This document shows, piece after piece, positions 1 through 64,000 of a stretch of 64,000 bases of DNA (the stretch's first letter is position 1; each line of letters begins with the position of its first letter). The stretch is taken from positions 4,142,746 through 4,206,745 of the forward strand of contig NZ_JAERQZ010000001.1 in assembly GCF_016735515.1 (NCBI RefSeq), in the 5' to 3' direction. The DNA comes from Piscinibacter sp. HJYY11 (GTDB lineage Bacteria; Pseudomonadota; Gammaproteobacteria; Burkholderiales; Burkholderiaceae_C). The position numbers were made by a program, and so were the translations under genes. Below the pieces are notes generated by a model. The model had not been told where the DNA came from. It did no database searches and was given only the letters and a program-made list of their open reading frames with translations.

Positions 1-1872
1 GTGCTGCCATTGCGACTTGCGCAGCGGCAGGCCTTCGCGCAGCGCGGCCTCGTCGATCTGGATCACGCGCACGCCGGCACGCTCGAGGTCGAGCACCTCC
101 TCGCGGATGGCCAGCGCGAGCTGCTGGCAGCTCACCGAACGCGGCTGGTCGTCGCGCACGAACGACCAGTTGAGGATCGTCACCGGGCCGGTGAGCATGC
201 CCTTCATCGGCTTGTCGGTGAGTGACTGCGCGAAGCGCGTCCATTCCACCGTCATCGGCCGCGGCCGGCTGATGTCGCCGAAGAGGATGGGCGGCTTCAC
301 GCAGCGCGAGCCATAGCTCTGCACCCAGCCGAACTGGCTGAAGGCGTAGCCCTCGAGCTGCTCGCCGAAGTATTCGACCATGTCGTTGCGCTCGGCTTCG
401 CCGTGCACCAGCACGTCGAGGCCCAGCGCTTCCTGCTCGCGCACGCTGCGCTCGATCTCGGCGCGCATCGCGGCCTGGTAGCCGGCGTCGTCGAGCCGGC
501 CGGCCTTGTGTTCGCTGCGGGCGTGGCGGATCTCGGCCGTCTGCGGGAAGGAGCCGATGGTGGTGGTGGGGTACGCCGGCAGCTTGAGCCGGGCCGCCTG
601 TTGCTGCGCGCGCTGCGCATACGCGCTCTTGCGCTGGCCGAGGGTGGCGCTCAGCGTCGCCACCGCGTCTTTGACCGCGGGGTTGTGGACGCGTGGCGAC
701 AGGCGCCGGGCCCTCGCCGCGGCCTGGTTGGCGGCCAGTTCGGCATCGACCGCGCCGCGGCCGTGTTTCAGCGCACGCGCCAGCACGTCGAGCTCGTCGA
801 GCTTCTGCAGCGCGAAGGCGAGCCAGGACTTCACCTCGGCGTCGAGCTTCGTCTCGCTCGCCAGGTCCACCGGCACGTGCAGCAGCGAGCACGAGGGCGC
901 GATCCACAGGCGGCTGCCCAGGCGCTGCGCCAGCGGCTCCAGCCAGTCGAGCACGGCGTTGAGGTCGGTCTTCCAGATGTTGCGGCCGTTGATGACGCCG
1001 AGCGACAGCACTTTCAGCGGCGAGATCAGGTTGAGCAGCGGCTTGATGTCGCTTCGCCCGTTGACCGCGTCGATGTGCAGGCCGGCCACCGGCAGGTTGG
1101 CGGCGAGGTGCTGGTTCTCGTCGAGCGTGCCGAAGTAGGTGGCCACGAGCAGCTTCACGCGGCTCGTCTTGAGGTGGTGGTAGGCGTGGTTGAAGGCGTG
1201 CTGCCAGTCGAGGCTGAGCTCGGTGACGAGGAGCGGCTCGTCGACCTGCACCCACTCCACGCCGTGCGCGGCCAGCGTCTCCAGCAGCTCGGCGTACACG
1301 GGCACCAGGCGGTCGAGCAGGGCAAGCTTGTCGGAGCCGTCCTTCGCCTTGCCGAGCGCGAGGTAGGTCACCGGGCCGACGATCACGGGCTTGGGCGTCA
1401 CGCCGAGCTCGCGCGCTTCGGCCAGTTGCGCGACGAGCCGCGAGGCATCGAGCGTGAACTGCGTGGACGCGCTGAACTCCGGCACGATGTAGTGGTAGTT
1501 GGTGTCGAACCACTTGGTCATCTCGCCGGCGGCCACGCCGCCGCAGCAGGCGGCGTGCTCCGCCCCCTGCGCCGAGCGGCCGCGCGCCACGCGGAAGTAG
1601 TTGTCGAGCGGGTCGCCGTGGAAGCCCCTCACCCGCTCGGGCAGGTTGCCCAGCGTGAAGCTCATGTCGAGCATCTGGTCGTAGAACGCGAAGTCGCCGA
1701 CGGGCACGAAGTCGAGCCGGCCCTGCTGCTTCCAGTGGCGACGGCGCAGCTGGGCGCCCAGTGCCTTCAGGTCATCGCGCGAGGACTCTCCCTTCCAGTA
1801 GGACTCGAGCGCGAACTTGAGCTCGCGCTGGGCGCCGATGCGGGGGAAACCGAGGTTGTGGGTGGTGGTCAT
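1..1872 (-). CDS. metE: Cobalamin-independent methionine synthase MetE (C-terminus off the left edge)
   Basis: Transfers the methyl group of 5-methyltetrahydropteroyltriglutamate to homocysteine, the last step of methionine synthesis, in the cytoplasm. The minus frame is open from an ATG at 1872 to base 1 (624 codons) against about 755-760 in the family, so roughly 130 residues are missing. The N-terminus [20 protein letters not shown], the stretch [20 protein letters not shown] and the segment [14 protein letters not shown] are diagnostic. The last visible motif is [19 protein letters not shown]; the zinc ligands (His-x-Cys in THMCY and a later Cys) would lie just beyond the edge. AAGG six bases upstream of the ATG serves as ribosome binding site. 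It is divergent from metR, the usual arrangement, so MetR and homocysteine control is expected. Confidence 0.97.
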
Positions 1873-1949
1873 GTGCAGCCTTGTCTTGAACGACCCGAAG
1901 GGTAGGCAGCGCGACCCATGAAGTAAAATGGTATTAGTTCAACATTCGA

Positions 1950-1962
1950 TGAATGGTGTTCA
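1950..1962. promoter_or_regulatory. Candidate MetR binding site
   Basis: TGAA-TGGTG-TTCA is an exact match to the arms of the MetR consensus TGAA-N5-TTCA and lies in the 93-bp metE-metR intergenic region. It ends three bases before the metR ATG, so MetR bound here could block its own transcription or translation. Confidence 0.7.
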
Positions 1963-1965
1963 TAG

Positions 1966-2871
1966 ATGCTGGAGCGCATCCACCTCGCCATCGTGCGAGA
2001 GGTCGACAAGCAGGGCTCGCTGACGGCCGCGGCCGAGGTGCTGTGCCTCACCCAGTCGGCGCTGAGCCATGCCATGAAGAAGCTCGAGCAGCAGCTGGGC
2101 ACCGACATCTGGCTGCGCGAAGGCCGCAGCCTGCGGCTCACGCAGGCCGGCGAGTTCGTGCTGGCCGTGGCCAACCGGGTGCTGCCGCAGCTGAGCTTGG
2201 CCGAGGAGCGACTGCAGCAGTTCGCGCAAGGCGAGCGTGGCACCTTGCGCATCGGCATGGAGTGCCACCCGTGCTACCAGTGGCTGCTGAAGATCGTGTC
2301 GCCCTACCTCGCGGCTTGGCCCGACGTCGATGTCGACGTGAAGCAGAAATTCCAGTTCGGCGGCATCGGCGCACTCTTCGGCTACGAGATCGACCTTTTG
2401 GTCACGCCCGACCCGCTGTTCAAGAAGGGCCTCGTGTTCGAGCCGGTCTTCGACTACGAGCAAGTGCTGGTGGTGGCCGCCGGTCACCCCCTGGCGCAGG
2501 CGGCGCACGTCAAGCCACGCCAGCTGATGGACGAGGTGCTGATCACCTACCCGGTGGCGACCGACCGGCTCGACGTCTATACCCAGTTCCTCATGCCCGC
2601 GGGCGTGACGCCGCTGCGCCACAAGACCATCGAGACCACCGACATCATGTTGCAGATGGTCGAGAGCGGCCGCGGCGTGGCCGCGCTGCCGCGCTGGCTG
2701 GCAGAGGAATATGCGCAGAAGATGGAGGTGGTGGCCGTGCGGCTGGGGCCGCGCGGCATCGCCAAGCAGATCTACCTCGGCGCGCGCGAGGCCGATGCGG
2801 GCATCGACTACCTCAAGGCCTTCGTCGAGCTCGCGCGCGGCTCGGGCCGCATCGGAAGGACAGTGCGATGA
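1966..2871 (+). CDS. metR: LysR-type transcriptional regulator MetR
   Basis: 301-residue LysR regulator of methionine genes that uses homocysteine as co-inducer. The N-terminal winged HTH (about residues 3-62) contains LTQSALSHAMKKLEQQLG. The effector domain has MetR-specific stretches such as GMECHPCYQWLL, EIDLLVTPDP and LITYPVATDRLDVYTQFL. Divergence from metE confirms the assignment. The start aligns with the E. coli MetR start (MIEVKHLKT versus MLERIHLAI). The MetR palindrome occupies the place of a Shine-Dalgarno sequence, so initiation may be leaderless or weak. The stop overlaps the next start (ATGA), indicating translational coupling with the DUF1801 gene. Confidence 0.95.
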   Translation: MLERIHLAIVREVDKQGSLTAAAEVLCLTQSALSHAMKKLEQQLGTDIWLREGRSLRLTQAGEFVLAVANRVLPQLSLAEERLQQFAQGERGTLRIGMECHPCYQWLLKIVSPYLAAWPDVDVDVKQKFQFGGIGALFGYEIDLLVTPDPLFKKGLVFEPVFDYEQVLVVAAGHPLAQAAHVKPRQLMDEVLITYPVATDRLDVYTQFLMPAGVTPLRHKTIETTDIMLQMVESGRGVAALPRWLAEEYAQKMEVVAVRLGPRGIAKQIYLGAREADAGIDYLKAFVELARGSGRIGRTVR

Positions 2872-3260
2872 AGATGATCCTCACCTCGGCCACCACCCCG
2901 GAAGGCTACGTGGCGGGCCTCGACGGCTGGCAGCGCCGGTACGTCGACGCCTTGCGCAGCACCGTGCTCGGGGCGGCGCCCTCGCTGGAGGAGCGCCTCA
3001 AGTGGGGCCACCTCGTCTACTTCGACCACGGGCCGGTGCTGCTCATCCGCGCCGAGCCGGCGCGCGTGCTCTTCGGCTTCTGGCGCGGCCAGCGCCTGCG
3101 CCACGTCGAGCCGCGCCTGAAGCCGGGCGGCAAGTACGAGATGGCCACGCTCCAGCTGCTGCCGGGCACACCCCTGGAGCAGGCGACCGTGGTGCGGCTG
3201 GCGCAGGAGGCGAGTGCGCTGAACCGCTCGGTGGGCGATCCGACCGCGGCCGTGGGCTGA
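2868..3260 (+). CDS. DUF1801 (YdhG-like) family protein
   Basis: 130-residue cytoplasmic protein of the DUF1801 fold (iron-chaperone-like YdhG superfamily), recognised by the layout YVDALRSTVLGAAPSLEERLKWGHLVYF followed by a short beta-rich core (in-text motif split: YVDALRSTV, then EERLKWGHLVYF). Members average about 110-140 residues; no enzymatic function is established for most. The start overlaps the metR stop by four bases, so it is probably co-translated with metR, although a methionine link is not evident. No signal peptide or membrane segment is visible. The family call rests on pattern recognition only. Confidence 0.7.
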   Translation: MKMILTSATTPEGYVAGLDGWQRRYVDALRSTVLGAAPSLEERLKWGHLVYFDHGPVLLIRAEPARVLFGFWRGQRLRHVEPRLKPGGKYEMATLQLLPGTPLEQATVVRLAQEASALNRSVGDPTAAVG

Positions 3261-3297
3261 CACGGCCGCCCGTCGAGGGCCGCGCCTAGGGTTTTCA

Positions 3298-3321
3298 AGC
3301 CCCCCGGTCCGGCGGGGGGCT
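3298..3321. terminator. GC-rich hairpin downstream of the DUF1801 gene
   Basis: AGCCCCCC and GGGGGGCT pair over 8 bp around an 8-base loop. There is no downstream T-run on the plus strand, so it could be a factor-assisted terminator or merely a stable hairpin between the metR transcript and the next gene. Confidence 0.35.
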
Positions 3322-3366
3322 GTCCCCGCAGGCGCGGTGTTGAGCCCGGTTGCATGGGGTTACAGA

Positions 3367-3642
3367 ATGCCTCCCATGCGCCGCCCTCCCGATTTCAAAG
3401 CCACCCAGGTCTTCGACTGGGACCACGAGCCTGCCGACGAGCGGCCGACCGATTTCGGCCGTTCGACCGGCTACTCCTCCCTGTCGGGCTTCGGCAGCCT
3501 GCAGCATGTGTCGGGCAGCGCCCATCGCTCCCGGCAGAACCAGGGCGCCGGCATGTTCAAGCTGATGGCCGTGACCTGCGTGGTCCTGGGGCTGAGCGTC
3601 TCGGCGCTCTACACGATGGTCCAGTACCTGCGCGGGGGCTGA
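3367..3642 (+). CDS. Small membrane-anchored protein of unknown function
   Basis: 91-residue protein starting MPPMRRPPDFKATQVFDWD. The first about 65 residues are hydrophilic, rich in Asp, Arg and Ser. One C-terminal hydrophobic helix (MFKLMAVTCVVLGLSVSALY) is followed by a short Arg-Gly-Gly tail, so it is probably a tail-anchored or single-span inner membrane protein. An alternative start ATG lies nine bases downstream, and a further in-frame start upstream at 3337 has no supporting context. It faces the histidine kinase gene tail to tail with a 17-bp gap. I do not recognise the family. Confidence 0.6.
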   Translation: MPPMRRPPDFKATQVFDWDHEPADERPTDFGRSTGYSSLSGFGSLQHVSGSAHRSRQNQGAGMFKLMAVTCVVLGLSVSALYTMVQYLRGG

Positions 3643-3659
3643 GCCCCGCCGTCTCGGTC

Positions 3660-5858
3660 TCAGCTGCCGCGGGCCGGCCGGGGCAGCAACATGTCGACCG
3701 CATGCAAGAGGGCCGAGGGATCGGCCGGCTTGGTCAGGTGCACTGAAAACCCCGCCGCCGCCGCGCGCGCCTTGTCGGCCTCCTGGCCGTACCCCGTCAA
3801 CGCAATGAGCTTGCCGTTCCAGGCTGACCGCGCAGTGCGCAGCGCCTCCGCGAGCTGGTAGCCGTCCATCTCGGGCAGGCCGATGTCGAGCACCGCCACG
3901 TCGGGCTGGAAGTGGGTGAACAACGCGAGCGCCGCGTGCGGGTGGCCGGCGGTCTGCACCTGGTGGCCGGCCTCGCGCAGCAGCTCGGCGGCGGTGTCGA
4001 GCGCATCGGCGTTGTCGTCGACCACCAGCACACGCCCGGTGCCGTGGCCTGCGATGCGTTGCGGCACAGTGCCAGCATCGGGTGGTGGCTCGATCGTCGG
4101 CAGCTCGATGATGAAGCGGCTGCCGTGGCCGAGGCCATCGCTGTGCGCCTTCACCTCGCCGCCGTGCAGCTGCACGATGTTCTGCACGATGGCCAGGCCC
4201 AAGCCCAGGCCGCCGATGGCGCGCTCCGAGGTCTGCGGCGCCTGGTAGAAGGGCTCGAACACACGCGCGAGCGTCTCGGCCTGCATGCCTTCGCCCTGGT
4301 CTTCCACGCACAGCCGGGCGCGCTGGTGCAGCCCGTCCAGGCTCGCGGCGAGCGTGATGGCGCCGTCGCCCCCGAAGCGCAGTGCATTGGTGAGCAGGTT
4401 CGTCACGGCCTGCACGAGCCGGGTCTCGTCGCCTTCCACCCACAGTGGCGCCGAGGGCAGCTCGACGAAGAGCCCCTTGCTGCGACGTGCCTCCACCGCC
4501 GGTTGCACCGCCTCGACCGCACGCTCGACCACGGCAAAGAGGCTCACCGGCTCGCGGCGGATCTCGAGCTTGCCGCGTGTGATGCGAGAGACGTCGAGCA
4601 GGTCGTCGACCAGCCGCCGCATGTGGGCCACCTGGCGGCCCATGATCTCGCGCTCGCGCGAGGTGCTGTCGTCGCTCTTGCGGTTGAGCAGGTGCAGCGT
4701 GGTGAGCATGGGCGCGAGCGGGTTGCGCAGCTCGTGGCCCAGCACCGCGAGGAACTGGTCCTTCGCCTGCGCCGCGGCCGTGGCCTGGCTCAAGGCCTCA
4801 CGCATCGACGCGGTGGTCTCGCTCAGGCGCTGCGAGGCCGAGCGCAGCGCGCGGGCCATCTCGTCGATCTCGTCGATCTCGCTGTGCATCTCGGCGACGG
4901 GCCGGCCCTCGCCCAGCTGCACGGCGCTGTCGCGCACGGCATGGATGTCTTCGGTGATGCGGTCGGCGATGCGGCGCGCGAGGCCCATGCACAGCAGCAC
5001 GGTGGCGAGCGTGCCGGCCACGTACCACGCGAGGCCGGTGGCGAGCGCCTGGTCGGGGCCTTCGGTGGGGGCGCCGACGGCGACCGTCCACCCCACGTCG
5101 CGCAGGCGCGTGAAGCCGGTGTACACGTCATCGCCTTCGAGCGATCGGGTGAGCCCGCTGCCGCTGCTGGCCGGGCTCGAGATCAGGGCCCTGAGCGTGG
5201 GCGAGGGGCCCTGGCTCTGGTGCTCGCGCGTGCGCGCGACACGGTTCTGCGCGTTGTCGAACACGGCGATCACCCAGCCGGGCGGCACGCTCTGCTTCTG
5301 CAGGACGTCGAGGATGGGCTCGGGCTTCACCGCCGCCGTCAGCACATAGGCGAGCTTGCCGTCGATGACGACCGGCCACCGCACGGCGAAGGCACCCGAC
5401 TGGCGTCGGCCGAAGGTGAGGCCGCCCACCACCGGCTGGCCGGTCTGGATGACTTTCGCGAGGCTCGTGGGGTCGACCACCCGCGGCTCGCGGCTGCCAT
5501 AGGCCTCGACGGTGTTGAAGAGCGGCTCGCCCTGCCCGTTGGTGAGCACCACCGCGAGCCATGCGGGCCGCGCGGCCACCTCGTTTTGCGCCACTTCGTA
5601 GAAGGCTGCGATGTTGCCCTCGGCCAGCGGCCTGGCGCGTGCCATCGCGGCCAGCGAGCGCACCGTGGCGTCGATCTCCGACTCCACCGCGCTCGCCAGC
5701 GCACGCGACAGCTCCAGCGTCGAGCGCTGCAGGTTCTGCCGCTGTGTCTGGATGGCATTCCAGATGCCCCACGCTCCCAGCAAGGACACCGGCAGCAAGC
5801 CCACCGCGGCCAGCAGGATCAGCTTGTGACGCAGGGGGCGGGCAGGGCGGATGGTCAT
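3660..5858 (-). CDS. Membrane-bound hybrid sensor histidine kinase with C-terminal receiver
   Basis: 732 residues. Order: transmembrane helix near residues 11-31; periplasmic sensor region of about 240 residues (dCache-like by layout); second transmembrane helix near 275-293; a HAMP-like linker with IDEIDEMARALRSASQRL; HisKA with the phospho-acceptor His375 in FLAVLGHELRNPLAP; HATPase with TNLLTNALRFGGDGA and GGLGLGLAIVQNIV; and a receiver domain with Asp658 in VAVLDIGLPEMDGY and the conserved Lys in LTKPAD. The signal sensed is unknown. No response regulator gene is adjacent, so output goes either through its own receiver to a distant phosphotransfer protein or to an unlinked regulator. It is transcribed alone. 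Confidence 0.9.
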   Translation of the reverse strand: MTIRPARPLRHKLILLAAVGLLPVSLLGAWGIWNAIQTQRQNLQRSTLELSRALASAVESEIDATVRSLAAMARARPLAEGNIAAFYEVAQNEVAARPAWLAVVLTNGQGEPLFNTVEAYGSREPRVVDPTSLAKVIQTGQPVVGGLTFGRRQSGAFAVRWPVVIDGKLAYVLTAAVKPEPILDVLQKQSVPPGWVIAVFDNAQNRVARTREHQSQGPSPTLRALISSPASSGSGLTRSLEGDDVYTGFTRLRDVGWTVAVGAPTEGPDQALATGLAWYVAGTLATVLLCMGLARRIADRITEDIHAVRDSAVQLGEGRPVAEMHSEIDEIDEMARALRSASQRLSETTASMREALSQATAAAQAKDQFLAVLGHELRNPLAPMLTTLHLLNRKSDDSTSREREIMGRQVAHMRRLVDDLLDVSRITRGKLEIRREPVSLFAVVERAVEAVQPAVEARRSKGLFVELPSAPLWVEGDETRLVQAVTNLLTNALRFGGDGAITLAASLDGLHQRARLCVEDQGEGMQAETLARVFEPFYQAPQTSERAIGGLGLGLAIVQNIVQLHGGEVKAHSDGLGHGSRFIIELPTIEPPPDAGTVPQRIAGHGTGRVLVVDDNADALDTAAELLREAGHQVQTAGHPHAALALFTHFQPDVAVLDIGLPEMDGYQLAEALRTARSAWNGKLIALTGYGQEADKARAAAAGFSVHLTKPADPSALLHAVDMLLPRPARGS

Positions 5859-5927
5859 GAAGGGCTTCGAGGTGCGCGTGAGCTTACCCGCCCTCCTGCG
5901 CCGACACGGCCTTATCCCCCCGCGCCT

Positions 5928-7148
5928 TTAGCCTTTGACGCAGACCACCTGCTTCAGCGTGTGCACCACGTCGACCAGCTCGGCTTGAGCGGCCATCACG
6001 GCGTCGATGTCCTTGTAGGCCGCGGGCGTCTCGTCGATGACGTCCTTGTCCTTGCGGCATTCGACGCCTTCGGTCGCCGTGCGGTGGTCGGCGAGCGTGA
6101 AGCGGCGCTTGGCCTCGCCGCGGCTCATCACACGGCCCGCGCCGTGCGAGCAGCTCTCGAACGAGTCGGCGTTGCCCTTGCCGCGCACGATGTAGCTGCG
6201 CGCGCCCATGCTGCCGGGGATGATGCCCAGCTGGCCGGCCTTCGCACTCACCGCACCCTTGCGGGTGACGTACACGTCTTCGCCGAAGTGGCGTTCCTTC
6301 TGCACGTAGTTGTGGTGGCAGTTCACCGCCTCGATGTGCGACTGGAAGTTCTTGCGGATCACCGTCTTCGCGGCCTCGATCACGCGCTTCATCATCACCT
6401 CGCGGTTGAGGGCCGCGAACTTCTGCGCCCAGCCCACCGCCCGCACGTAGTCGCCGAAGTAGCGGCTGCCTTCCTCGAAGTACGCGAGGTCGCGGTCGGG
6501 CAGGTTGGCCTGGTGGCGCATCGCGTCCTGCTTGGCCAGCTCGATGAACATCGTGCCGATGAAGTTGCCCACGCCGCGCGAGCCCGAGTGCAGCATGAAC
6601 CAGACGAACTTCTGCTCGTCCAGGCAGACCTCGATGAAGTGGTTGCCGGTACCGAGCGTGCCCAGGTGCTGGATGTGGTTGGTCTTGGCGATCTTCGGGT
6701 AGTCGCGGCACAGCTCGGTGAACTCGGGCTCGAGCTGTGCCCAGGCGGTGTTCACTGAGCCCGGTGGCTTCTGCCAGGCACCGGGGTCACGCGCGCCGGG
6801 CGAGCGGCCATGCGGCACGGCACGCTCGATGGCCGAACGCAGCGGGCCGAGGTTGTCGGGCAGGTCTTCGGCGGTGAGCGTGGTCTTGCAGGCGATCATG
6901 CCGCAACCGATGTCGACACCGACGGCCGCCGGGATGATGGCCTTGACGGTCGGGATCACCGAGCCGACGGTCGCACCGATGCCCAGGTGCACGTCGGGCA
7001 TGGCCGCGATGTGCTTGAAGACGATGGGCAGACGGGCGGCGTTCGAGAGCTGGCGCTTGGCTTCGTCTTCGACGGGCACGCCCCGCGTCCACATCTTCAG
7101 CGGCACGCCACCGGGCACGTCTTCGTGGATGTGTTGAGGTTCTTCCAT
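5928..7148 (-). CDS. rtcB: RNA ligase RtcB
   Basis: 406-residue GTP- and Mn2+-dependent ligase joining RNA 2',3'-cyclic-phosphate or 3'-phosphate ends to 5'-OH ends; in bacteria it repairs cleaved tRNA and rRNA. Visible signatures are GVDIGCGM with metal-binding Cys82, HLGTLGTGNHFIEV (His170), LHSGSRGVGN (His187), NCHHNYV, PGSMGARSYIVRGKGN, and the guanylylated His335 in SCSHGAGR. The start at MEEPQHIHEDV was chosen because it matches family N-termini; longer open sequence upstream overlaps the neighbouring gene. It is the last gene of a long minus-strand unit with an unknown protein, slipin, protease, HNH nuclease and a tRNA array. No rtcA, archease or rtcR is visible in the window. Confidence 0.96.
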   Translation of the reverse strand: MEEPQHIHEDVPGGVPLKMWTRGVPVEDEAKRQLSNAARLPIVFKHIAAMPDVHLGIGATVGSVIPTVKAIIPAAVGVDIGCGMIACKTTLTAEDLPDNLGPLRSAIERAVPHGRSPGARDPGAWQKPPGSVNTAWAQLEPEFTELCRDYPKIAKTNHIQHLGTLGTGNHFIEVCLDEQKFVWFMLHSGSRGVGNFIGTMFIELAKQDAMRHQANLPDRDLAYFEEGSRYFGDYVRAVGWAQKFAALNREVMMKRVIEAAKTVIRKNFQSHIEAVNCHHNYVQKERHFGEDVYVTRKGAVSAKAGQLGIIPGSMGARSYIVRGKGNADSFESCSHGAGRVMSRGEAKRRFTLADHRTATEGVECRKDKDVIDETPAAYKDIDAVMAAQAELVDVVHTLKQVVCVKG

Positions 7149-7161
7149 GATGTTGATTCCT

Positions 7162-7899
7162 TCATTGCACGCAGCCGCTTTGGGCTGCGAGTGCGTAGTT
7201 CTTGAGTTCTTCGTCGCCGGGCCCAAGCTGGCGCACGAACTCCGCGAGGCGGCGATCGACCGCCGCTTTGTCCAGGTACTCGATGTGGTGCCCGATGCCA
7301 TGCAGCGCCGAAACCTGCACGTCACGCCACGGCATCGACAGCATTTGCGCGAAGACGTTCCACAGCGCCTGCTGCCAGCGTGGCGAATGACGCACGTTCC
7401 AGAACGTGGGCCAGACGTCGAACCACATGTAGCAGACGAAATAGAGCCGATCCGAGCGCGAGCCGATGGGCGAGCGGGCGTCGCCCAGGCGAGGGCCGAG
7501 GCAGGTTTCCCACACCTTGGGCAGCGCGGCCATCATGCGCATGGCCTCGTCTTCCGGCACGCCGGGGTCGATCGCCGCGAAGGCCACGTTGCTGACGCTG
7601 TTGCTCATCACGTAGTTGAGCCCCATGCCGACCTGTTCATCGTTGTAGGCCGCAAGGTCTCGGCCGGCGTTCGCGAAGAGGCAGGCCTGGATGCGGGTCC
7701 ATTCGAGCGGCGTGGCCTCGAACGCCGGTTCGTCGAGCGACCAGAACCACTCCTGCTCCTGCCCCTGCGGCACGGGCCGGTCGAAGAGGTAGCGCAGGGC
7801 CGACGCGTACAGCGCCGGGTCCAGACCGAGGCCTTGCGGCGACCAGTCCTGTTCCCGCGCCAGCTTGCGCTGGGCCTGGCGGGTGCGTTTGGCGTTCAT
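7162..7899 (-). CDS. Conserved-looking protein of unknown function in the rtcB operon
   Basis: 245 residues, soluble, no signal peptide. It begins MNAKRTRQAQRKLAREQDW and is aromatic-rich (EQEWFWSLDE, MWFDVWPTFWNVRHSPRW). The C-terminal third contains HGIGHHIEYLDKAAVDRRL, with a helical repeat character reminiscent of HEAT-like armadillo folds, though this is only an impression. It sits 13 bp before rtcB and 57 bp after the slipin gene on the same strand, so it is almost certainly co-transcribed and may act with RtcB. I cannot assign a family. The two adjacent His residues at GHH could bind metal, but nothing else supports a catalytic role. Confidence 0.75.
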   Translation of the reverse strand: MNAKRTRQAQRKLAREQDWSPQGLGLDPALYASALRYLFDRPVPQGQEQEWFWSLDEPAFEATPLEWTRIQACLFANAGRDLAAYNDEQVGMGLNYVMSNSVSNVAFAAIDPGVPEDEAMRMMAALPKVWETCLGPRLGDARSPIGSRSDRLYFVCYMWFDVWPTFWNVRHSPRWQQALWNVFAQMLSMPWRDVQVSALHGIGHHIEYLDKAAVDRRLAEFVRQLGPGDEELKNYALAAQSGCVQ

Positions 7900-7956
7900 G
7901 GTGTCGTTCTTCCAATCGAATTGTCCCGGGGGAGCAACGCTGCTCCCCCGGGAGGG

Positions 7957-9105
7957 TCAAGGCCGAAGCTTCACGAGGCCGTTGAGCACCTGGTCGAGAC
8001 CCCCGAACACGGAGATCTTGTCGATGCGCTCGGCCACGCGTTCCAGCGTCTCCAGCTCCTTCAGGCGCAGGGCGGTGGGGTTGTCCTCCATCACCTTGGC
8101 CGTGTTGAGCAGGGAACGCGTCGCCGCGGTTTCCTCGCGGCGGCGGATCACGTTGGCCTCGGCTGCCTTGCCGGCCTCGACCACCTGGGCGAGGATGGTC
8201 TTCATCTCGCCCGGCAGCACGATGTCCTTCACGCCCACGCCGTCGATCTCGAGTCCGTAGACCGAGAGCTTGGCGCGCACATGGGCCGACACCACCTCGT
8301 CGATCACCGACTTGTTCTCCAGCAGCTCGTCCAGCGTGCGCGTACCGACGGCCGCGCGCAGGCCGAACTGCAGCTCGCGGTACAGGTGCTCCGCGGGCTT
8401 GGCGAGCCGGGTGTAGGCGGTCAGCACCGCGTTGGCGTTGGCATAGCGCCAGGTCGCCGACAGGTTGAGACGCAGGCCCACCTTGTCGCGGGTCAGGATC
8501 TCCTGGCCGGTGACCTCGAGGGCCTGCAGGCGCAGGTCGACCAGCTCGACCGAAATCGTGCGGTTGAACTTCCAGAAGCCGTGCGGGCCCGGCGGCAGCA
8601 GGCGCTCGACCTTGCCGTCGACGGTCAGCACGCCCACGGCGTGTTCGGGCACCTGCACGGTGAGCACGCCGGCGAGGCCGGCGACCGCACGCGAGCGCAG
8701 CTGCGTTTGCGTGAGGCGCTGCACCAGGGCGGGCGGCAGCTCGGCGGTGTCGGTGATGTCGATCACCTCCACGCGCACGTCGACCAGGCCCTTCCAGTAC
8801 AGACGTCGGGTCGCCGGGGCCAGCAGCTCGACCAGCACGCCGTTCTCGTAGCGCAGGCCGACCTGCGTTTCAGTGAGCTCGACGCGCACGAATTCGGCCT
8901 CGACCACCGCCGGCTCCTTGGCCAGCAGGTAGTCGGACAGCGGGTGGGTGAAGGCCGGCTGTTCGATCGAGAAGGTCTCGACGCGCAGACGGTCGAGGCC
9001 GGACGCGAGCCAGTGCGTGCCGGGTTGCAGCACGCGCTCGAAATCGCCATTGCGCAGCAGGAGGCCGCGTTCGTTCTTCTTGACAGTGACACGCTTGAAT
9101 TCCAT
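7957..9105 (-). CDS. Slipin / SPFH (band 7) family protein
   Basis: 382 residues with an SPFH/band-7 core: VTVKKNERGLLLRNGDFERV at the N-terminus, then LVDLRLQALEVTGQEILTRD and LSATWRYANANAVLTAY, then the coiled-coil part with KTILAQVVEAGKAAEANVIR. Slipins form membrane-associated oligomers and recruit proteases or repair factors. This one lacks an obvious N-terminal transmembrane helix, so membrane contact would be peripheral. AAGGAG lies before the ATG. Slipin-like genes next to rtcB are a recognised bacterial arrangement, which supports a role in the RNA-repair unit, perhaps as a scaffold. The neighbouring ClpP-fold protease gene recalls slipin-protease pairs (stomatin with its cognate serine protease). 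Confidence 0.9.
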   Translation of the reverse strand: MEFKRVTVKKNERGLLLRNGDFERVLQPGTHWLASGLDRLRVETFSIEQPAFTHPLSDYLLAKEPAVVEAEFVRVELTETQVGLRYENGVLVELLAPATRRLYWKGLVDVRVEVIDITDTAELPPALVQRLTQTQLRSRAVAGLAGVLTVQVPEHAVGVLTVDGKVERLLPPGPHGFWKFNRTISVELVDLRLQALEVTGQEILTRDKVGLRLNLSATWRYANANAVLTAYTRLAKPAEHLYRELQFGLRAAVGTRTLDELLENKSVIDEVVSAHVRAKLSVYGLEIDGVGVKDIVLPGEMKTILAQVVEAGKAAEANVIRRREETAATRSLLNTAKVMEDNPTALRLKELETLERVAERIDKISVFGGLDQVLNGLVKLRP

Positions 9106-9339
9106 GGGTGTTCTCCTTTTTGTCTTGCGTGTGTTTTGAATAGGGTGCCGTTACAGGGACGGCAGCGGACGGTGGATGCCTGGGCCCGGGCGACACGGTG
9201 CGCGTCGGTGCTCGCCTCCCAGTCGAGCACCTCGGCTTGCCGTGCACGCGAACCCCGCGTGCCCCACGTGCGGGCTGCCGCCGCTGATGAGGCCTTGCGG
9301 CTTCACGTTCGGCGGTGGTCTTGCGACCGGTTTCTGGAG
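9106..9339 (-). other. Non-coding stretch between the Glu-like element and slipin
   Basis: No credible ORF. It holds at least one strong hairpin: 9207-9214 pairs perfectly with 9224-9231 (8 bp, 9-base loop). A weaker GC-rich one follows near 9255-9280. The slipin ribosome binding site lies at its left end. It may be a processed spacer of the RNA-rich transcript. Confidence 0.4.
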
Positions 9340-9412
9340 TTTTGGAACGGGAGTCGAACCCGCGACCTACACATTGAAAATGTGCTGCTCTACCAAGCTG
9401 AGCTATCCAGTT
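9340..9412 (-). tRNA. tRNA-Glu(UUC)-like element with a broken acceptor stem
   Basis: On the minus strand there is a normal D-arm (TAGCTC...GAGC with GG in the loop), a 5-bp anticodon arm with loop TTTTCAA (anticodon UUC), a 5-base variable loop and a T-arm with canonical TTCGACT loop. The acceptor strands are AACTGGA and TCCAAAA: only the four inner pairs form and the three terminal pairs mismatch. No CCA is encoded. It therefore looks like a decayed, or non-translational, tRNA. Its first base coincides with the last base of the CCA of the preceding mini-element. Confidence 0.65.
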
Positions 9413-9466
9413 GGTGGCCATCCGGGAGTCGAACCCGGCACACGAGGTGCAAACCACTTGATGGCC
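9412..9466 (-). ncRNA. 55-nt tRNA-like mini-element (acceptor stem, T-arm, ACCA)
   Basis: Minus-strand GGCCAT (9461-9466) pairs with ATGGCC (9416-9421), directly followed by encoded ACCA. A perfect 5-bp T-arm with loop TTCGACT abuts the acceptor. Between 5' acceptor and T-arm only 21-22 bases remain, with room for one weak hairpin instead of D- and anticodon arms. It resembles the acceptor/T half of tRNA, as in tRNA-like domains or extreme armless tRNAs. It may be a deletion relic, but the retained pairing and CCA argue for selection. Confidence 0.55.
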
Positions 9467-9593
9467 GCATCAGCTGCGATCGGCGTGCGGCATGTGCCAC
9501 CACGACGGATTGCTCCCGGCAGCAGCACACCGGCGAGGCAGGCCTTCACCCGAACCCCAACCTGTGAGCAGTTCGCCGTTCGCAGAAGATTCG

Positions 9594-10612
9594 TTACGCC
9601 ACGTGCAGTTCCGACCGCACGATGCGCTTGCCCACACGCTCGATGCGACGCCAGCCGCTGTTGTCGTTCAGCGTGATCCAGCGGCGCTCTTCGGCGCGGT
9701 AGAACCAGTCCTTGTCCTGCTGGTAGTAGACCTGCGAGGCGGTCGACTCCCAGATGTTCAGGATCTCGTTGCTGTGGGCATGCGTCTCGTCGAAGTCGGT
9801 CGTCGCCTTTTGGCCCATCTCGCTGTAGAAGCTGTTGAGCTGCAGCAGCATCGCGTTGACTTCCAGCGGCATGCGCTCGGCCTTGAGGCCGATCTTCACC
9901 GCTTCGTCCAGCAGGATGGGGTAGCTGTGCGACGGGTACTTGCCGTTCAGCGCCGTCGCGACGCCTCGGCCTTCTCGGCGTCGGTGACGTGATAGGCCAG
10001 CAGCTCGCGGCACAGCATGATCGACAGCGACTCCGCACGGTCCACCGCGCCGATCACCAGCGGGTGCACGTACTGGAACAGCGACTTGTACGCGTTCTCA
10101 GGATGCTCACCCTGCTGCTCGCGCCACAGGCGGATCACGCGCTGCAGCTCGTTCAGGCTCACGCTCACGCGGTCGTTGTCACGGTCGACCGGCGAGAGCG
10201 GGTGGTTGAGCGAGGTGTCGACGGCGGTGAGGTAGGCGGTCGGGCCCATCTGGATGCCGTCGGCGCCGAGCGCCACCATCGTCGCGGCGGACGCGCACTC
10301 CAGCGGCACGAGCGCCACGAGACGATCGCAGTGCTGGCGCAGCAGGTTCACGATGCGCAGCGAGGTCTGGCCGCTGCCACCGTCCGACTTGAGGAACAGG
10401 TACAGCACGGGGTGGCGGCCGAGCTTCGCGAGCACGTGGTGCAGCGCGATCACGTCGTTGCTGCACACCGAGCCACGGGGGCCATTCCAGTAGGTGACCA
10501 TCGGGCCACCCAGGCGATCGGCCAGCTTCGCGATCAACGCCTGCGTCTTGCCGAAGAGCACGGGCGGCTGCTTGACCTTGAGGTCGAGCGCTGGGAGTTG
10601 TTCGTTCTTCAT
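9594..10612 (-). pseudogene. SDH-family ClpP-fold serine protease, interrupted by one frameshift
   Basis: Member of the SDH/ClpP-crotonase-fold serine proteases. The first reading frame starts MKNEQLPALDLKVKQPPVLF and carries LFLKSDGGSGQTSLRIV, the probable nucleophile segment ECASAATMVALGADGIQMGP and AYLTAVDTSLNHPLSP. It stops after AYHVTDAEKAEASRRR. The homologous continuation, ATALNGKYPSHSYPILLDEA through to RIERVGKRIVRSELHVA, lies in another frame from about 9975. The whole span is one base short of 340 codons, consistent with a single-base deletion near 9970-9980. It could be a real inactivating mutation, programmed shifting or a sequencing error. It lies between the HNH gene and the tRNA-like pair, in the rtcB unit. 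Confidence 0.8.
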
Positions 10613-10658
10613 GATGCGTCTTTCGGTTGAGTGAGTGGAGGCGGGACCGCCCCCGCAC

Positions 10659-11243
10659 TCAGCCGTGCAGACGCGATCCCTTGGGCAGGCGTGCGGCCAG
10701 CCACTCGTGCACGTCGGCACGGATGCGGCGGCCTTCGAGCAGGAAGTTCTCGAAGCGGCTGGGCACGTAGGGCAGGTACAGCAAGGGCATGCCGGCTTCC
10801 TCCGGCGTGCGGTCGGCCTTGCGGCCGTTGCAGCAGGCGCAGGCGCAGGCGGTGACGAGGTTCATCCAGCCCCAGGCGCCGCCACGCGACTCGGGCTGGA
10901 TGTGTTCGCACTGCAGGTCGCGGTCGCCAAACACGCCCCCGCAGTAAGCGCAGGTGTGGCGGTCGCGGCGGAAGAGCTTGTGCTTGGTGATCGCCGGCAC
11001 GATGTCGTGCAGGTTGATCTTCGAGGCACCGCGCAAGGCGACGATCGGGTGGACCTCGATCAGCGACTGGCGGTTGCGGGCGACGTTGAAGCCCCCGCGC
11101 AGGGTGGCGAGCGGTCCATCGCCATCCACCCACGCGACCGAGCCCGTGGCCACGTGCAAAGCGGCCTGTTCGAGCGAGATCCACGCTTGGGGCGTGCCCT
11201 GGAGGTCGAGTTGCAGCACGTGGCTGTGAGGGTCTTGGTGCAT
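10659..11243 (-). CDS. HNH endonuclease domain protein
   Basis: 194 residues. The first about 75 residues form a small beta-rich domain (VLQLDLQGTPQAWISLEQA). The HNH domain follows, with zinc-ribbon and catalytic features RDRHTCAYCGG, LQCEHIQPESRGG and NLVTACACACCNGRKADR: two Cys-x2-Cys-type pairs, His in EHI, Asn in MNLV, and a final basic Lys-Ala-Asp-Arg. A perfect AGGAGG lies six bases before the ATG at 11243, which decides the start. HNH proteins can nick DNA or, less often, act on RNA; the substrate here is unknown. It is embedded between tRNA genes and the protease of the rtcB unit. Similar free-standing HNH genes also occur near phage tRNA arrays, so a mobile origin is possible. Confidence 0.9.
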   Translation of the reverse strand: MHQDPHSHVLQLDLQGTPQAWISLEQAALHVATGSVAWVDGDGPLATLRGGFNVARNRQSLIEVHPIVALRGASKINLHDIVPAITKHKLFRRDRHTCAYCGGVFGDRDLQCEHIQPESRGGAWGWMNLVTACACACCNGRKADRTPEEAGMPLLYLPYVPSRFENFLLEGRRIRADVHEWLAARLPKGSRLHG

Positions 11244-11282
11244 GGGTGGCCTCCTTTCTGCGGCCGATGGGTTGGGTTGAGA

Positions 11283-11359
11283 TGGCAAGGGCGGCAGGAT
11301 TCGAACCTGCGTGGCACCGGTTCAAAGCCGGCTGTCTGAGGCCTCTCGACTACGCCGCG
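11283..11359 (-). tRNA. tRNA-Gln(UUG)-like element, weak acceptor stem, CCA encoded
   Basis: Minus strand has anticodon arm GCCGG-CTTTGAA-CCGGT (anticodon UUG), T-arm GCAGG-TTCGAAT-CCTGC, discriminator G73 (typical for Gln) and encoded CCA. The acceptor strands CGCGGCG and CGCCCTT give four inner Watson-Crick pairs, then mismatch, G-U, mismatch. The D-arm has about three pairs. Function in translation is doubtful but possible. Confidence 0.65.
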
Positions 11360-11367
11360 GTTGTTGT

Positions 11368-11452
11368 TGGTCCCCTCGGTCCGAGTCGAACGGACATGCC
11401 TTGCGGCCCCGGCTTCTGAGACCGGTGCGTTTGCCTGTTTCGCCACGAGGGG
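11368..11452 (-). tRNA. tRNA-Leu(CAG)
   Basis: 85-nt class II tRNA on the minus strand. Acceptor CCCCTCG/CGAGGGG is a perfect 7 bp, followed by A73 and encoded CCA. Anticodon loop CTCAGAA (CAG), long variable arm with a GCC-GCAA-GGC stem-loop, T-arm GTCCG-TTCGACT-CGGAC. All elements needed for a working tRNA are present. C1-G72 is unlike the G1 of the usual proteobacterial tRNA-Leu. Confidence 0.9.
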
Positions 11453-11462
11453 GCATGAAAGA

Positions 11463-11566
11463 TGCGCATGCGCTGAGGGGTGACCGGTCGGACTCGAACC
11501 GACACCAACGGCACCACAAACCGCGGCTCTACCCTTGAGCTACGGCCACGCCTCAGCACACGCACA
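11463..11566 (-). other. Extended stem enclosing tRNA-His
   Basis: Bases 11463-11478 pair with 11551-11566 over 16 contiguous positions on the minus-strand RNA, four of them G-U. They continue the tRNA-His acceptor stem with a single C-C mismatch at position -1:73 between. The result is a precursor helix of 24 layers, much longer than a tRNA acceptor. Confidence 0.7.
11479..11549 (-). tRNA. tRNA-His(GUG) lacking G-1 and CCA
   Basis: Acceptor GTGGCCG/CGGTCAC (7 bp with one G-U), D-arm TAGCTC...GAGC, anticodon loop TTGTGGT (GUG), T-arm GTCGG-TTCGAGT-CCGAC, and the His-type discriminator C73. Two oddities: the genome encodes C, not G, at -1 where HisRS needs G-1, and the 3' end reads CCT rather than CCA. 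It is embedded in a long extended stem. Confidence 0.8.
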
Positions 11567-11571
11567 AGCAC

Positions 11572-11647
11572 TGGTCTCGGTGGTCCGGATCGAACGGACG
11601 GCCTCATGCTCCCAAAGCACGCGCGCTGCCAACTGCGCCACACCGAG
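11572..11647 (-). tRNA. tRNA-Pro(UGG)
   Basis: 76 nt. Acceptor CTCGGTG/CACCGAG perfect, A73, CCA encoded. D-arm GCGC with AGTTGGCA loop, anticodon loop TTTGGGA (UGG), variable AGGCC, T-arm GTCCG-TTCGATC-CGGAC. Structurally complete. Confidence 0.92.
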
Positions 11648-11657
11648 AAAGAAGAAT

Positions 11658-11720
11658 GGACTCGACGGCCCGATTGCTCGGGCTTTGCCCTCGGCCTTCG
11701 GCCCGTCGCAAGCGACGTCC
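11658..11720 (-). ncRNA. Structured spacer RNA between tRNA-Pro and the Cys-like element
   Basis: On the minus strand GGAC (11717-11720) and GTCC (11658-11661) can close a domain. It contains CGTCG-CTTG-CGACG (11704-11717, CUUG tetraloop) and GCCCGA-GCAA-TCGGGC (11668-11683, GNRA tetraloop), with further GGCC and GGGC helices between. Two classic stable tetraloops in 63 nt suggest a folded RNA rather than random GC-rich spacer. The CUUG hairpin shares one base with the closing GGAC and competes with an alternative CGACGG/CCGTCG stem. No known family recognised. Confidence 0.45.
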
Positions 11721-11728
11721 TGGTCGGC

Positions 11729-11810
11729 TCGCGCCGCCCAGAGCGAACGGGCGCGGGCTGTCGCCGTCTGCTTTGCAGGCAGATGCCTTCGACCACTTGA
11801 CTACATCGAG
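11729..11810 (-). tRNA. Degenerate tRNA-Cys(GCA)-like element
   Basis: A clean anticodon arm TCTGC-CTGCAAA-GCAGA (11767-11783, anticodon GCA) and a D-arm-like GTAGTCAAGTGGTCGAAGGC precede an unusually long variable region. The T-arm-like hairpin GCCCG-TTCGCTC-TGGGC has lost the invariant A58. Candidate acceptor strands (CTCGATG, GGCGCGA) do not pair and no CCA is in register. Most likely a tRNA relic or a non-translational tRNA-like RNA. Confidence 0.5.
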
Positions 11811-11816
11811 ATGAAC

Positions 11817-11893
11817 TGGCACCTCGTGCACGACTCGAACGTGCGACCTCCTGCTTCGTAGGCAGGCGCTCTGATCCACTGAGCTAACGAGGT
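11817..11893 (-). tRNA. tRNA-Arg(ACG)
   Basis: 77 nt. Acceptor ACCTCGT/ACGAGGT perfect, G73, CCA encoded. D-arm GCTC...GAGC, anticodon arm CCTGC-CTACGAA-GCAGG (ACG), variable AGGTC, T-arm GCACG-TTCGAGT-CGTGC. Structurally complete; seven bases separate it from tRNA-Phe. Confidence 0.93.
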
Positions 11894-11900
11894 ATGCAAC

Positions 11901-11976
11901 TGGTGCCGAGAGAGGGCTTCGATCCCCCGACGCACGCGCCTTCAACGCGCCGCTCTACCGACTGAGCTATCTCGGC
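11901..11976 (-). tRNA. tRNA-Phe(GAA)
   Basis: 76 nt. Acceptor GCCGAGA/TCTCGGC perfect, A73, CCA encoded. D-arm GCTC-AGTCGGTA-GAGC, anticodon loop TTGAAGG (GAA), T-arm GGGGG-ATCGAAG-CCCTC. The T-loop begins A rather than T54 and the anticodon loop ends GG; both are unusual for housekeeping tRNA-Phe. Confidence 0.9.
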
Positions 11977-11987
11977 AAAAAAGGAAC

Positions 11988-12062
11988 TGGCGCCTCGTGC
12001 GGGAGTCGAACCCGCGGCTTCCGGCTAGACAGGCCGGCACTCTTCCGCTGAGTTAACGAAGC
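11988..12062 (-). tRNA. tRNA-Asp(GUC)
   Basis: 75 nt, first tRNA of the array. Acceptor GCTTCGT/ACGAGGC (7 bp, one G-U), G73 as expected for Asp, CCA encoded. Anticodon arm CCGGC-CTGTCTA-GCCGG (GUC), T-arm GCGGG-TTCGACT-CCCGC. The loop ends TA instead of the usual AC seen in proteobacterial tRNA-Asp. Confidence 0.92.
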
Positions 12063-12417
12063 GAATCCATCCGGTCACGGGTTCCGGCGCCGCCCAATCG
12101 TTGCGGCCGATTTCCGCCTGCGAAGCGTGAGCTCCACGCAGGCTTCTGTTCAAAACGAATCCCACTTCGGCTGTGTCCACACGCGAGCGCCTCGTCAGGC
12201 GTCGGTGTCTCGCTGCACAGGGGCTGGCCTCGACCTGGGTCCAGGGGTCGAGGCCGCCATGCACATCCCGAGCCGCCCACACCAGGGTTGCGGACTGCGG
12301 AGTGCATGGGCACAGCCGAAGTGAGGCGGTCGGCGGCCCTCGTGGAACGAGGGCTCGCCTTCCGCGCTTCGTGCAGGACGCTCTCCGGCCAGTACCGGTG
12401 CGTGTCCTGCGGCAAGT

Positions 12418-12428
12418 TGTTAAAGAGC
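12418..12428 (-). promoter_or_regulatory. boxA antitermination element
   Basis: Minus-strand GCTCTTTAACA matches the core of the rRNA-operon boxA bound by NusB-S10. It lies about 355 bases before the first tRNA and 3 bases after a boxB-like hairpin. Such a site fits a long, untranslated, structured RNA that must escape Rho. Confidence 0.75.
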
Positions 12429-12431
12429 TGC

Positions 12432-12445
12432 GACTCCGAAGAGCC
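12432..12445 (-). promoter_or_regulatory. boxB-like hairpin with UUCG tetraloop
   Basis: Minus-strand GGCTC-TTCG-GAGTC, a 5-bp stem with one G-U closed by a UUCG loop, directly precedes boxA as in rRNA leaders. Confidence 0.55.
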
Positions 12446-12481
12446 GGGACCTTCGCGCCGATGCGCCAAGGTGGGTCCAGC

Positions 12482-12518
12482 AAAGCAAAAGGCCCGGTTC
12501 CTGTCGGACACCGGGCCT
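12482..12518 (-). terminator. Rho-independent terminator upstream of the array leader
   Basis: Minus-strand AGGCCCGGT...ACCGGGCCT is a 9-bp stem followed by TTTTGCTTTG. It sits after the 53-codon ORF and before boxA, so it can end a short leader transcript or act as an attenuator for the tRNA array. Confidence 0.7.
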
Positions 12519-12547
12519 CTGGGGTACAGAGCGTGAAGGGCGTGCGC

Positions 12548-12709
12548 CTAGGCGCTTCCCTTTCCCGGTGTCGTGATGGGCTCGCTGCGGTCAAGCCGCG
12601 CATAACCCTGCGACGTCATCGCAATGCCGCCGAAGGCACAGGCGAACGCATGCAGGTCGCGCTGGGCGCGTCCTTGCGTGTTGCGGTCGATGTGCTGGCG
12701 GGTTGTCAC
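12548..12709 (-). CDS. Possible 53-residue leader protein
   Basis: GTG start at 12709 with AAGG seven bases upstream; the sequence begins VTTRQHIDRNTQGRAQRDLH and ends PITTPGKGSA. It lies between the palindrome-overlapped promoter and a terminator hairpin, as expected for a leader peptide or small protein at the head of the tRNA transcript. Composition is basic and soluble, with no membrane segment. I do not recognise the family. The evidence is position, start context and absence of a competing gene, so it may also be spurious. Confidence 0.4.
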   Translation of the reverse strand: MTTRQHIDRNTQGRAQRDLHAFACAFGGIAMTSQGYARLDRSEPITTPGKGSA

Positions 12710-12756
12710 GATGCAGCCTTGATTGAAAACGGATGCTCTTGCGAGCGAGGAAGCGG

Positions 12757-12786
12757 ACTGTAAAGACTCTTTACCCGACTCGTCAA
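12757..12786 (-). promoter_or_regulatory. Candidate promoter overlapped by a perfect palindrome
   Basis: Minus-strand TTGACG (12781-12786) is followed after 16 bases by TTTACA (12759-12764), or after 18 bases by TACAGT (12757-12762). The perfect palindrome GTAAAGA-C-TCTTTAC (12760-12774) covers the spacer and -10. It is a natural operator for the HTH protein encoded divergently from 12849. Confidence 0.55.
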
Positions 12787-12848
12787 CCCCCTGCGACAAT
12801 GTTGTTCGACCTCGTTGCAACCACACACACGTCCGCACACCTCACGCC

Positions 12849-13220
12849 GTGCCCAACATCACCCTCACGCGCCGGCAGAACGTGCTCGCGCTCTTTCAAG
12901 ATCATGTGGAACAGGCGGTCGCGGCGGGCGCGCCTCCCAAGGGCTTGGAACAAGCCTTCGCCGCCACGCTGCAGATCTCGCCCAGCATGTGGAGCCAGAT
13001 CAAGTCGTCGCGACCCATCGGCGACAAGCTCGCACGCCAGATCGAGGTGCTGTGCGGCAAGCCGGTGAACTGGCTCGACGAGCCGCGCAAGAACACGGCG
13101 CCCACGCCGGCCGAGCACGCGTTTCTCGAACTGGCCCTCGGTGCCTGGCGCAGCACCAACGTGGCCGGTCGCAAGGCGCTCACGGCGCAGATGAAGGCGA
13201 TCGTCGAGCGCGGGACCTGA
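12849..13220 (+). CDS. Small HTH DNA-binding protein
   Basis: 123 residues from a GTG start (VPNITLTRRQNVLALFQDHV). A lambda-repressor-like helix-turn-helix is suggested at about residues 30-70: LEQAFAATLQISPSMWSQIK followed by RPIGDKLARQIEVLCGKPV, i.e. residues selecting a target then a second helix pair. The C-terminus is helical and may dimerise. It is transcribed away from the tRNA array and 75 bp from a perfect palindrome that overlaps the array's candidate promoter, so it may repress that unit and itself. Upstream in-frame sequence crosses the palindrome, which favours the GTG start used here. Confidence 0.75.
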   Translation: MPNITLTRRQNVLALFQDHVEQAVAAGAPPKGLEQAFAATLQISPSMWSQIKSSRPIGDKLARQIEVLCGKPVNWLDEPRKNTAPTPAEHAFLELALGAWRSTNVAGRKALTAQMKAIVERGT

Positions 13221-13260
13221 GGTTTGCCACACAGCCACGGCGCGCGCATCATTCGCGGCC

Positions 13261-14037
13261 ATGAGCTGGAACCCATCCCAATACCTGAAGTTCGAGCAGC
13301 CCCGCCTGCGGCCCGCGCTGGAGCTGCTCGCCCGTGTCTCGCTGGACGCGCCGCACACCGTGTACGACCTCGGCTGCGGTGCCGGCCAGTTGAGCCGGCT
13401 GATGGCCGAGCGCTGGCCGAAGGCGCAGGTGATCGGCGTCGACTCGTCGTCGGCGATGCTCAAACAAGCCGGTGACACGCTGCCCAACCTGCGCTGGCAG
13501 CAGCAGGACGTGGCGGGCTGGAAAGCCGGCACGCCGGCCGACCTGATCTACTCCAACGCCGCCCTGCATTGGCTGCCCGACCACAGCGCGCTCTTCACAC
13601 ACCTGATGCGGCAGCTCGCGCCCGGCGGTGTGCTGGCGGTGCAGATGCCGCGCAACTTCTCAGCGCCGTCGCATACCTTGATTGCCGACGCCGTGCGCGC
13701 GGGCCCCTGGCGTGCGCGGCTCGAGCCTTTGCTGCGCGAGAAGACGCCGGTCGAAGACCCGTCGTGGTACTTCGACCTGCTCTCGCCGCTGGCGCAGGAC
13801 ATCGACCTCTGGGAAACCGAATACCACCAGGTGCTGACAGGCGTTGACCCGGTGAAGGAATGGACCAAGGGCACCTGGCTCTCGACCTTCCTCCAGGCGC
13901 TCGACGACCCGGCCGAGCGCGACGCCTTCGAGCGCGACTACGCCGCGCGGGTGCGCATCGCCTACCCGATGCGGGCCGATGGCACGACGGTGTTTCCGTT
14001 CCGCCGTCTTTTCATGGTGGTGCGGCGCGCCGCATAG
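13261..14037 (+). CDS. tam: Trans-aconitate 2-methyltransferase
   Basis: 258 residues, class I SAM-dependent methyltransferase that esterifies trans-aconitate, a by-product inhibiting aconitase. Motif I is VYDLGCGAGQLS, the acidic loop is VIGVDSSSAML, and Tam-typical N- and C-terminal stretches are MSWNPSQYLKFEQPRLRPAL and FPFRRLFMVVRR. Length equals the E. coli enzyme (about 252). It stands alone between the HTH gene and a TetR regulator. The substrate is inferred from family resemblance; close relatives could use other small acids. Confidence 0.9.
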   Translation: MSWNPSQYLKFEQPRLRPALELLARVSLDAPHTVYDLGCGAGQLSRLMAERWPKAQVIGVDSSSAMLKQAGDTLPNLRWQQQDVAGWKAGTPADLIYSNAALHWLPDHSALFTHLMRQLAPGGVLAVQMPRNFSAPSHTLIADAVRAGPWRARLEPLLREKTPVEDPSWYFDLLSPLAQDIDLWETEYHQVLTGVDPVKEWTKGTWLSTFLQALDDPAERDAFERDYAARVRIAYPMRADGTTVFPFRRLFMVVRRAA

Positions 14038-14067
14038 AGGCACGGAGGACTTGGCGACAATCGCGCC

Positions 14068-14697
14068 ATGAGCCGAGCCCAGACCACGACGACCCGCGAT
14101 CGCGTGCTTGAGACCTGCCGTCGCCTCTTCAACGAGAAGGGCCCGGGCGCCGTGACCACGGCCGAGATCGCGGCCACCGTGGGCATCAACGAAGGCAACC
14201 TCTACTACTACTTCAAGAAGAAGGACCAGATCGTGCTGGCGCTGTTCGACCAGTTCGAGCAGGCGCTGGGCGAGATGGCACGCCGGCAGATGGAAAACAT
14301 CGAGCACGGCAAGGCCAACGAAGACAGCATCATGGACTTCTTCAAGCTGGCCTGGGAGTGGCGCTTCTTCTACCGCGACGCCCATTCGCTCTACGGCCTG
14401 GCGCCCGAGCTGCGCGAGCGCAACAAGGGGCTGTCGGAAGCGTCGCACGACGCGGCTCGCCGCCTGCTGCTGCACGCCATCCAGCACGGGCGCCTCAAGG
14501 TGCCCGACGAAGCGGTGGAGAAGCTCGTGGTCAACGCCTGGATCATCTGCACCTTCTGGATCGAGTACCTGCAGGTGTCCAAGGGCGTGACTCGCATCAC
14601 CCGGAAGCACCTGGAACTCGGCTACGAGCAGGTGCAGTCGCTCTACTGGCCCTACGCGCCGCGCGGCACCGAGCGGCGCAAGCCCCGCTGGTCCTGA
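14068..14697 (+). CDS. TetR/AcrR family regulator
   Basis: 209 residues. The N-terminal HTH (about 10-55) has ETCRRLFNEKGPGAVTTAEI and VGINEGNLYYYFKKKDQI, typical of TetR. The ligand domain is all-helical, and the C-terminus is basic (RRKPRWS). It lies 30 bp after tam and 259 bp before egtD. No operator could be assigned. It might control tam, the ergothioneine genes or an unlinked target; the sequence does not decide. Confidence 0.88.
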   Translation: MSRAQTTTTRDRVLETCRRLFNEKGPGAVTTAEIAATVGINEGNLYYYFKKKDQIVLALFDQFEQALGEMARRQMENIEHGKANEDSIMDFFKLAWEWRFFYRDAHSLYGLAPELRERNKGLSEASHDAARRLLLHAIQHGRLKVPDEAVEKLVVNAWIICTFWIEYLQVSKGVTRITRKHLELGYEQVQSLYWPYAPRGTERRKPRWS

Positions 14698-14956
14698 GCC
14701 TTCGGGGTTTGCCCGGCCGCGGCGTGGCATGTCACTTGCCGAACCCGGCGTAAGAAACCCTGGTCACAACACGACATGACCCCCGTGGCGGCTGCTGCGG
14801 GTGTCAAGTCGCAGGGTGCCGTGTCGGTGGTGTGCCACCTGCTTCTGCCTGTCAGGACAAGTCCTGTCAGTGACTGGCAGTGAGCTTGTGCCGGTGTGAT
14901 GCCTCCGATGAACATGGCCTGTCGGCTTTTGCCACAGGCTCTCACGAGGAGACCGC

Positions 14957-15874
14957 ATGCCTGCCCATCCCGCGCACGAGATCATCGAAGGCTTGAGCCG
15001 CCCCCAGGCCAGCATCTCGCCCAAGTACTTCTACGACGCCAAGGGCTCGCGCCTCTTCGAGCAGATCACGCGGCTGCCCGAGTACTACCCCACTCGCACC
15101 GAGCAGGCCATCGTGCGGCGCCACGCCGGCGAGATCGCCCGCCGCGTGGGCCAGGGCCGCATCGTCATCGAGCCGGGTGCCGGCAACTGCGAGAAGGCGC
15201 GCTTTCTGTGCCGGGCGATCGAGGCCTCGCGTTACGTGGCGGTCGACATCTCGGCCGACTTCCTCACCGAAGCCGCGCAGCGCCTGCGCGACGAGATGCC
15301 CCAGCTGCAGGTGCAGGCGGTGGGCGGCGACCTCACCCAGGCGATCGTGCTGCCCGACGACCTGCCACGGGCGCACCGCCTCGTGTACTACCCCGGCTCG
15401 TCGATCGGTAATTTCGACCGGCCTCAGGCCCTCGACGTGCTGGTGCGCATGCGCGGCCTCATCGAGCGCGACGGTGCACTGCTGATCGGCGTGGACCTGC
15501 GCAAGGACGTGGCGGTGCTCGAGCCGGCCTACGACGATGCCGCCGGCATCACCGCCGCCTTCAACCTGAACGCGCTCGACCATGTGAACCGCCTGCTGGG
15601 CAGCGACTTCCACCCCCACCAGTGGCGGCATCGCGCCTTCTTCAACCCCGAGGCCTCGCGCATCGAGATGCACCTGGAAGCGAAGACCGAGCTCGACGTG
15701 CACTGGCCCGGCGGCGGCCGGCATTTCGCGCCCGGCGAGCGCATCCACACCGAAAGCAGCTACAAGTACGACATCGAAGGTTTTGCCCACCTGCTGCATG
15801 CCGCCGGCTTCCACCACAGCGTGGCGTGGACCGACGAGCGGCGGTGGTTCGCGGTGGTGCTGGCCACGCCTTGA
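14957..15874 (+). CDS. egtD: L-histidine N(alpha)-methyltransferase EgtD
   Basis: 305 residues. Trimethylates histidine to hercynine with three SAM, the first step of ergothioneine synthesis. Family signatures: SPKYFYDAKGSRLFEQI, LPEYYPTRTEQAI, IVIEPGAGNCEKARFL (SAM motif), YYPGSSIGNF and the substrate-binding region AFNLNALDHVNRLLGSDF. AGGAG precedes the ATG. It is followed after 7 bp by egtB, forming a two-gene operon. The 259-bp upstream region carries short inverted repeats but no riboswitch I recognise. Confidence 0.95.
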   Translation: MPAHPAHEIIEGLSRPQASISPKYFYDAKGSRLFEQITRLPEYYPTRTEQAIVRRHAGEIARRVGQGRIVIEPGAGNCEKARFLCRAIEASRYVAVDISADFLTEAAQRLRDEMPQLQVQAVGGDLTQAIVLPDDLPRAHRLVYYPGSSIGNFDRPQALDVLVRMRGLIERDGALLIGVDLRKDVAVLEPAYDDAAGITAAFNLNALDHVNRLLGSDFHPHQWRHRAFFNPEASRIEMHLEAKTELDVHWPGGGRHFAPGERIHTESSYKYDIEGFAHLLHAAGFHHSVAWTDERRWFAVVLATP

Positions 15875-15881
15875 CGACCCC

Positions 15882-17063
15882 ATGAGCGAGCTCGATCCTG
15901 CCAACCTGGGCGCCGCCTACCGCGCGGTGCGCGCGCACACCGAGGCGCTGGCCGCGCCGCTCTCGGCAGAAGACGCGTGCGCGCAGTCCATGCCCGATGC
16001 GAGCCCTGCCAAGTGGCACCTGGCGCACACGACCTGGTTCTTCGAGACCTTTGTGCTCGAGCGCGTCGAGCCCGGCTTCACGCCGCATGCCGCGGCGTAC
16101 CGCGTGCTCTTCAATTCGTACTACAACGCCGTGGGCGACAAGCACCCGCGGCCGCAGCGGGGCCTGCTCACGCGCCCGTCGCTCGACGAGGTCAAGGCCT
16201 ACCGCGCAGCGGTCGACCGGCGCCTGCTTGCGCTGATGCCGCAACTGCCACAAGACGCGCTGCGGCTCGTCGAGCTCGGCCTGCACCATGAGCAGCAGCA
16301 CCAGGAGCTCCTGCTCACCGACGTGCTGCACCTCTTCTCGTGCAACCCGCTCAAGCCGGCCTACCGTGCGGCCGAGACGGCGTCGAGCGCGCCAGCTTCG
16401 CCGCTGCAATGGCACGCGGTGGAAGAGGGCGTGGTGCACATCGGCCACGACGGCCAGGGCTTTGCGTTCGACAACGAATCGCCGCGTCACGCGGTCTTCC
16501 TGCAGCGCTACGAGATCGCTTCGCGACTTGTCACCAACGCCGAGTACGCCGGTTTCATCGAAGCCGATGGCTACCGCGAGCCCTCGTTGTGGTTGTCGGA
16601 CGGCTGGGACTGGGTGAGGGCGCAGTCACGCGAGCACCCGCTGTACTGGCAACGCAAGGCCCACGATGGCTGGCAGTCGTTCGGCCTGTCGGGCTTGCAG
16701 GATTTGCAGGCGCATGAGCCGGCCCTGCACCTGAGCTACTACGAAGCCGATGCCTACGCGCGCTGGGCCGGCGCGCGCCTGCCCACCGAAGCCGAGTGGG
16801 AGCACGCTGCCATCACCTGCCCCGAGCTGCGCCAGCTCACGAGCCATGCGTGGCAATGGACGTCCAGCGCCTACCTGCCATACCCCGGCTTTCAAGCCAG
16901 CGCCGGTGCCGTCGGCGAGTACAACGGCAAGTTCATGGTCAACCAGATGGTGCTGCGCGGCGGCTCGCTCGCCACACCCCCCACGCACCTGCGCAGCACT
17001 TACCGCAACTTCTTCCCCACCCACGCCACCTGGCAATTCACGGGCATCCGCCTCGCCCGCTGA
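15882..17063 (+). CDS. egtB: Ergothioneine sulfoxide synthase EgtB
   Basis: 393 residues. Non-heme iron enzyme that couples hercynine with a thiol donor (gamma-glutamylcysteine or cysteine) to a sulfoxide. An N-terminal DinB-like four-helix domain carries iron ligands in KWHLAHTTWFFE and GLHHEQQHQELLLTD. The C-terminal FGE-sulfatase domain contains RLPTEAEWEHAA, SAYLPYPGFQASAGAVGEYN and MVLRGGSLATPPTHLRSTY. Start at MSELDPANLGAAYRAV is 7 bp after egtD. No egtA, egtC or egtE is nearby, so the thiol donor and C-S lyase are encoded elsewhere or replaced. Confidence 0.94.
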   Translation: MSELDPANLGAAYRAVRAHTEALAAPLSAEDACAQSMPDASPAKWHLAHTTWFFETFVLERVEPGFTPHAAAYRVLFNSYYNAVGDKHPRPQRGLLTRPSLDEVKAYRAAVDRRLLALMPQLPQDALRLVELGLHHEQQHQELLLTDVLHLFSCNPLKPAYRAAETASSAPASPLQWHAVEEGVVHIGHDGQGFAFDNESPRHAVFLQRYEIASRLVTNAEYAGFIEADGYREPSLWLSDGWDWVRAQSREHPLYWQRKAHDGWQSFGLSGLQDLQAHEPALHLSYYEADAYARWAGARLPTEAEWEHAAITCPELRQLTSHAWQWTSSAYLPYPGFQASAGAVGEYNGKFMVNQMVLRGGSLATPPTHLRSTYRNFFPTHATWQFTGIRLAR

Positions 17064-17095
17064 CCCCGCGTTCCCGCGCGACCCACCAGCAATTG

Positions 17096-17114
17096 GTAGC
17101 GTTGTCATCGCTAC
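17096..17114. promoter_or_regulatory. Candidate LacI-family operator before its own gene
   Basis: GTAGCG-N7-CGCTAC lies 10 bp upstream of the LacI-type regulator start. The half-site equals those at 18223-18256, pointing to autoregulation. Confidence 0.6.
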
Positions 17115-17124
17115 ACTGAGGTTC

Positions 17125-18165
17125 ATGAGCGAGCCAGAGAGTCCGTCCCCATCGCCCAGGCGCCGCCGCGGCGCCGGCGCCATCACTCTCGGCGACGTGG
17201 CAAGGCTCGCAGGCGTCTCGCCCATCACCGCCTCCCGCGCCCTCAACACCCCCGAGCAAGTCGCCAGGGAAACGCTCGAACGCGTGCGCGACGCCGTTTC
17301 CCGCACCGGCTACGTGCCCAACCGCATGGCCGGTGGCCTCGCCTCGTCGCGCAGCCGCCTCGTTGCCGCCGTGGTGCCCACCATCGCCGGCCCGGTGTTC
17401 ATGGAGATGGTGCAGTCGCTGACTCACGAGCTCGACGTCGCCGGCTACCAGCTCATGCTCGGCCAGAGCGGCTACACCGCCTCGCGTGAAGACGCGCTGC
17501 TCGACGCCATCATCGGCCGCCGCCCCGACGGCATCGTGCTCACCGGCATCATGCATTCGGCCGACGGCCGCAAGCGCCTGCTCGCGAGCGGCATCCCCGT
17601 CGTCGAAACCTGGGACCTCACGCCCACGCCGATCGACATGCTGGTCGGCTTCTCGCACACCGACGCGGCCGCGGCCGTCGTGCGTCACCTGCATGCCAAA
17701 GGCCGCCAGCGCCTCGCGCTGCTGAGTGGCGACGACGAACGCGCCGAGCGCCGCAACCGCGGCTTCATCGCCGAGGCCAAGGCGCTGGGCTTGACCGCCG
17801 AGATCCCCGTGCTGCGCGTGCCCGCGCCCACCACCCTGCGCAGCGGCCGTGACGGCCTGACGAAATTGCTGGCCGAGGCGCCCGACGTCGACGGCATCTT
17901 CTGCAGCTCCGACCTGCTCGCCCTGGGCGTGCTCACCGAAGCGGCGGCGCGCGGCCTCGCCGTGCCCGGGCGCCTGTCGGTCGTTGGCTTCGGCGACCTC
18001 GCGTTCGCCGGCGACACCCACCCCGCGCTCAGCACCGTGCGCATCGACGGCACCGGCATCGGCCGCCAGGCCGCGCGCTTCATCGTCGACCGTGCGGCTG
18101 GGCGCGCGGTGGACGACAAGGTGATCGACCTGGGCTTCCAGGTGATCGAGCGCGGCAGCAGCTGA
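17125..18165 (+). CDS. LacI/GntR-type sugar-acid regulator
   Basis: 346 residues. The N-terminal HTH of LacI type (ITLGDVARLAGVSPITASRA) is followed by the hinge and a periplasmic-binding-protein-like core (VVPTIAGPVFMEMVQSL, RPDGIVLTGIMHS, SVVGFGDLAFAGDTHPALSTV). Sequence character is close to the gluconate repressor branch. It is immediately upstream of a Bug receptor and glucarate dehydratase, and identical GGTAGCG half-sites precede both it and that operon. The likely role is a repressor or activator of aldarate use responding to a sugar acid. Confidence 0.9.
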   Translation: MSEPESPSPSPRRRRGAGAITLGDVARLAGVSPITASRALNTPEQVARETLERVRDAVSRTGYVPNRMAGGLASSRSRLVAAVVPTIAGPVFMEMVQSLTHELDVAGYQLMLGQSGYTASREDALLDAIIGRRPDGIVLTGIMHSADGRKRLLASGIPVVETWDLTPTPIDMLVGFSHTDAAAAVVRHLHAKGRQRLALLSGDDERAERRNRGFIAEAKALGLTAEIPVLRVPAPTTLRSGRDGLTKLLAEAPDVDGIFCSSDLLALGVLTEAAARGLAVPGRLSVVGFGDLAFAGDTHPALSTVRIDGTGIGRQAARFIVDRAAGRAVDDKVIDLGFQVIERGSS

Positions 18166-18222
18166 CCCCAAAGCGTCTGGCATCGGGTTAACCCTTGAAT
18201 TTGCACCTTGGTGCTTCAAGAC

Positions 18223-18256
18223 GGTAGCGCTACCATGGCGCCATGAAAGCGCTACC
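18223..18256. promoter_or_regulatory. Two candidate LacI-family operators before the Bug-gudD operon
   Basis: GGTAGCGCTACC (18223-18234) is a perfect 12-bp palindrome. GAAAGCGCTACC (18245-18256) repeats its right half 22 bp later, two helical turns, allowing cooperative binding. The Bug gene starts at 18290. Confidence 0.7.
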
Positions 18257-18289
18257 AGTCGTCGTTGGCGCTGCAAAGGAGACCTGTCG

Positions 18290-19252
18290 ATGAAATCCTT
18301 CCTCGCCGCCCTGTGCCTCTCGTTCACCGCCCTGGCCGCTGCGCCGGCCCACGCCTGGCCCGAGAAGCCCATCACCCTGCTGGTGCCCTTCCCGCCGGGC
18401 GGCTCGACCGATTCGCTCGCGCGCGTGCTCGCGCCCAAGCTGCAGGAAAGGCTCGGCACCAGCGTGGTCGTCGACAACAAGCCGGGCGCCACCGGCACCA
18501 TCGGCGCCGGCCAGGTGAAGCGCGCGCCGGCCGATGGCTACACCGTGCTCGTGTCCTCGCTCGGCCCCTTCGTCATCGCGCCGCACCTGATGAAGAACGT
18601 GCCCTACGACGCCGCCAAGGACTTCGACCTGCTCACCGTCGCGGTGCAGGCGCCCAACGTGCTGGTGGTGCCGGCCGCGTCGCCGCTCAAGAGCGTGGCC
18701 GAAGTCATCGCGGAGTTGAAGAAGACGCCGGGTCAGGTGAGCTTCGCGTCGTCGGGCAACGGCTCGTCGGACCACCTCACCGCCGAGCTCTTCTGGCTGC
18801 AGACGGGCACCTCCGGTTCGCACGTGCCCTACAAGGGCGGCGCGCCGGCGATCCAGGACCTGCTGGGCGCCCAGGTGCAGGCCTCGTTCCAGAACGTCAA
18901 CGCGGTGCTGCAGCACATCCAGAGCGGCAAGCTGCGCGCGCTGGCCATCACCGGCGACAAGCGCTCCGCCGTGTTGCCCAACGTGCCCACGCTGGCCGAG
19001 AGCGGCGTGACCGGCGTCGACGTGTATTCGTGGCAGGGCATCGCCGCGCCGCGCGGCCTGCCGAGCGAGGTGAAGGCCAAGCTGCACGGCGCCATCGTGG
19101 CCGCGCTCGGCGACGCGCAGGTCAAGGCCGACTTCACCAGGATCGGCATCGAGGTGGTGGCCAACACGCCGGAGCAGTTCGCCGTCTTCCAGGTCGGTGA
19201 ATCGGCCCGCTGGAAAAAGCTGATCGACACGCGCAAGATCACCGCCGACTGA
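18290..19252 (+). CDS. Bug/TctC-type periplasmic binding protein
   Basis: 320 residues, Sec signal peptide ending near AHA (MKSFLAALCLSFTALAAAPA). Bug family hallmarks are WPEKPITLLVPFPPGGSTDS, VVVDNKPGATGTIGAGQVKR and HVPYKGGAPAIQDLLGAQV. Bug proteins bind small carboxylates for tripartite tricarboxylate transport or sensing; many lack cognate permeases, and none is adjacent here. With gudD starting three bases after its stop, the ligand is probably glucarate or a related aldarate. Confidence 0.92.
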   Translation: MKSFLAALCLSFTALAAAPAHAWPEKPITLLVPFPPGGSTDSLARVLAPKLQERLGTSVVVDNKPGATGTIGAGQVKRAPADGYTVLVSSLGPFVIAPHLMKNVPYDAAKDFDLLTVAVQAPNVLVVPAASPLKSVAEVIAELKKTPGQVSFASSGNGSSDHLTAELFWLQTGTSGSHVPYKGGAPAIQDLLGAQVQASFQNVNAVLQHIQSGKLRALAITGDKRSAVLPNVPTLAESGVTGVDVYSWQGIAAPRGLPSEVKAKLHGAIVAALGDAQVKADFTRIGIEVVANTPEQFAVFQVGESARWKKLIDTRKITAD

Positions 19253-19255
19253 GCC

Positions 19256-20596
19256 ATGACAAACGACACTCCTCGTGTGGCGCAGATGCGCGTCATCCCC
19301 GTCGCCGGCCGCGACGGCATGCTGCTGAACCTGAGCGGTGCGCATGCGCCGTTCTTCACCCGCAACCTCGTCATCCTCACCGACAACGCCGGCCGCACCG
19401 GCGTGGGCGAAGTGCCGGGCGGCGAGAAGATCCGCCAGACGCTGGAAGACGCGAGCGCGCTCGTCGTCGGCCAACCGGTCGGCGACGTGCAGCGCGTGCT
19501 GCGCCTGGTGCGCGAGCGCTTCGCCGACCGCGATGCCGGCGGCCGCGGCCTGCAGACCTTCGACCTGCGCACCACCATCCATGTGGTGACCGCCATCGAG
19601 TCGGCGCTGCTCGACCTGCTGGGCCAGCACCTCGGCCTGCCGGTGGCGGCGCTGCTCGGCGAAGGCCAGCAGCGCGAGTCGGTGGAGATGCTGGGCTACC
19701 TCTTCTTTGTGGGTGACCGCACGAAGACCAACCTGCCGTACACCGCGCCGAGCGACGAGCCGGCCGACGCCGACGACTGGCAGCGCCTGCGCCACGAAGC
19801 GGCGATGTCGCCGGCGGCCATCGTGCGCCTGGCAGAGGCGGCCCGTGCGCGCTATGGCTTCAACGACTTCAAGCTCAAGGGCGGCGTGCTGGCGGGCGAA
19901 GCGGAGGTGGAGGCGGTGACGGCGCTGCACGAGCGCTTCCCCGACGCCCGTGTCACGCTCGACCCGAACGGCGGCTGGTGGTTGAAGGACGCGATCCGTT
20001 TGATGCGCGACATGCGCGGCGTCGTCGCCTACGCCGAAGACCCCTGCGGCGCGGAGGACGGTTTCTCCGGCCGCGAGGTGATGGCGGAGTTCCGCCGTGC
20101 GACCGGCCTGCCGACCGCGACCAACATGGTCGCGACCGACTGGCGACAGTTCACGCACGCGCTCAGCCTGCAGTCGGTCGACATCCCGCTCGCCGACCCG
20201 CACTTCTGGACCATGGCCGGCTCGGTGCGCGTGGCGCAGACCTGCCGCGACTGGGGCCTCACCTGGGGCTCGCACTCCAACAACCACTTCGACGTGTCGC
20301 TCGCGATGTTCACCCACGTCGGCGCCGCCGCCCCCGGCCGCGTGACCGCGATCGACACCCACTGGATCTGGCAGGACGGCCAGCGCCTCACCAAGGAGCC
20401 GCTGCAGATCGTGGGTGGCCATGTGCAGGTGCCGAAGAAGCCCGGCCTGGGCATCGAGCTCGACATGGTCGAGGTGGAAAAGGCCCACGCGCTCTACCGG
20501 CAGCACGGGCTCGGCGCGCGCGACGACGCCATCGCGATGCAGTTCCTCGTGCCCAACTGGAAGTTCGATCCGAAGCGACCCTGCCTCGTGAGGTGA
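19256..20596 (+). CDS. gudD: Glucarate dehydratase
   Basis: 446 residues, enolase superfamily, muconate-type subgroup. Converts D-glucarate (and L-idarate) to 5-dehydro-4-deoxyglucarate in the cytoplasm. Visible: [18 protein letters not shown], catalytic Lys-x-Lys in [13 protein letters not shown], metal ligands in [17 protein letters not shown] and [11 protein letters not shown], and the catalytic His in [13 protein letters not shown]. Length matches E. coli GudD. It shares an operon with the Bug gene under LacI-type sites. Its product feeds the GarL-GarR-glycerate kinase genes at 35.5-38.5 kb. Confidence 0.95.
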
Positions 20597-20654
20597 TCGG
20601 CCCCTTCGCGTGAGTGGCGCTCTAAACTGCGCCGCACATCGTCGAGGAGGTGTC

Positions 20655-21425
20655 GTGACGGAAACCTGGGACTTCTATCCGCTGCGGGTGGACAACAAGC
20701 CGGCGTCCACGTTCGTGGACCTCGGCATTGCCGAGTCGGCGCCACTGCCTCACCTGCCGCACATGGCCTATGTGCGACTCCACATGAACGACCCGCGGCC
20801 CGACGGCTTGTCGAGCCGGGAGGAGTTCGACGCGCTGGTGCGTGTGGAAGATGCGTTGCAGGAGGCGCTGTGCGGTGAAGGCGTGGGCTATGTCGGCCGG
20901 TGCACCACCAACGCCCGCCGCGATTTCTATTTCTACATCGGCAACCCGCAAGGCTGGGACGCCAAGGTGCAGCAGGCGATGGACGGCATCGACGACGAAT
21001 ACAAGTTCTCGTGCGGCACGCGGCCCGATGCCGACTGGTCGGTTTATTTCAACTTTCTCTCGCCGGGGGAGGAAGACCGCCAGTGCATGGAGAACCGCCA
21101 GGTCTGCGCCGCACTCGAGCGGCACGGCGACACTCTCACGATCGCGCGCGAGATCGACCACTGGGCCTACTTCTCGAACGCGGACACCATGCGCGCCTAT
21201 GTGGCCGACGTGGCGGCCCAGGGCTTCCAGTTGCGCGAGGCGAGGGACGATGTCGAAGGCGAGCGCAGCCACTGCGCGCGCGTATGGCGCATCGACGTGC
21301 CGGCCTACGACCAGATCGACGAGGTGACGCTGACGCTCTTCGCCGCGGCGAGGCGGCACGATGGCGACTACGACGGCTGGGAGTGCCCCGTCGAGGCGGA
21401 AGAACAGGACAGGAGCGAAGCATGA
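20655..21425 (+). CDS. DUF695-RraB domain protein
   Basis: 256 residues from a GTG with GAGGAGG upstream. The N-terminal about 130 residues match DUF695 (TETWDFYPLRVDNKPASTFV, YVGRCTTNARRDFYFYIG). The C-terminal half resembles RraB, the RNase E inhibitor (HWAYFSNADTMRAYVADVAA and DEVTLTLFAAARRHDGDYDG). This fusion is common in bacteria; whether it controls RNase E is not shown. The stop overlaps the OsmC start (ATGA), so the two are coupled. Confidence 0.8.
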   Translation: MTETWDFYPLRVDNKPASTFVDLGIAESAPLPHLPHMAYVRLHMNDPRPDGLSSREEFDALVRVEDALQEALCGEGVGYVGRCTTNARRDFYFYIGNPQGWDAKVQQAMDGIDDEYKFSCGTRPDADWSVYFNFLSPGEEDRQCMENRQVCAALERHGDTLTIAREIDHWAYFSNADTMRAYVADVAAQGFQLREARDDVEGERSHCARVWRIDVPAYDQIDEVTLTLFAAARRHDGDYDGWECPVEAEEQDRSEA

Positions 21426-21937
21426 GCCACCAGCAGATCCGTGAGGCCTTGGCCGGCGTCACCCGGCATTTCGAGCAGCACCCCGAGCTCGGGCCCACCA
21501 CCGATTCGACCGCGGTGGCCACCTGGCAGGGCGGCCTGCGCTTCCAGACCGCAGGCCCCAACGGCGCCACGCTGGTGAGCGAGATGCCGAAAGCCGTGGG
21601 CGGTGGCGGCAGCGCGCCCACGCCGGGCTGGCTGCTGCGCGCCGCGCTCGCCAACTGCAACGCCTCGATGATCGCCCTGCGTGCGGCGCAGAGCGGCATC
21701 GCGCTCACGCGGCTCGACGTCAGCGTCGACAGCGATTCCAACGATCGCGGCATGCTGGGTCTTTCCCACGAGGTCCCCCCTGGGCCGCTGGCGGTGCGCG
21801 TGAAGGTGCGCCTGGCGGCCGACGGTGCGTCGGCGGCGCAGCTGCAAGAGCTGGTCACCTGGGCCGAGCGCCATTCACCGGTGGCCGATGCGCTGCAGCG
21901 CGCGGTGCCGGTGAGCACGTCGGTCGAGATCGGCTGA
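21422..21937 (+). CDS. OsmC-like protein
   Basis: 171 residues. OsmC/Ohr fold: the N-terminal strand part (VATWQGGLRFQTAGPNGATL), a Gly-rich loop with GGGGSAPTPGWLLRAAL, and the helix bearing the conserved Cys in LANCNASMIALRAAQSG. The second peroxidatic Cys of true Ohr/OsmC is not evident in the C-terminal half, so peroxidase activity is uncertain. Overlaps the DUF695-RraB gene by four bases. Confidence 0.82.
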   Translation: MSHQQIREALAGVTRHFEQHPELGPTTDSTAVATWQGGLRFQTAGPNGATLVSEMPKAVGGGGSAPTPGWLLRAALANCNASMIALRAAQSGIALTRLDVSVDSDSNDRGMLGLSHEVPPGPLAVRVKVRLAADGASAAQLQELVTWAERHSPVADALQRAVPVSTSVEIG

Positions 21938-21947
21938 GGCGGCCCGC

Positions 21948-22352
21948 ATGACCGAGATCGAAAGCTTCGGCGGCTGCCTGTGCGGCGCGGTGCGCTACCG
22001 CGTGACGGGCGTGCCCACCACCAGCAGCGTGTGCCACTGCCGCAGCTGCCGGCTCGCAAGCGGTGCCACGCCGGTGGCGTGGGTGGTCGTCCCCATCGAG
22101 CGCTACACGCTGCTGAGCGGCCGGCTCACCACCCACCGCTCCTCGCTGCCGGTGCAGCGCAGCTTCTGCGCGCATTGCGGCACGCCCATCGCGTACCAGC
22201 ACGACGACGCGCTGCACGAGATCGAGCTGACGACCGCGACGCTCGACGAGCCCGAGCGCTTCCCGCCCACCTACGAGATCTGGCACCAGGACAAGCTCTC
22301 CTGGGCGGCCACCGATCCCCGGCTGCCCCACCACCACCGCGACCCGCCGTGA
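21948..22352 (+). CDS. GFA family zinc protein
   Basis: 134 residues, similar to glutathione-dependent formaldehyde-activating (Gfa/CENP-V) proteins. Zn ligands are seen as GGCLCGAVRY, VCHCRSCRLASG and SFCAHCGTPI. Most members are not formaldehyde enzymes, so function is open. It ends with a His-rich tail (PHHHRDPP). The stop overlaps the next start. Confidence 0.88.
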   Translation: MTEIESFGGCLCGAVRYRVTGVPTTSSVCHCRSCRLASGATPVAWVVVPIERYTLLSGRLTTHRSSLPVQRSFCAHCGTPIAYQHDDALHEIELTTATLDEPERFPPTYEIWHQDKLSWAATDPRLPHHHRDPP

Positions 22353-22894
22353 AGTTCGCGGCCTTCCTGCGCAACGTCAACCTCGGCCGCCCGGGCGCGC
22401 CCACCAAGACGCAGCTGGAGCAGGCGTTTGCCGAGGCGGGTGGCCTCGACGCGCAGAGCTTCCAGGTCAACGGCACGGCGGTGTTCAGCGCACGCTCGCC
22501 CGCCGGCGCCGAGCGTGTGCTGCGCAAGGCGCTAAAGCTGCTGCGCGAGGAGTGCGGTCTCGTGGAGCCCGGCTGCGTGCGTTCGCTCGACGAGCTGGCG
22601 CCGCTCGTCGGATCACGTGTGTTCAAGCCCTTCGACCCGGACGATGTCTACGAGTACGGCCTGTCGTTCGCGTGTGACCGAGACGTCGCGGCACCGGGCA
22701 AGCTGCCGCTCGACAACCCGCAAGGCAACGTGCGCCTGCTGGCGCTGAAGGACGGCAACGCCCTCAGCGTCTGCTGGAAGCGGGGCGCGAGCCCCGGCAG
22801 CCCGAACCTCTTTCTCGAACGCACGACCGGCGTGGCCTGGACCACGCGCGCGATCGGCACCGTGCGGCGCCTGCTGGCCAAGCACGCCGCGTGA
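22349..22894 (+). CDS. DUF1697 family protein
   Basis: 181 residues from a GTG overlapping the GFA stop. DUF1697 signature near the N-terminus: FAAFLRNVNLGRPGAPTKTQ and FQVNGTAVFSARSP, with C-terminal RTTGVAWTTRAIGTVRRLL. Function of the family is unknown. The gene ends directly against garD, tail to tail with no gap. Confidence 0.8.
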   Translation: MKFAAFLRNVNLGRPGAPTKTQLEQAFAEAGGLDAQSFQVNGTAVFSARSPAGAERVLRKALKLLREECGLVEPGCVRSLDELAPLVGSRVFKPFDPDDVYEYGLSFACDRDVAAPGKLPLDNPQGNVRLLALKDGNALSVCWKRGASPGSPNLFLERTTGVAWTTRAIGTVRRLLAKHAA

Positions 22895-24448
22895 TCAGGT
22901 CACCGGCGCCGGGTTGAAGAGCACCAGCGCGTTGTGGAGCTTCCACTGCTCGGCCCAGGTTCTCTTGCGGCCGCTCGCCACGTCGAGCATCAGGCGGAAG
23001 AGCTCCCAGCCCACATCTTCGATCGTCGCCTCGCCATCGGCGATGCGGCCGGCGTTCACGTCCATCAAATCGTGCCAGCGACGCGCGAGCTCGCTGCGCG
23101 TGGCCACCTTGATCACCGGGCATTCGGCCAGGCCGTAGGGCGTGCCACGGCCGGTGGTGAAGACGTGCAGGTTCATGCCGGCGGCGAGCTGCAGCGTGCC
23201 GCAGATGAAATCGCTCGCCGGCGTGGCGGCGTAGACGAGGCCCTTCTGCTGCAGCTTCTCGCCGGGTGACAGCACGCCGCTGATTGGCGCGCTTCCGCTC
23301 TTGACGATGGAGCCCATCGCTTTCTCGACGATGTTGGACAGCCCCCCGGCCTTGTTGCCCGGCGTCGTGTTGGCGCTGCGGTCGACGCTGCCGCGCTTGA
23401 GGTACGCGTCGTACCAGGCCATCTCGCGGATCATCGCGTCGGCCACCTCGGGCGTGGTGGCGCGCGCGGTGAGCTGGGCGATGCCGTCGCGGACCTCGGT
23501 GTTCTCGCTGAACATGACAGTGGCGCCGGCACGCACCAAGAGGTCGGTGCAGAAGCCGACCGCAGGGTTGGCGGTGACGCCACTGAAGGCATCGCTGCCG
23601 CCGCATTGCACGCCGACCACGAGTTCGCTCGCCGGCACGGTCTCGCGCTGTCGCGCGTTGAGTTTCTGCAGGTGGCGCTCGGCGGTGGCCATGATGTCGT
23701 CGATCATCGACATGAAGCCGATGTGTGCTTCGTCCTGCAGGCACACCACGTCGAGCGGCTCCGGCTCCTGCCGTTCATCGACGATCGCGAAGGTGCCGGG
23801 CGGCAAGAGCCGTTCGGGCTGGAGCTTCTCGCAACCGAGGCTCACCACCATCACCTCGCCGCCGAAGTTCGGGTTGCGGCTGATGTTGCGCAGCGTGCGG
23901 ATGGGGATCACCGCATCGGGCGCGTCGATCGCCACCCCGCAGCCGTAGCTGTGCTCCAGGCCCACCACGTCGTCGACGTTCGGGTACTTGGGCAGCAGCT
24001 CGGCCTTGATGCGCTTGACCGCGAAGTCGAGCACGCCGGCCACGCACTGCACGGTGGTGGTGATGGCGAGGATGTTGCGCGTGCCCACCGAACCGTCGGC
24101 GTTGCGGTAGCCCTCGAAGGTGTAGCCGGTGAGCGGCCCGGCCGGGGCCGGCTTCACGGTGGCCTTCGGCAGGCCGTCGAGCGAGCGCGCCTCGGGCATC
24201 TGCAGCAGGCGCTCGTGCACCCAGCTGCCGGCGGGAATGTCTTTCGCGGCGCGGCCGATGGGCACGTCGTAGCGGCGCACCTCGTCGCCGGCCTTGAGGT
24301 CGACGAGCGCGACCTTGTGGCCTTGCGGCACCTTGTCGACGAGCGTGAGGCCCGAGGGCAGCACGGTGCCCGCGGGCAGGCCGCCGTCGTTGGCAACGAT
24401 GGCCACGTTGTCGTGGCCGTGCATGGTGATGAGGAGCGGGGGTCTCAT
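22895..24448 (-). CDS. garD: Galactarate dehydratase (UxaA/GarD family)
   Basis: 517 residues. Dehydrates galactarate (meso-galactarate) to 5-dehydro-4-deoxyglucarate. An N-terminal SAF-like domain (about 1-75) is followed by the UxaA core: [85 protein letters not shown] and [19 protein letters not shown]. Conserved Cys residues fit iron binding. Length agrees with E. coli GarD (523). Altronate dehydratase is the alternative, but the GarL/GarR/glycerate kinase context favours galactarate. It starts two bases after the adjacent Bug gene, one operon. Confidence 0.88.
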
Positions 24449-24450
24449 GG

Positions 24451-25419
24451 TCACTCCAGTTTCACCTTGCCTTCCTTGCCGACGCGGGTCCACTTGGCGA
24501 TCTCGGCCTTGCCGAAGGCGGTGAACTGCTCGGGTGTGTTGGCGGTGTGCGCCAGGCCCAGGCCGTCGAGGCGCGCCTTCACGTCGGGCATGGCGAGGAT
24601 CTTCGCGATCTCAGCGTTGAGCCTGTTGACGATGGCCGGCGGTGTGGCGGCCGGTGCGTAGAAGGCCTGCCAGCTCGCCACGTCGAAGCCGGCCACGCCG
24701 GCCTCCTGCAGCGAAGGCACGTCGGGCAGGGCGGCGCTGCGTTGGGCCGAGGTCACGGCCAGCGCGCGCACCTTGCCCGACTGGATGTGCGGCACGGCTA
24801 CCGTCACCGTCTCGAAGCTCATCGGCACCTGGCCGCCGATCACGTCCTGGATGGCCGGGGCGCTGCCCTTGTAGGGCACGTGCGTGATGTCGGCGCCGGT
24901 GAGCAGCTTGAACATCTCGCCCGACAGGTGCTGCGAGCTGCCCTGGCCGGCCGACGCGAAGCTGATGCTGCCCGGCGACTTCTTCGCCGCGGCGATCAGT
25001 TCGGGCACGGTCTTGTAGGGCTGGGCGGCGCCGACCAGCAGCACGTTGGAGATGCTGCCGAGCAGGATCACGTGCGCAAAGTCGTTCACCGCGTTGTAGG
25101 GCATCTTGGGCTGCAGCGCCGGGTTGATGGCGTGGCTGGCGATGGTGCCGAGCAGCAGCGTGTAGCCATCGCCCGGCGACTTGGCCACCGCGTCGGCCCC
25201 GATCACGCCGCCGGCACCGGCCTTGTTCTCCACCAGCACCGTCTGCTTGAGCGCGACCTGCAGCTTCTCGCCGATCAGGCGCGCCAGCACGTCGCTCGTG
25301 CCGCCCGCCGCGAAGGGCACGACGATGCGGATGGGCTTGCTGGGCCACGCGTCTTGCGCGAAGGCGAGCGGCGTGTGGCTGAGCGCGAGGGCGGTGAGCA
25401 GCAGGTGGCGGCGGTGCAT
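24451..25419 (-). CDS. Bug/TctC-type periplasmic binding protein
   Basis: 322 residues. Signal peptide [20 protein letters not shown] ending near AQD. Bug motifs: [38 protein letters not shown] and [20 protein letters not shown]. Upstream of garD in the same operon, so the ligand is likely galactarate or its lactone. No TctA/TctB permease is adjacent. Confidence 0.92.
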
Positions 25420-25477
25420 GGATGTCTCCTTGTGAATGAAGCCGCCGCCCACCTGGCGTGAGCGGCGGCCGGTGCGA

Positions 25478-26569
25478 TCACCAGGCCATGCGGATGCCGG
25501 CCTGGAAGACGCGGTTCTCGGCGATGTAGTCCTTCAGGTCACCCGTGGAGAACGATACGCCGGAGTAGAGGAACGTGCTCTTCGACAGGGTGTACCAGCC
25601 CATCAGTGCGGCCTTGCCCAGCGTGGCGTCGGCGCCGGCGGCGTTTTCGTACTTCACGCTGGAGTAGTTGGCGCCGAAGGTGAAGCGGTCCACCGGCACC
25701 TGCACGCCGATGCTGTAGCCGTTGATCTCGTCGGCGGTGAAGGCCGGGCCGCTGTAGGTCACGAGCAGGTTGTTGCCGGTGAAGGCGCCGTTGCCTGAGC
25801 CGAGGGCGAGGTCCTGGTTGAGCTGGATGCCACCGAGCAGCTTCACCGGGCCGAAGTTGTAGTTGGCGCCGAAGGTGAAGGACTTGTTGACGTCGGCCCC
25901 CGTCGTGCGCGACTCGTTCCACTCGTACGAGGCCGCGATGTTGAACGGGCCGCTGCCGAAGCCGAGCTTCACGCCGTGGAAGCGGTCGGCCGTGCCTTCG
26001 CCCGGGGCCACCTGCAGTGTGCCGACGAAGCCGCCGAGGTTGCGCGTGGCGAGTTGCACCACGTTGTTGGCGCGCGGCGCGTTCAGCCAGAAGGGCAGGT
26101 TGCGGCCGGCGTTGGTGCTGGCGGTGCCCTGGTTGGCCACCGAGGCGTTGCCGTAGGGGTTGGTGAGGCCCATCACCGAGTCGGAGAGGATGTACTGGCG
26201 GCCCAGGCGCAGCTCGCCGAGCGAGGCCTGCGACAGGCCGACGAACACCTGCCGGCCGAAGGCGAGGCCGCCCTGGCCGAGCGCGCCGGTGTCGGCGCTC
26301 AAGCCGCTTTCCAGCACCGCGTTGGCCTTGAGACCACCGCCCAGGTCTTCGCTCACGCGCACGCCCCAGCGCGAGCCGTTGAGTCCGTTGACGACGCCGT
26401 CGTTCAGCTTCCACACGTTGCCGGCGCCCGAGGCGCTGCCGGCCTTGTAGTGATCGACGGCGAGGTCGACCAGGCCATAGAGCACGACGCTCGATTGCGC
26501 CTGCGCGGCGCCGGTGGCAAGCCATGCGACGGCCGCAAGCAGGCCGATCTTGAAGGTGGGTGCGTTCAT
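25478..26569 (-). CDS. Gram-negative porin (outer membrane)
   Basis: 363 residues, signal peptide MNAPTFKIGLLAAVAWLATG with cleavage after AQA. General porin family (Neisseria/Burkholderia type, 16-strand trimer): SSVVLYGLVDLAVDHYK at the first strand, NGSRWGVRVSEDLGGGLKA, GELRLGRQYILSDSV and the C-terminal Phe/Trp-type end FQAGIRMAW. Lies 58 bp upstream of the Bug-garD pair on the same strand and probably admits oligogalacturonides or sugar acids through the outer membrane. Confidence 0.92.
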   Translation of the reverse strand: MNAPTFKIGLLAAVAWLATGAAQAQSSVVLYGLVDLAVDHYKAGSASGAGNVWKLNDGVVNGLNGSRWGVRVSEDLGGGLKANAVLESGLSADTGALGQGGLAFGRQVFVGLSQASLGELRLGRQYILSDSVMGLTNPYGNASVANQGTASTNAGRNLPFWLNAPRANNVVQLATRNLGGFVGTLQVAPGEGTADRFHGVKLGFGSGPFNIAASYEWNESRTTGADVNKSFTFGANYNFGPVKLLGGIQLNQDLALGSGNGAFTGNNLLVTYSGPAFTADEINGYSIGVQVPVDRFTFGANYSSVKYENAAGADATLGKAALMGWYTLSKSTFLYSGVSFSTGDLKDYIAENRVFQAGIRMAW

Positions 26570-26770
26570 CAGGGATCTCCTCGACAGGGGTGTTGTCAGC
26601 GGCCCGTTGGAATGTGTGGGCACAGGTCTGCCCAGCCCGGTCGCTGGAGCCATCGCGACCGGGTGCTGCAAGAAAACGAGGGAGGGCGCGGCGCTCAGCC
26701 GTGCCGGTTGAGCGCGCGCGCAGCCTGCGGCGCGAGTCGGGTGCGGCGGTGGTGCTTCACGGCCGTGAGC

Positions 26771-27781
26771 TCAGGCGAGCGAGAGGGCTTCGACCCAGTT
26801 GGGGTTGCGGCCCGCGGCGTGCTCGGCGGTGAGCGTGAGCGCGCCGGTCTCGCCGTCGATGCGGTAGACGCTGAGCCGGTGCGATGACTGGCCCGCGGCG
26901 ACGAGAAAGCGGCCCGAGGGCGTGATGGCAAAACCGCGCGGCTGGGCCTGGGTGGGGGTGTGGCCGCGCGGCGTGAGGGCGCCGCTCGTGGCGTCGACCG
27001 CAAAGGTGGCGAGCGTGGAAGAGCGGCGCTCGCTGGTGTAGAGAAAGCGCCCTTCGGGCGTGAAGCGCAGCTCCGAGGCCCAGGGCTCGCCGCTGAAACC
27101 GGGCGGCAGCGTGCCGAGCGTCTGCTTCGGCGTGAGCGTGCCGCGCGTGCGGTCGAGGGCCAGCACGTCGAGGCTGGCGTCGAGCTCGTTGAGCAGCACG
27201 GCGAACGCCCCGGTCGGATGGAAGGCGAGGTGGCGCGGGCCCGCCTCGGCGCGCATCGCGAGCAGGTAAGGCTCGCTGGGCGAGAGCGCGCCGGTGTCGG
27301 CATCGAAGCGGAACTGCAGCACGTGACCCCCGCCGAGCGAGGTGGCGAGCACATGCCGGTTGCCGGGCAGTGCGCGGATGCAGTGCGCCTTCGGTGCGGT
27401 CGGGATCTGCTGGGTCGAGGGGCGCGGCTTGCCATCGGCGCCGATCGGGTTCACGGCGACGATGTTGCCGCCGTACGAGGCGCTGAAGAGCCAGCGGCCG
27501 GTCTCGTCGGTGGAGAGGTAGGCCATGCTGTCGGGCAGCGGGGCTTCGCCGATCTTGGTGAGAAGGCCGCTCTCGCGGTCGATGCCGAAGGCGACGACCG
27601 CGATCGGCTCGCTGCGGCGTGCGGCGTAGAGGAAGCGCTGGTCGGGGCTGATGGCCAGCGGCATCACCGTGCCGCCGACGTCGGCCGCCCGCAGCGTGGC
27701 GAGCGTGCCGGTCGATTCGTCCAGCGACAACACCGAGATGTCGCCGCTGTCTGCATTGCTGACGTAGATCACCGTGCCCAT
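26771..27781 (-). CDS. Seven-bladed beta-propeller lactonase (6-phosphogluconolactonase YbhE type)
   Basis: 336 residues, cytoplasmic, with regular blade repeats (IYVSNADSGDISVLSLDEST, GNRHVLATSLGGGHVLQF, FLYTSERRSSTLATFAVD). The lactonase family 10 fold hydrolyses sugar lactones. In this island it stands between uronate dehydrogenase, which makes galactaro-lactone, and galactarate dehydratase, which needs the open acid, so galactarolactone or glucarolactone hydrolysis is the attractive role. That substrate is inferred from context; classical members act on 6-phosphogluconolactone. It is seven bases after dctM. Confidence 0.85.
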   Translation of the reverse strand: MGTVIYVSNADSGDISVLSLDESTGTLATLRAADVGGTVMPLAISPDQRFLYAARRSEPIAVVAFGIDRESGLLTKIGEAPLPDSMAYLSTDETGRWLFSASYGGNIVAVNPIGADGKPRPSTQQIPTAPKAHCIRALPGNRHVLATSLGGGHVLQFRFDADTGALSPSEPYLLAMRAEAGPRHLAFHPTGAFAVLLNELDASLDVLALDRTRGTLTPKQTLGTLPPGFSGEPWASELRFTPEGRFLYTSERRSSTLATFAVDATSGALTPRGHTPTQAQPRGFAITPSGRFLVAAGQSSHRLSVYRIDGETGALTLTAEHAAGRNPNWVEALSLA

Positions 27782-27788
27782 GCCGCGC

Positions 27789-29072
27789 TCACTTCAGGAT
27801 CAGATTGGGCAGCCACATCGCGAAGCCCGGCACGTAGGTCACGAGCATCAGCGCAAAGATGAGGGCGCCGTAGAAGGGCCAGATGGTCTTCATCACCGTG
27901 CCCACCGACACCTCGCCGATGGTGCAGCCGACGAACTGCGTCGTGCCGACCGGCGGTGTGTTCAAGCCGAGCGCGCAGTTGATCAGCATCACGATGCCGA
28001 ACTGCTCGGTCGTCATGCCGTACTGCTGGCAGATGGGCAGGAAGATCGGCGTGCAGATCAGGATGGTCGCCGCCATGTCGAGGAAGGTGCCCAGCACGAA
28101 GAGGATGATGTTCACCCACAGGAAGATGACCCAGGGCGAGCTCGTCATCGAGGCGAGTGCCTTGCCCGTCAGCTCGGCCACGCCGTACAGGCCGATGAGG
28201 TAGCCGAACATCGAGCTGATGCCGATCAGCAGCAGCACGGTGCCGGTGGTCTTCACCGCCTTGGCCGCTGCCTTCAGGAACTGCTCGCGCGTCAGGCGCT
28301 TGTAGACGATGGCCGCGAGGAAGAGCGCCCACACCACCGCGACCGAGGCCGACTCGGTGGCGGTGAACGCGCCGGAGAGGATGCCGGCGATGATGATCAC
28401 CACCACCAAGAGGCCCGGCAGCGAGAGCGCGAACGACTGCCACACGATGGCCCAGCCCGGGAAGGTGCCCGCCGGGTAGCCGCGCTTGACGGCCACGAAG
28501 TACGCCGCGGCCAGGTTGCACACCGTGAGGATGATCGCCGGCACGATGCCCGCGAGGATCAGCGCTGCGATGCTCACCTTGCCGCTGGCCGCGAGCGTGA
28601 AGATGATGAGGTTGTGCGAGGTGGGCATCAGCGCGCCCACGAGCGACGCATGCGTGGTCACGTTGACCGCGTAGTCGGCGTCGTAGCCTTCCTTCTTCAT
28701 CTGCGGGATCAGCACCGCGCCCATGGCCGACACGTCGGCCACCGGCGAGCCCGACACGCCGCCGAAGAGCGTGCAGGCCAGCACGTTGCTCATGCCCAGG
28801 CCGCCGCGCACATGGCCGGCCACCGCTTTCGCGAAGTCGATGATCCTGTCGGCGATGCCGCCGTACATCATGATTTCGCCGGCAAAGATGAAGAACGGGA
28901 TCGCGAGGAACGAGAACGGGTTCATCCCCGAGATCATTTGCTGGAAGCCCACCGCGAGCGGCAGGCCTTCGTACAGGATGGTCGCGAGCGACGAGAGCCC
29001 GATGGAAAACGCCACCGGCACCCCCATCAGGAGCAGCACCAGGAAGGTGACGCAGAGGATGGTCAGTGCCAT
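27789..29072 (-). CDS. TRAP transporter large permease (DctM)
   Basis: 427 residues with about 12-13 membrane helices. DctM family motifs: FSIGLSSLATILYEGLPLAV, SFLAIPFFIFAGEIMMYGGI, GMSNVLACTLFGGVSGSPVA and NCALGLNTPPVGTTQFVGC. It drives Na+-coupled uptake of the substrate delivered by the DctP protein. The start overlaps the dctQ stop by 10 bp. By context the substrate is galacturonate, glucuronate or short oligomers. Confidence 0.94.
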   Translation of the reverse strand: MALTILCVTFLVLLLMGVPVAFSIGLSSLATILYEGLPLAVGFQQMISGMNPFSFLAIPFFIFAGEIMMYGGIADRIIDFAKAVAGHVRGGLGMSNVLACTLFGGVSGSPVADVSAMGAVLIPQMKKEGYDADYAVNVTTHASLVGALMPTSHNLIIFTLAASGKVSIAALILAGIVPAIILTVCNLAAAYFVAVKRGYPAGTFPGWAIVWQSFALSLPGLLVVVIIIAGILSGAFTATESASVAVVWALFLAAIVYKRLTREQFLKAAAKAVKTTGTVLLLIGISSMFGYLIGLYGVAELTGKALASMTSSPWVIFLWVNIILFVLGTFLDMAATILICTPIFLPICQQYGMTTEQFGIVMLINCALGLNTPPVGTTQFVGCTIGEVSVGTVMKTIWPFYGALIFALMLVTYVPGFAMWLPNLILK

Positions 29073-29551
29073 GACGGGACCACCTCTTCACCACGGATCA
29101 GCGCAATGATGTGCTCGACCGAGAACATCGCCACCAGCACGCCGGCCACCGCGGGCGGTGCGTACTTAAAGGCCTCCGACACACCCAGCGTCGGGATCTT
29201 GTAGCCCGCGACGCTCTCGGCGAGCAGCCCGCAGTTCCACGCCATCAGCAGGCCGAAGACCAGCACCAGGGCGTGGATCACCACTTCCATCTTGAGCCGC
29301 AGCCCCTCGGGCGCCAGCGCGAGAAAACTCTCCAGCCCGATGTGCCCCGCATCGCGAACGCCCACCGCCATGCCGAGCATGGTGACGTAGAGCACCAGCA
29401 GCACGGCCGAGCTTTCGGCCCAGGTGGGGGTGTCGTTGAACACATAGCGGCCGATCACCTGGTAGAGCACGGCGATGATCAGCAGCACGAGGCCGGCCAC
29501 GCCCAGGCGCAGGCACAGCCGCGCGATGGCGGCGCACAGTCGGGTGTACAT
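29063..29551 (-). CDS. TRAP transporter small permease (DctQ)
   Basis: 162 residues, four membrane helices. DctQ signature: LYQVIGRYVFNDTPTWAESS with the conserved Trp-Ala-Glu-Glu-like element, followed by LVLYVTMLGMAVGVRDAGHI. Forms the membrane unit with DctM. 38 bp after dctP. Confidence 0.93.
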   Translation of the reverse strand: MYTRLCAAIARLCLRLGVAGLVLLIIAVLYQVIGRYVFNDTPTWAESSAVLLVLYVTMLGMAVGVRDAGHIGLESFLALAPEGLRLKMEVVIHALVLVFGLLMAWNCGLLAESVAGYKIPTLGVSEAFKYAPPAVAGVLVAMFSVEHIIALIRGEEVVPSWH

Positions 29552-29589
29552 GGAGTGAGGCTTCTCTCTTCGTCGTCGCGGTCAGCCGA

Positions 29590-30546
29590 TCACTTCACTT
29601 CGCCGATGCGCTTGACCAGGGCCTGCAGCTTGGGGTCGGTCAGGAACTTGTCGTACACCGGCTTCATCGCCGACTGGAACGAGGCCTTGTCCACTTCCAC
29701 GATCTCGGCGCCGCCGGCCTTCACGGTGGCGAGCGACTTGGCTTCGCGCTCGTCCCACAGCTTGCGCATGTAGGCCACCGACTCCTTGGCGGCGTCGCGG
29801 ATGATCTTCTGTTCGGCAGCCGGCAGGGTGTCCCACACACGCTTGGAGAAGAGCAGGATTTCCGGCGCCATCGAGTGGTCGGTCTTGTTGTAGTACTTCG
29901 CCACTTCGAAGTGGCGGCTGCTTTCGTAGCTGGGGTAGTTGTTCTCGGCGGCGTCGACCAGGCCGGTCTTCAGCGCGGTGTAGACCTCGCCGAACGGCAT
30001 GGGCGTGGCGTTGGCGCCCATCGCGCTCATCAGCGCCACCCACAGGTCGCTCTGCTGCACGCGGATCTTCATGCCCTTGGTGTCGGCGATGCTCTTGACC
30101 GGCTTCTTCACCGAGTAGATCGACCGCGAGCCCGAGTCGTAGAAGGCGAGGCCGATGAAGCCCTGCGCTTCGCAGTCCTTCAGGATCTCCTGGCCGATCT
30201 CGCCGTCGAGCACCTTGCGCATGTGCTCGGTCGAGCGGAAGAGGAAGGGCATGGTGGGCACCATGGTGGCCGGGCAGATGTTGTTCATCGGCGCCACGTT
30301 CACGCGCGTCATCGCGAGTGCGCCGAGCTTGGTCTGCTCGATGGTGTCTTTCTCGGCGCCGAGGGCCGACTTGGCGAACACCTTCACGCTGTGCTTGCCG
30401 TTGGTGGCCTTGGAGATCAGCTCACCCATGTGGCGCACGGCCAGCACGGTGGGGTAGTCCTCGGGGTGGATGTCGGAGGAGCGGAATTCGGCGGCGTGGG
30501 CCGCGCCGAGGGCGAGCAGGGCGGCCAGTGCGATCAGTTTTTTCAT
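29590..30546 (-). CDS. TRAP transporter solute-binding protein (DctP), probably uronate-specific
   Basis: 318 residues, signal peptide [18 protein letters not shown]. DctP family: [20 protein letters not shown] with the carboxylate-binding Arg, [20 protein letters not shown] and [20 protein letters not shown]. Relatives with this pattern bind galacturonate or glucuronate, and the neighbours udh and pectate lyase agree. 34 bp after udh. Confidence 0.92.
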
Positions 30547-30580
30547 CTCATGTCTCCTGGTGGAAGTTGTGTGCGAGGGT

Positions 30581-31396
30581 TTATTCGAAGGGGCCGGTGC
30601 GCGTGAAGGCGCCGCCCTGGTAGATGACCGCGGGGTCGTTCAGGTCCAGCGTCGGGTGGCGGGCTTCGACAGCTGCGCGGAATTGCTCCGCGCTGTCTTG
30701 CGGGCGGTAGCCGATGTGGCGGGCCAGCGTGTTGTCCCACCAGGTTGTGGCGTTGTCGCTCATGCCGTAGACGATCGAGTGGCCCACCACCGGCGCGGTG
30801 AGGCTCGCCACCACCAGACGCTCGAGGTCGTCGTAGCTCATCCAGGTGGCGAGCATGCGGCGGTCCTTAGGCTCGGGGAAGGAGGAGCCGATGCGCAGGC
30901 AGACGGTCTCGATGCCGAAGCGGTCCCAGTAGTAGCGCGAGAGGTTCTCGCCGTAGGCCTTGGAGATGCCGTAGTGGCCGTCGGGGCGCAGCGGGGCGTT
31001 GGCGTCGATCACCTCGTCCTGGCGGTAGAAGCCGGTCACGTGGTTGCTGCTTGCGAAGACGATGCGCTTCACCCCCTGCTTGCGGGCGGCTTCGTAGAGG
31101 TTGTACGTGCCGACGATGTTGGCCTGCAGGATCAGCTCATAGGGCTGCTCGGTCGACACGCCTCCCAGGTGCACCACCGCGTCTACACCCTCCAGCAGGG
31201 AGAGCATGGCCTCGCGGTCTTCGAGCTTGGCAGGGCGCAGCTCCTCGCCGGCCGCCGCGGTGCCGAGGTCGGCGATGTCGGACAGGCGCAGCGTGTCGCA
31301 ATAGGCATTCAATCTGCCGCGCAGTTGGCGGCCCAGGCCGCCGGCCGCACCGGTCATCAACAAACGGGAAAAGCGCAAAGGCGTGGCAGCAGGCAT
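30581..31396 (-). CDS. udh: Uronate dehydrogenase
   Basis: 271 residues, NAD-dependent SDR enzyme that oxidises galacturonate/glucuronate to the aldaro-1,4- or 1,5-lactone. Rossmann motif [15 protein letters not shown], active-site [13 protein letters not shown] and catalytic YGISK (Tyr-x3-Lys), followed by [20 protein letters not shown], which is typical of Udh. Start at [16 protein letters not shown] is chosen because upstream in-frame sequence crosses the GntR operator at 31482. First gene of the udh-TRAP-lactonase unit and divergent from the pectate lyase. Confidence 0.93.
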
Positions 31397-31481
31397 GGCA
31401 AATCGGCGGGCGTCAGAAGTTGTCGGGGGCAACGGAACAGCGGTCAGCAGGCCGCCAGACACGCCGCCGGCCGTGTTGTAG

Positions 31482-31494
31482 GTTGTCGTACAAC
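31482..31494. promoter_or_regulatory. Candidate GntR operator (udh side)
   Basis: GTTGT-CGT-ACAAC, 86 bp upstream of udh. One of at least four sites matching GTYRT-N3-AYRAC in this island. Confidence 0.7.
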
Positions 31495-31621
31495 AGCGCG
31501 ATCGTCCGTGAAGGGATGCGCTGCTCATAGCGGGCTTACCCTGATTCTTCGGGATGTCCTGGTGCAGGAAGGGGTCACCTCTTGGCGCGAAGTCGTGATG
31601 AAACGCACACTCCGCCGCTCA

Positions 31622-31634
31622 GTCATACGATGAC
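31622..31634. promoter_or_regulatory. Candidate GntR operator (pectate lyase side)
   Basis: GTCAT-ACG-ATGAC, a perfect palindrome 37 bp before the pectate lyase start. Confidence 0.6.
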
Positions 31635-31670
31635 TGACAACAGAAGTTCAACCGACAGAGGAGACAACCC

Positions 31671-33515
31671 ATGCAACGAAGAATGTTCGTGATGTCCAGC
31701 CTGGCGCCGGTGGCGCTGACCGCCTGCGGCGGAGGCGAGGACGCGACCGAGACGGCCACCTCGGCCGATGCCGAACGCGCCACCGCGCTGCAGGCGACCA
31801 CAACCCCTACGCCGCCGGCGACTGGCACCCGTGCCGCGGCACTCGATGCGCTGAAACGCGCCGCGAAGTTCATGAACGAGACGGTGTCGTACCGCGGCGG
31901 CTACGTGTGGCAGTACCTGCCCGACTTCTCCACCGTGTGGGGCGAGATGGAGGCCAAGCGCACGATGTGCTGGATCCAGCCGCCCGGCACGCCGACCGCG
32001 GGCCATGCCTTCCTCGACGCCTACCACGCAACCGGCGCGGAGTATTTCTACGAGGCGGCCCACCGCACCGCGCGCGCACTGGTCGAAGCGCAACACCCGG
32101 CCGGCGGCTGGAACTACATCTACGACTTTGCCGGCGAACGGTCGCTGCGCCAGTGGTACACGACCATCGGCGCCAACGGCTGGCGGCTCGAGGAGTTCCA
32201 GCACTACTACGGCAACGCGACCTTCGACGATGCGGGCACGGCGGTCTCGTCGCAGTTCCTGTTGCGCATGTACCTCGAGAAGCGCGACCCGCGTTTCCTC
32301 GTGCCGGTGCTGAAGGCGATCGGCTTCGTGCTCGCAGCGCAGTTCAAGGGCGGCATGGCCGATGGCGGCTGGCCGCAGCGCTGGCCGGTCAACCCGAACG
32401 CGATCTCGTCGATGCCGCGCCCGAACCCGTCGCAATTGCCCGAAGGCTCGTGGGCCGGCATGGAAGACGGCGACTACACGACGATGGTCACCTTCAACGA
32501 CGACGTGGCCGGCGAGAACATCAAGTTCCTGCTGATGTGCGTGGTGAGCCTGGGCGCGACGCAGCTCGTGCCCTACATCCACCGCGCGATGGAATGCCTG
32601 CGCCGCCTGCAGCAGCCCGGCCCGCAGGCCGGCTGGGGCCTGCAGCACCTCGCAACCGACAGAGGCGGCCGGCCCGCGGGCGCGCCCGCCGGGGCGCGCA
32701 GCTACGAGCCGCGCGGCCTGGCCACGCACACCACGCAGACCAACGTTCAGCAGCTCTTCAACTACTTCCGCCTCACCGGCGACCGCAAGTACCTCGCGCG
32801 CGTGCCCGAGGCGCTCGACTGGCTGGAGACCTGCAAGCTCACGCCGCAGCAGATCGCCGACAACCCCTTGCTCGCCGGCCGCACACACCCGACCTACATC
32901 GAGCTCGGCACCAACGTCGGCCGCTTCGTGCACCGCTACGGCTCCAACATCTGGAATGGCGCCTACTACTTCAACCACGACCACCGCAACACGCTCAGCC
33001 ACTACTCGGCCGGCCGCAACATCAACATCACCGGCATGCGCAACACCTATGCGCAACTGATGGCGATGACCGACGCGCAGGTCGCCGACCTCGTGGCCCG
33101 CTCGCCGCTCAACGCAAAGAAGCCGCGCGCGTTGCCGACCTACTTCTCGATACGCGAGGTCGATTTCGCCGACCTCTACGAAGGCGCGGTGATGACCACG
33201 CCGACGGTGACGGAGGCGCAGGCCCAGGCGGTGGTCGACGACCTCGGCAGCAAGAACCACTGGCTCACGCGCCTGCCGCAGGTCACCAACGCCTACAAGG
33301 GCAACGGCCCCGCGACGCCGCACCTCGGCAACGAGTACATGAGCAAGCACGTGGGCGACGTGTACGACACCTCGCCCTACGACGCGGCCGACCCGCCGCG
33401 CATCGATCCCTACGTGGTGAAGGAGCAGCCGCTGGGCATCTCCACGGCCAACTGGGTGTCGAACATGGGGCGGCTGATCGCGTTCGTGTCGCCGGTGACG
33501 GCGCCCACGACCTGA
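31671..33515 (+). CDS. pelA: Pectate lyase, polysaccharide lyase family 10, lipoprotein
   Basis: 614 residues. Cleaves polygalacturonate by beta-elimination. A lipoprotein signal is seen (MQRRMFVMSSLAPVALTACG, lipobox LTAC), so it is probably anchored to the outer membrane. A Thr/Ala linker follows to about residue 60, then the alpha-barrel catalytic domain of PL10 type: FMNETVSYRGGYVWQYLPDF, HPAGGWNYIYDFAGERSLRQ, DDGAGTAVSSQ-like TFDDAGTAVSSQFLL, TFNDDVAGENIKFLL, and RSYEPRGLATHTTQTNVQQL. The domain is longer than minimal PL10 catalytic units (about 330). Divergent from udh, it supplies galacturonate units to the TRAP system. Confidence 0.88.
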   Translation: MQRRMFVMSSLAPVALTACGGGEDATETATSADAERATALQATTTPTPPATGTRAAALDALKRAAKFMNETVSYRGGYVWQYLPDFSTVWGEMEAKRTMCWIQPPGTPTAGHAFLDAYHATGAEYFYEAAHRTARALVEAQHPAGGWNYIYDFAGERSLRQWYTTIGANGWRLEEFQHYYGNATFDDAGTAVSSQFLLRMYLEKRDPRFLVPVLKAIGFVLAAQFKGGMADGGWPQRWPVNPNAISSMPRPNPSQLPEGSWAGMEDGDYTTMVTFNDDVAGENIKFLLMCVVSLGATQLVPYIHRAMECLRRLQQPGPQAGWGLQHLATDRGGRPAGAPAGARSYEPRGLATHTTQTNVQQLFNYFRLTGDRKYLARVPEALDWLETCKLTPQQIADNPLLAGRTHPTYIELGTNVGRFVHRYGSNIWNGAYYFNHDHRNTLSHYSAGRNINITGMRNTYAQLMAMTDAQVADLVARSPLNAKKPRALPTYFSIREVDFADLYEGAVMTTPTVTEAQAQAVVDDLGSKNHWLTRLPQVTNAYKGNGPATPHLGNEYMSKHVGDVYDTSPYDAADPPRIDPYVVKEQPLGISTANWVSNMGRLIAFVSPVTAPTT

Positions 33516-33571
33516 TGGCGCTCTGAGGGTCGGGCCCGGCACCACCGCGTGCCGGGCCTTGCTACATTCGC

Positions 33572-33584
33572 GTTGTCATACAAC
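33572..33584. promoter_or_regulatory. Candidate GntR operator before its own gene
   Basis: GTTGT-CAT-ACAAC, 16 bp upstream of the GntR start, consistent with autorepression. Confidence 0.7.
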
Positions 33585-33600
33585 CGCTTTACCTGCCTCC

Positions 33601-34341
33601 ATGAACCTGCCCGCCGCGGCCAGCAAGCGATCCAAACCCCGCAACCTGGCGCTGGACCTCGTCGATGCCCTGACCGAGCAGGTGCGCGCCGGCTCGCTCG
33701 AGATCGGCGCCAAGCTGCCGACCGAGGCGGCCATCATGGAAACCTTCGGCGTCAGCCGCACCGTGGTGCGCGAGGCCTTGTCGAAGCTGCAGGCCTCGGG
33801 CGTGGTGCAGACGCGCCACGGCATCGGCACCTTCGTGGTCGGCCTGGGCGACCCGGGCGCGTTTCGCGTCGGGCCCGAGCAACTGGCGACGCTGCGCGAC
33901 GTGATCTCCGTGCTCGAGCTGCGCATCGGCGTGGAAACCGAAGCGGCCGCCTTGGCCGCGCAGCGCCGCACCGAGGCCAACCTCGCGGTGATGCGACAGG
34001 CACTCGACGAGTTCGGCGCTGCGGTCGAAGCCGGCCGCGATGCCGTCGCCGCCGACTTCGCCTTTCACGCGGAGCTGGCGCGCGCGACCCAGAACCCGCG
34101 CTACGCCGACCTGATCGGCGCGCTCGGCATCACCGCGATCCCGCGCGTGCGCCTGCAGCCCGAACGTTCGGAAGACGCCGAGCGTCTCGACTACCTGCGC
34201 CGTGTGCACCGCGAGCACGAGAGCATCTTCGAAGCCATCGCCACGCAGGACGCCGAAGCCGCCCGCGCGGCGATGCGCACCCACCTGACCAACAGCCGCG
34301 AGCGCCGCCGCCGTGCGGCCGCGATGGCCAGCAACGGCTGA
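33601..34341 (+). CDS. FadR-subfamily GntR regulator of the uronate island
   Basis: 246 residues. N-terminal winged HTH (about 15-85): GAKLPTEAAIMETFGVSRTV and VREALSKLQASGVVQTRHGI. The C-terminal all-helical FCD ligand domain includes DVISVLELRIGVETEAAALA and DFAFHAELARATQNPRYADL, with metal-binding Asp/His positions (DFAFH and a later HREHESIFEAI). Identical palindromes precede this gene, udh, pelA and the downstream Bug-garL operon. It most likely senses a uronate or aldarate and represses the pathway. Confidence 0.92.
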   Translation: MNLPAAASKRSKPRNLALDLVDALTEQVRAGSLEIGAKLPTEAAIMETFGVSRTVVREALSKLQASGVVQTRHGIGTFVVGLGDPGAFRVGPEQLATLRDVISVLELRIGVETEAAALAAQRRTEANLAVMRQALDEFGAAVEAGRDAVAADFAFHAELARATQNPRYADLIGALGITAIPRVRLQPERSEDAERLDYLRRVHREHESIFEAIATQDAEAARAAMRTHLTNSRERRRRAAAMASNG

Positions 34342-34409
34342 ACACCGCCCCATCGCCGAGGGGTGCGCAGGGGCTTGTGGGCACTACGGATTGCACCGTT
34401 TCATCGTGA

Positions 34410-34429
34410 GTTGTACGATGACATACAAC
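34410..34429. promoter_or_regulatory. Candidate GntR operator(s) before the Bug-garL-garR operon
   Basis: GTTGT-ACG-ATGAC (34410-34422) fits GTYRT-N3-AYRAC, and the overlapping GATGACATACAAC adds a further ACAAC half. The end is 34 bp before the Bug start. Confidence 0.65.
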
Positions 34430-34463
34430 AGCGCTGTCTGCTGCCCATAAAGAGGAGACTTTC

Positions 34464-35417
34464 ATGCTCAAGCCCTTGCTCGCCGCTGCCCTGCTCGCGG
34501 CCTCGTCCGCTGGTGCACTCGCCCAGGCCTGGCCCGACAAGCCGCTGCGCATCGTGGTGCCGTACCCGCCGGGTGGCTCGTCCGACATCATTGCCCGCGC
34601 CATCAGCCAGCCACTGTCGGATGCGCTGAAGCAGACCGTCGTCGTCGAAAACAAGCCGGGCGCCAACGGCAACACCGGCACCGATTTCGTCGCCAGGAGC
34701 ACCGACGGCCACACGCTGCTGCTGTGCGACGTCGGCGCGCTGGCGATCTCGCCCTCGGTCTACCTCAAGCTGCCGTTCGACCCGTCGAAGGACTTGAAGG
34801 GCGTGAGCATGCTCGCGTACTCGCCGCACCTGCTGGTGGTGCACCCGTCGGTGAAGGCGAGCAACCTCAAGGAGCTCGTCGCTTTGTCGCAGAAAGAGAA
34901 GATCGACTTCGCCGTCACCGCGATGGGCAGCGCGCCGCACCTCGCCGGCGTGGCCGTGGAGAAGGCGACCCAGGCCAAGTGGGAGTACATCCCGTACAAG
35001 GGCGGCTCGCAGGCGGTGGCCGACACGGTCGCGGGCCAGACGCATGTGGTGATGAACGGCATGCTGGCCACGCTGCCCTTCGTGCAGTCGGGCAAGCTGA
35101 AGGTGCTGGGTGTTTCGAAGAAGACCCGCGTGCCGCTGCTGCCCGAGGTGCCGACGATCGCCGAGCAGGGCATCGCCGGCTTCGAGTCGGGCACCTGGCA
35201 GGGCGTGCTGATGCCGGCGAACACACCGCCGGCAGTGGTATCGCGCGTGGCCACCGAGTTGGCGCGCATCATCCAGTCGCCCGAGATCCAGAAGCGCCTC
35301 GCCTCGCAAGGCGCAGAAGTTGCGGTGATCGCGCCGGCCGACTTCGGACCCTTCTTCGAGCGCGAGCGCGCCAAGTGGGCCAAGGTGGTGGCCGAGGGCA
35401 AGGTCACGATCGACTGA
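34464..35417 (+). CDS. Bug/TctC-type periplasmic binding protein
   Basis: 317 residues, signal peptide MLKPLLAAALLAASSAGALA. Bug motifs: WPDKPLRIVVPYPPGGSSDI, VVVENKPGANGNTGTDFVAR, YIPYKGGSQAVADTVAGQTH. First gene of the Bug-garL-garR-glycerate kinase operon under a GntR-type site, so an aldarate is the probable ligand. Third Bug gene of the window. Confidence 0.92.
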   Translation: MLKPLLAAALLAASSAGALAQAWPDKPLRIVVPYPPGGSSDIIARAISQPLSDALKQTVVVENKPGANGNTGTDFVARSTDGHTLLLCDVGALAISPSVYLKLPFDPSKDLKGVSMLAYSPHLLVVHPSVKASNLKELVALSQKEKIDFAVTAMGSAPHLAGVAVEKATQAKWEYIPYKGGSQAVADTVAGQTHVVMNGMLATLPFVQSGKLKVLGVSKKTRVPLLPEVPTIAEQGIAGFESGTWQGVLMPANTPPAVVSRVATELARIIQSPEIQKRLASQGAEVAVIAPADFGPFFERERAKWAKVVAEGKVTID

Positions 35418-35457
35418 TCACCACGACATACACCGACGAGACAACACGAGGACACCC

Positions 35458-36252
35458 ATGAGAGAGAACCGCCTGCGCACGATGTGGAAGGCCGGTGAAG
35501 CGGCCGTCAACGGCTGGCTTGCCATCCCCAACAGCTTCTCGGCCGAGACCATGGCCCACCAGGGCTGGGACACGCTCACCATCGACCTGCAGCACGGCGT
35601 GGTCGACTACCAGGCGATGGTCGGCATGCTGCAAGCCATCTCGACCACGCCCACGGTGCCGGTGGTGCGCGTGCCCTGGCTCGAGCCGGGCATCCTGATG
35701 AAGACGCTCGACGCCGGCGCCTACGGTGTGATCTGCCCGATGGTCAGCACACGCGAAGACGCGCAGAAGCTCGTGGCCTACACCAGCTACGCGCCCAAGG
35801 GCACGCGCAGCTTCGGCCCGGTCCGCGCGCTGCTGTATGGCGGCGCCGACTACCCGCAGTACGCCAACGACACCATCGTGCGCTTCGCGATGATCGAGAC
35901 CGCGCAGGCGCTCGACAACCTCGACGACATCCTGAGCGTGGAAGGCCTGGACGCGATCTACATCGGCCCTTCCGACCTGTCGCTCGCGCTCGGCTGCAAG
36001 CCGGCTTTCGACGAGGTGGACCCGAAGGCCGCGCAGGCCATCGACCACATCCTCGCGCGCGCCAAGGCGCACGGCGTGGTCGCGGGCATCCACAACGGCG
36101 CGCCTGAGGCGGCGCTGGCGCGCATCGCCAAGGGCTTCCAGTTCGTGACCGTCGGCTCCGACGCGCGCCTGATGGCCGCGGGTGCGCAAGCGGTGGTCAG
36201 CAAGATGAAGGCTGGCCGCACCGCAAGCGACGCGGGCTCCGGTTCCTACTGA
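35458..36252 (+). CDS. garL: 5-keto-4-deoxy-D-glucarate aldolase (HpcH/HpaI family)
   Basis: 264 residues, class II aldolase that splits 5-dehydro-4-deoxyglucarate into pyruvate and tartronate semialdehyde. Signatures: catalytic His in TIDLQHGVVDYQAMVGML, VRVPWLEPGILMKTLDAGAY, GPVRALLYGGADYPQYAN, metal ligand Glu in AMIETAQAL and Asp in IYIGPSDLSLALG. The product goes to GarR, 20 bp downstream. Family relatives include HpaI and RhmA; the operon supports GarL. Confidence 0.9.
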   Translation: MRENRLRTMWKAGEAAVNGWLAIPNSFSAETMAHQGWDTLTIDLQHGVVDYQAMVGMLQAISTTPTVPVVRVPWLEPGILMKTLDAGAYGVICPMVSTREDAQKLVAYTSYAPKGTRSFGPVRALLYGGADYPQYANDTIVRFAMIETAQALDNLDDILSVEGLDAIYIGPSDLSLALGCKPAFDEVDPKAAQAIDHILARAKAHGVVAGIHNGAPEAALARIAKGFQFVTVGSDARLMAAGAQAVVSKMKAGRTASDAGSGSY

Positions 36253-36272
36253 TTTCGATAGAGGACATCACC

Positions 36273-37157
36273 ATGAAGGTTGGATTCATCGGGCTGGGCA
36301 TCATGGGTGCGCCCATGTGCGGCCATCTCATCGCCGCGGGCCACGAGCTCTTCGTGCACACGCGCAGCAAGCCGCCGGCCGAGATCGCCGCAAAGGCGAT
36401 CACCTGCCCCGATGCGGCGACGGTCGCGCAATCGGTGGACGTGGTGATCCTCATGCTGCCCGACACGCCCGACGTGGCGAAGGTGCTCTTCGGCGAAAGG
36501 GGCGTGGCCGCAGGTCTGAGCCAAGGCAAGGTCGTCGTCGACATGAGCTCCATCTCGCCGATGGAGACCAAGGAGTTCGCGAAGAAGATCGAAGCGCTCG
36601 GCTGCGACTATGTCGATGCGCCGGTGTCGGGTGGCGAAGTCGGCGCGAAGGCCGCCTCGCTCACCATCATGTGCGGTGGCAAGGAGTCGGCCTTCGAACG
36701 CGTGAAGCCGCTCTTCGAGAAGATGGGCAAGAACATCACGCTCGTGGGCGGCGTGGGCGACGGACAGACCACCAAGGTCGCCAACCAGATCATCGTGGCG
36801 CTCAACATCGCGGCGGTCGGCGAAGCGCTCGTCTTCGCCAGCAAGGCGGGTGCTGACCCGGCCAAGGTGCGCCAGGCCTTGATGGGCGGCTTTGCGGCGA
36901 GCCGCATCCTCGAAGTGCATGGGGAGCGCATGATCAAGCGCACCTTCAACCCGGGCTTTCGCATCGGGCTGCACCAGAAGGACCTGAGCCTCGCGCTCGC
37001 GGGCGCGCGCACGCTGGGCGTGGCCTTGCCGCAGACGGCGGGGGCCGCGCAGCTGATGCAGGCCGTGGCCGCGAACGGCGGCGCCGAGCTCGACCATTCG
37101 GCCCTGGTGAAGGCGCTCGAACTGATGGCCGGGCATGTGGTGACCCCCGACGCGTGA
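36273..37157 (+). CDS. garR: Tartronate semialdehyde reductase
   Basis: 294 residues, beta-hydroxyacid dehydrogenase family. Reduces tartronate semialdehyde to D-glycerate with NAD(P)H. Cofactor motif VGFIGLGIMGAPMCGHLI, substrate motif DAPVSGGEVGAKAASLTIMC, catalytic Lys in TTKVANQIIVALNIAAVGEA and KDLSLALAGARTLGV. Length as in E. coli GarR (294). Confidence 0.94.
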   Translation: MKVGFIGLGIMGAPMCGHLIAAGHELFVHTRSKPPAEIAAKAITCPDAATVAQSVDVVILMLPDTPDVAKVLFGERGVAAGLSQGKVVVDMSSISPMETKEFAKKIEALGCDYVDAPVSGGEVGAKAASLTIMCGGKESAFERVKPLFEKMGKNITLVGGVGDGQTTKVANQIIVALNIAAVGEALVFASKAGADPAKVRQALMGGFAASRILEVHGERMIKRTFNPGFRIGLHQKDLSLALAGARTLGVALPQTAGAAQLMQAVAANGGAELDHSALVKALELMAGHVVTPDA

Positions 37158-37184
37158 CGCGCCGTGGGCGAGCAGAATCGCGGC

Positions 37185-38474
37185 ATGAGCCTCGACCCTC
37201 GCGCCTTTCTCCGTTCCCTCTTCGATGCGGCGATTGCCGCAGCGCAGCCGGAGCGTGTGATCGCGCCGCATCTGCCGCCGCCGCCCAAAGGCCGCACGGT
37301 GGTGATCGGCGCGGGCAAGGCAGGTGGGGCGATGGCGGCGGCGGTCGATGCGCTGTGGCCGGTCGACAAACCCTTGTCGGGCCTGGTCGTCACACGCTAT
37401 GACCATGTGCCGCCGGCCTACAAGAAGCAACCGGGCCGCATCGAAGTCGTCGAAGCGTCGCACCCGGTGCCCGACGAAGCGGGTGCGCAAGCCGCGCGCC
37501 GCATCGCCGCGCTGGCGCAGGGCCTCACCGCCGACGACCTGGTGCTGTGCCTCATCTCCGGCGGGGGCTCCGCGCTGCTGAGCATGCCGGCCGAAGGCCT
37601 CACGCTCCCCGACAAGCAACGCATCAACCAGGCCTTGCTCAAGAGCGGCGCCAGCATCAGCGAGATGAACTGCGTGCGCAAACACCTCTCGGCCATCAAG
37701 GGTGGCCGGCTCGCGGCGATGTGCGCGCCGGCGCCGGTGGTGAGCCTGCTCATCTCCGACGTGCCGGGCGACGACCCGAGCGTGATCGCGAGCGGCCCGA
37801 CGGTCGCCGACCCGAGCACTTGCCGCGAAGCGCTCGGCATCCTGCAGCGCTACGGCATCGACGTGCCGCCGCTCGCGGCCCAAGGCCTGCGCACGGGGGC
37901 GTTCGAGACGCCGAAGCCGGGCGACGAGCGGCTCGCGCGCAACACACTCGCGATGATCGCCACGCCGCAGGCGAGCCTGCAGGCAGCGGCGCAGGCTGCA
38001 CGTGCGGCCGGCATCACCGCGCATGTGCTGAGCGACGAGATCGAAGGCGAGTCGCGTGAAGTCGGCAAGGTGCATGCGGCGCTTGCACGTGCCGTCGCGC
38101 GACGTGGCGAGCCGTTCACCAGGCCTTGCGTCATCTTGAGCGGAGGTGAGACCACCGTCACCGTCGGCAAGGACGCTCGCGGCCGAGGTGGGCGCGCCAG
38201 CGAGTTCCTGCTCGCCTGCGCCGTGACCCTGCAAGGCGAACCCGGTGTGTGGGTGCTCGCGGGCGACACCGATGGCATCGACGGCATCGAGACCAACGCG
38301 GGTGCGATCGTCACGCCCGACACGCTGGCGCGTGCCATGGCACTCGGCCGCAAGCCCGACGAGTACCTCGCCTCGCACGATGCGTGGAGCTTCTTCGCGG
38401 CGCTCGACGACCTGGTGGTGACGGGCCCCACCTACACCAACGTCAACGACTTCCGCGCCTTGCTGATCCTGTAG
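37185..38474 (+). CDS. Glycerate 2-kinase (MOFRL family)
   Basis: 429 residues; start ATG at 37185 (MSLDPRAFLRSLFDAAIAAA). MOFRL/GckA-TtuD type: VVIGAGKAGGAMAAAVDALW, LCLISGGGSALLSMPAEGLT, CVRKHLSAIKGGRLA, and C-terminal ILSGGETTVTV and LAGDTDGIDGIETNAGAIVT. Phosphorylates glycerate to 2-phosphoglycerate, the exit into glycolysis. It completes the four-gene Bug-garL-garR-kinase operon. Confidence 0.93.
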   Translation: MSLDPRAFLRSLFDAAIAAAQPERVIAPHLPPPPKGRTVVIGAGKAGGAMAAAVDALWPVDKPLSGLVVTRYDHVPPAYKKQPGRIEVVEASHPVPDEAGAQAARRIAALAQGLTADDLVLCLISGGGSALLSMPAEGLTLPDKQRINQALLKSGASISEMNCVRKHLSAIKGGRLAAMCAPAPVVSLLISDVPGDDPSVIASGPTVADPSTCREALGILQRYGIDVPPLAAQGLRTGAFETPKPGDERLARNTLAMIATPQASLQAAAQAARAAGITAHVLSDEIEGESREVGKVHAALARAVARRGEPFTRPCVILSGGETTVTVGKDARGRGGRASEFLLACAVTLQGEPGVWVLAGDTDGIDGIETNAGAIVTPDTLARAMALGRKPDEYLASHDAWSFFAALDDLVVTGPTYTNVNDFRALLIL

Positions 38475-38656
38475 GCGCTCGTTGCAGTGCGGCAGGGCAA
38501 TCGGTGTGCGCGCACACGCGTGCTCAGCAACACATCTTCACCAAATGACCCGCCGCATGGCTGGGCATTTGATGGGATCGATGAGGCCTGACGTGTTTGT
38601 CTCTCTACACTACGCCGCGCAGGGAGGTTCACTGAAGAAGCATTTTTTGGAACCTC

Positions 38657-39202
38657 ATGAAGACCAGAGACGTCGTTATCTTTTCGGGAAAGCGCTTCAA
38701 AGTCCCCCAGGGCATCCAGCGCATCGATCACCGTGCCACGCACGGTTGGCAACTCCGCTACGGCGGCACCAAGCTTTTTTCTGACGGCAGCACCGATGGC
38801 AGCGGCGCTGCGGCATCGCTGAAGGCCGCCACCGAAGAGCTGCTCAAGCGCATCGCCAAGCTGCCGGCACCGTCGCGGCTGCAACGCAAGCCGAGCGAGA
38901 ACAAGACCACCGACCTGCCCGTGGGCATCTCGGGCCCCATCGTGCGGCAACGCCCGGGTGCCAAGGTGCGCGAGTGCAACCTGTCGGTGTCGCTCCCGCG
39001 TTATGGCGCGGTGCCGCGTCGCAGCACGATCTACATCGGCAACGAAAACACCTACACGGTGCAACGTTTCGAGGATGCGCTGGCGCGTGCCATCAAGTTG
39101 CGCGAGGACGCCGAGGCCAACTACCGGCGTGATGCCACGCGAGCGAAGCGTGCCGAGGCGCAGCGCCTGGCGGAGAAGCAGCGCTCACGCCGCTCGGCCT
39201 GA
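38657..39202 (+). CDS. Basic protein of unknown function
   Basis: 181 residues, very basic, especially at the end (YRRDATRAKRAEAQRLAEKQ). The N-terminus IFSGKRFKVPQGIQRIDH followed by WQLRYGGTKLFSDG looks like a small three-stranded AP2-like nucleic-acid-binding module, but this is a guess. GGAGG occurs about 25 bases upstream of the ATG, not ideally spaced. It stands alone, with a 182-bp upstream region containing GTGTGCGCGCACAC (38504-38517). No recognised family. Confidence 0.65.
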   Translation: MKTRDVVIFSGKRFKVPQGIQRIDHRATHGWQLRYGGTKLFSDGSTDGSGAAASLKAATEELLKRIAKLPAPSRLQRKPSENKTTDLPVGISGPIVRQRPGAKVRECNLSVSLPRYGAVPRRSTIYIGNENTYTVQRFEDALARAIKLREDAEANYRRDATRAKRAEAQRLAEKQRSRRSA

Positions 39203-39224
39203 GGCGAGGCGGACGAGAACTCGC

Positions 39225-39881
39225 TCAGCCCGGCCCGGGCTGTTGCGAGTCCTCGAACGAGGCACGATAACCACCCAGGGGCGCGTGGTCGCTCAGGCGT
39301 GCCTTCATCGAGTCGATCCAGTCGGGTGGTGTCTGCGGCTCGTCGCGCGCGGCCACACGCAGCGCCGCGAGGATGCCGGCCGACGCCAGCAGGTACAGGC
39401 CCGCGGCCGGCAGCAGCACCTCGGCCAGCGAGCGGGTGTGGTTCCAGCTGCGCGCCACGCCGAGGAAGGCGCAGTACAGCCACAGGGTGTTCGACAGGGC
39501 CACCGGCAGCGCCACGCTCAAGTGGTCGCGCAAGGTCCAGCCCGACACGCGGTGCGGCTTCGCCAGCCGCGGGAAGGTGATGCGGTGCAGGACGAAGGCA
39601 TTCACACACAGCAACGCCACCAGCAAGAGCTTGCCCTGCAGCTTGGGGTTGTGGAGATAGTCGGGTGAGGCCGAGAGGCCGACCAGGATGGAGCCGCCGC
39701 CCGAGAGGCACAGCACGATGAGCGCCGTCGCGATCACCCGCGTCTCGAAGCGCCGCGGCGGCCGGATGATGCAGCGGTAGCGCGCCATCTTGGCGAGCAG
39801 CCGCAGGTCGGTCGTCATGATGAGGCCGAGGGCCAGGCAGGTGGCCATCAGGTGGGCGTAGCTGAGCAGCAGTTTGTCCAT
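39225..39881 (-). CDS. Multi-pass membrane protein of unknown function
   Basis: 218 residues with five or so hydrophobic helices (MATCLALGLIMTTDLRLLAK, VIATALIVLCLSGGGSILVG, KLLLVALLCVNAFVLHRI, VALPVALSNTLWLYCAFLG, VLLPAAGLYLLASAGILAAL). A short acidic/Pro-rich cytoplasmic tail (DSQQPGPG) follows. Start at MDKLLLSYAHLMAT. A His at the end of helix 1 region (AHLMAT) and one in VLHRITF might bind a cofactor, as in heme-carrying membrane proteins, but this is speculative. Isolated, convergent with the basic protein gene. Confidence 0.7.
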   Translation of the reverse strand: MDKLLLSYAHLMATCLALGLIMTTDLRLLAKMARYRCIIRPPRRFETRVIATALIVLCLSGGGSILVGLSASPDYLHNPKLQGKLLLVALLCVNAFVLHRITFPRLAKPHRVSGWTLRDHLSVALPVALSNTLWLYCAFLGVARSWNHTRSLAEVLLPAAGLYLLASAGILAALRVAARDEPQTPPDWIDSMKARLSDHAPLGGYRASFEDSQQPGPG

Positions 39882-40042
39882 CTCCCTGAACCGTCCCTGA
39901 AAAGTGCATCTGTGTGCAGTTGCGATTGTCCTGCGCATCAACTTGGGGTTGAAGGCGGGCTAACACGGGCTCCCCACGCCACGTCAAGCACATGTCATTC
40001 CTCTTGTGCGCCGCACACCGTTCGCTTAGAAACGAACGGATC

Positions 40043-40101
40043 CGACAGAAAACGAAAAAACCATCTGAGCGAATTGAACGCAGATGTTTTCGTTTCCGTC
40101 G
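40043..40101. repeat. Long imperfect inverted repeat
   Basis: Arms 40043-40067 and 40081-40101 share a CGAC...GAAAACGAAAA...CATCTG pattern on opposite strands, about 20 pairs with small bulges, around a 13-base loop. There is no T-run, so it is not a standard terminator. It lies 50 bp before the lipoprotein hydrolase gene. Confidence 0.55.
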
Positions 40102-40150
40102 GGTTCACCTCCATGAGCCGAACAGGCCGTCCACCATAGGAGACACACCC

Positions 40151-41143
40151 ATGATGCGTTCCCGCCGCCACCTCCTTGCCCTTGCCAGCATGGGCGCGTT
40201 CGGCCTGACGGGCTGCGGCACCCCCGGCCCCGCGGCCGCGCCGACCTTCACCTTGCCGATGGCCGACGGCACGCCGCTTTTCGTGCGCCGCTGGCTGGCG
40301 GTGAGCGGCACGCCCAAGGGCGTGGTGCAGATCATTCACGGCGCAGCGGAGCACAGCGCCCGGTACGACCGTGTCGCGAAGCACCTCAACCGCGATGGCT
40401 GGCTCGTGTATGCCGACGACCACCGCGGCCACGCCGGCACCCGCGTGCGCACCAAGGCGCTGGGCGACGCCGGGCCCGACGCGTGGAACAAGTTCGTGAG
40501 CGACGAGAAGGCGCTCACCGACCACATCAAGCAGCAGCACCCAGGGCTCAAGGTCTTCCTGCTCGGCCACAGCATGGGCTCGTTCATCGCGCAGGACTAT
40601 GTGCAGCGCTATGGCAACGCCGTGTCCGGCGTCGTGCTCTCGGGCAGCAACGGCGTGCTCGCCAATGCCGACCAGACGGTCGCCGCGGTGCGCGACCTGG
40701 CGAAGAAAGACCCGCTCGGCCCGTCGCCGGTGTTCGCCTCGGTCTTCGAGTCGTTCAACAAGCCCTTCACCGGCAAGGCCGGCTTCGAGTGGCTGAGCCG
40801 CGATGCCGCCGAGGTGAAGAAATACACCGACGACCCGACCTGCGGCTTTGCGTTCAGCAATGAGCTGGTCGCCGATTTCTTCACCGGCCTGCGCGACCTC
40901 TGGAACCCGGCCAACGAAGCGCGCATCCCCAAGGGCATGCCGATCTACGTGCTCTCGGGCGACCAGGACCCAGTGGGCGGCAACACCGCGGGCCTCAAGA
41001 TCCTGCTGGCCAACTACCAGCGCTACGGCCTCACCGATGTGCAGCACAAGTTCTACCCCGGTGCGCGGCACGAGATCCTGAACGAGACCAACCGCGACGA
41101 GGTGGAGCGCGACATCATCGCGTGGCTCAACGCCCGGCGGTGA
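40151..41143 (+). CDS. Alpha/beta hydrolase lipoprotein (monoacylglycerol-lipase-like)
   Basis: 330 residues. Lipoprotein signal MMRSRRHLLALASMGAFGLT with lipobox LTGC. Hydrolase_4 / lysophospholipase type core: VVQIIHGAAEHSARYDRVAK (oxyanion region), YADDHRGHAGTR, nucleophile elbow LLGHSMGSFIAQDY (Ser in GHSMG), late Asp in VLSGDQDPVGG and His in GARHEILNE. The catalytic triad is complete. Substrate unknown; lipid esters are plausible. Upstream lies the inverted repeat. Confidence 0.9.
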   Translation: MMRSRRHLLALASMGAFGLTGCGTPGPAAAPTFTLPMADGTPLFVRRWLAVSGTPKGVVQIIHGAAEHSARYDRVAKHLNRDGWLVYADDHRGHAGTRVRTKALGDAGPDAWNKFVSDEKALTDHIKQQHPGLKVFLLGHSMGSFIAQDYVQRYGNAVSGVVLSGSNGVLANADQTVAAVRDLAKKDPLGPSPVFASVFESFNKPFTGKAGFEWLSRDAAEVKKYTDDPTCGFAFSNELVADFFTGLRDLWNPANEARIPKGMPIYVLSGDQDPVGGNTAGLKILLANYQRYGLTDVQHKFYPGARHEILNETNRDEVERDIIAWLNARR

Positions 41144-41167
41144 TCCCGGGCCCTGTATCGTCGGGTG

Positions 41168-41641
41168 ATGACCGATGACCGCCGTTACCTGCCGCCCACC
41201 GCCGAGCTGGTGGATGTCGAAGCCGAGCGCGAGGTGGCCGAGCGGCCGCGCCAGGTGCGCTGGGCTTCGGTGCTGCTGTGGCTGAGCTTCACGCTTGGCA
41301 CGGCGGTGACCGCCCATGAGCTGCACCAGACCGTCACCACGGCCGACCCGTCCGAGTTCGCCCCCGCGGCCACCGCGGCGATCGCGGTCTTCACCTTCGC
41401 CTTCCTGGCGCTGAATGCGTTCCTCAACGTGATGATCTACAAGGGCCGCAACTGGGCGCGCATCGCGTACCTGGTGATCGCCGTGCTGGGCGTGGCCTTC
41501 CTGTTCTTCCCGACCGAAGAGGAAGCGACCTCGCTCACGCACCTCGTGGGCTACGCGGTGGGCTCCACGCTCGACCTGATCGCGATGGCGCTCGTCTTCA
41601 CTCGGCCCGGCGCGCTGTGGTTCAGGCGGCGTCGCCCGTAG
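41168..41641 (+). CDS. Small four-helix membrane protein of unknown function
   Basis: 157 residues. A charged N-terminus (MTDDRRYLPPTAELVDVEAE) is followed by hydrophobic helices WASVLLWLSFTLGTAVTAHE, ATAAIAVFTFAFLALNAFLN, WARIAYLVIAVLGVAFLFFP and a final VGYAVGSTLDLIAMALVFTR with a basic tail. It resembles the many short DoxX-unlike membrane proteins in this order; no family assigned. It converges on the HupE-like gene. Confidence 0.65.
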   Translation: MTDDRRYLPPTAELVDVEAEREVAERPRQVRWASVLLWLSFTLGTAVTAHELHQTVTTADPSEFAPAATAAIAVFTFAFLALNAFLNVMIYKGRNWARIAYLVIAVLGVAFLFFPTEEEATSLTHLVGYAVGSTLDLIAMALVFTRPGALWFRRRRP

Positions 41642-41648
41642 CGTTCGT

Positions 41649-42812
41649 TCAGAACGGCATCAGCTCGAGGTTGCCGACCCGCTCGATGAACCACACCGCC
41701 GCCAGCAGCGCGATCAGCAGCGAGCCGCCGACGAGGATCAGCCGCTTGTAGACCCATTGCCGCCGCAGCACGAACGCGATAGGCAGCAGCACCGCCACGA
41801 TCGCGAGCTGCCCGACTTCAACGCCGAGGTTGAAGCCCACCAGCGAGAGCAGCAGGGCGTCGGGCGGCAGGCCGAGGTCCTGCAGCACGCTTGCGAAACC
41901 GAAGCCGTGGATCAACCCGAAGCAGAAGGCCACCAGCCAGCGCCGCCCTTCGACGAGCGGGCGGAGGTTGTTCAATGCGGCCAGCACCACCGACGCCGCA
42001 ATCGCCGACTCGACCCAGCGCGACGGCAGCGACACCCAGCCGAGCGTGGCGAGCGAGAGCGTGATCGAGTGGGCCGCGGTGAACGCGGTCACGACCTTCG
42101 CCACTTCCCAGAAGGCCGAGCGGAAGCTCGAGGCCGGCTCCCACCGCGGCTTGCGCCACACCAGCACCGCGGGCAGCAGCAGCGACACCAGGAAAAGGAT
42201 GTGGTCGAAGCCGATCCAGATGTGCCACACGCCCTCGCGGCCGTACGACAGGAACTGCGACGCCGGGTGCACGTCGCGCAGGACGAAGGGCGTCTTGCCC
42301 GCCGCCGGGTCGAGCACCACGCTCCGGGCGCCGCGAGCCGTCTGGAGCTTGAGCAGGCCGCGGTGCTGCTGGTCGAGGTCGGCGAAGAGGCGGTACTCGA
42401 GCGACAGCTCGGCAGGCGAGGGGCTCGGGCAGCGGATCGACAGCTCGAGCACGCTGTAGACACCGTCGGTGTGGCGGTCGACCAGCTGGCGCGGCACGGC
42501 AAGCGTGCAGGGCTGGCCATCGGCCTGCAGCGACAGGCGCGCGAGCGCGTAGGCCGCGATCTCCGCATGCTTGGCGCGCGTCTCGCCCCAGGTGATGGCG
42601 CCATCGCCATCGGCGTCGAGGCCGATCGCGAAATCGAGGTCGCGCAGGGCAATGTCCCACTGGCCCGACAGGCCGGCGGGGCTGGACTCGTCCGTGCGGA
42701 TCGTGAGGTAGCTCTCGGAGGGTTTGTGCGCCTGCGCCAGGCCGCTCAAGCCGGCGAAGAGGGCGAGGAAGGCGGTGATGCCGGTGAAGAGCCACCGCCG
42801 GGTGCAGCTCAT
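41649..42812 (-). CDS. HupE/UreJ-like membrane protein with Ca-binding-type loop
   Basis: 387 residues. Signal peptide ending near AQAHKPS. An N-terminal periplasmic domain of about 150 residues contains an EF-hand-like loop DADGDGAITWGE. The C-terminal half has six to seven membrane helices with HupE/UreJ_2 motifs: VWHIWIGFDHILFLVSLLLP, FTAAHSITLSLATLG, and FGLIHGFGFASVLQDLGLPP. His residues in these helices could bind metal; nickel or cobalt transport is assumed for the family but unproven for this type. Overlaps the TPR gene by four bases. Confidence 0.82.
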   Translation of the reverse strand: MSCTRRWLFTGITAFLALFAGLSGLAQAHKPSESYLTIRTDESSPAGLSGQWDIALRDLDFAIGLDADGDGAITWGETRAKHAEIAAYALARLSLQADGQPCTLAVPRQLVDRHTDGVYSVLELSIRCPSPSPAELSLEYRLFADLDQQHRGLLKLQTARGARSVVLDPAAGKTPFVLRDVHPASQFLSYGREGVWHIWIGFDHILFLVSLLLPAVLVWRKPRWEPASSFRSAFWEVAKVVTAFTAAHSITLSLATLGWVSLPSRWVESAIAASVVLAALNNLRPLVEGRRWLVAFCFGLIHGFGFASVLQDLGLPPDALLLSLVGFNLGVEVGQLAIVAVLLPIAFVLRRQWVYKRLILVGGSLLIALLAAVWFIERVGNLELMPF

Positions 42813-43993
42813 GGCAGGCCTTTCAGGGTCTCGGCCAGCTGCTGCAGCGCCACGCTCTGCACGCCCGAGCGGGCCATCCAGTCCAGCACCGGCCGGGCCG
42901 CGGCGCGGTCGCGGTTGGCGATGGCGGCTTCGAGCAGCACGCGTGCATCGGCAGGCTCGCGCTGCACCTCGTAGTTGTGGCGCGCGAGCTTCAGCGCCTG
43001 CGCGTTGTCCTGGCGCACGGCCATCAGGAAACGCGCTTCTTCCTTCTCGTGCGTGGTGCGGCCGCGGCGTGCGTCGTCGAAGCGCGCCGCGAGGTCGGCC
43101 TGCCATTGCCGGGCCCGCGGGTCCTTGAGCTGGCTGGCGGCCAGCACCAGGCGCAGCAGCAGCGTGTCGGAGCGACCCTTGCCGTCGAGCAGCGTGAGCA
43201 CGTCGGCCGGGCGGCCGCGGTCGAGCAGGAAATCGGCGTAGGCGGCCAGGAGGTAGTTGTCGGCAACGCCGAGGGCGACGGCTAGGCGGAAGGCCTCGTC
43301 GGCCTCGCGGAAGCGGCCCAGGCGCTCCTCGATCTCGGCCAGACGGGTGAGAGCCCACAGGCGCTCGGGTGGCTCGGCTCCGGGCGCGGCCGCGAGGGCT
43401 GCGCGCAAGGCCTTGGCGGCGCTGTCGGCCTGGCCCGAGAGCGAATCGGCGCTGGCCACGCAGGCCACACCGATCAGCGCAGAGGCGTGCGGCGCGAGTT
43501 GCTCGCAGGCACGTCGCGCGGCGGGGTAGTCGGCGCGCACCATGTGGATCGCCGCCTGCCAGGCCCAGGCGTCACCGAGCGACGGGTCTTGCGCGACGGC
43601 GCCGCGCAGGTCGGCGAGGGCGCCTTCGAAGTCGTGGTTGAACTGGCGCAGCACTGCGCGCATCACGCGCACGCGAGGTGGCGGCGTGGGTGCGTTCCAC
43701 CAGGGGGCGAGCACCGCCTGCGCATAGCCCACCCAGCGCGGGTCGCCTTCGGCCGCCACTTCCTCGTAGTAGCGGCGCGCAAGGCGCACGGCGAGGTCGA
43801 CATCGTTCGGCTGGCGGGCCCAGGCGGCGCGCATCTCGCGCAGGTCGCTCATGCGGGCCGGGGTGGCGCGGCCGGGCAGGGTTTCCAGCAACTCGGCGTC
43901 GGATGCGGGGGTGAAAGGCGCTGCCCCGGCCGCCGCGCTGGCAAAAGGCAACAGGAGCAGGAAGATGTGGCGAAACGTGTCAGGCAGTCGCAT
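42809..43993 (-). CDS. Periplasmic TPR-repeat protein
   Basis: 394 residues. Signal peptide MRLPDTFRHIFLLLLPFASA ending near AAG-AAP. The rest is helical with TPR-like repeats (FNHDFEGALADLRGAVAQDP, ERLWALTRLAEIEERLGRFR, NYLLAAYADFLLDRGRPADV), hence a protein-binding scaffold. Coupled to the HupE-like gene (ATGA overlap), so the two probably act together at the inner membrane. Confidence 0.8.
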   Translation of the reverse strand: MRLPDTFRHIFLLLLPFASAAAGAAPFTPASDAELLETLPGRATPARMSDLREMRAAWARQPNDVDLAVRLARRYYEEVAAEGDPRWVGYAQAVLAPWWNAPTPPPRVRVMRAVLRQFNHDFEGALADLRGAVAQDPSLGDAWAWQAAIHMVRADYPAARRACEQLAPHASALIGVACVASADSLSGQADSAAKALRAALAAAPGAEPPERLWALTRLAEIEERLGRFREADEAFRLAVALGVADNYLLAAYADFLLDRGRPADVLTLLDGKGRSDTLLLRLVLAASQLKDPRARQWQADLAARFDDARRGRTTHEKEEARFLMAVRQDNAQALKLARHNYEVQREPADARVLLEAAIANRDRAAARPVLDWMARSGVQSVALQQLAETLKGLP

Positions 43994-44235
43994 GGCAGCC
44001 ACGAAAAACGAGCGCGGATGGTAGCAACCCTGTCACGACGCTCGCGCACATCTCACATTTGGGATCAGAATGCGCGCCGGCCCTGTCAACGAATCCGGAT
44101 GCCTGCCGTTGTGGCGATGTCAGCCTCGATCCGGTTCATTGGCGTGGGGCTGATTCCACGACGGCAAGCCGGTTGCCGAGGCCCGTTGCGGAATGGCCAG
44201 CCAGTGTTTGTTTTCAACCATCCAAGGAAAATCCC

Positions 44236-44433
44236 ATGAGCAAGCTTCTCTCTTCCCTGATCGTGGCTGCCTTCGCCCTGACCGCCGTGGGCGCACAAGC
44301 CGCTTCGCACGCCGGCGCTGCACCGGCCAAGGATGCCAAGCCCGCCGAAGCCAAGCCCGCTGCCAGCGGCGCCAAGAAGGCCGACAAGAAGGCCGACAAG
44401 AAGGCCGAGAAGAAGGAAGAAGCCAAGAAGTAA
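44236..44433 (+). CDS. Small secreted Lys/Ala-rich protein
   Basis: 65 residues: a Sec signal peptide MSKLLSSLIVAAFALTAVGA cleaved near AQA, then a low-complexity Ala-Pro-Lys stretch ending in alternating Lys-Lys-Ala/Asp units, repeating AAAKKADKKADKK-like blocks. Mature part about 43 residues, strongly basic and probably disordered. Found as short periplasmic proteins in this order; function unknown. A strong terminator follows within 25 bp, supporting a real monocistronic gene. Confidence 0.75.
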   Translation: MSKLLSSLIVAAFALTAVGAQAASHAGAAPAKDAKPAEAKPAASGAKKADKKADKKAEKKEEAKK

Positions 44434-44456
44434 TCCACTTCGGCTTCATGCAAAAA

Positions 44457-44484
44457 GGCAGGTGCGATGCACCTGCCTTTTTTT
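44457..44484 (+). terminator. Rho-independent terminator
   Basis: GGCAGGTGC-GAT-GCACCTGCC, a perfect 9-bp stem, followed by seven Ts. Confidence 0.93.
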
Positions 44485-44542
44485 ATTCGCGAGTGCCTCC
44501 GGCGCGGGCGTGGCTAACCCGCCAGGCGCATGGAAGCGAGGC

Positions 44543-44920
44543 TCAGGCCTGCGAGCGCCAGAGGTCGCGCAGCATCACGCCGATCGGCTGCGGCTTGGCC
44601 TTGGCGGGCGCCGCGGGTGTGGGCCGGGTCGGCGTGCCGCGTGCAAGCGTCCAGGCCACCGAGCGCGCGAGCGCCCAGGCCACGGCGACGAAGAGGCCCA
44701 TGCCGGCCACCGCGAAGGTCACGAGCAGTGCGCCGTGCACCCAGTTGTCGCCGAGCGCGCAGAAGAGCGCCGCGGCGATGACCGCCAGCGCGGCGGCGCG
44801 GCGGGCGCCTCGCGCCTCGAGCATGCCCCCGAGTGCCAGCGCGTAGCAGGCGACGAAAGCCCATGCGCAGATCATTTGCAGGAGGCTCAGCTTGTTCAGC
44901 GAGGCGTTGATGTCTTCCAT
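44543..44920 (-). CDS. Small membrane protein of unknown function
   Basis: 125 residues with about three hydrophobic helices (LLQMICAWAFVACYALALGG, AALAVIAAALFCALGDN, GALLVTFAVAGMGLFVAVAW) and a Pro/Lys-rich C-terminus (PTPAAPAKAKPQPIGVMLRD). The start may instead be at 44938, six codons upstream in frame (MSMLPLMEDIN). No family recognised; isolated. Confidence 0.6.
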   Translation of the reverse strand: MEDINASLNKLSLLQMICAWAFVACYALALGGMLEARGARRAAALAVIAAALFCALGDNWVHGALLVTFAVAGMGLFVAVAWALARSVAWTLARGTPTRPTPAAPAKAKPQPIGVMLRDLWRSQA

Positions 44921-45142
44921 GAGCGGAAGCATAGACATCTCAGACTCGTAACGGATGTCAGAAAAAGCCGTGTTGTGGGTTCTTCCACCGAGATGAGGGA
45001 GTGCACATGGGTGCCTTTGTGACAGCGGGGCGAAGGCTTGTCCGGATGGTGTGCAAAACGTCTCGTTCGGCTGGACGCAACGCCCGCCTTTGGGGCGGGT
45101 GCTAGATTGCCGCCCGACTTTCCACCCCCAACGGAGACACCC

Positions 45143-45598
45143 ATGAGCACCGAGACCTCCACCGCGGCGAGCGCCACGTCGAACGGCACCTTGGGCGCCG
45201 CGTTCGGAGCCACCTTGGGAGCGATAGGCATCGGCGTGCGCGACCTGCAGCGCTCTGCCGGGTTCTACCAACGCGTGCTGGGCATGAAGCAGCTGCAAAC
45301 CTTCAAGCTGCCCTACATGGACGAGATCGTGCTGGGCCTGGAAGGCAGCCGCGGCTCGGCCATCGTGCTCATGCACTGGACCGATGGCTCCGAGCGCCAC
45401 TACGGCAGCAATGGCATCAAGCTCGTCTTCTACGTGCCCGACCCGAAGGCCGTGGCGCAGCGCTTCCGCGACGAGGGCCTGGAGGTGGTGCGCGAGCCCG
45501 CGCCGGTGCCTGGCCTCGGCGATGCGATCGTCGGCTTCGCGAAAGACCCTGATGGCCACTTGATCGAGTTGCTGCAGGCAACGGTGCGGGCCGCCTGA
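45143..45598 (+). CDS. VOC/glyoxalase superfamily protein
   Basis: 151 residues. After a low-complexity Ser/Thr/Ala-rich N-terminus (about 25 residues) comes a vicinal-oxygen-chelate fold: IGIGVRDLQRSAGFYQRVLG (metal-ligand region position replaced by Gly-Val), GLEGSRGSAIVLMHWTDGS and the terminal FAKDPDGHLIELLQA with Glu ligand. It is close to glyoxalase I or dioxygenase-type members, but the usual first His is absent (GIGV), so substrate and activity are unknown. Next gene is a TetR regulator 19 bp downstream. Confidence 0.8.
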   Translation: MSTETSTAASATSNGTLGAAFGATLGAIGIGVRDLQRSAGFYQRVLGMKQLQTFKLPYMDEIVLGLEGSRGSAIVLMHWTDGSERHYGSNGIKLVFYVPDPKAVAQRFRDEGLEVVREPAPVPGLGDAIVGFAKDPDGHLIELLQATVRAA

Positions 45599-45617
45599 CT
45601 CACGCAGCCGCACGCGC

Positions 45618-46361
45618 ATGGTTCGCAAGGCCGCAGCGCCCGCTGCACCGAAGGCGCGCCTCTCCGCGCAGGCGCGGCGCCTGCAGATCATGGACAGCGC
45701 CACCGCGCTGATCGTGGGCCGCGGTCTCGCGCATTGCACGCTCGACGAAGTGGCGGTGGCGGCCGGCATCAGCAAGGCGCTCATCTACCGCCATTTCTCC
45801 AGCCGCGATGAGCTGCTCAAGGCGCTGCTCGAGCATGAGTTCGCCGTGCTGCGTGGCCGTGGGCTCGGCGCCTTTGCGCCCGATGCGCCTTTCGAGCATG
45901 TGGTGCGCGTGTCCACACGGCGGGCCTTCGAATACCTGCACGAGCGAGGCGCGATCCTGCGCGAGCTGTTCAGCGACCGCTCGGCGATCGAGCTGCTGCA
46001 GGAGCGCGATCGCAAGGAGCGCCTGCAGAGCACGCGCTTCTTCGTGGAGAAATCCATCCGCACCTACGAAGTGCCGCCCGAGGTGGCGCAGGTGATCGCC
46101 GTCATCACCATCAACGCGCCTGCGGCGGCCGCACGCGGCCTGCGACGCTTCGGCTTTGCGCCCGACATGAGCGCCGAGGTGTGGTCCGAGTTCGTGCTCG
46201 GTGGATGGGCGGCGGTGGCGCGCCGGTTCGCCACGGCACCGCGCGCAACGGGCAAACCCGCGTTGTCGACAAGCGACATGGATTTGTCGAACCCGCACCG
46301 GAAGAACCCGAAGCGGAGCGTCGCGAAGGCGACTGGCAAGCGCGCGTCTCCCCGGCGCTGA
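45618..46361 (+). CDS. TetR family regulator
   Basis: 247 residues. HTH near residues 35-65: HCTLDEVAVAAGISKALIYR, then HFSSRDELLKALLEHEF. The ligand domain resembles fatty-acid/acyl-CoA-responsive TetR members. The C-terminal tail is Lys/Arg-rich (RKNPKRSVAKATGKRASPRR), a possible non-specific DNA contact. Operator-like half-sites lie in the next intergenic region before the porin and acyl-CoA synthetase, so it likely controls them. Confidence 0.88.
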   Translation: MVRKAAAPAAPKARLSAQARRLQIMDSATALIVGRGLAHCTLDEVAVAAGISKALIYRHFSSRDELLKALLEHEFAVLRGRGLGAFAPDAPFEHVVRVSTRRAFEYLHERGAILRELFSDRSAIELLQERDRKERLQSTRFFVEKSIRTYEVPPEVAQVIAVITINAPAAAARGLRRFGFAPDMSAEVWSEFVLGGWAAVARRFATAPRATGKPALSTSDMDLSNPHRKNPKRSVAKATGKRASPRR

Positions 46362-46430
46362 GCCGGTGCCTCCTGCGGTGTTCTGCTTGATGCACTGCGG
46401 TGGAGGGATTCCCCTCGCTTGAGCTGTCAG

Positions 46431-46454
46431 GTCTATTTGTAGACCATTTGTCTA
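46431..46454. promoter_or_regulatory. Tandem overlapping palindromes (TetR operator candidate)
   Basis: GTCTA-TTTG-TAGAC (46431-46444) and TAGAC-CATTT-GTCTA (46440-46454) share their middle half-site, giving three alternating half-sites at 9-10 bp steps, 110 bp upstream of the porin. Confidence 0.65.
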
Positions 46455-46563
46455 CTAAGGTGCCCGCCCAAGATGGCGCCGAACGTCCGGGATCACAGAG
46501 AAGTGTGGAACGCACCCGCCGTGTGCTGCACGGCAGGACGAACAAGGACTGGAGACAAACGTG

Positions 46564-47727
46564 ATGAAGCGATCGGTGATGGCCCTGGCCGCAGCGGCGG
46601 CCTGTTCGAGTGGGATGGCGCAAGTGCCGCCCACGCCCGGCGTGGTCCTGTACGGCGGCGTGGACGGCAACGTGACGCGCGCAAGCGCCACCGGCCGTGG
46701 CTCGATCTGGCAGGTGCGTGACGGCGGCATGTACGTCACCAAGCTCGGCTTCACCGGCCGTGAAGACCTGGGCGGTGGCTGGGCCGCGAGCTTCGTGATG
46801 GAGTCGCAGGCGAGCAGCGACACCGGCCTCGGCTCCAACACCAACACCGGCAACACGCCCGCCACCAACAGCCCGCCCACCGGCACGCCGAGCGGCCTCA
46901 ACTGGAACCGCAAATCCACCGTCAGCCTGCACTCGCCTCTGGGCGAAGTGCGCTTCGGCCGCGACTACACCACGACCTTCGTGCCCACCACCTACATGGA
47001 CCCGTTCTTCAGCGCGGGCGTGGCCAGCGCGGTGAACCTGCAGGTCTTCTACACGCAGACCGTGGCACCGCCCCCGCTCGTGCGTGCGAGCAACATGGTC
47101 GGCTACTACATCCCCGCGACCTGGGTGCCGGGCCTCTATGCCTATGCACAAGTCGCGGCCGGTGAAGGCACCGGCGCACGCTTCACCGGCGTGGGCTCCG
47201 GCTACCGCAAGGGGCCGCTGCTGGTGAGTGGCGCGTGGGGCAAGACCAAGGGGCCGCTGATCGGGAGCTCGACCACCGTGGGGGTCCCCGGTGCAGTCAC
47301 CGCAGCATCGACCTCGGGCGACAACAACCTCACGGTGTGGTCTTTCGGTGTGTCGTATGCCTTCGGTGGTTTCAAGCCCATGTTCTTCTACCAGTCGCAG
47401 GTGATGGACCGCTTCGGCGTCGCCGGTGGCGTGACCGAACTGGACCGCCAGGTCGACGACTGGCTCGTCGGCTTCTCGTGGGCCATCGGTGCCAACACGA
47501 TCAAGGCCGCGTATTCGACGAAGAACGACAAGGGCCTGGCCAACGTCGACCCAAAGCAGATCGGCCTCGGTTATTCGTACCACCTGTCCAAGCGCACGGC
47601 GGTGTACGCCAACGCCGTGCAAATCAAGAACAAGAACGGCGGCTCGTACAGCTTCCTCGCGGGCTACGCCCCGGTGGCCAACGGCACCAGCCGTGCCATC
47701 CAGGCGGGCCTCAGCCACAACTTCTGA
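46564..47727 (+). CDS. Gram-negative porin (outer membrane)
   Basis: 387 residues; ATG at 46564 directly preceded by an in-frame GTG. Signal peptide MKRSVMALAAAAACSSGMAQ. General porin strands: GVVLYGGVDGNVTRASATGR, KLGFTGREDLGGGWAASFVM, GEVRFGRDYTTTFVPTTYMD and the terminal Phe-ending RAIQAGLSHNF. Follows the TetR regulator and precedes an acyl-CoA synthetase, suggesting uptake of an aromatic or fatty acid. A strong terminator follows. Confidence 0.92.
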   Translation: MKRSVMALAAAAACSSGMAQVPPTPGVVLYGGVDGNVTRASATGRGSIWQVRDGGMYVTKLGFTGREDLGGGWAASFVMESQASSDTGLGSNTNTGNTPATNSPPTGTPSGLNWNRKSTVSLHSPLGEVRFGRDYTTTFVPTTYMDPFFSAGVASAVNLQVFYTQTVAPPPLVRASNMVGYYIPATWVPGLYAYAQVAAGEGTGARFTGVGSGYRKGPLLVSGAWGKTKGPLIGSSTTVGVPGAVTAASTSGDNNLTVWSFGVSYAFGGFKPMFFYQSQVMDRFGVAGGVTELDRQVDDWLVGFSWAIGANTIKAAYSTKNDKGLANVDPKQIGLGYSYHLSKRTAVYANAVQIKNKNGGSYSFLAGYAPVANGTSRAIQAGLSHNF

Positions 47728-47773
47728 TGTTTCTAGGCGGTGCCGGGGTGAGAGTCCGGCTGCATGCTTTGAT

Positions 47774-47798
47774 GGGGGCTTCGGCCCCCGTTTTTTTT
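47774..47798 (+). terminator. Rho-independent terminator after the porin gene
   Basis: GGGGGC-TTCG-GCCCCC hairpin followed by a G and eight Ts. Confidence 0.93.
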
Positions 47799-47870
47799 GC
47801 GGGTATGCCCCCATGAGGATCGGTGTGCTCCGCGGCGAAAAATGAAGCTCACCCACGAGAGGCTTCACGC

Positions 47871-49436
47871 ATGAACGCAGTTGTTTCCGCTCTCGACGCC
47901 ACCGTATTGCAGCAGGCGATGGCGGTGGCCATGACGCGTGGCATGTCGGTGGCCCTGTGGGCCCGGCTCATGCCAGAGGCCCGCGCGATCGTGAGCGAGG
48001 CCGGCTCGCGCAGCTTTGCCGAGCTCAATGCGCGCTGCAACCAGCTCGTGCGCATGCTGCGCGCACGGGGCCTCGCGGCGGGTGACGGCATCGCGCTCCT
48101 GTGCAGCAACCGAGTCGAGTTTGCCGAGGTCTTCTGGGCCTCGCGGCGCGCCGGCCTGCGCATCACGCCGGTCAACTGGCACCTCACCGCCGACGAGGCG
48201 GCCTACATCGTCAACGACTGCGATGCCAAGGCGCTTTTCTTCGACGCGCGTTTCACCGGCATCGCGCAGGAGCTCGTCGAGAAGACGCATTGCGCGCGCT
48301 TTGCCATCGGCGGTGGGCTCGCCGGTTTCGACGACTACGAGGCCGCGATTGCCGATCAGCCCATCGACGACATCGCCGACCCGCAGCTCGGCACCTCGAT
48401 GCTCTACACCTCGGGCACCACCGGCCGCCCCAAGGGCGTGAACCGTGCGGCGGTGGCGGGCAGCCCCACCAGCGAGGCCGCGGCCTACACGCCGGGCGCG
48501 AGCGTGCACCTGTGCACCGGGCCGCTGTACCACGCCGCGCCGCTCACGTTTTCGCTCGCCGTGCCCAACACGTATGGTGCCGCGGTGGTGATGATGGACG
48601 GCTGGGACGCCGAGCGAGCGCTGCAGCTCATCGAGCAGCACCAGGTCACGCACACGCACATGGTGCCCACCATGTTCCACCGCATGCTGGCCTTGCCCGA
48701 GGCCACGCGTGCGCGGCATGACCTGCGTTCGCTGCGCTACGTGCTGCACGGCGCCGCGCCATGCCCGGTCACGGTGAAGCGGCGGCTGATCGAGTGGATC
48801 GGCCCGATCGTGCACGAGTACTACGCGGCCACCGAGGGCATGGGCTGCTTGGTGGACTCGCCCACCTGGCTGGCCAAGCCCGGCACGGTGGGCCAGCCCG
48901 AGCCGGGGCACATCCGCATCCTCGGGGAAGACGGGCGCGAGATGCCGGCCGGCGAGGTGGGCACCGTCTACCTGCGCGCGCCCGACGAGGGCCGCTTCAG
49001 CTACTACAAGGACCCGGCCAAGACCGCCAAGGCCTACGTCGGCTCGCACTACACGCTCGGCGACATGGGCTACCTCGATGAGGACGGCTTTCTCTTCCTC
49101 ACCGACCGCAGCGCGCACCTCATCATCTCGGGCGGCGTCAACATCTACCCGGCCGAAGTGGAGGCCCTGCTGCTCACGCACCCGGCCGTGGCCGACGTCG
49201 GCGTGATCGGCGTGCCCAACGAGGAGTGGGGCGAGGAAGTGAAGGCGGTGGTGATGCTGCAGGCGACACACGCGCCTTCGCCCGAACTCGCCCAGGCGCT
49301 GATCGGCCACTGCCGTGACCGGCTGGCGCACTTCAAATGCCCGAAGAGCGTCGACTTCGTCGACCAGCTGCCGCGGCTCGACAACGGCAAGCTCTACAAG
49401 CAGAAGCTGCGCGAGGCCTACCGGGCCAAGGCCTGA
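47871..49436 (+). CDS. AMP-forming acyl-CoA synthetase
   Basis: 521 residues, ANL superfamily. P-loop motif TSMLYTSGTTGRPKGVNRAA, adenylate motif EYYAATEGMG, YLGDMGYL-like TLGDMGYLDEDGFLFLTDRS and the C-terminal catalytic Lys in LDNGKLYKQKL. It activates a carboxylic acid to its CoA thioester; substrate unknown (fatty or aromatic acid by family). It has no signal. Preceded by porin and TetR genes and a terminator, so it has its own promoter. Confidence 0.93.
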   Translation: MNAVVSALDATVLQQAMAVAMTRGMSVALWARLMPEARAIVSEAGSRSFAELNARCNQLVRMLRARGLAAGDGIALLCSNRVEFAEVFWASRRAGLRITPVNWHLTADEAAYIVNDCDAKALFFDARFTGIAQELVEKTHCARFAIGGGLAGFDDYEAAIADQPIDDIADPQLGTSMLYTSGTTGRPKGVNRAAVAGSPTSEAAAYTPGASVHLCTGPLYHAAPLTFSLAVPNTYGAAVVMMDGWDAERALQLIEQHQVTHTHMVPTMFHRMLALPEATRARHDLRSLRYVLHGAAPCPVTVKRRLIEWIGPIVHEYYAATEGMGCLVDSPTWLAKPGTVGQPEPGHIRILGEDGREMPAGEVGTVYLRAPDEGRFSYYKDPAKTAKAYVGSHYTLGDMGYLDEDGFLFLTDRSAHLIISGGVNIYPAEVEALLLTHPAVADVGVIGVPNEEWGEEVKAVVMLQATHAPSPELAQALIGHCRDRLAHFKCPKSVDFVDQLPRLDNGKLYKQKLREAYRAKA

Positions 49437-49571
49437 AAGCCGGCCCGGCTTGCAAAACTCTTCACGGTTTGCAAGCGTTTGTGACCTTGCCTCTTGCCTT
49501 TCGGCGGCGAGTGCTCAAGGCCGACCGGCGGCGCCCGATATCCCGTCAGAACCTCCTCGGGCCCCTGTGCC

Positions 49572-52301
49572 ATGTATCGACACGTCCTCATCCGCTGGCG
49601 GGCCATTCCCGCCATCACCCGCCTGTATGTCACCGCCGCCAGCGTGGCCGGTGCCTTGCTGGCCGCGCTGGGCGGGGGCACGTGGTGGATGCTGGAGCGG
49701 GCCTACACGACCAGCGTGCAGCTCGCCTACAGCGAGGTCGACAGCGCGTCGCAGCGCCTGAGCGACCGGGTGCAGCGCCTGTTCGACCAGCTCAACCAGA
49801 CCGCCTCGCTCGTCAAGCATTACCAAGAGAATAACGGCGGCGCCGACCTCGTGATGATGGAGAAGAGCGGCCTGCTCATCCCGGCCGGCCGCCTGTCGAT
49901 GGCGTTGGCCGACCAGATGGGCCAGGTGCTCGGCATGACCGAAGCGCAAGGCGCCGTGCCGGCCAAGGCCAAGCACGTGGCCGACCGCCAGCATTTCCAG
50001 GGCTCATGGACGCGCACCGACCTCGCGATCGCGCAGCCGGTGTATTCCGACGAACTCAAGCGCTGGCTGGTGCCCGGCGGCAAGCAGCTGCAGCATCCCA
50101 ACGGCAAGTTCGCCGGCGCGGTGCTGCTCGCCTTCGATGCGGCGCTGCTGACCGAAGGCTTCGTCGTCAACGACAGCCCCGGCAACGCGGTGGGCGTGGT
50201 CGGCAGCGACGGCATCTTCCGGTCGCGCCTGGCCGACGAGCGCCAGAGCGCCGGTGACCAGGTCGACGGCGAGCAGATCGTGCGCGCGGTCAACCGTGCC
50301 GACCGGGCGATGGTGCCATCGGCCAGCTCCATCGACGGCATCGTGCGCTTCCGCTCCGTCACGCCAATTCCCGGCCACGACCTCTATGCCGTGGTGGCGG
50401 TGCCGGCGTCGACCTCGATGGCGGGCTACTACGCGCTGCGCACCAAGACGCTCGCGACCGCCGCCGCCGGTGCGCTGCTCATCCTCTTCATGACGGTGGT
50501 GCTCTCGCGCCAGTCGATGCGCCTGCGCCGTACCGTGATCCAGAAGGAGGCCGCCGAGCTGCGCGTCTACCACGAGAAGGAAATGCTCGAGGTCACGCTG
50601 CGCTCCATCGTCGATGGCGTGGCCACCACCAACTACCTCGGCCGCATCACCTACCTCAACCCCGCCGCCGAAGCGATGACCGGATGGCCCGCCGCGCAGG
50701 CCATCGGCAAGCCGGTGTCGGAGGTGATCTGCCTCACGCACGCCCACACCCGCGAGCGCCTCGGCCTTGGCCTCAACGAGTTTGCCCGCCCCGGTGCCCA
50801 GCCGCGCCCCCCGCGCGACTCGGTGCTGGTGCAGCGCGACGGCGCCCACCGCTCGATCGAGGACTCGGCCGCGCCCATCCTCAACCGCAACGGCCAGGCC
50901 GTGGGGGCGGTGCTGGTGCTGCACGACGTGAGCCCGGCCAAGAAGCTCGCCGCCGAGATGTCGTACCAGGCGAGCCACGACCTGCTCACCGGCCTCGTCA
51001 ACCGCGCGGCCTTCGAGGTGCGCCTCGACGCCGCCATCACCACGCAGGACCTGGACGACACCGGCGTCGTGATGTTCCTCGACCTCGACCAGTTCAAGGT
51101 CGTCAACGACACCTGCGGCCACGTCGCCGGCGACCAGCTGCTGAAGCAGGTCACTGCGCTGCTGATGCAGGAGATCCGCAAGCAGGACACGCTGGCCCGC
51201 CTGGGCGGCGACGAGTTCGCCGTGCTGCTCGAAGCCTGCCCGCTCGAGCCGGCGCTGCGCGTGGCCGAGGCGATGCGCCGCCGCATCAGCGAGCTGCAGT
51301 TCTCCTGGGAAGGCCGCTCCTTCCAGCTCACGGTGAGCGTGGGCGTGGTGCCCTTCAAGGCCCACCAGTACACCCGCTCCGACCTGCTGCGCGTGGCCGA
51401 CTCGTCGTGCTACGTCGCGAAGGAAGCCGGCCGCAACCGCGTGCATGTCTACGACGAGGCCGACACGGCGGTGGCCACCCGCAACGACGAGCTCGACTGG
51501 TACTCGCGCCTGCAGAAGGCGCTCACCCACGACCGCTTCGTGCTCTACGCACAGCGCATCGCCTCCATCCAGGAAGACGCCGGCGGCTACGAGAGCGTGG
51601 AGGTGCTGATCCGCCTGCGCGACGACGAAGGCAAGATCGTCGCGCCCATCGCCTTCATTCCGGCCGCCGAGCGCTACGGCCTCATGCCGCAGATCGACCG
51701 CTGGGTGATCTCGAAGGCGCTGGAGATGCACGCCGACTTTGCGCGCCACTACACGCTGCCGGCGCGCTTCTCGATCAACCTCTCGGGCGCGTCGATGGCG
51801 GACCCGACGCTCGTGGACTTCGTGCGCCAGGAGCTGAAGAAGCACCGCGTGTCGCCCGAGCTGATCTGCTTCGAGATCACCGAGACCGCGGCGGTGGCGA
51901 GCTTCGACGTGGCGGTGCAGATGATCAACGGCCTGCGCGAGCTGGGCTGCCGTTTTGCGCTCGACGACTTCGGCGCCGGCATGTCCTCGTTCACGTACCT
52001 GAAGCGCCTGCCGGTCGACTACGTGAAGATCGACGGCGCCTTCGTGAAGGACATGGCCAAGGACGCGGTCGACTTCGCGATGGTCGAGGCCATCCACAAC
52101 ATCGCCCACCGCATGGGCCTGCGCACCGTGGCCGAGTTCGTGCAGAACGACGTGACCATCGAGTTGCTGCGCGGCCTGGGCGTCGACTACGTGCAAGGCT
52201 ACGGCGTGGAGAAACCGCGCCCGCTCGACGACGACACGCGCAGCGGCCCGTCGCCCTCCTTCGTGGCCCCGAAGGCTGCCCCGAAGCTGATGGCCGCCTG
52301 A
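49572..52301 (+). CDS. Membrane sensor with PAS, GGDEF and EAL domains
   Basis: 909 residues. First membrane helix about 19-37, a periplasmic sensor of about 245 residues, second helix near 293-311, PAS (about 335-455), GGDEF (about 458-630) and EAL (about 645-895). The diguanylate cyclase motif is intact (LGGDEF, residues 545-549) with an upstream RxxD inhibitory site (RKQD, 536-539). The EAL motif reads EVL (677-679), but later phosphodiesterase residues are present: INLSGASM, CFEITETAAV, DDFGAGMSSF, KIDGAFVKDM, QGYGVEKP. Converges with the hybrid kinase of the phytochrome operon with one base between, so both may share a light-dependent c-di-GMP output. Confidence 0.93.
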   Translation: MYRHVLIRWRAIPAITRLYVTAASVAGALLAALGGGTWWMLERAYTTSVQLAYSEVDSASQRLSDRVQRLFDQLNQTASLVKHYQENNGGADLVMMEKSGLLIPAGRLSMALADQMGQVLGMTEAQGAVPAKAKHVADRQHFQGSWTRTDLAIAQPVYSDELKRWLVPGGKQLQHPNGKFAGAVLLAFDAALLTEGFVVNDSPGNAVGVVGSDGIFRSRLADERQSAGDQVDGEQIVRAVNRADRAMVPSASSIDGIVRFRSVTPIPGHDLYAVVAVPASTSMAGYYALRTKTLATAAAGALLILFMTVVLSRQSMRLRRTVIQKEAAELRVYHEKEMLEVTLRSIVDGVATTNYLGRITYLNPAAEAMTGWPAAQAIGKPVSEVICLTHAHTRERLGLGLNEFARPGAQPRPPRDSVLVQRDGAHRSIEDSAAPILNRNGQAVGAVLVLHDVSPAKKLAAEMSYQASHDLLTGLVNRAAFEVRLDAAITTQDLDDTGVVMFLDLDQFKVVNDTCGHVAGDQLLKQVTALLMQEIRKQDTLARLGGDEFAVLLEACPLEPALRVAEAMRRRISELQFSWEGRSFQLTVSVGVVPFKAHQYTRSDLLRVADSSCYVAKEAGRNRVHVYDEADTAVATRNDELDWYSRLQKALTHDRFVLYAQRIASIQEDAGGYESVEVLIRLRDDEGKIVAPIAFIPAAERYGLMPQIDRWVISKALEMHADFARHYTLPARFSINLSGASMADPTLVDFVRQELKKHRVSPELICFEITETAAVASFDVAVQMINGLRELGCRFALDDFGAGMSSFTYLKRLPVDYVKIDGAFVKDMAKDAVDFAMVEAIHNIAHRMGLRTVAEFVQNDVTIELLRGLGVDYVQGYGVEKPRPLDDDTRSGPSPSFVAPKAAPKLMAA

Positions 52302-52302
52302 T

Positions 52303-54306
52303 CTACGGCGTGCCGGGTCGCGGCGCCGTGTGCCGCCGCGCGTCGAGTGCGGCCTGCACCGCCGCGTCCACCGCCGCGGGCGCCACCGGCTTCACCAGGT
52401 GGGCCGCGAAACCTGCATCCCTCGACTGCTGCATGTCGCCCTGCGTGCCATAGCCGCTGAGCGCGATCACCGGCAGCCGGCCGCGCAGGTGGCGGCCGAT
52501 CTGGATGCCGCTGCCATCAGGCAGTCCGAGGTCGGTGACCACCACGTCGAAGCCATCCTGCTTGTCGGCCAGCGCCAGCGCCTCGTCGCAGCTGTAGGCA
52601 TGGGTCACGCGGTAGCCCAAGTGGTGCAGCGACAGGCCGAGCGCGTCGGCGGCATCGTGGTTGTCTTCCACCAGCAGCACGTGCACCGACTGCGCGGCGC
52701 GTGCCGTGCCCGCATCGGCCTCGGGCGCTTCGTGCTGCGAGGGGCCGGCCGGCGTGGTGGGCAGGCGCAGCGTGAAGACCGCCCCCTTGTCGCGCCCTTC
52801 GCTGTGGGCCCGCAGGCTGCCCTGGTGCCGCGCCACCAGCCCGTGCGCGATGGCGAGGCCGAGGCCCAGACCGCCGAAACGGCGCGACACGTCGGCATCG
52901 GCCTGCTCGAAGGCAAGGAAGATGCGTGGCAGGGCATCGGCGTGGATGCCGATGCCGGTGTCGGTGCAGCTCACTTCCAGCTCGCCGTCGACCAGCCTTG
53001 AGCGCACCTCGATGCGCCCGCCGGTCGGCGTGAACTTCACCGCGTTGCGCACGATGTTCCACAGCACCTGCTGGATGCGCGCCTCGTCGCCCTGCACCAC
53101 GCTCTGGGCCGCCTCGAGCTTCAGGTCGAGCTGCAGGCCGCCACGCTGGAAATCGGCGTCGAGCATCTCGGCCACCGCGTGGATGAGCTTGTGCACGTCC
53201 ACCGGCTGCAGGCGCAGGTTGACCTTGCCGGCGCCGATGGCGGTGAGGTCGAGCAGGTCGTCGATGAGGCGCGCCTCGAGGGCCACGTTGCGCCGGATCA
53301 TCGGCAGCAGGTGGGCCAGCTTGTCGGGCACGGTGGCGGTGCGCTCCAGCAGTTGCGCAGCCGCGGCGATGGGCGCGAGCGGCGTGCGCAGCTCGTGCGA
53401 CAGCACCGCGAGGAAGCGATCTTTCGCGCGGTTGGCGCGTTCGGCTTCTTCCTTCGCCTCGCGCAGCGCCTTCGCGTCGTGCCAGGCCGTCGTGGCGTCA
53501 TGCACCAGCATCGAGAAGCCGGTGTGGTCGCCCTGCGTGTTGTAGAGCGAGGTGATCACGCCTTCGCCGCGCAGCTGCGAGCCGTCGGCGCGCACGAGCC
53601 AGCGGTCGTTCTGCGCGTGGCCTTGCGCGAAGGCCGTTTCCAGCTCGCGGCGCCACACGCCGTGCTCGCGGTCTTCGGGGGTGTAGACGATCTCGATCGA
53701 GCGGCCGAGCATGTCTTCGCGGCGGTGGCCGAAGATGGCCTGGGCGGCGAGGTTCCACGAGCGCACGATGCCCGCGCCGTCGAGCAGGATCACGGCGTAG
53801 TTGCGCAGCGAGTCCACCACGCGCGCATACAGCGCGTCGGCGTCGCGCAGCTGCGCTTCCACCGCTTCGCGGGCCTCGCGCAGGCGCACTTCCTCGAGTG
53901 CGCGGTCGATGGCCACCGGCAGGCGCGACAGGCGGTTCTTGATCACGTAGTCGGTCGCGCCGCGCTTGAGCATGTCGACCGCGTTGTCTTCCCCGATCAC
54001 GCCCGACACGAAGATGAACGGCACGTGCGCATGCCGCTGGCGCACGAGGTCGAGCGCCTGTGCGCCGGTGTAGCGCGGCATCTGGTAGTCGGAAAGGATC
54101 ACGTCGTAGCGGTAGCGCCCGAGTGCGTCGACGAAGCTCGCCTCGTCGTCGACCCAGGTGACCCGCACGTGGGGATAGGCGCGCTTGAGCCACTCCTGCA
54201 GGAGCTCGGCGTCGAAGGCCGAGTCTTCCAGCAGCAGCACGCTCAGGCGGCGGTCCTGCGGCGAGGTGTCGAAGCCGGCGGCGCTTGCGGCCGTGCCCTC
54301 ACTCAT
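52303..54306 (-). CDS. Hybrid histidine kinase REC-PAS-HisKA-HATPase-REC
   Basis: 667 residues, soluble. N-terminal receiver with Asp73 (VILSDYQMPRYTG), PAS about 155-275 (YAVILLDGAGIVRSWNLAAQ), HisKA with His304 (FLAVLSHELRTPLAPI), HATPase (WNIVRNAVKFTPTGGRIEVR, GGLGLGLAIAHGLVARHQGS) and C-terminal receiver with Asp592 (VVVTDLGLPDGSG). The double-receiver architecture supports a phosphorelay. The start overlaps the response regulator stop by eight bases. Last gene of the bphO-bphP-RR-HK operon. Confidence 0.93.
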   Translation of the reverse strand: MSEGTAASAAGFDTSPQDRRLSVLLLEDSAFDAELLQEWLKRAYPHVRVTWVDDEASFVDALGRYRYDVILSDYQMPRYTGAQALDLVRQRHAHVPFIFVSGVIGEDNAVDMLKRGATDYVIKNRLSRLPVAIDRALEEVRLREAREAVEAQLRDADALYARVVDSLRNYAVILLDGAGIVRSWNLAAQAIFGHRREDMLGRSIEIVYTPEDREHGVWRRELETAFAQGHAQNDRWLVRADGSQLRGEGVITSLYNTQGDHTGFSMLVHDATTAWHDAKALREAKEEAERANRAKDRFLAVLSHELRTPLAPIAAAAQLLERTATVPDKLAHLLPMIRRNVALEARLIDDLLDLTAIGAGKVNLRLQPVDVHKLIHAVAEMLDADFQRGGLQLDLKLEAAQSVVQGDEARIQQVLWNIVRNAVKFTPTGGRIEVRSRLVDGELEVSCTDTGIGIHADALPRIFLAFEQADADVSRRFGGLGLGLAIAHGLVARHQGSLRAHSEGRDKGAVFTLRLPTTPAGPSQHEAPEADAGTARAAQSVHVLLVEDNHDAADALGLSLHHLGYRVTHAYSCDEALALADKQDGFDVVVTDLGLPDGSGIQIGRHLRGRLPVIALSGYGTQGDMQQSRDAGFAAHLVKPVAPAAVDAAVQAALDARRHTAPRPGTP

Positions 54307-54757
54307 GCCGCCGGCCTACCTTGAGCGAGCCGGGCGGCGGCTCGTTCAGCACCGCCCAGAACACGCCCAGGTCGGCGATCGCGGTGACGAACTGCTTGAA
54401 TTCCACCGGCTTCACCACATACGCGTTCACGCCCAGCTCGTAGCTGCGCAACACGTCGGACTCTTCGTGCGACGAGGTCAGCATCACCACCGGAATGCTG
54501 CGCAGGCCTTCGGTGGCGCGCACGCTCTTGAGCACCTCGAGCCCGTTCACCTTGGGGAGCTTGAGGTCGAGCAGGATCACCGCCGGGTTGCCTTCGGTGC
54601 GCTCGAGGTAGCTGCCTTCGCGGTTCAGGTAGTCGAGGGCGGCCGCGCCTTCGCGCACGACGATGACTTCGTTCGCCAGCTGGCTGCGTTCGAGTGCCAC
54701 CAGGGTGAGCTCAAGGTCGCGGGGGTCGTCTTCGACGAGGAGGATGGGCTTGAGCAT
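54299..54757 (-). CDS. Single-domain response regulator (Rcp1-like)
   Basis: 152 residues. Receiver with phospho-accepting Asp64 (AVILLDLKLPKVNG), acidic pocket ILLVEDDPRD, Thr/Ser in VVMLTSSHEE and Lys in YVVKPVEF. The extended beta4-alpha4 arm is typical of regulators paired with bacteriophytochromes. No DNA-binding domain. Four bases after bphP. Confidence 0.95.
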   Translation of the reverse strand: MLKPILLVEDDPRDLELTLVALERSQLANEVIVVREGAAALDYLNREGSYLERTEGNPAVILLDLKLPKVNGLEVLKSVRATEGLRSIPVVMLTSSHEESDVLRSYELGVNAYVVKPVEFKQFVTAIADLGVFWAVLNEPPPGSLKVGRRHE

Positions 54758-54761
54758 GGGC

Positions 54762-56999
54762 TTAGTGAGGAGTGGAAGCGGACAACAGCGTCTCGCGGCG
54801 CGGAAGTATCAGGGTGAACGTGGCCCCCCGGTCGGGCGCACCTTCGGCACTGACCATGCCGCCGTGGCGCTCGACGATGCGGCGCACGCTGGCGAGGCCG
54901 ATGCCGGTGCCTTCGAACTCTTCCACCTGGTGCAGCCGCTGGAACACGCCGAACAGCTTGTTGACGTACTTCATGTCGAAGCCCACGCCGTTGTCGCTGA
55001 TCGACAGCCCGTCGCCATCGGGGGTCGACACGGCCCGCAGGGTGATCTCGGGCGCCTCGCGCTTGCGGCTGTACTTGGCGGCGTTGCCGACCAGGTTGCG
55101 CACCGCCACCTGCAGCAGGAGCGCATCGCCCCACAGCGTGGGGAACGGGCCTTGGATGCGCCAGCGGATGCGCCCGGGCTGCGGCGCGTCGAACTCGCGC
55201 ACGAGGTCGTCGACCAGCGCGCCGAGGTTGATGTCGACCCGGCGCAGCGCCGAGCGGCCCATGCGCGAGAACTCGAGCAGCGCATCGACCAGCTCTCCGG
55301 CATACGCGGCGGCGCCCTTCACATGCGAGAGGTAGCGCCGCGAACGCTCGCCCAGCTGCTCGCCGTCGAGCACCAGGTCGACGTAGCCGGCGATGTGGCG
55401 CATGGGCGCGCGCAGGTCGTGCGACACGGTGTACGAGAAGGCTTCGAGCTCCTTGTTGACGCGGCCGAGCTCGGTGGCCACCTCGGCCAGCTCCTCGGCG
55501 CGGCGCAGCACGATGCCGATCAGGGCCTGGCGCAACTCGAGCGCGGCCCCCAGCTCGCCCGCCGACCAGTCGAAGGACCGGCCTCGCACTTCTTCGCGCC
55601 AGGTGGCGAAGCTGCGCCGTGGGTGCAGCCGGCCGTCGCCGTGCACGTCGACGTTCTTGCGCGGGTCGCCGGCCCAGTGGATCTCCTGCACCACCTCGGG
55701 CCGGAACCAGAGGATGAGCTGCCGGTGCACCTGCGAGATGGAGATCGCGAGCACGCCCGAGGCGATGGCGGTGTAGCCGGCCATGGCCGGGCATTGCTCG
55801 GGCAGTCGGGCGGTGTGGAAGATCGGCGCGGTCTTCGAGCCGAGCCAGTCGACGAGTGCGAGCAGGGCGCTGTCGTTCGGCACGTCGCCCACCGTCCAGC
55901 ACTCGTCGTTGAGCACGACCGCGGCGCCGCCCGCGCGGGCGATGCGCAGCAGCAGCCCGGGGTGGTCGACCAGGCGCTGCAGGGTGGCGTCGCTGTCGGC
56001 CATGTGCGCCACGAGGGCGAGCGTGAGCTGGCGCAGCTCGGCCTCCTGCGAGATGCGGGCGTTGTCTTCCTTGGCCTCGATCTGCAGCGACAGCAGCTGC
56101 CCGAGGTGCTCGCAGGCCATGCGGGTGGCGTAGTCGAGCTGGCGTGGTGCGTGGTGGTGCACGGAGATGAGGCCCCACAACTCGCCGCGCACGATGATCG
56201 ACACCGAGCTCGACGCGAGCGTGCCCATGTTGCGCATGTATTCCAGGTGCACCGGCGAGACGCTGCGCAGCTGCAGCAGCGACATGTCGAGTGGCTTGTC
56301 GGCCCACGCCGGCGAGACCACGTGCACCGGCACCGGCGTGTAGTTGGCGTTGGCGATGAGGCGGAAGCGGTTCACCTTGTAGAGCTCGCGCGCCTGCGGC
56401 GGGATGTCGGAGCCGGGGAAGTGGTGGCCGAGGTAGGAGTCGTAGCCGGCGTCGAGCTCCTCGGCCAGCACGGCGCCGTGGCCGTCGCTGTCGAACGAGT
56501 AGACGAGGCAGCGGCCGAAGCCCGTGAGCTGCTTCATCGACGAGGCCGCCAGCTGGCACAGGGCTTCGACAGTCTGCGCCGCCTGCATGCGCGGCAGCAG
56601 CTGGCGCGTCAATGAATAGATCGGCGCGCGCGAGCCCCAATCTTCCGGTTGCGCTTCGAGCTCGACGTTGAGCAGGCCGTCTCGCAGGTGCGCGCTGGCG
56701 TGCAGCGATCGCCCGCCCACGCGCATGTGGCCGAGCGACGAGGAGCCGTCGTTGAGCGACAGGTCGGCGACCTCGAAGTCGAGGTGGGCGAACACGTCTT
56801 CGATGCGCCGCGGCAGGTCGGGCGACGCGCCGAGCAGCTGCGCCCAGTTCGCGCTGTGGGCCACGAGCTCGCGGGTGCGGGCATCGAGCGCGACCATCCA
56901 GCCATGCGGCTGGATCGCCCCCGGCACGCGGATCGGTTCACGTGCGCACTGCGCCAGGTCGAGCGAGGTGAGCGTCTCGGTGGTGGGCGTGTTGCTCAT
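54762..56999 (-). CDS. bphP: Bacteriophytochrome histidine kinase
   Basis: 745 residues. PAS (about 10-120) with chromophore-binding Cys18 in TSLDLAQCAREPIRVPG and the knot partner GAIQPHGWMV; GAF (about 140-310) with PGSDIP in HHFPGSDIPPQARELYKVN; PHY (about 320-500) ending near the WREEVRG...FDWSAGELGAA segment; HisKA with His in AFSYTVSHDLRAPMRHI; HATPase with NAAKYSRK and GTGIGLASVRRIVERHGG. Senses red/far-red light with biliverdin made by the adjacent heme oxygenase. The usual DIP motif reads PGSDIP rather than PASDIP. ATG overlaps the bphO stop. Confidence 0.96.
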   Translation of the reverse strand: MSNTPTTETLTSLDLAQCAREPIRVPGAIQPHGWMVALDARTRELVAHSANWAQLLGASPDLPRRIEDVFAHLDFEVADLSLNDGSSSLGHMRVGGRSLHASAHLRDGLLNVELEAQPEDWGSRAPIYSLTRQLLPRMQAAQTVEALCQLAASSMKQLTGFGRCLVYSFDSDGHGAVLAEELDAGYDSYLGHHFPGSDIPPQARELYKVNRFRLIANANYTPVPVHVVSPAWADKPLDMSLLQLRSVSPVHLEYMRNMGTLASSSVSIIVRGELWGLISVHHHAPRQLDYATRMACEHLGQLLSLQIEAKEDNARISQEAELRQLTLALVAHMADSDATLQRLVDHPGLLLRIARAGGAAVVLNDECWTVGDVPNDSALLALVDWLGSKTAPIFHTARLPEQCPAMAGYTAIASGVLAISISQVHRQLILWFRPEVVQEIHWAGDPRKNVDVHGDGRLHPRRSFATWREEVRGRSFDWSAGELGAALELRQALIGIVLRRAEELAEVATELGRVNKELEAFSYTVSHDLRAPMRHIAGYVDLVLDGEQLGERSRRYLSHVKGAAAYAGELVDALLEFSRMGRSALRRVDINLGALVDDLVREFDAPQPGRIRWRIQGPFPTLWGDALLLQVAVRNLVGNAAKYSRKREAPEITLRAVSTPDGDGLSISDNGVGFDMKYVNKLFGVFQRLHQVEEFEGTGIGLASVRRIVERHGGMVSAEGAPDRGATFTLILPRRETLLSASTPH

Positions 57000-57601
57000 G
57001 CCGGCAGCCCCTCGAACACGTCGCACAAGGCCGAGAAGGTGTGCCGCGCGCTGTGGCAGGCGGTGCGCGCGGCGGCCTCGTCGTGGCCAAGTTCGCGTGT
57101 GATCACCTCGCGGAAGTCGCGCCACATCGCACCGGTGGCCGGGCCGTGGCCATGGAAGTAACTCGCACCGCCGGCAGGCGTGAGCCCGAGGTGGGCCTTC
57201 AGCATCGGGGCGATCACCTGCCCGCCGAGCGCGGAGCCTTCGATGACGTACATCGAGCCGAGCGCTGCTGCTGTGTCGCCCATCGGGATGCTGCGCACCG
57301 CGCGCTCGGCCGCCTCGGCGAGCTGCGGGGCATGGGGTGCGTGGAGGTGCCGCAGGTCGTCGGCCGCAAAGCCGCTGCGCTTGCGCCTGGCCGACCAGTC
57401 GTGCAGGCGCGAGGGCAGGGTGGAGGCCAGGCGTGGCTCCCAGCGGCGCAGGAACTCATGGAAGCCGGTCATCACGCCGGCGTAGCGTGCCACGCTCATG
57501 GGCTGTGTCAGCCGCAACACGGACTCGATCCGCGTGTGCTCGGTGCGTGTCTTGTCACGCAATTCATTCAACAGCCATGCCTCAGCGTGCAACGCCAGCA
57601 C
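56996..57601 (-). CDS. bphO: Heme oxygenase BphO
   Basis: 201 residues from a GTG at 57601 (start uncertain; longer in-frame sequence lacks credible homology). Cleaves heme to biliverdin, the BphP chromophore. Features: proximal heme His in RDKTRTEHTRIESVLRL, helical BphO core SVARYAGVMTGFHEFLRRWE, and GSMYVIEGSALGGQVIAP, the glycine-rich distal helix conserved in bacterial heme oxygenases. Overlaps bphP by four bases. Confidence 0.88.
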   Translation of the reverse strand: MLALHAEAWLLNELRDKTRTEHTRIESVLRLTQPMSVARYAGVMTGFHEFLRRWEPRLASTLPSRLHDWSARRKRSGFAADDLRHLHAPHAPQLAEAAERAVRSIPMGDTAAALGSMYVIEGSALGGQVIAPMLKAHLGLTPAGGASYFHGHGPATGAMWRDFREVITRELGHDEAAARTACHSARHTFSALCDVFEGLPA

Positions 57602-57760
57602 TCCAGATCGAGACGAAAGTCCGCCGATTCTGGAGGAGCGCGCATGTCCCCACGCTGCGGTACAGCTTGCAAGTTTTACCGATGAGTAGGTGCTTTCCCA
57701 CAGCCGAATCGGGCGTTGCAGACTGGTGCGGCGCCACATGCGGCTCGTAGCCTTGCGCGC

Positions 57761-58624
57761 ATGGCAACTGCATCGCGTTCACTGTGGAAAGGCGCCATCA
57801 GCTTCGGGCTGGTGCACATCCCCGTGAGCCTGCATTCGGCATCCATGGAAAGCGGGGTCGACTTCGACTGGCTCGACAAGCGCAGCATGGACCCGGTCGG
57901 CTACAAGCGCATCAACAAGCGCACTGGCCGCGAAATCACCAAGGACAACATCGTCAAGGGCATCGAGTACGAGAACGACAAGTACGTGTTGCTCAGCGAC
58001 GAGGAAATCGAGGCGGTGTACCCGCGCTCCACGCAGGCGATCGAGATCGAGGCCTTCGTCTCGATGGACGAGATCCCGTTCGTCTACCTCGACCGGCCGT
58101 ACTACCTGGCCCCGGTCGGCCGCGGGCAGAAGGTCTACGCGCTGCTGCGTGAGGCTCTGCTCAAGAGCGGTCGCATCGGGCTGGCGCGGGTGGTGATCCA
58201 CACCAAGCAGCACCTGGCGGCGCTCGTGCCCGCCGGGCCGGCGCTGGTGCTCAACCTGCTGCGCTGGAGCGACGAGATCCGCACCTGGGACGACCTGTCG
58301 CTGCCCAAGGAGGGCGCAAAGGCCAACAACATCAGCGAGCGCGAACTGCAGATGGCAGGCCAGCTGATCGACGACATGACGGTCGCCTTCGACCCCTCGC
58401 AGTTTGCCGACCGCTTCAAGGAGCAGGTGATGGCGCTGGTCGAGCGCAAGGTCGAGGCGGGCGAGACCGAGACGGTGCTCGAGCCCGAGGAAGAGCCACT
58501 GCCCACCGCCGGCAAGGGCGCCGATGTGGTCGACCTCACCGCACTGCTGCAGCAGAGCCTGAAGGGCCGTGCCGAATCGAAGAACCACCACAAGGCCGCG
58601 CCGAAGAAGAAGCGCGCCGCCTGA
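57761..58624 (+). CDS. ku: Non-homologous end-joining protein Ku
   Basis: 287 residues. Binds DNA double-strand ends as a homodimer and recruits LigD. Typical start MATASRSLWKGAISFGLVHI, core YDQGRINKRTG-like VGYKRINKRTGREITKDNIV, VYLDRPYYLAPVGRGQKVYA and the Lys-rich tail (HHKAAPKKKRAA) common in bacterial Ku. Followed after 9 bp by ligD and then topIB. Confidence 0.96.
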   Translation: MATASRSLWKGAISFGLVHIPVSLHSASMESGVDFDWLDKRSMDPVGYKRINKRTGREITKDNIVKGIEYENDKYVLLSDEEIEAVYPRSTQAIEIEAFVSMDEIPFVYLDRPYYLAPVGRGQKVYALLREALLKSGRIGLARVVIHTKQHLAALVPAGPALVLNLLRWSDEIRTWDDLSLPKEGAKANNISERELQMAGQLIDDMTVAFDPSQFADRFKEQVMALVERKVEAGETETVLEPEEEPLPTAGKGADVVDLTALLQQSLKGRAESKNHHKAAPKKKRAA

Positions 58625-58633
58625 CGACCTGCC

Positions 58634-61141
58634 ATGGGAACCAGCAGCCTCGCCGCCTACCAGCGCATGCGCGACTTCCGCGCCACGCCGGAGCCGGCGG
58701 GCGAGGTGCGCGCGTCGGGCGAGGAGCTGAGCTTCGTCGTGCAGAAGCACGCGGCGCGGCGGCTGCACTACGACTTCCGCCTCGAGCTCGACGGCACGCT
58801 CAAGAGCTGGGCCATCCCGAAGGGGCCGAGCCTGGACCCGCACGACAAGCGCATGGCGGTGCAGGTGGAAGACCACCCGCTGTCGTACGGTGGCTTCGAA
58901 GGTGTGATCCCCGAAGGCCACTACGGCGCCGGCTCGGTGATCGTGTGGGACCGCGGCACCTGGGTGCCGCTCGGCGACCCGCACAAGGGCTACCGCGAGG
59001 GCAAGCTCAAGTTCGAGCTGCGCGGCGAGAAGCTGCACGGCGGCTTCACGCTGGTGCGCATGAAGTCGCGCGAGAACGAACGGCAGGTGCCGTGGCTGCT
59101 CATCAAGGAGCATGACGACGAAGCGCGGCCGGCGAGCGAGTTCGACGTGATCGAGGCGCTGCCCGACAGCGTGCTCAACGCGGCGAAGAAGAAGCGGCCG
59201 GTGGCGGCCAAGGCACCGGCGAAGTCACCGGTCAAGGCAAAGAAGCGCAAGGCGACGGCGGAGTTGCCGCTGTCGTTGACACCGCAGCTCGCGACGCTGG
59301 TCGACGACATCCCGCCCGGCGATGACTGGCTGTACGAGATCAAGTTCGACGGCTACCGCATCGTCACGCGCATCGATGGCGACGACGTGCGCTGCTTCAC
59401 CCGCAACGGGCACGACTGGTCGCACCGGCTGCCGGCGCTGGTGAAGGCGATCCGGTCACTCGACATCGGCTGGGGCTGGCTCGACGGCGAGATCATCGTC
59501 CCCGGGCCGACAGGCACGCCCGACTTCCAGCTGCTGCAGAACGCCTTCGACGCGCAGCGCACGCAGGACATCCAGTACTACGTGTTCGACCTGCCCTTCC
59601 ATGGGGGCGAAGACCTGCGCGAGCGGCCCTTGCGCGAACGGCGCGAGCGACTGCAGTCCCTGCTGCAAGGCCAGACCCTCGGCACCGTGCAGTTCAGCGC
59701 CTCGTTCGACGCCGACCCGCGCGAGCTGCTCGCCTCGGCCAAGGAGGCCGGCCTCGAAGGCCTGATCGCGAAGCGGGCCTCCGCGACCTACCACTCTCGG
59801 CGTTCGGCCGATTGGGTGAAGCTCAAGATCGGCCAGCGGCAGGAGTTCGTGATCGGCGGCTTCACCGACCCCAAGGGCTCGCGCGCCGGCATCGGCTCGC
59901 TGCTGCTCGGCGTGCACGATGCCGAGGGCCAGCTGCGCTACGCGGGCAACGTGGGCACCGGGTTCGACGACAAGACGCTCGTGGCCTTGCGCAAGCAGCT
60001 CGACGAGATCGAGACGGCGACCAGCCCCTACACCGACGGGCCGACCCGCGTGGGCACGGTCAAGCTCGTGAAGCCGCATTGGGTGAAGCCCAAGCTGGTC
60101 GCCGAAGTGGCGTTTGCCGAATGGACGAAGAGCGGCCATGTGCGCCAGGCGGTGTTCCACGGCCTGCGCAACGACAAGCCCGCCGAGCGCATCACCAAGG
60201 AAGTGGCCCGGCACGTCGACAACTCGGCACCGAAGGGCACGGCGGTCCCGAAGGACTTCCGCATCACGCACCCCGAGCGGGTGATCGACCCGAGCACCGG
60301 CGTCACCAAGGGCCAGCTCATCGAGTACTACGCGTGGGTGGCCGAGCTGATGCTGCCGCACCTGAAGCAGCGGCCGGTGTCGCTGCTGCGCGCGCCCGAC
60401 GGCGTGGGGGGCGAGTTCTTCTTTCAGAAGCATGCCGAGAAGAAGAGCTTTCCGAACATCGAGATCCTCGACCGCGCGCTGTACCCCTCGCACGACCCGC
60501 TGCTCGCCATCGGCAAGCCGATCGCGCTGCTGTCGGCGGCGCAGATGAACGTGATCGAGTTGCACACCTGGAACGCGACGACGCGCGCGATGGACCGGCC
60601 CGACCGCATGGTGTTCGACCTCGACCCCGGCGAAGGCGTGGGCTGGCCGCAGGTGCAGGAGGCGGCGCAGCTCGTGCATGCGTTGCTCGACGAGATCGGC
60701 CTCATCGGCTTCCTGAAGACCAGCGGCGGCAAGGGCCTGCACGTGGTGGTGCCGCTCGCGCCCAAGTACGACTGGGACACGGTGAAGGATTTCTCGCAGG
60801 CCATCGTGGCGCACATGGCCTCGGTGATCCCCGATCGGTTCGTGGCCAAGAGCGGGCCGAAGAACCGCGTGGGCCGCATCTTCATCGACTACCTGCGCAA
60901 CGGCCTGGGCGCGACCACGGTGTGCGCCTGGTCGGCGCGCGCGCGGCCGGGGCTCGGCGTGTCGGTGCCGGTGGCATGGGATGAATTGGCGGGCCTCAAG
61001 AGCGGTGCGCAGTGGACGGTGCAAAACGTCACCGAGCGCCTGGCCATCGGCAACGCGCCATGGGCGGACTACGCGAAGACCAAGCAGAGCCTCGTCAAGC
61101 CGATGAAGGCCATGGGCTTCGATCCAAAGGCGGCACGATGA
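58634..61141 (+). CDS. ligD: Multidomain DNA ligase D
   Basis: 835 residues. Order: 3'-phosphoesterase (about 1-190, KHAARRLHYDFRLELDG), Lys/Ala linker, ATP-dependent ligase (about 215-530) with adenylated Lys in YEIKFDGYRIVTR and GLEGLIAKRASATYHSRRSA, and AEP polymerase (about 550-835) with LLRAPDGVGGEFFFQKHAEK, VFDLDPGEGVGWPQVQEAA and SGGKGLHVVVPLAPKYDWD. Complete enzyme for end processing, fill-in and ligation. The stop overlaps the topIB start. Confidence 0.97.
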   Translation: MGTSSLAAYQRMRDFRATPEPAGEVRASGEELSFVVQKHAARRLHYDFRLELDGTLKSWAIPKGPSLDPHDKRMAVQVEDHPLSYGGFEGVIPEGHYGAGSVIVWDRGTWVPLGDPHKGYREGKLKFELRGEKLHGGFTLVRMKSRENERQVPWLLIKEHDDEARPASEFDVIEALPDSVLNAAKKKRPVAAKAPAKSPVKAKKRKATAELPLSLTPQLATLVDDIPPGDDWLYEIKFDGYRIVTRIDGDDVRCFTRNGHDWSHRLPALVKAIRSLDIGWGWLDGEIIVPGPTGTPDFQLLQNAFDAQRTQDIQYYVFDLPFHGGEDLRERPLRERRERLQSLLQGQTLGTVQFSASFDADPRELLASAKEAGLEGLIAKRASATYHSRRSADWVKLKIGQRQEFVIGGFTDPKGSRAGIGSLLLGVHDAEGQLRYAGNVGTGFDDKTLVALRKQLDEIETATSPYTDGPTRVGTVKLVKPHWVKPKLVAEVAFAEWTKSGHVRQAVFHGLRNDKPAERITKEVARHVDNSAPKGTAVPKDFRITHPERVIDPSTGVTKGQLIEYYAWVAELMLPHLKQRPVSLLRAPDGVGGEFFFQKHAEKKSFPNIEILDRALYPSHDPLLAIGKPIALLSAAQMNVIELHTWNATTRAMDRPDRMVFDLDPGEGVGWPQVQEAAQLVHALLDEIGLIGFLKTSGGKGLHVVVPLAPKYDWDTVKDFSQAIVAHMASVIPDRFVAKSGPKNRVGRIFIDYLRNGLGATTVCAWSARARPGLGVSVPVAWDELAGLKSGAQWTVQNVTERLAIGNAPWADYAKTKQSLVKPMKAMGFDPKAAR

Positions 61142-62250
61142 GAGCCGCAGGCAACCCCTTCGAACCCGAGGCACCGCCGGGGCTGCGCTACGTCAGCGAC
61201 ACCATGCCCGGCATTCGCCGGCTGCGCGACGGCGACAGCTTTCGCTACCGCGACCCGAAGGGCCGCCTGCTGCGCAACGAGAAGGAGCTGCAACGCATCC
61301 GCAAGCTCGCCATCCCGCCGGCGTACGAAGAGGTGTGGATCTGCCCGCTGGCCGAAGGGCACCTCCAGGCGACGGGCCGCGATGCGCGCGGCCGCAAGCA
61401 GTACCGCTACCACCCCGACTGGCGCGAGGCACGCGACGCGCACAAGTTCGAGCGCATGCGCGAATTCGGCCAGGCGCTGGCCCGCATCCGCGCCAAGGTG
61501 AAGCGCGACCTGGCAGCGCCCGTGGGCAGCCGCGCCTCGGTGCTGGCCGCACTGGTGCGCCTGCTCGACACGACCCTCGTGCGCATCGGCAACGACGAAT
61601 ACGCGCGCGAGAACGGTTCCTTCGGCCTCACCACCCTGCGCAACAAGCACGCGGCGGTGAAGGGCGCCACGCTTCACCTGCGTTTTCGCGGCAAGAGCGG
61701 CGTGTGGCACGAGCTCACGCTGGAAGACCCGCAGGTCGCGCGCATCGTCCGCGCCTGCCAGGCGATGCCGGGGCAGGAGCTCTTCCAGTACGAAGACGAC
61801 AACGGCGAGACGCGCTGCGTGGGCTCGGCCGACGTCAACGAGTACATCAAGGCCCTGAGCGGCGCCGACTTCACGGCCAAGGACTTTCGCACCTGGCATG
61901 CGAGCGTGCATGCGCTGGCGCGGCTGTGCGCCTTGCCGGTCACCGGGCCGGTGAGCCGCAAGCGGGCGAACGAGGTCCTGCGCGAAGTGGCCGGGTTGCT
62001 GGGCAACACGCTCGCGGTCTGCCGCAAGTCGTATGTGCACCCGGGCGTGATGGCGGTCGCGACGCAGCGTGGCGTCGAGGCCTTGTCGGAGGGGGTGCTG
62101 AAACGCTGCCGGGGCCTGACGGTGGCCGAGTGCCGGTTGTTGGCGTTTCTGTCGGCGCCAGGGGTGGCGCCTGCGGTGCTGGCACAACCGGGGCTCGCGG
62201 AGGAGCCCCGGCAGGCCGCATCAGGCGGTGGTGGCCGTCGTCGGGGTTGA
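61138..62250 (+). CDS. topIB: Bacterial DNA topoisomerase IB
   Basis: 370 residues. Poxvirus-like type IB topoisomerase that relaxes supercoils via a 3'-phosphotyrosine. N-terminal clamp GLRYVSDTMPGIRRLRDGDS, catalytic domain with RVGNDEYA-like RIGNDEYARENGSFGLTTLR, KGATLHLRFRGKSG, FRTWHASV and the nucleophile Tyr in CRKSYVHPGVM. The tail is Gly/Arg-rich (SGGGGRRRG). Translationally coupled to ligD, so it may serve the same repair transcript. Confidence 0.93.
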   Translation: MRAAGNPFEPEAPPGLRYVSDTMPGIRRLRDGDSFRYRDPKGRLLRNEKELQRIRKLAIPPAYEEVWICPLAEGHLQATGRDARGRKQYRYHPDWREARDAHKFERMREFGQALARIRAKVKRDLAAPVGSRASVLAALVRLLDTTLVRIGNDEYARENGSFGLTTLRNKHAAVKGATLHLRFRGKSGVWHELTLEDPQVARIVRACQAMPGQELFQYEDDNGETRCVGSADVNEYIKALSGADFTAKDFRTWHASVHALARLCALPVTGPVSRKRANEVLREVAGLLGNTLAVCRKSYVHPGVMAVATQRGVEALSEGVLKRCRGLTVAECRLLAFLSAPGVAPAVLAQPGLAEEPRQAASGGGGRRRG

Positions 62251-62505
62251 CGACGCGGTGGAGGGCGACAGCTTGGCGCGTGCCGCTTCTTCCGCTTCCT
62301 TGCAGGACGGGGCGCACACGTGTTGTGCCTTGCCCAGCAGGCGACGGGTCTTCAGGGTGTTGCGGGGGCGGTGCTTGCCGCACAGGAAGCACGACATGGT
62401 CCCGGCCTGGAAGTCACCAGCACTCGCGAACGGCGAGCCGCCTTCCTTGACCTTGTAACGCAGCCCATCGGCCTGGATCTTGGTTTTGACGACGTCTTTT
62501 GCCAA
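62221..62505 (-). CDS. Small CxxC zinc-finger-like protein
   Basis: 94 residues from a TTG at 62505 chosen because GAGGAAG lies five bases upstream (upstream in-frame ATG at 62571 lacks this). Sequence AKDVVKTKIQADGLRYKVKE leads to SCFLCGKHRPRNTLKTRRLL and HVCAPSCKEAEEAARAK, i.e. Cys-x2-Cys and Cys-x3-Cys, a probable zinc site, followed by a Ser/Thr/Ala-rich tail. Function unknown. The 3' end overlaps the topIB 3' end by 30 bp on the opposite strand. Confidence 0.6.
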   Translation of the reverse strand: MAKDVVKTKIQADGLRYKVKEGGSPFASAGDFQAGTMSCFLCGKHRPRNTLKTRRLLGKAQHVCAPSCKEAEEAARAKLSPSTASSTPTTATTA

Positions 62506-62574
62506 AGTAACTTCCTCAATTGGTTGAAAACGCAAACCCTGTATTGTCCTGCGATCTCGGTTGACGCGCACGCG

Positions 62575-63504
62575 TCAGGGTGAAACAAAGCACCCCCGGA
62601 GGGTCGCGAAGACTGGATTGTCCAAGCTTGACGTCCGGTATGCAAACACCAACTCACCGGGAAGATGAGGCCACGGGGTGGCGATTACCCTTAGATCGAG
62701 CGCCACCGCATGGTTCCGCACAGCGGTCTCGGGGGCCACGGTCAGTAGGTCGCCTGCGGAGGCCAGGCGCAGGTTGGTGGCGAAGGAGTCGGACGTGATG
62801 CTGATCCGAGGCGGTGGCAGGCCGGCGCGCGAGAACCACTCGTCCAGCATCGCGACCGCCTGAGACCCGACCGGCGGCAGCACCCAGCGGTGCTGCGCCA
62901 GCTGCAGCACCGTGGGGTGCATGCTCGCCAGGGGATGTTTGCGCGAGGCGGCCACCACCATCCGCTCGGTGCCGATTCCCTCGACCACCACCCCTGGCGG
63001 CGGCCGCTCGCCCGGGCCCAGCACCGGCCGGCTGGAGGCGATCGCGTCCAGTTCGCCGTCGCCGAGCGCCGCCCACAGCCGCAGCACGCTGGTCTGGGTC
63101 AGCACGACGTGCGCCTCCGGCAAGGCGCGCCGCAGTTCGGCCAGCGCCTGGGGGACGATGTCCAGCGCCGCCATCGGTGAGCTGCCCAGGCGCAGGCGCG
63201 GTCGCTGAGGGGTGAGGGCCGCATCGAGCGCCGCACTCACCTCGCGCCGAGCCACCCGCAGGCGCGCGAGCGCCGCGTTTCCCGCCGGGGTCAGCGACAC
63301 GCCGCGCCGGCCGCGCTCCACCAGCTCGACGCCGAATGCCTGCTCCAGCCCCTGCAGCGCCTGTGTCACCGCCGGCTGCGTGACGTGCAGCGCCTCGGCC
63401 ACCTTGCGCAGGCTGCCGTGCTCGGCGATGTGCTCGAGCAACAGCAGGTCGCGCAGCCGGAGCTGCTCGATGCGCGCGGTCATCGGAGAAACGGCAGTTG
63501 CCAT
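62575..63504 (-). CDS. LysR-type transcriptional regulator
   Basis: 309 residues. Winged HTH with LLLLEHIAEHGSLRKVAEAL and VTQPAVTQALQGLEQAFGVE; effector domain with RPRLRLGSSPMAALDIVPQA and HPLASMHPTVLQLAQHRWVL. Divergent from a Bug receptor gene, a common pair in this order, so it probably controls that gene in response to its ligand. The ligand cannot be inferred from sequence. Confidence 0.92.
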   Translation of the reverse strand: MATAVSPMTARIEQLRLRDLLLLEHIAEHGSLRKVAEALHVTQPAVTQALQGLEQAFGVELVERGRRGVSLTPAGNAALARLRVARREVSAALDAALTPQRPRLRLGSSPMAALDIVPQALAELRRALPEAHVVLTQTSVLRLWAALGDGELDAIASSRPVLGPGERPPPGVVVEGIGTERMVVAASRKHPLASMHPTVLQLAQHRWVLPPVGSQAVAMLDEWFSRAGLPPPRISITSDSFATNLRLASAGDLLTVAPETAVRNHAVALDLRVIATPWPHLPGELVFAYRTSSLDNPVFATLRGCFVSP

Positions 63505-63520
63505 AAGTCAGGCCTATCGC

Positions 63521-63553
63521 TTGATAAAGAAGTCTGTCTTGGACTTATATCAA
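63521..63553. promoter_or_regulatory. Candidate LysR-type operator with TTGATA/TATCAA arms
   Basis: TTGATA (63521-63526) and TATCAA (63548-63553) are inverted arms 21 bases apart in the LysR-Bug intergenic region. Confidence 0.4.
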
Positions 63554-63600
63554 ACGCCACGTAGTCTTTCACATCAATAACTATTACTGGAGACAAGCGA

Positions 63601-64000
63601 ATGACGACTCGCCGTCATTTCCTGCTGGGCGCGTGCGGCGTGGCGCTCGGGCCCTGGAGCGCGCCCTCGACGGCGGCCGAGCCGCTCTCGCTTGCCAGGA
63701 TCCTGCTCGGCGCGCCCGCCGGCGGTGCCGGTGACCTGATGGCCCGCCGCCTCGCCGACAAGCTCGCGGGCGGCTACGCCAGCAAGGTGATCGTGGAAAA
63801 CCGGCCCGGCGCCGGCGGCCAGCTCGCCATCACCGCGCTGAAGGACGCGCCCGACGACGGCAGCACGCTGCTGCTCACCCCCTCGTCGCTGCTCTCCATC
63901 TATCCCTACACCTACGCCAGGCTGCCGTACAAGCCGCAGGAAGATTTGGCGCCGGTGTCGCTCGCCGCCTATTCCAACCACGCGCTGGGTGTCGGGCCCG
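63601..64000 (+). CDS. Bug/TctC-type periplasmic binding protein (truncated by right edge)
   Basis: First 133 codons, open to the window end. A twin-arginine leader is apparent (MTTRRHFLLGACGVALGPWS), unlike the Sec signals of the other three Bug proteins. Bug core follows: LARILLGAPAGGAGDLMARR, VIVENRPGAGGQLAITALKD and TLLLTPSSLLSIYPYTYARL. About 190 residues should be missing. Divergent from the LysR regulator, 96 bp apart. Confidence 0.88.
   Translation, partial: MTTRRHFLLGACGVALGPWSAPSTAAEPLSLARILLGAPAGGAGDLMARRLADKLAGGYASKVIVENRPGAGGQLAITALKDAPDDGSTLLLTPSSLLSIYPYTYARLPYKPQEDLAPVSLAAYSNHALGVGP

Follow-up and report, generated by a model that had tools for sequence, protein, structure and literature searches.

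RtcB ligates RNA at a 3′-phosphate by an established chemistry, and the Y RNA of the Salmonella RtcB operon is a tRNA mimic. Several described systems are reminiscent of the locus analysed here. In Anabaena sp. PCC 7120, a tRNA array, rtcB, slipin and HNH are placed under one repressor, described as acting alone at the promoter; the array, normally silent, is induced by translation stress, and chloramphenicol raises all these components, while repression is not relieved by kasugamycin, a translation inhibitor (PMC10272220). In mycobacteria, HNH and XRE genes are found in about 87% of G2 tRNA arrays, units for which horizontal spread has been supposed, with RtcB and RNA ligase absent from the main text of that study (PMC5966550). 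The Salmonella rsr-yrlBA-rtcBA operon associates RtcB with its Y RNA under the control of RtcR, which is activated by 5′ tRNA halves ending in a cyclic phosphate (PMC7790460). Finally, the rtcR/rtcA/rtcB locus of P. aeruginosa encloses an SPFH gene (PaFlo8), a likeness to our locus, and the passage of the article that presents it names neither an RNA nor a tRNA array (PMC13086221).

The stretch of DNA that we analysed, hereafter the window, comprises 64,000 nucleotides from Piscinibacter sp. HJYY11; on its minus strand, from approximately 12.79 down to 5.93 kb, it carries a single unit which brings such parts together (Table 1). With the Anabaena trn operon/TrcR regulon this unit shares an extra tRNA array, rtcB, slipin and HNH, but what is scattered there under an RHH-type repressor is here one operon with an HTH protein (HTH-like by eye), an operator unlike the TrcR motif, a leader-terminator and an RNA upstream of slipin (PMC10272220). 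With the tRNA array units of mycobacteria and of their phages and plasmids it shares the association of an array with HNH and XRE genes (PMC5966550). The RtcR-type control of Salmonella matches sister loci of the window; in contrast, the search for RtcR in the genome of the window gave no match, the unit has neither Ro60 nor YrlA among the genes examined, and its RNA, paired with slipin, is below the YrlA gathering score (RF02553; 25.5 against 69 bits; PMC7790460). As the original prediction had it, all parts from about 12.7 kb down to rtcB lie on the minus strand. Site prediction over positions 5700–12900 yields only one promoter-like site, of the sigma-70 type, and four terminator-like sites, of which a single one (12509–12492, 3′ of the leader) is on the minus strand with no other downstream, numbers so close to those of shuffled sequences that the evidential weight has to rest on conservation. 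The one promoter-like site is common to rtcB and the tRNA array, and the operon of tRNA array, HNH, slipin and rtcB is real. We consider it reasonably probable, judging by comparison, that this is an operon for tRNA replacement and RNA repair, induced by translation failure and provided with a Y-RNA-like tRNA mimic. The earlier idea, which coupled an accessory reserve of tRNAs with RNA repair, withstands both of the refuting conditions set for it, since the array tRNAs have other copies and the promoter-like site is shared, and it agrees with the Anabaena precedent (PMC10272220), while the specific trigger proposed with it, attack by anticodon nucleases or phage, is neither supported nor contradicted. 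The main genes had been recognized; what had been missed is the control region (divergent HTH gene, operator, leader ORF and terminator), together with the 245-aa gene and the slipin RNA.

Table 1. Features of the unit and of its control region, with positions in the window
Feature	Positions	Strand	Basis
HTH protein gene, divergent, short, XRE-like by eye	12783..13220	plus	homologue in 19/80 related rtcB loci
Sigma-70 type promoter TTGACG-18-TACAGT	12757..12786	minus	conserved in HTH loci
Palindromic putative operator GTAAAGAGTCTTTAC, overlapping the −10	12760..12774	minus	palindrome conservation
Leader ORF, 53 codons, GTG start, ending TPGKGSA-stop	12548..12709	minus	conserved leaders
Intrinsic terminator 3′ of leader ORF, proposed attenuator	12481..12517	minus	terminator prediction; conserved spacing
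tRNA-Asp(gtc)	11988..12062	minus	ARAGORN; Rfam 61.2 bits
tRNA-Phe(gaa)	11901..11976	minus	ARAGORN; Rfam 56.2 bits
tRNA-Arg(acg)	11817..11893	minus	ARAGORN; Rfam 65.5 bits
tRNA-Cys-like element, apparently degenerate	11726..11811	minus	ARAGORN only; under Rfam cut-off
tRNA-Pro(tgg)	11572..11647	minus	ARAGORN; Rfam 59 bits
tRNA-His(gtg)	11477..11549	minus	ARAGORN; Rfam 58.2 bits
tRNA-Leu(cag)	11368..11452	minus	ARAGORN; Rfam 49.9 bits
tRNA-Gln(ttg)	11283..11359	minus	ARAGORN; Rfam 39.3 bits
HNH protein gene, ATG start behind AGGAGG	10659..11243	minus	Pfam HNH_5 44.1 bits, HNH 33.9 bits (scanned from a longer TTG start)
SDH/ClpP-fold protease gene, frame broken	9594..10612	minus	Pfam SDH_protease 20.8 bits, cut-off 31.3
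Structured RNA, conserved stretch of ~430 nt (predicted extent)	9143..9569	minus	25-region alignment
Mini-tRNA module: acceptor stem, T arm, ACCA	9412..9466	minus	sub-threshold mascRNA/menRNA match
tRNA-like module, short acceptor, loop TTTTCAA; ARAGORN label Glu(ttc)	9339..9411	minus	Rfam tRNA 52.6 bits
Slipin gene (SPFH/Band_7)	7957..9105	minus	Pfam Band_7 113.5 bits
Gene for 245-aa protein	7162..7899	minus	homologues L100, L108, L110, L176
rtcB	5928..7154	minus	Pfam PF01139 427.3 bits

ARAGORN makes nine tRNA calls and Rfam eight. Where five intact and five divergent tRNAs had been announced, we find seven array members, for Asp, Phe, Arg, Pro, His, Leu and Gln, that score above the Rfam cut-off and an eighth, Cys-like, that looks degenerate; the supposed tRNA-Glu belongs to the structured RNA upstream of slipin. 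These seven are 62–74% identical to the nearest host tRNA for the same amino acid. For every isoacceptor of the array the genome holds a further, non-identical gene at another site, so that none is the sole copy and the array is supernumerary, with the duplicated isoacceptors of an extra (L-type) tRNA array. Seven folds that appear intact could belong to ordinary additional tRNA genes, meant for codon supply with no link to stress, but this duplication, and the location of the array, preceded both by a site of repressor type and by a terminator, make such an account very improbable.

The divergent HTH protein has no family in Pfam or NCBIfam; in a family-wide search its group, at 130 bits or more, is separate, among the matches listed, from all others (at most 101.8 bits). 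It is probably the repressor of the unit: its position and conservation suggest that, bound to the palindrome that overlaps the −10 element, it would keep a strong promoter, and with it the operon, off. The palindrome was present in 25 of 25 sources of a first set and, by pattern search, in 70 of 85, with 67 complete cases and 56 distinct leaders. The ORFs of these leaders, with starts assigned by rule, vary between 28 and 92 codons (51 of the 56 encode PG close to the C-terminus), yet the distance from stop to stem stays within 23–46 nt: an ORF predicted to be translated, a near-fixed distance and an intrinsic terminator compose the geometry of a leader-peptide attenuator. This arrangement could act as a monitor of translation. 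A ribosome reaching the leader stop would mask those codons that are complementary to the terminator's 5′ arm, and transcription, as we propose, would then end; were translation to fail, the codons would pair with that arm and transcription would read on into the supernumerary tRNAs, the HNH protein, slipin and RtcB, which may here reseal cleaved RNA, the same transcript including the tRNA-mimicking RNA. Leaders pair better with their own terminator arms (−14.9 kcal/mol) than with swapped ones (−13.9 kcal/mol; p 2e-5 by permutation among 56 leaders, relatedness uncorrected; an earlier, smaller run with 19 leaders was weaker, p 0.011), and for most single leaders many shuffles pair equally strongly. 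Of the 53 leaders that could be scored, 46 have a complementary key pair and seven are devoid of the key complementary base; the core motif is absent from three more. The leader region has an unremarkable fold energy (z −2.24), and the match between leader codons and array tRNAs is small (0.537 against 0.513). One might object that the terminator merely releases a short RNA, control being left to the HTH protein alone, as with the promoter repressor described in Anabaena (PMC10272220), and some leaders are indeed imperfectly complementary; however, spacing that is near-fixed beside ORFs of variable length, together with conservation of the C-terminal codons and coupled base changes, lead us to see this as rather unlikely. 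In 14 of the 56 attenuator loci ARAGORN finds no tRNA in the available stretch, truncated for some of them, and the cassette is therefore not for tRNAs alone.

As for the proteins, the identities first given to RtcB, slipin and the HNH protein were borne out by Pfam. The RtcB domain is full-length (PF01139 profile positions 1–426 of 426), and the whole-genome search returned one match, the sole RtcB gene found. The SDH-type protease keeps its name on a sub-cutoff match but not its integrity: the N part (9947–10612) and the C part (from 9594) are in different frames in the window, whereas each of the relatives used for comparison, L031, L034 and L037, has the gene as a single uninterrupted frame. 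The 245-aa protein located between slipin and rtcB has nothing above the Pfam cut-off and no NCBIfam or PADLOC match; among described anti-phage defence systems, PADLOC returned weak matches of the HNH protein to PtuB only (best 28.6 bits) and none for the other five proteins scanned. Relatives were collected as the 80 best matches, by RtcB closeness, of at least 588 confirmed, so that the fractions are valid for one clade only: HNH is present in 20 loci, the HTH gene in 19, and at least three ARAGORN tRNA calls, those within the slipin RNA included, in 16. Judged from gene order, two architectures are seen. In the first, RtcR/sigma-54, RNA, slipin and rtcB succeed one another and the RNA is the leader; in the second, that of the window, RtcR is missing and the array, linked to an HTH gene, comes with a predicted attenuator of the leader-peptide type. 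Among 46 tabulated RNA-bearing loci, RtcR is adjacent in 21, HNH is upstream in 19, and both occur in none (RtcR adjacent in 0 of 19 loci with HNH, against 21 of 27 without). An RtcR/sigma-54 RNA-repair operon was rejected for the window, with 0 RtcR matches in its genome (G000) and no sigma-54 site within 130 nt before the RNA; allowing two mismatches, the sigma-54 pattern has one minus-strand match in 9–13 kb, inside tRNA-Pro (11616–11631), and 23 in the window, fewer than in shuffles (mean 35.6). The array and HNH might also be understood as a mobile selfish element with a homing-type nuclease, for which slipin-rtcB would be a landing site with no shared function: HNH relatives adjoin 20–33 tRNA calls in five of eight plasmid records fetched (Methylibium, Variovorax, Nostoc and Mycobacterium plasmids), which recalls the mycobacterial arrays (PMC5966550). 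We find this quite unlikely in view of the mutual avoidance of HNH and RtcR, of the HTH-attenuator cassette preceding rtcB without tRNA calls in L053 (same contig as L165, judged by length and leader) and L169, and of the co-regulation of the same four parts in Anabaena (PMC10272220).

The slipin-associated RNA and the control region are the more novel parts of the unit. Model R1 gives the 5′ part of this RNA 129.7 bits, the window being one of its 24 training sequences; the mini-tRNA module reaches 26.4 bits as a mascRNA/menRNA (threshold 42.5), and the Rfam 15 scan of the RNA found nothing beyond the tRNA module above cut-off. In the 5′ domain 18 of 28 pairs have changed on both sides, and 0 of 500 shuffles equals this on even one of the five measures taken (permutation, relatedness uncorrected); the fold energy is unremarkable (z −1.46). 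Of 28 loci in which the start of slipin and the 520 nt before it are present, 27 have the RNA ahead of slipin; among 49 loci without slipin the RNA is found in 0. Of 46 genome loci retrieved by the RNA model, 45 have slipin in the flank (the exception is L207), and slipin loci elsewhere in the class carry a T-arm motif at the corresponding place in 15 of 16 cases. L038, the one exception among the 28, has a slipin fragment only. By analogy with the Ro60/YrlA pair, the RNA would most likely be a tRNA-shaped scaffold or regulator acting with slipin, probably neither charged nor translated. Relatives keep the scaffold of the tRNA-like module with other loops: among 74 modules, the loop is 7 nt long in 34 and of another length in 30 (15 of these are GNRA tetraloops), and 10 are unparsable. 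The 29 distinct 7-nt arms follow tRNA loop rules (pyrimidine 32 in 29, U33 in 23, A37 in 20, A38 in 23) while the anticodon varies, with position 34 near uniform and 17 different triplets; L036 and L097, with identical arm stems, differ at five of seven loop positions. Proper framing around an arbitrary anticodon would befit a bait, cut by anticodon nucleases and resealed by RtcB, whose cut ends may control downstream genes or feed RtcR, responsive as it is to tRNA halves (PMC7790460). This is unlikely, however: fewer than half of the modules have the 7-nt loop, the triplet evolves in close pairs faster than the remaining RNA but, by eye, not strikingly, and the RNA, whose synthesis probably has to await induction, is a poor fit as a sensor. 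A broader combination may be put forward tentatively, with more doubt than conviction: slipin-rtcB operons of the Gammaproteobacteria, in the wide GTDB sense, would carry an undescribed class of tRNA-mimic RNAs whose loops are interchangeable anticodon baits for tRNA-cutting enzymes, endowing RtcB with a built-in sentinel substrate, beside tRNA-reserve arrays that are triggered when ribosomes fail on a leader peptide.

To return to the preferred reading, that of a scaffold or regulator in a repair operon, one short operon unites three questions: the substrates of RtcB, the role of slipin in rtc operons and the timing of tRNA arrays. Its control region is simple enough for reporter testing. The slipin RNA, which as a whole has no family in Rfam 15, would be a new family of tRNA mimics beside the Y RNAs and, placed next to slipin and not Ro60, would offer slipin a possible RNA partner. 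The RtcR-driven and array-driven architectures lend themselves to a natural comparison between the sensing of broken tRNAs and that of failed translation. In L045, the gene for a Ro60-like protein and YrlA stand in one succession with slipin, the RNA and rtcB.

Between about 12.79 and 5.93 kb of the window, a tRNA array, an HNH gene, a structured RNA, a slipin and rtcB follow one another on the minus strand, behind a divergent HTH gene whose product is a probable repressor. The parts named in the original prediction and their common strand were confirmed in part, with corrections: the Cys element of the array is degenerate, the Glu call lies inside the RNA that precedes slipin, and the protease gene has lost its frame. 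Its reading, a tRNA reserve joined to RNA repair, is supported in its core, the tRNAs being extra copies and the consensus promoter scan of 5700-12900 returning a single promoter-like site (12757-12786); attack by anticodon nucleases or phage is a putative trigger. The sole minus-strand terminator-like site in that interval comes after the leader ORF; since the counts of promoter-like and terminator-like sites are close to those of shuffled sequences, we place the weight on conservation and not on the scan.

Features of the operon and of the divergent gene upstream of it, in window positions
Feature	Position	Strand	Basis
Promoter and palindromic operator	12757-12786	minus	consensus scan and conservation
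Leader ORF	12709-12548	minus	
Terminator	12517-12481	minus	
tRNAs Asp, Phe, Arg, degenerate Cys-like element, Pro, His, Leu, Gln (transcription order)	12062-11283	minus	
HNH gene	11243-10659	minus	
SDH-type protease gene, frame broken	10612-9594	minus	
Structured RNA	about 9569-9143	minus	
Slipin	9105-7957	minus	
Gene for 245-aa protein, no family found	7899-7162	minus	
rtcB	7154-5928	minus	
Short HTH gene, divergent, upstream of operon	12783-13220	plus	

The 245-aa protein encoded between slipin and rtcB (7162-7899) has homologues in four of the loci fetched for comparison (L100, L108, L110 and L176). Immediately after rtcB and likewise on the minus strand, 3660-5858 encodes a histidine kinase with a response-regulator domain, which as far as seen lies outside the conserved unit. 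No known defence system in PADLOC gave a clear match to the unit, and a phage origin of slipin was dropped, as no relative was found in viral contigs (six peptide patterns) or in phage records.

That the array might hold the sole copies of its tRNAs was ruled out. The whole genome has 50 Rfam tRNA matches, and a different copy exists outside the window for all nine isoacceptors called within it, the degenerate Cys and the Glu of the slipin RNA among them, so that the accessory status foreseen for the array is borne out. The seven array tRNAs with Rfam support are 62-74% identical to the nearest host tRNA for the same amino acid, and 58-74% to the host tRNA with the same anticodon. RtcB occurs once in this genome.

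Ahead of the array stands a predicted attenuator, made of a leader ORF and a terminator, under a putative operator that is, in the window, the GTAAAGAGTCTTTAC site. All 25 sources first examined have, in the promoter region, a palindrome of the GTAAAGA type or of the variant form GTGAACACTCTTCAC. Searching 399 family genomes with an alignment of the HTH protein gave matches in 117; those listed split into a high group, at 130 bits or more, and a remainder at 101.8 bits or less, and 60 high-scoring places were fetched for analysis of the control region. The operator was recognized by pattern in 70 of 85 sources, 67 of which also had the leader ORF and the terminator. The 18 incomplete sources comprise 15 without promoter or operator by pattern, one without terminator and two without ORF, and include two (L060 and L170) where operator and leader are present according to the 25-source examination. 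Some contigs are present twice among the 85, the collections overlapping; with 11 duplicated leaders counted once, 56 distinct leaders were compared. They have 28-92 codons (the start was set by rule, and the shortest are possibly cut), and despite this range the distance between stop codon and terminator stem stays within 23-46 nt. Their C-terminal codons usually specify PGEGSA or similar, 51 of the 56 having PG close to the C-terminus, and by computation the last codons can form base pairs with the terminator's 5′ arm (in the window, arm CCCGGTGTC and leader GACACCGGG). The mean energy is -14.87 kcal/mol for leaders with their own arm against -13.95 for swapped pairs, with a p of 2e-5 that is optimistic because the permutation ignores relatedness; a first swap run, on 19 leaders, had a p of 0.011. 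Three of the 56 leaders lack the core motif and could not be scored; in the other 53, its variable base is complementary between leader and arm 46 times (A/T in 36, T/A in nine, T/G in one) and not complementary seven times. Selection of leader codons to match the tRNAs of the array was not retained: residues match the array amino acids at 0.537 for own and 0.513 for swapped pairs (p 3e-4, n=29, after exclusion of 27 of the 56 leaders with fewer than three tRNA types), which is a weak trend.

Aligning the regions upstream of slipin revealed a conserved stretch of about 430 nt (25 aligned, leaving out L073, L038, L100, L101 and L102). Its 5′ domain and mini-tRNA, in an alignment of 24 sequences that also left out L037, comprise 28 pairs, in 18 of which both partners have changed; on each of five measures the alignment exceeds all 500 shuffles, and in slid controls the paired share drops from 90.8% to 42-50%. 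On the 3′ side of the mini-tRNA there follow, in this order, a tRNA-like module whose acceptor is shortened, a small hairpin, and a conserved 3′ region that ends in GTAACGGCACC. Identity with YrlA, tmRNA or another Rfam family was not supported: against Rfam 15 the tRNA module alone passes the gathering score, the matches to mascRNA and YrlA staying below the cut-off, and ARAGORN called no tmRNA within the window.

The distribution of this RNA follows that of slipin. Among the best 80 of at least 588 rtcB loci, it is present in 27 of 28 where the slipin start and 520 nt upstream are available, the exception (L038) having a slipin fragment only, and in none of 49 slipin-less loci. A search model built from the 24 sequences scores at least 34 bits in 28 of 81 sources, 24 of these by construction, as training sequences. 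In two overlapping samples it matched 19 of 399 genomes across the order at 40 bits or more, the window's own counted, and 35 of 399 in the family at E 1e-6; 45 of the 46 loci that came from these matches have slipin in the flank, L207 being the one without. Matches below 40 bits in the order and class searches were discarded as noise, none of 40 such loci being flanked by query genes of the operon. The model misses other orders, but looking for slipin itself in 293 genomes from the class added 16 loci, of which 15 have the T-arm motif within 620 nt upstream of slipin, 13 an Rfam tRNA match there (positions read off), and eight a visible rtcB in the available stretch. One (L330) has neither motif nor match, and two (L336 and L343) the motif only; in several a related 5′ hairpin with two or three modules can be discerned by eye, and in L332 the module sits in a neighbourhood with further tRNA genes. 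In this last locus, outside the order, tRNA matches flank slipin on both sides, together with an HNH match, and RtcB is 78% identical over the part seen.

Parsing the tRNA-like module in 74 RNAs, some loci being included twice, gave an anticodon-like loop of 7 nt in 34 and of another length in 30 (15 of them GNRA tetraloops), with 10 unparsed. Among the 34, 29 different arms and 25 different loops occur; the parser demanded a paired stem, so that stem pairing carries no evidential weight. The 29 arms have a pyrimidine at position 32 throughout, U33 in 23, A37 in 20 and A38 in 23, while position 34 is A in nine, U in seven, C in seven and G in six, for 17 different triplets. Between closely related RNAs the triplet evolves faster than the RNA on average, though not dramatically so, and strong positive selection on the loop was dropped. 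We therefore limit ourselves to the claim that, where a 7-nt loop is present, anticodon identity appears to be free within a kept tRNA-loop frame, which stops short of proving diversifying selection. The loops of other lengths, which are spread over more than one small clade, speak against taking the slipin RNA for a bait offered to anticodon nucleases, a reading that we consider unlikely and whose odds they lowered slightly; they also lowered our estimate of the wider proposal, which we hold to be rather doubtful, that tRNA-mimic RNAs would act as interchangeable anticodon baits while the arrays would be switched on by ribosomes failing on the leader peptide.

The fractions for rtcB neighbourhoods describe this clade, the closest 80 of at least 588 confirmed RtcB relatives having been kept. 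Slipin is matched in 31 of the 80, HNH in 20 and the HTH gene in 19, with both of the latter in 15; 16 have three or more ARAGORN tRNA calls (those in the slipin RNA counted in), with 28 in L088 and 18 in L045. Three loci (L043, L046 and L050) have the HTH gene without any tRNA call. Slipin and rtcB are separated by the HTH gene, with its promoter, leader and terminator, in L169 and in L053 (judged by length and leader, the contig of L165), and no tRNA call comes after the leader, so that the control cassette also precedes rtcB without an array; in the related L166 the leader is followed by one tRNA call.

RtcR was not found in the window's genome, nor a sigma-54 site in the 130 nt before the RNA, and sigma-54/RtcR control of its own unit was rejected. 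RtcR is present in 26 of 51 RNA-bearing genomes, and in 24 of the 26 its distance from the RNA is about 0.4 kb or less (coordinates compared). In the 46 genomes for which a locus could be tabulated (five had none), a sigma-54 site with adjacent RtcR occurs in 20, HNH upstream without either in 19, and none of the three in six; the remaining one (L151), probably misoriented in the tabulation, has adjacent RtcR without a scored sigma-54 site. HNH upstream and adjacent RtcR are never found together, and two genomes with HNH (G600 and G413) have RtcR elsewhere. From these loci, the RNA-slipin-rtcB cassette is, by gene order, predicted to have two settings, either driven by RtcR or, for the majority of the remaining loci, situated downstream of the HTH-attenuator-array module. 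G600, of the same genus as the window and with a window-like operon on its contig 1, has on its 83-kb contig 2 (L242) both an RtcR gene and an array, of 22 tRNA calls, that shares the leader-attenuator.

The T-arm motif lies within 430 nt before rtcB in 20 of the 47 loci that lack slipin and have sufficient DNA upstream, against two of 31 with slipin (best 80 of at least 588). Of seven loci scanned for YrlA, four (L045, L055, L076 and L097) have a match above the cut-off, and proteins with a Ro60 vWA domain are encoded in L045, L075 and L094. In Albitalea terrae (L045), array, HNH, RtcR, slipin RNA, slipin, a Ro60-like gene, YrlA and rtcB stand in a row, the run from RtcR to rtcB (4384-10001) lying behind an 18-tRNA array with HNH; the slipin RNA therefore does not exclude Ro60 and YrlA. 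We infer that slipin and its RNA may form a module parallel to Ro60 with YrlA.

The kind of system is already known, as witnessed by several precedents. In Anabaena lacking the repressor TrcR, a 26-tRNA operon, rtcB (77-fold), slipin (42-fold), HNH (17-fold) and others rise; the same genes are reported to be raised by chloramphenicol, and kasugamycin did not relieve repression (PMC10272220). Mycobacterial tRNA arrays carry HNH and XRE genes (PMC5966550), 5′ tRNA halves bearing a cyclic phosphate activate RtcR (PMC7790460), an SPFH gene lies inside the rtc locus of P. aeruginosa (PMC13086221), and rtcB of Acinetobacter goes up 252-fold under tigecycline (PMC7652931). In titles and abstract openings of open-licence papers we found no description of the slipin RNA and no leader-peptide attenuator of tRNA arrays; within that literature, the single-operon form, the predicted attenuator and the slipin RNA appear to be new. 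Two plasmids may be mentioned beside these arrays: one of Acaryochloris (L132), with no tRNA call in the stretch, where an HNH relative adjoins a methionine-tRNA ligase gene, and one of Variovorax (L130), where a gene with the annotation RNA ligase family protein lies within an array of 23 tRNA calls.
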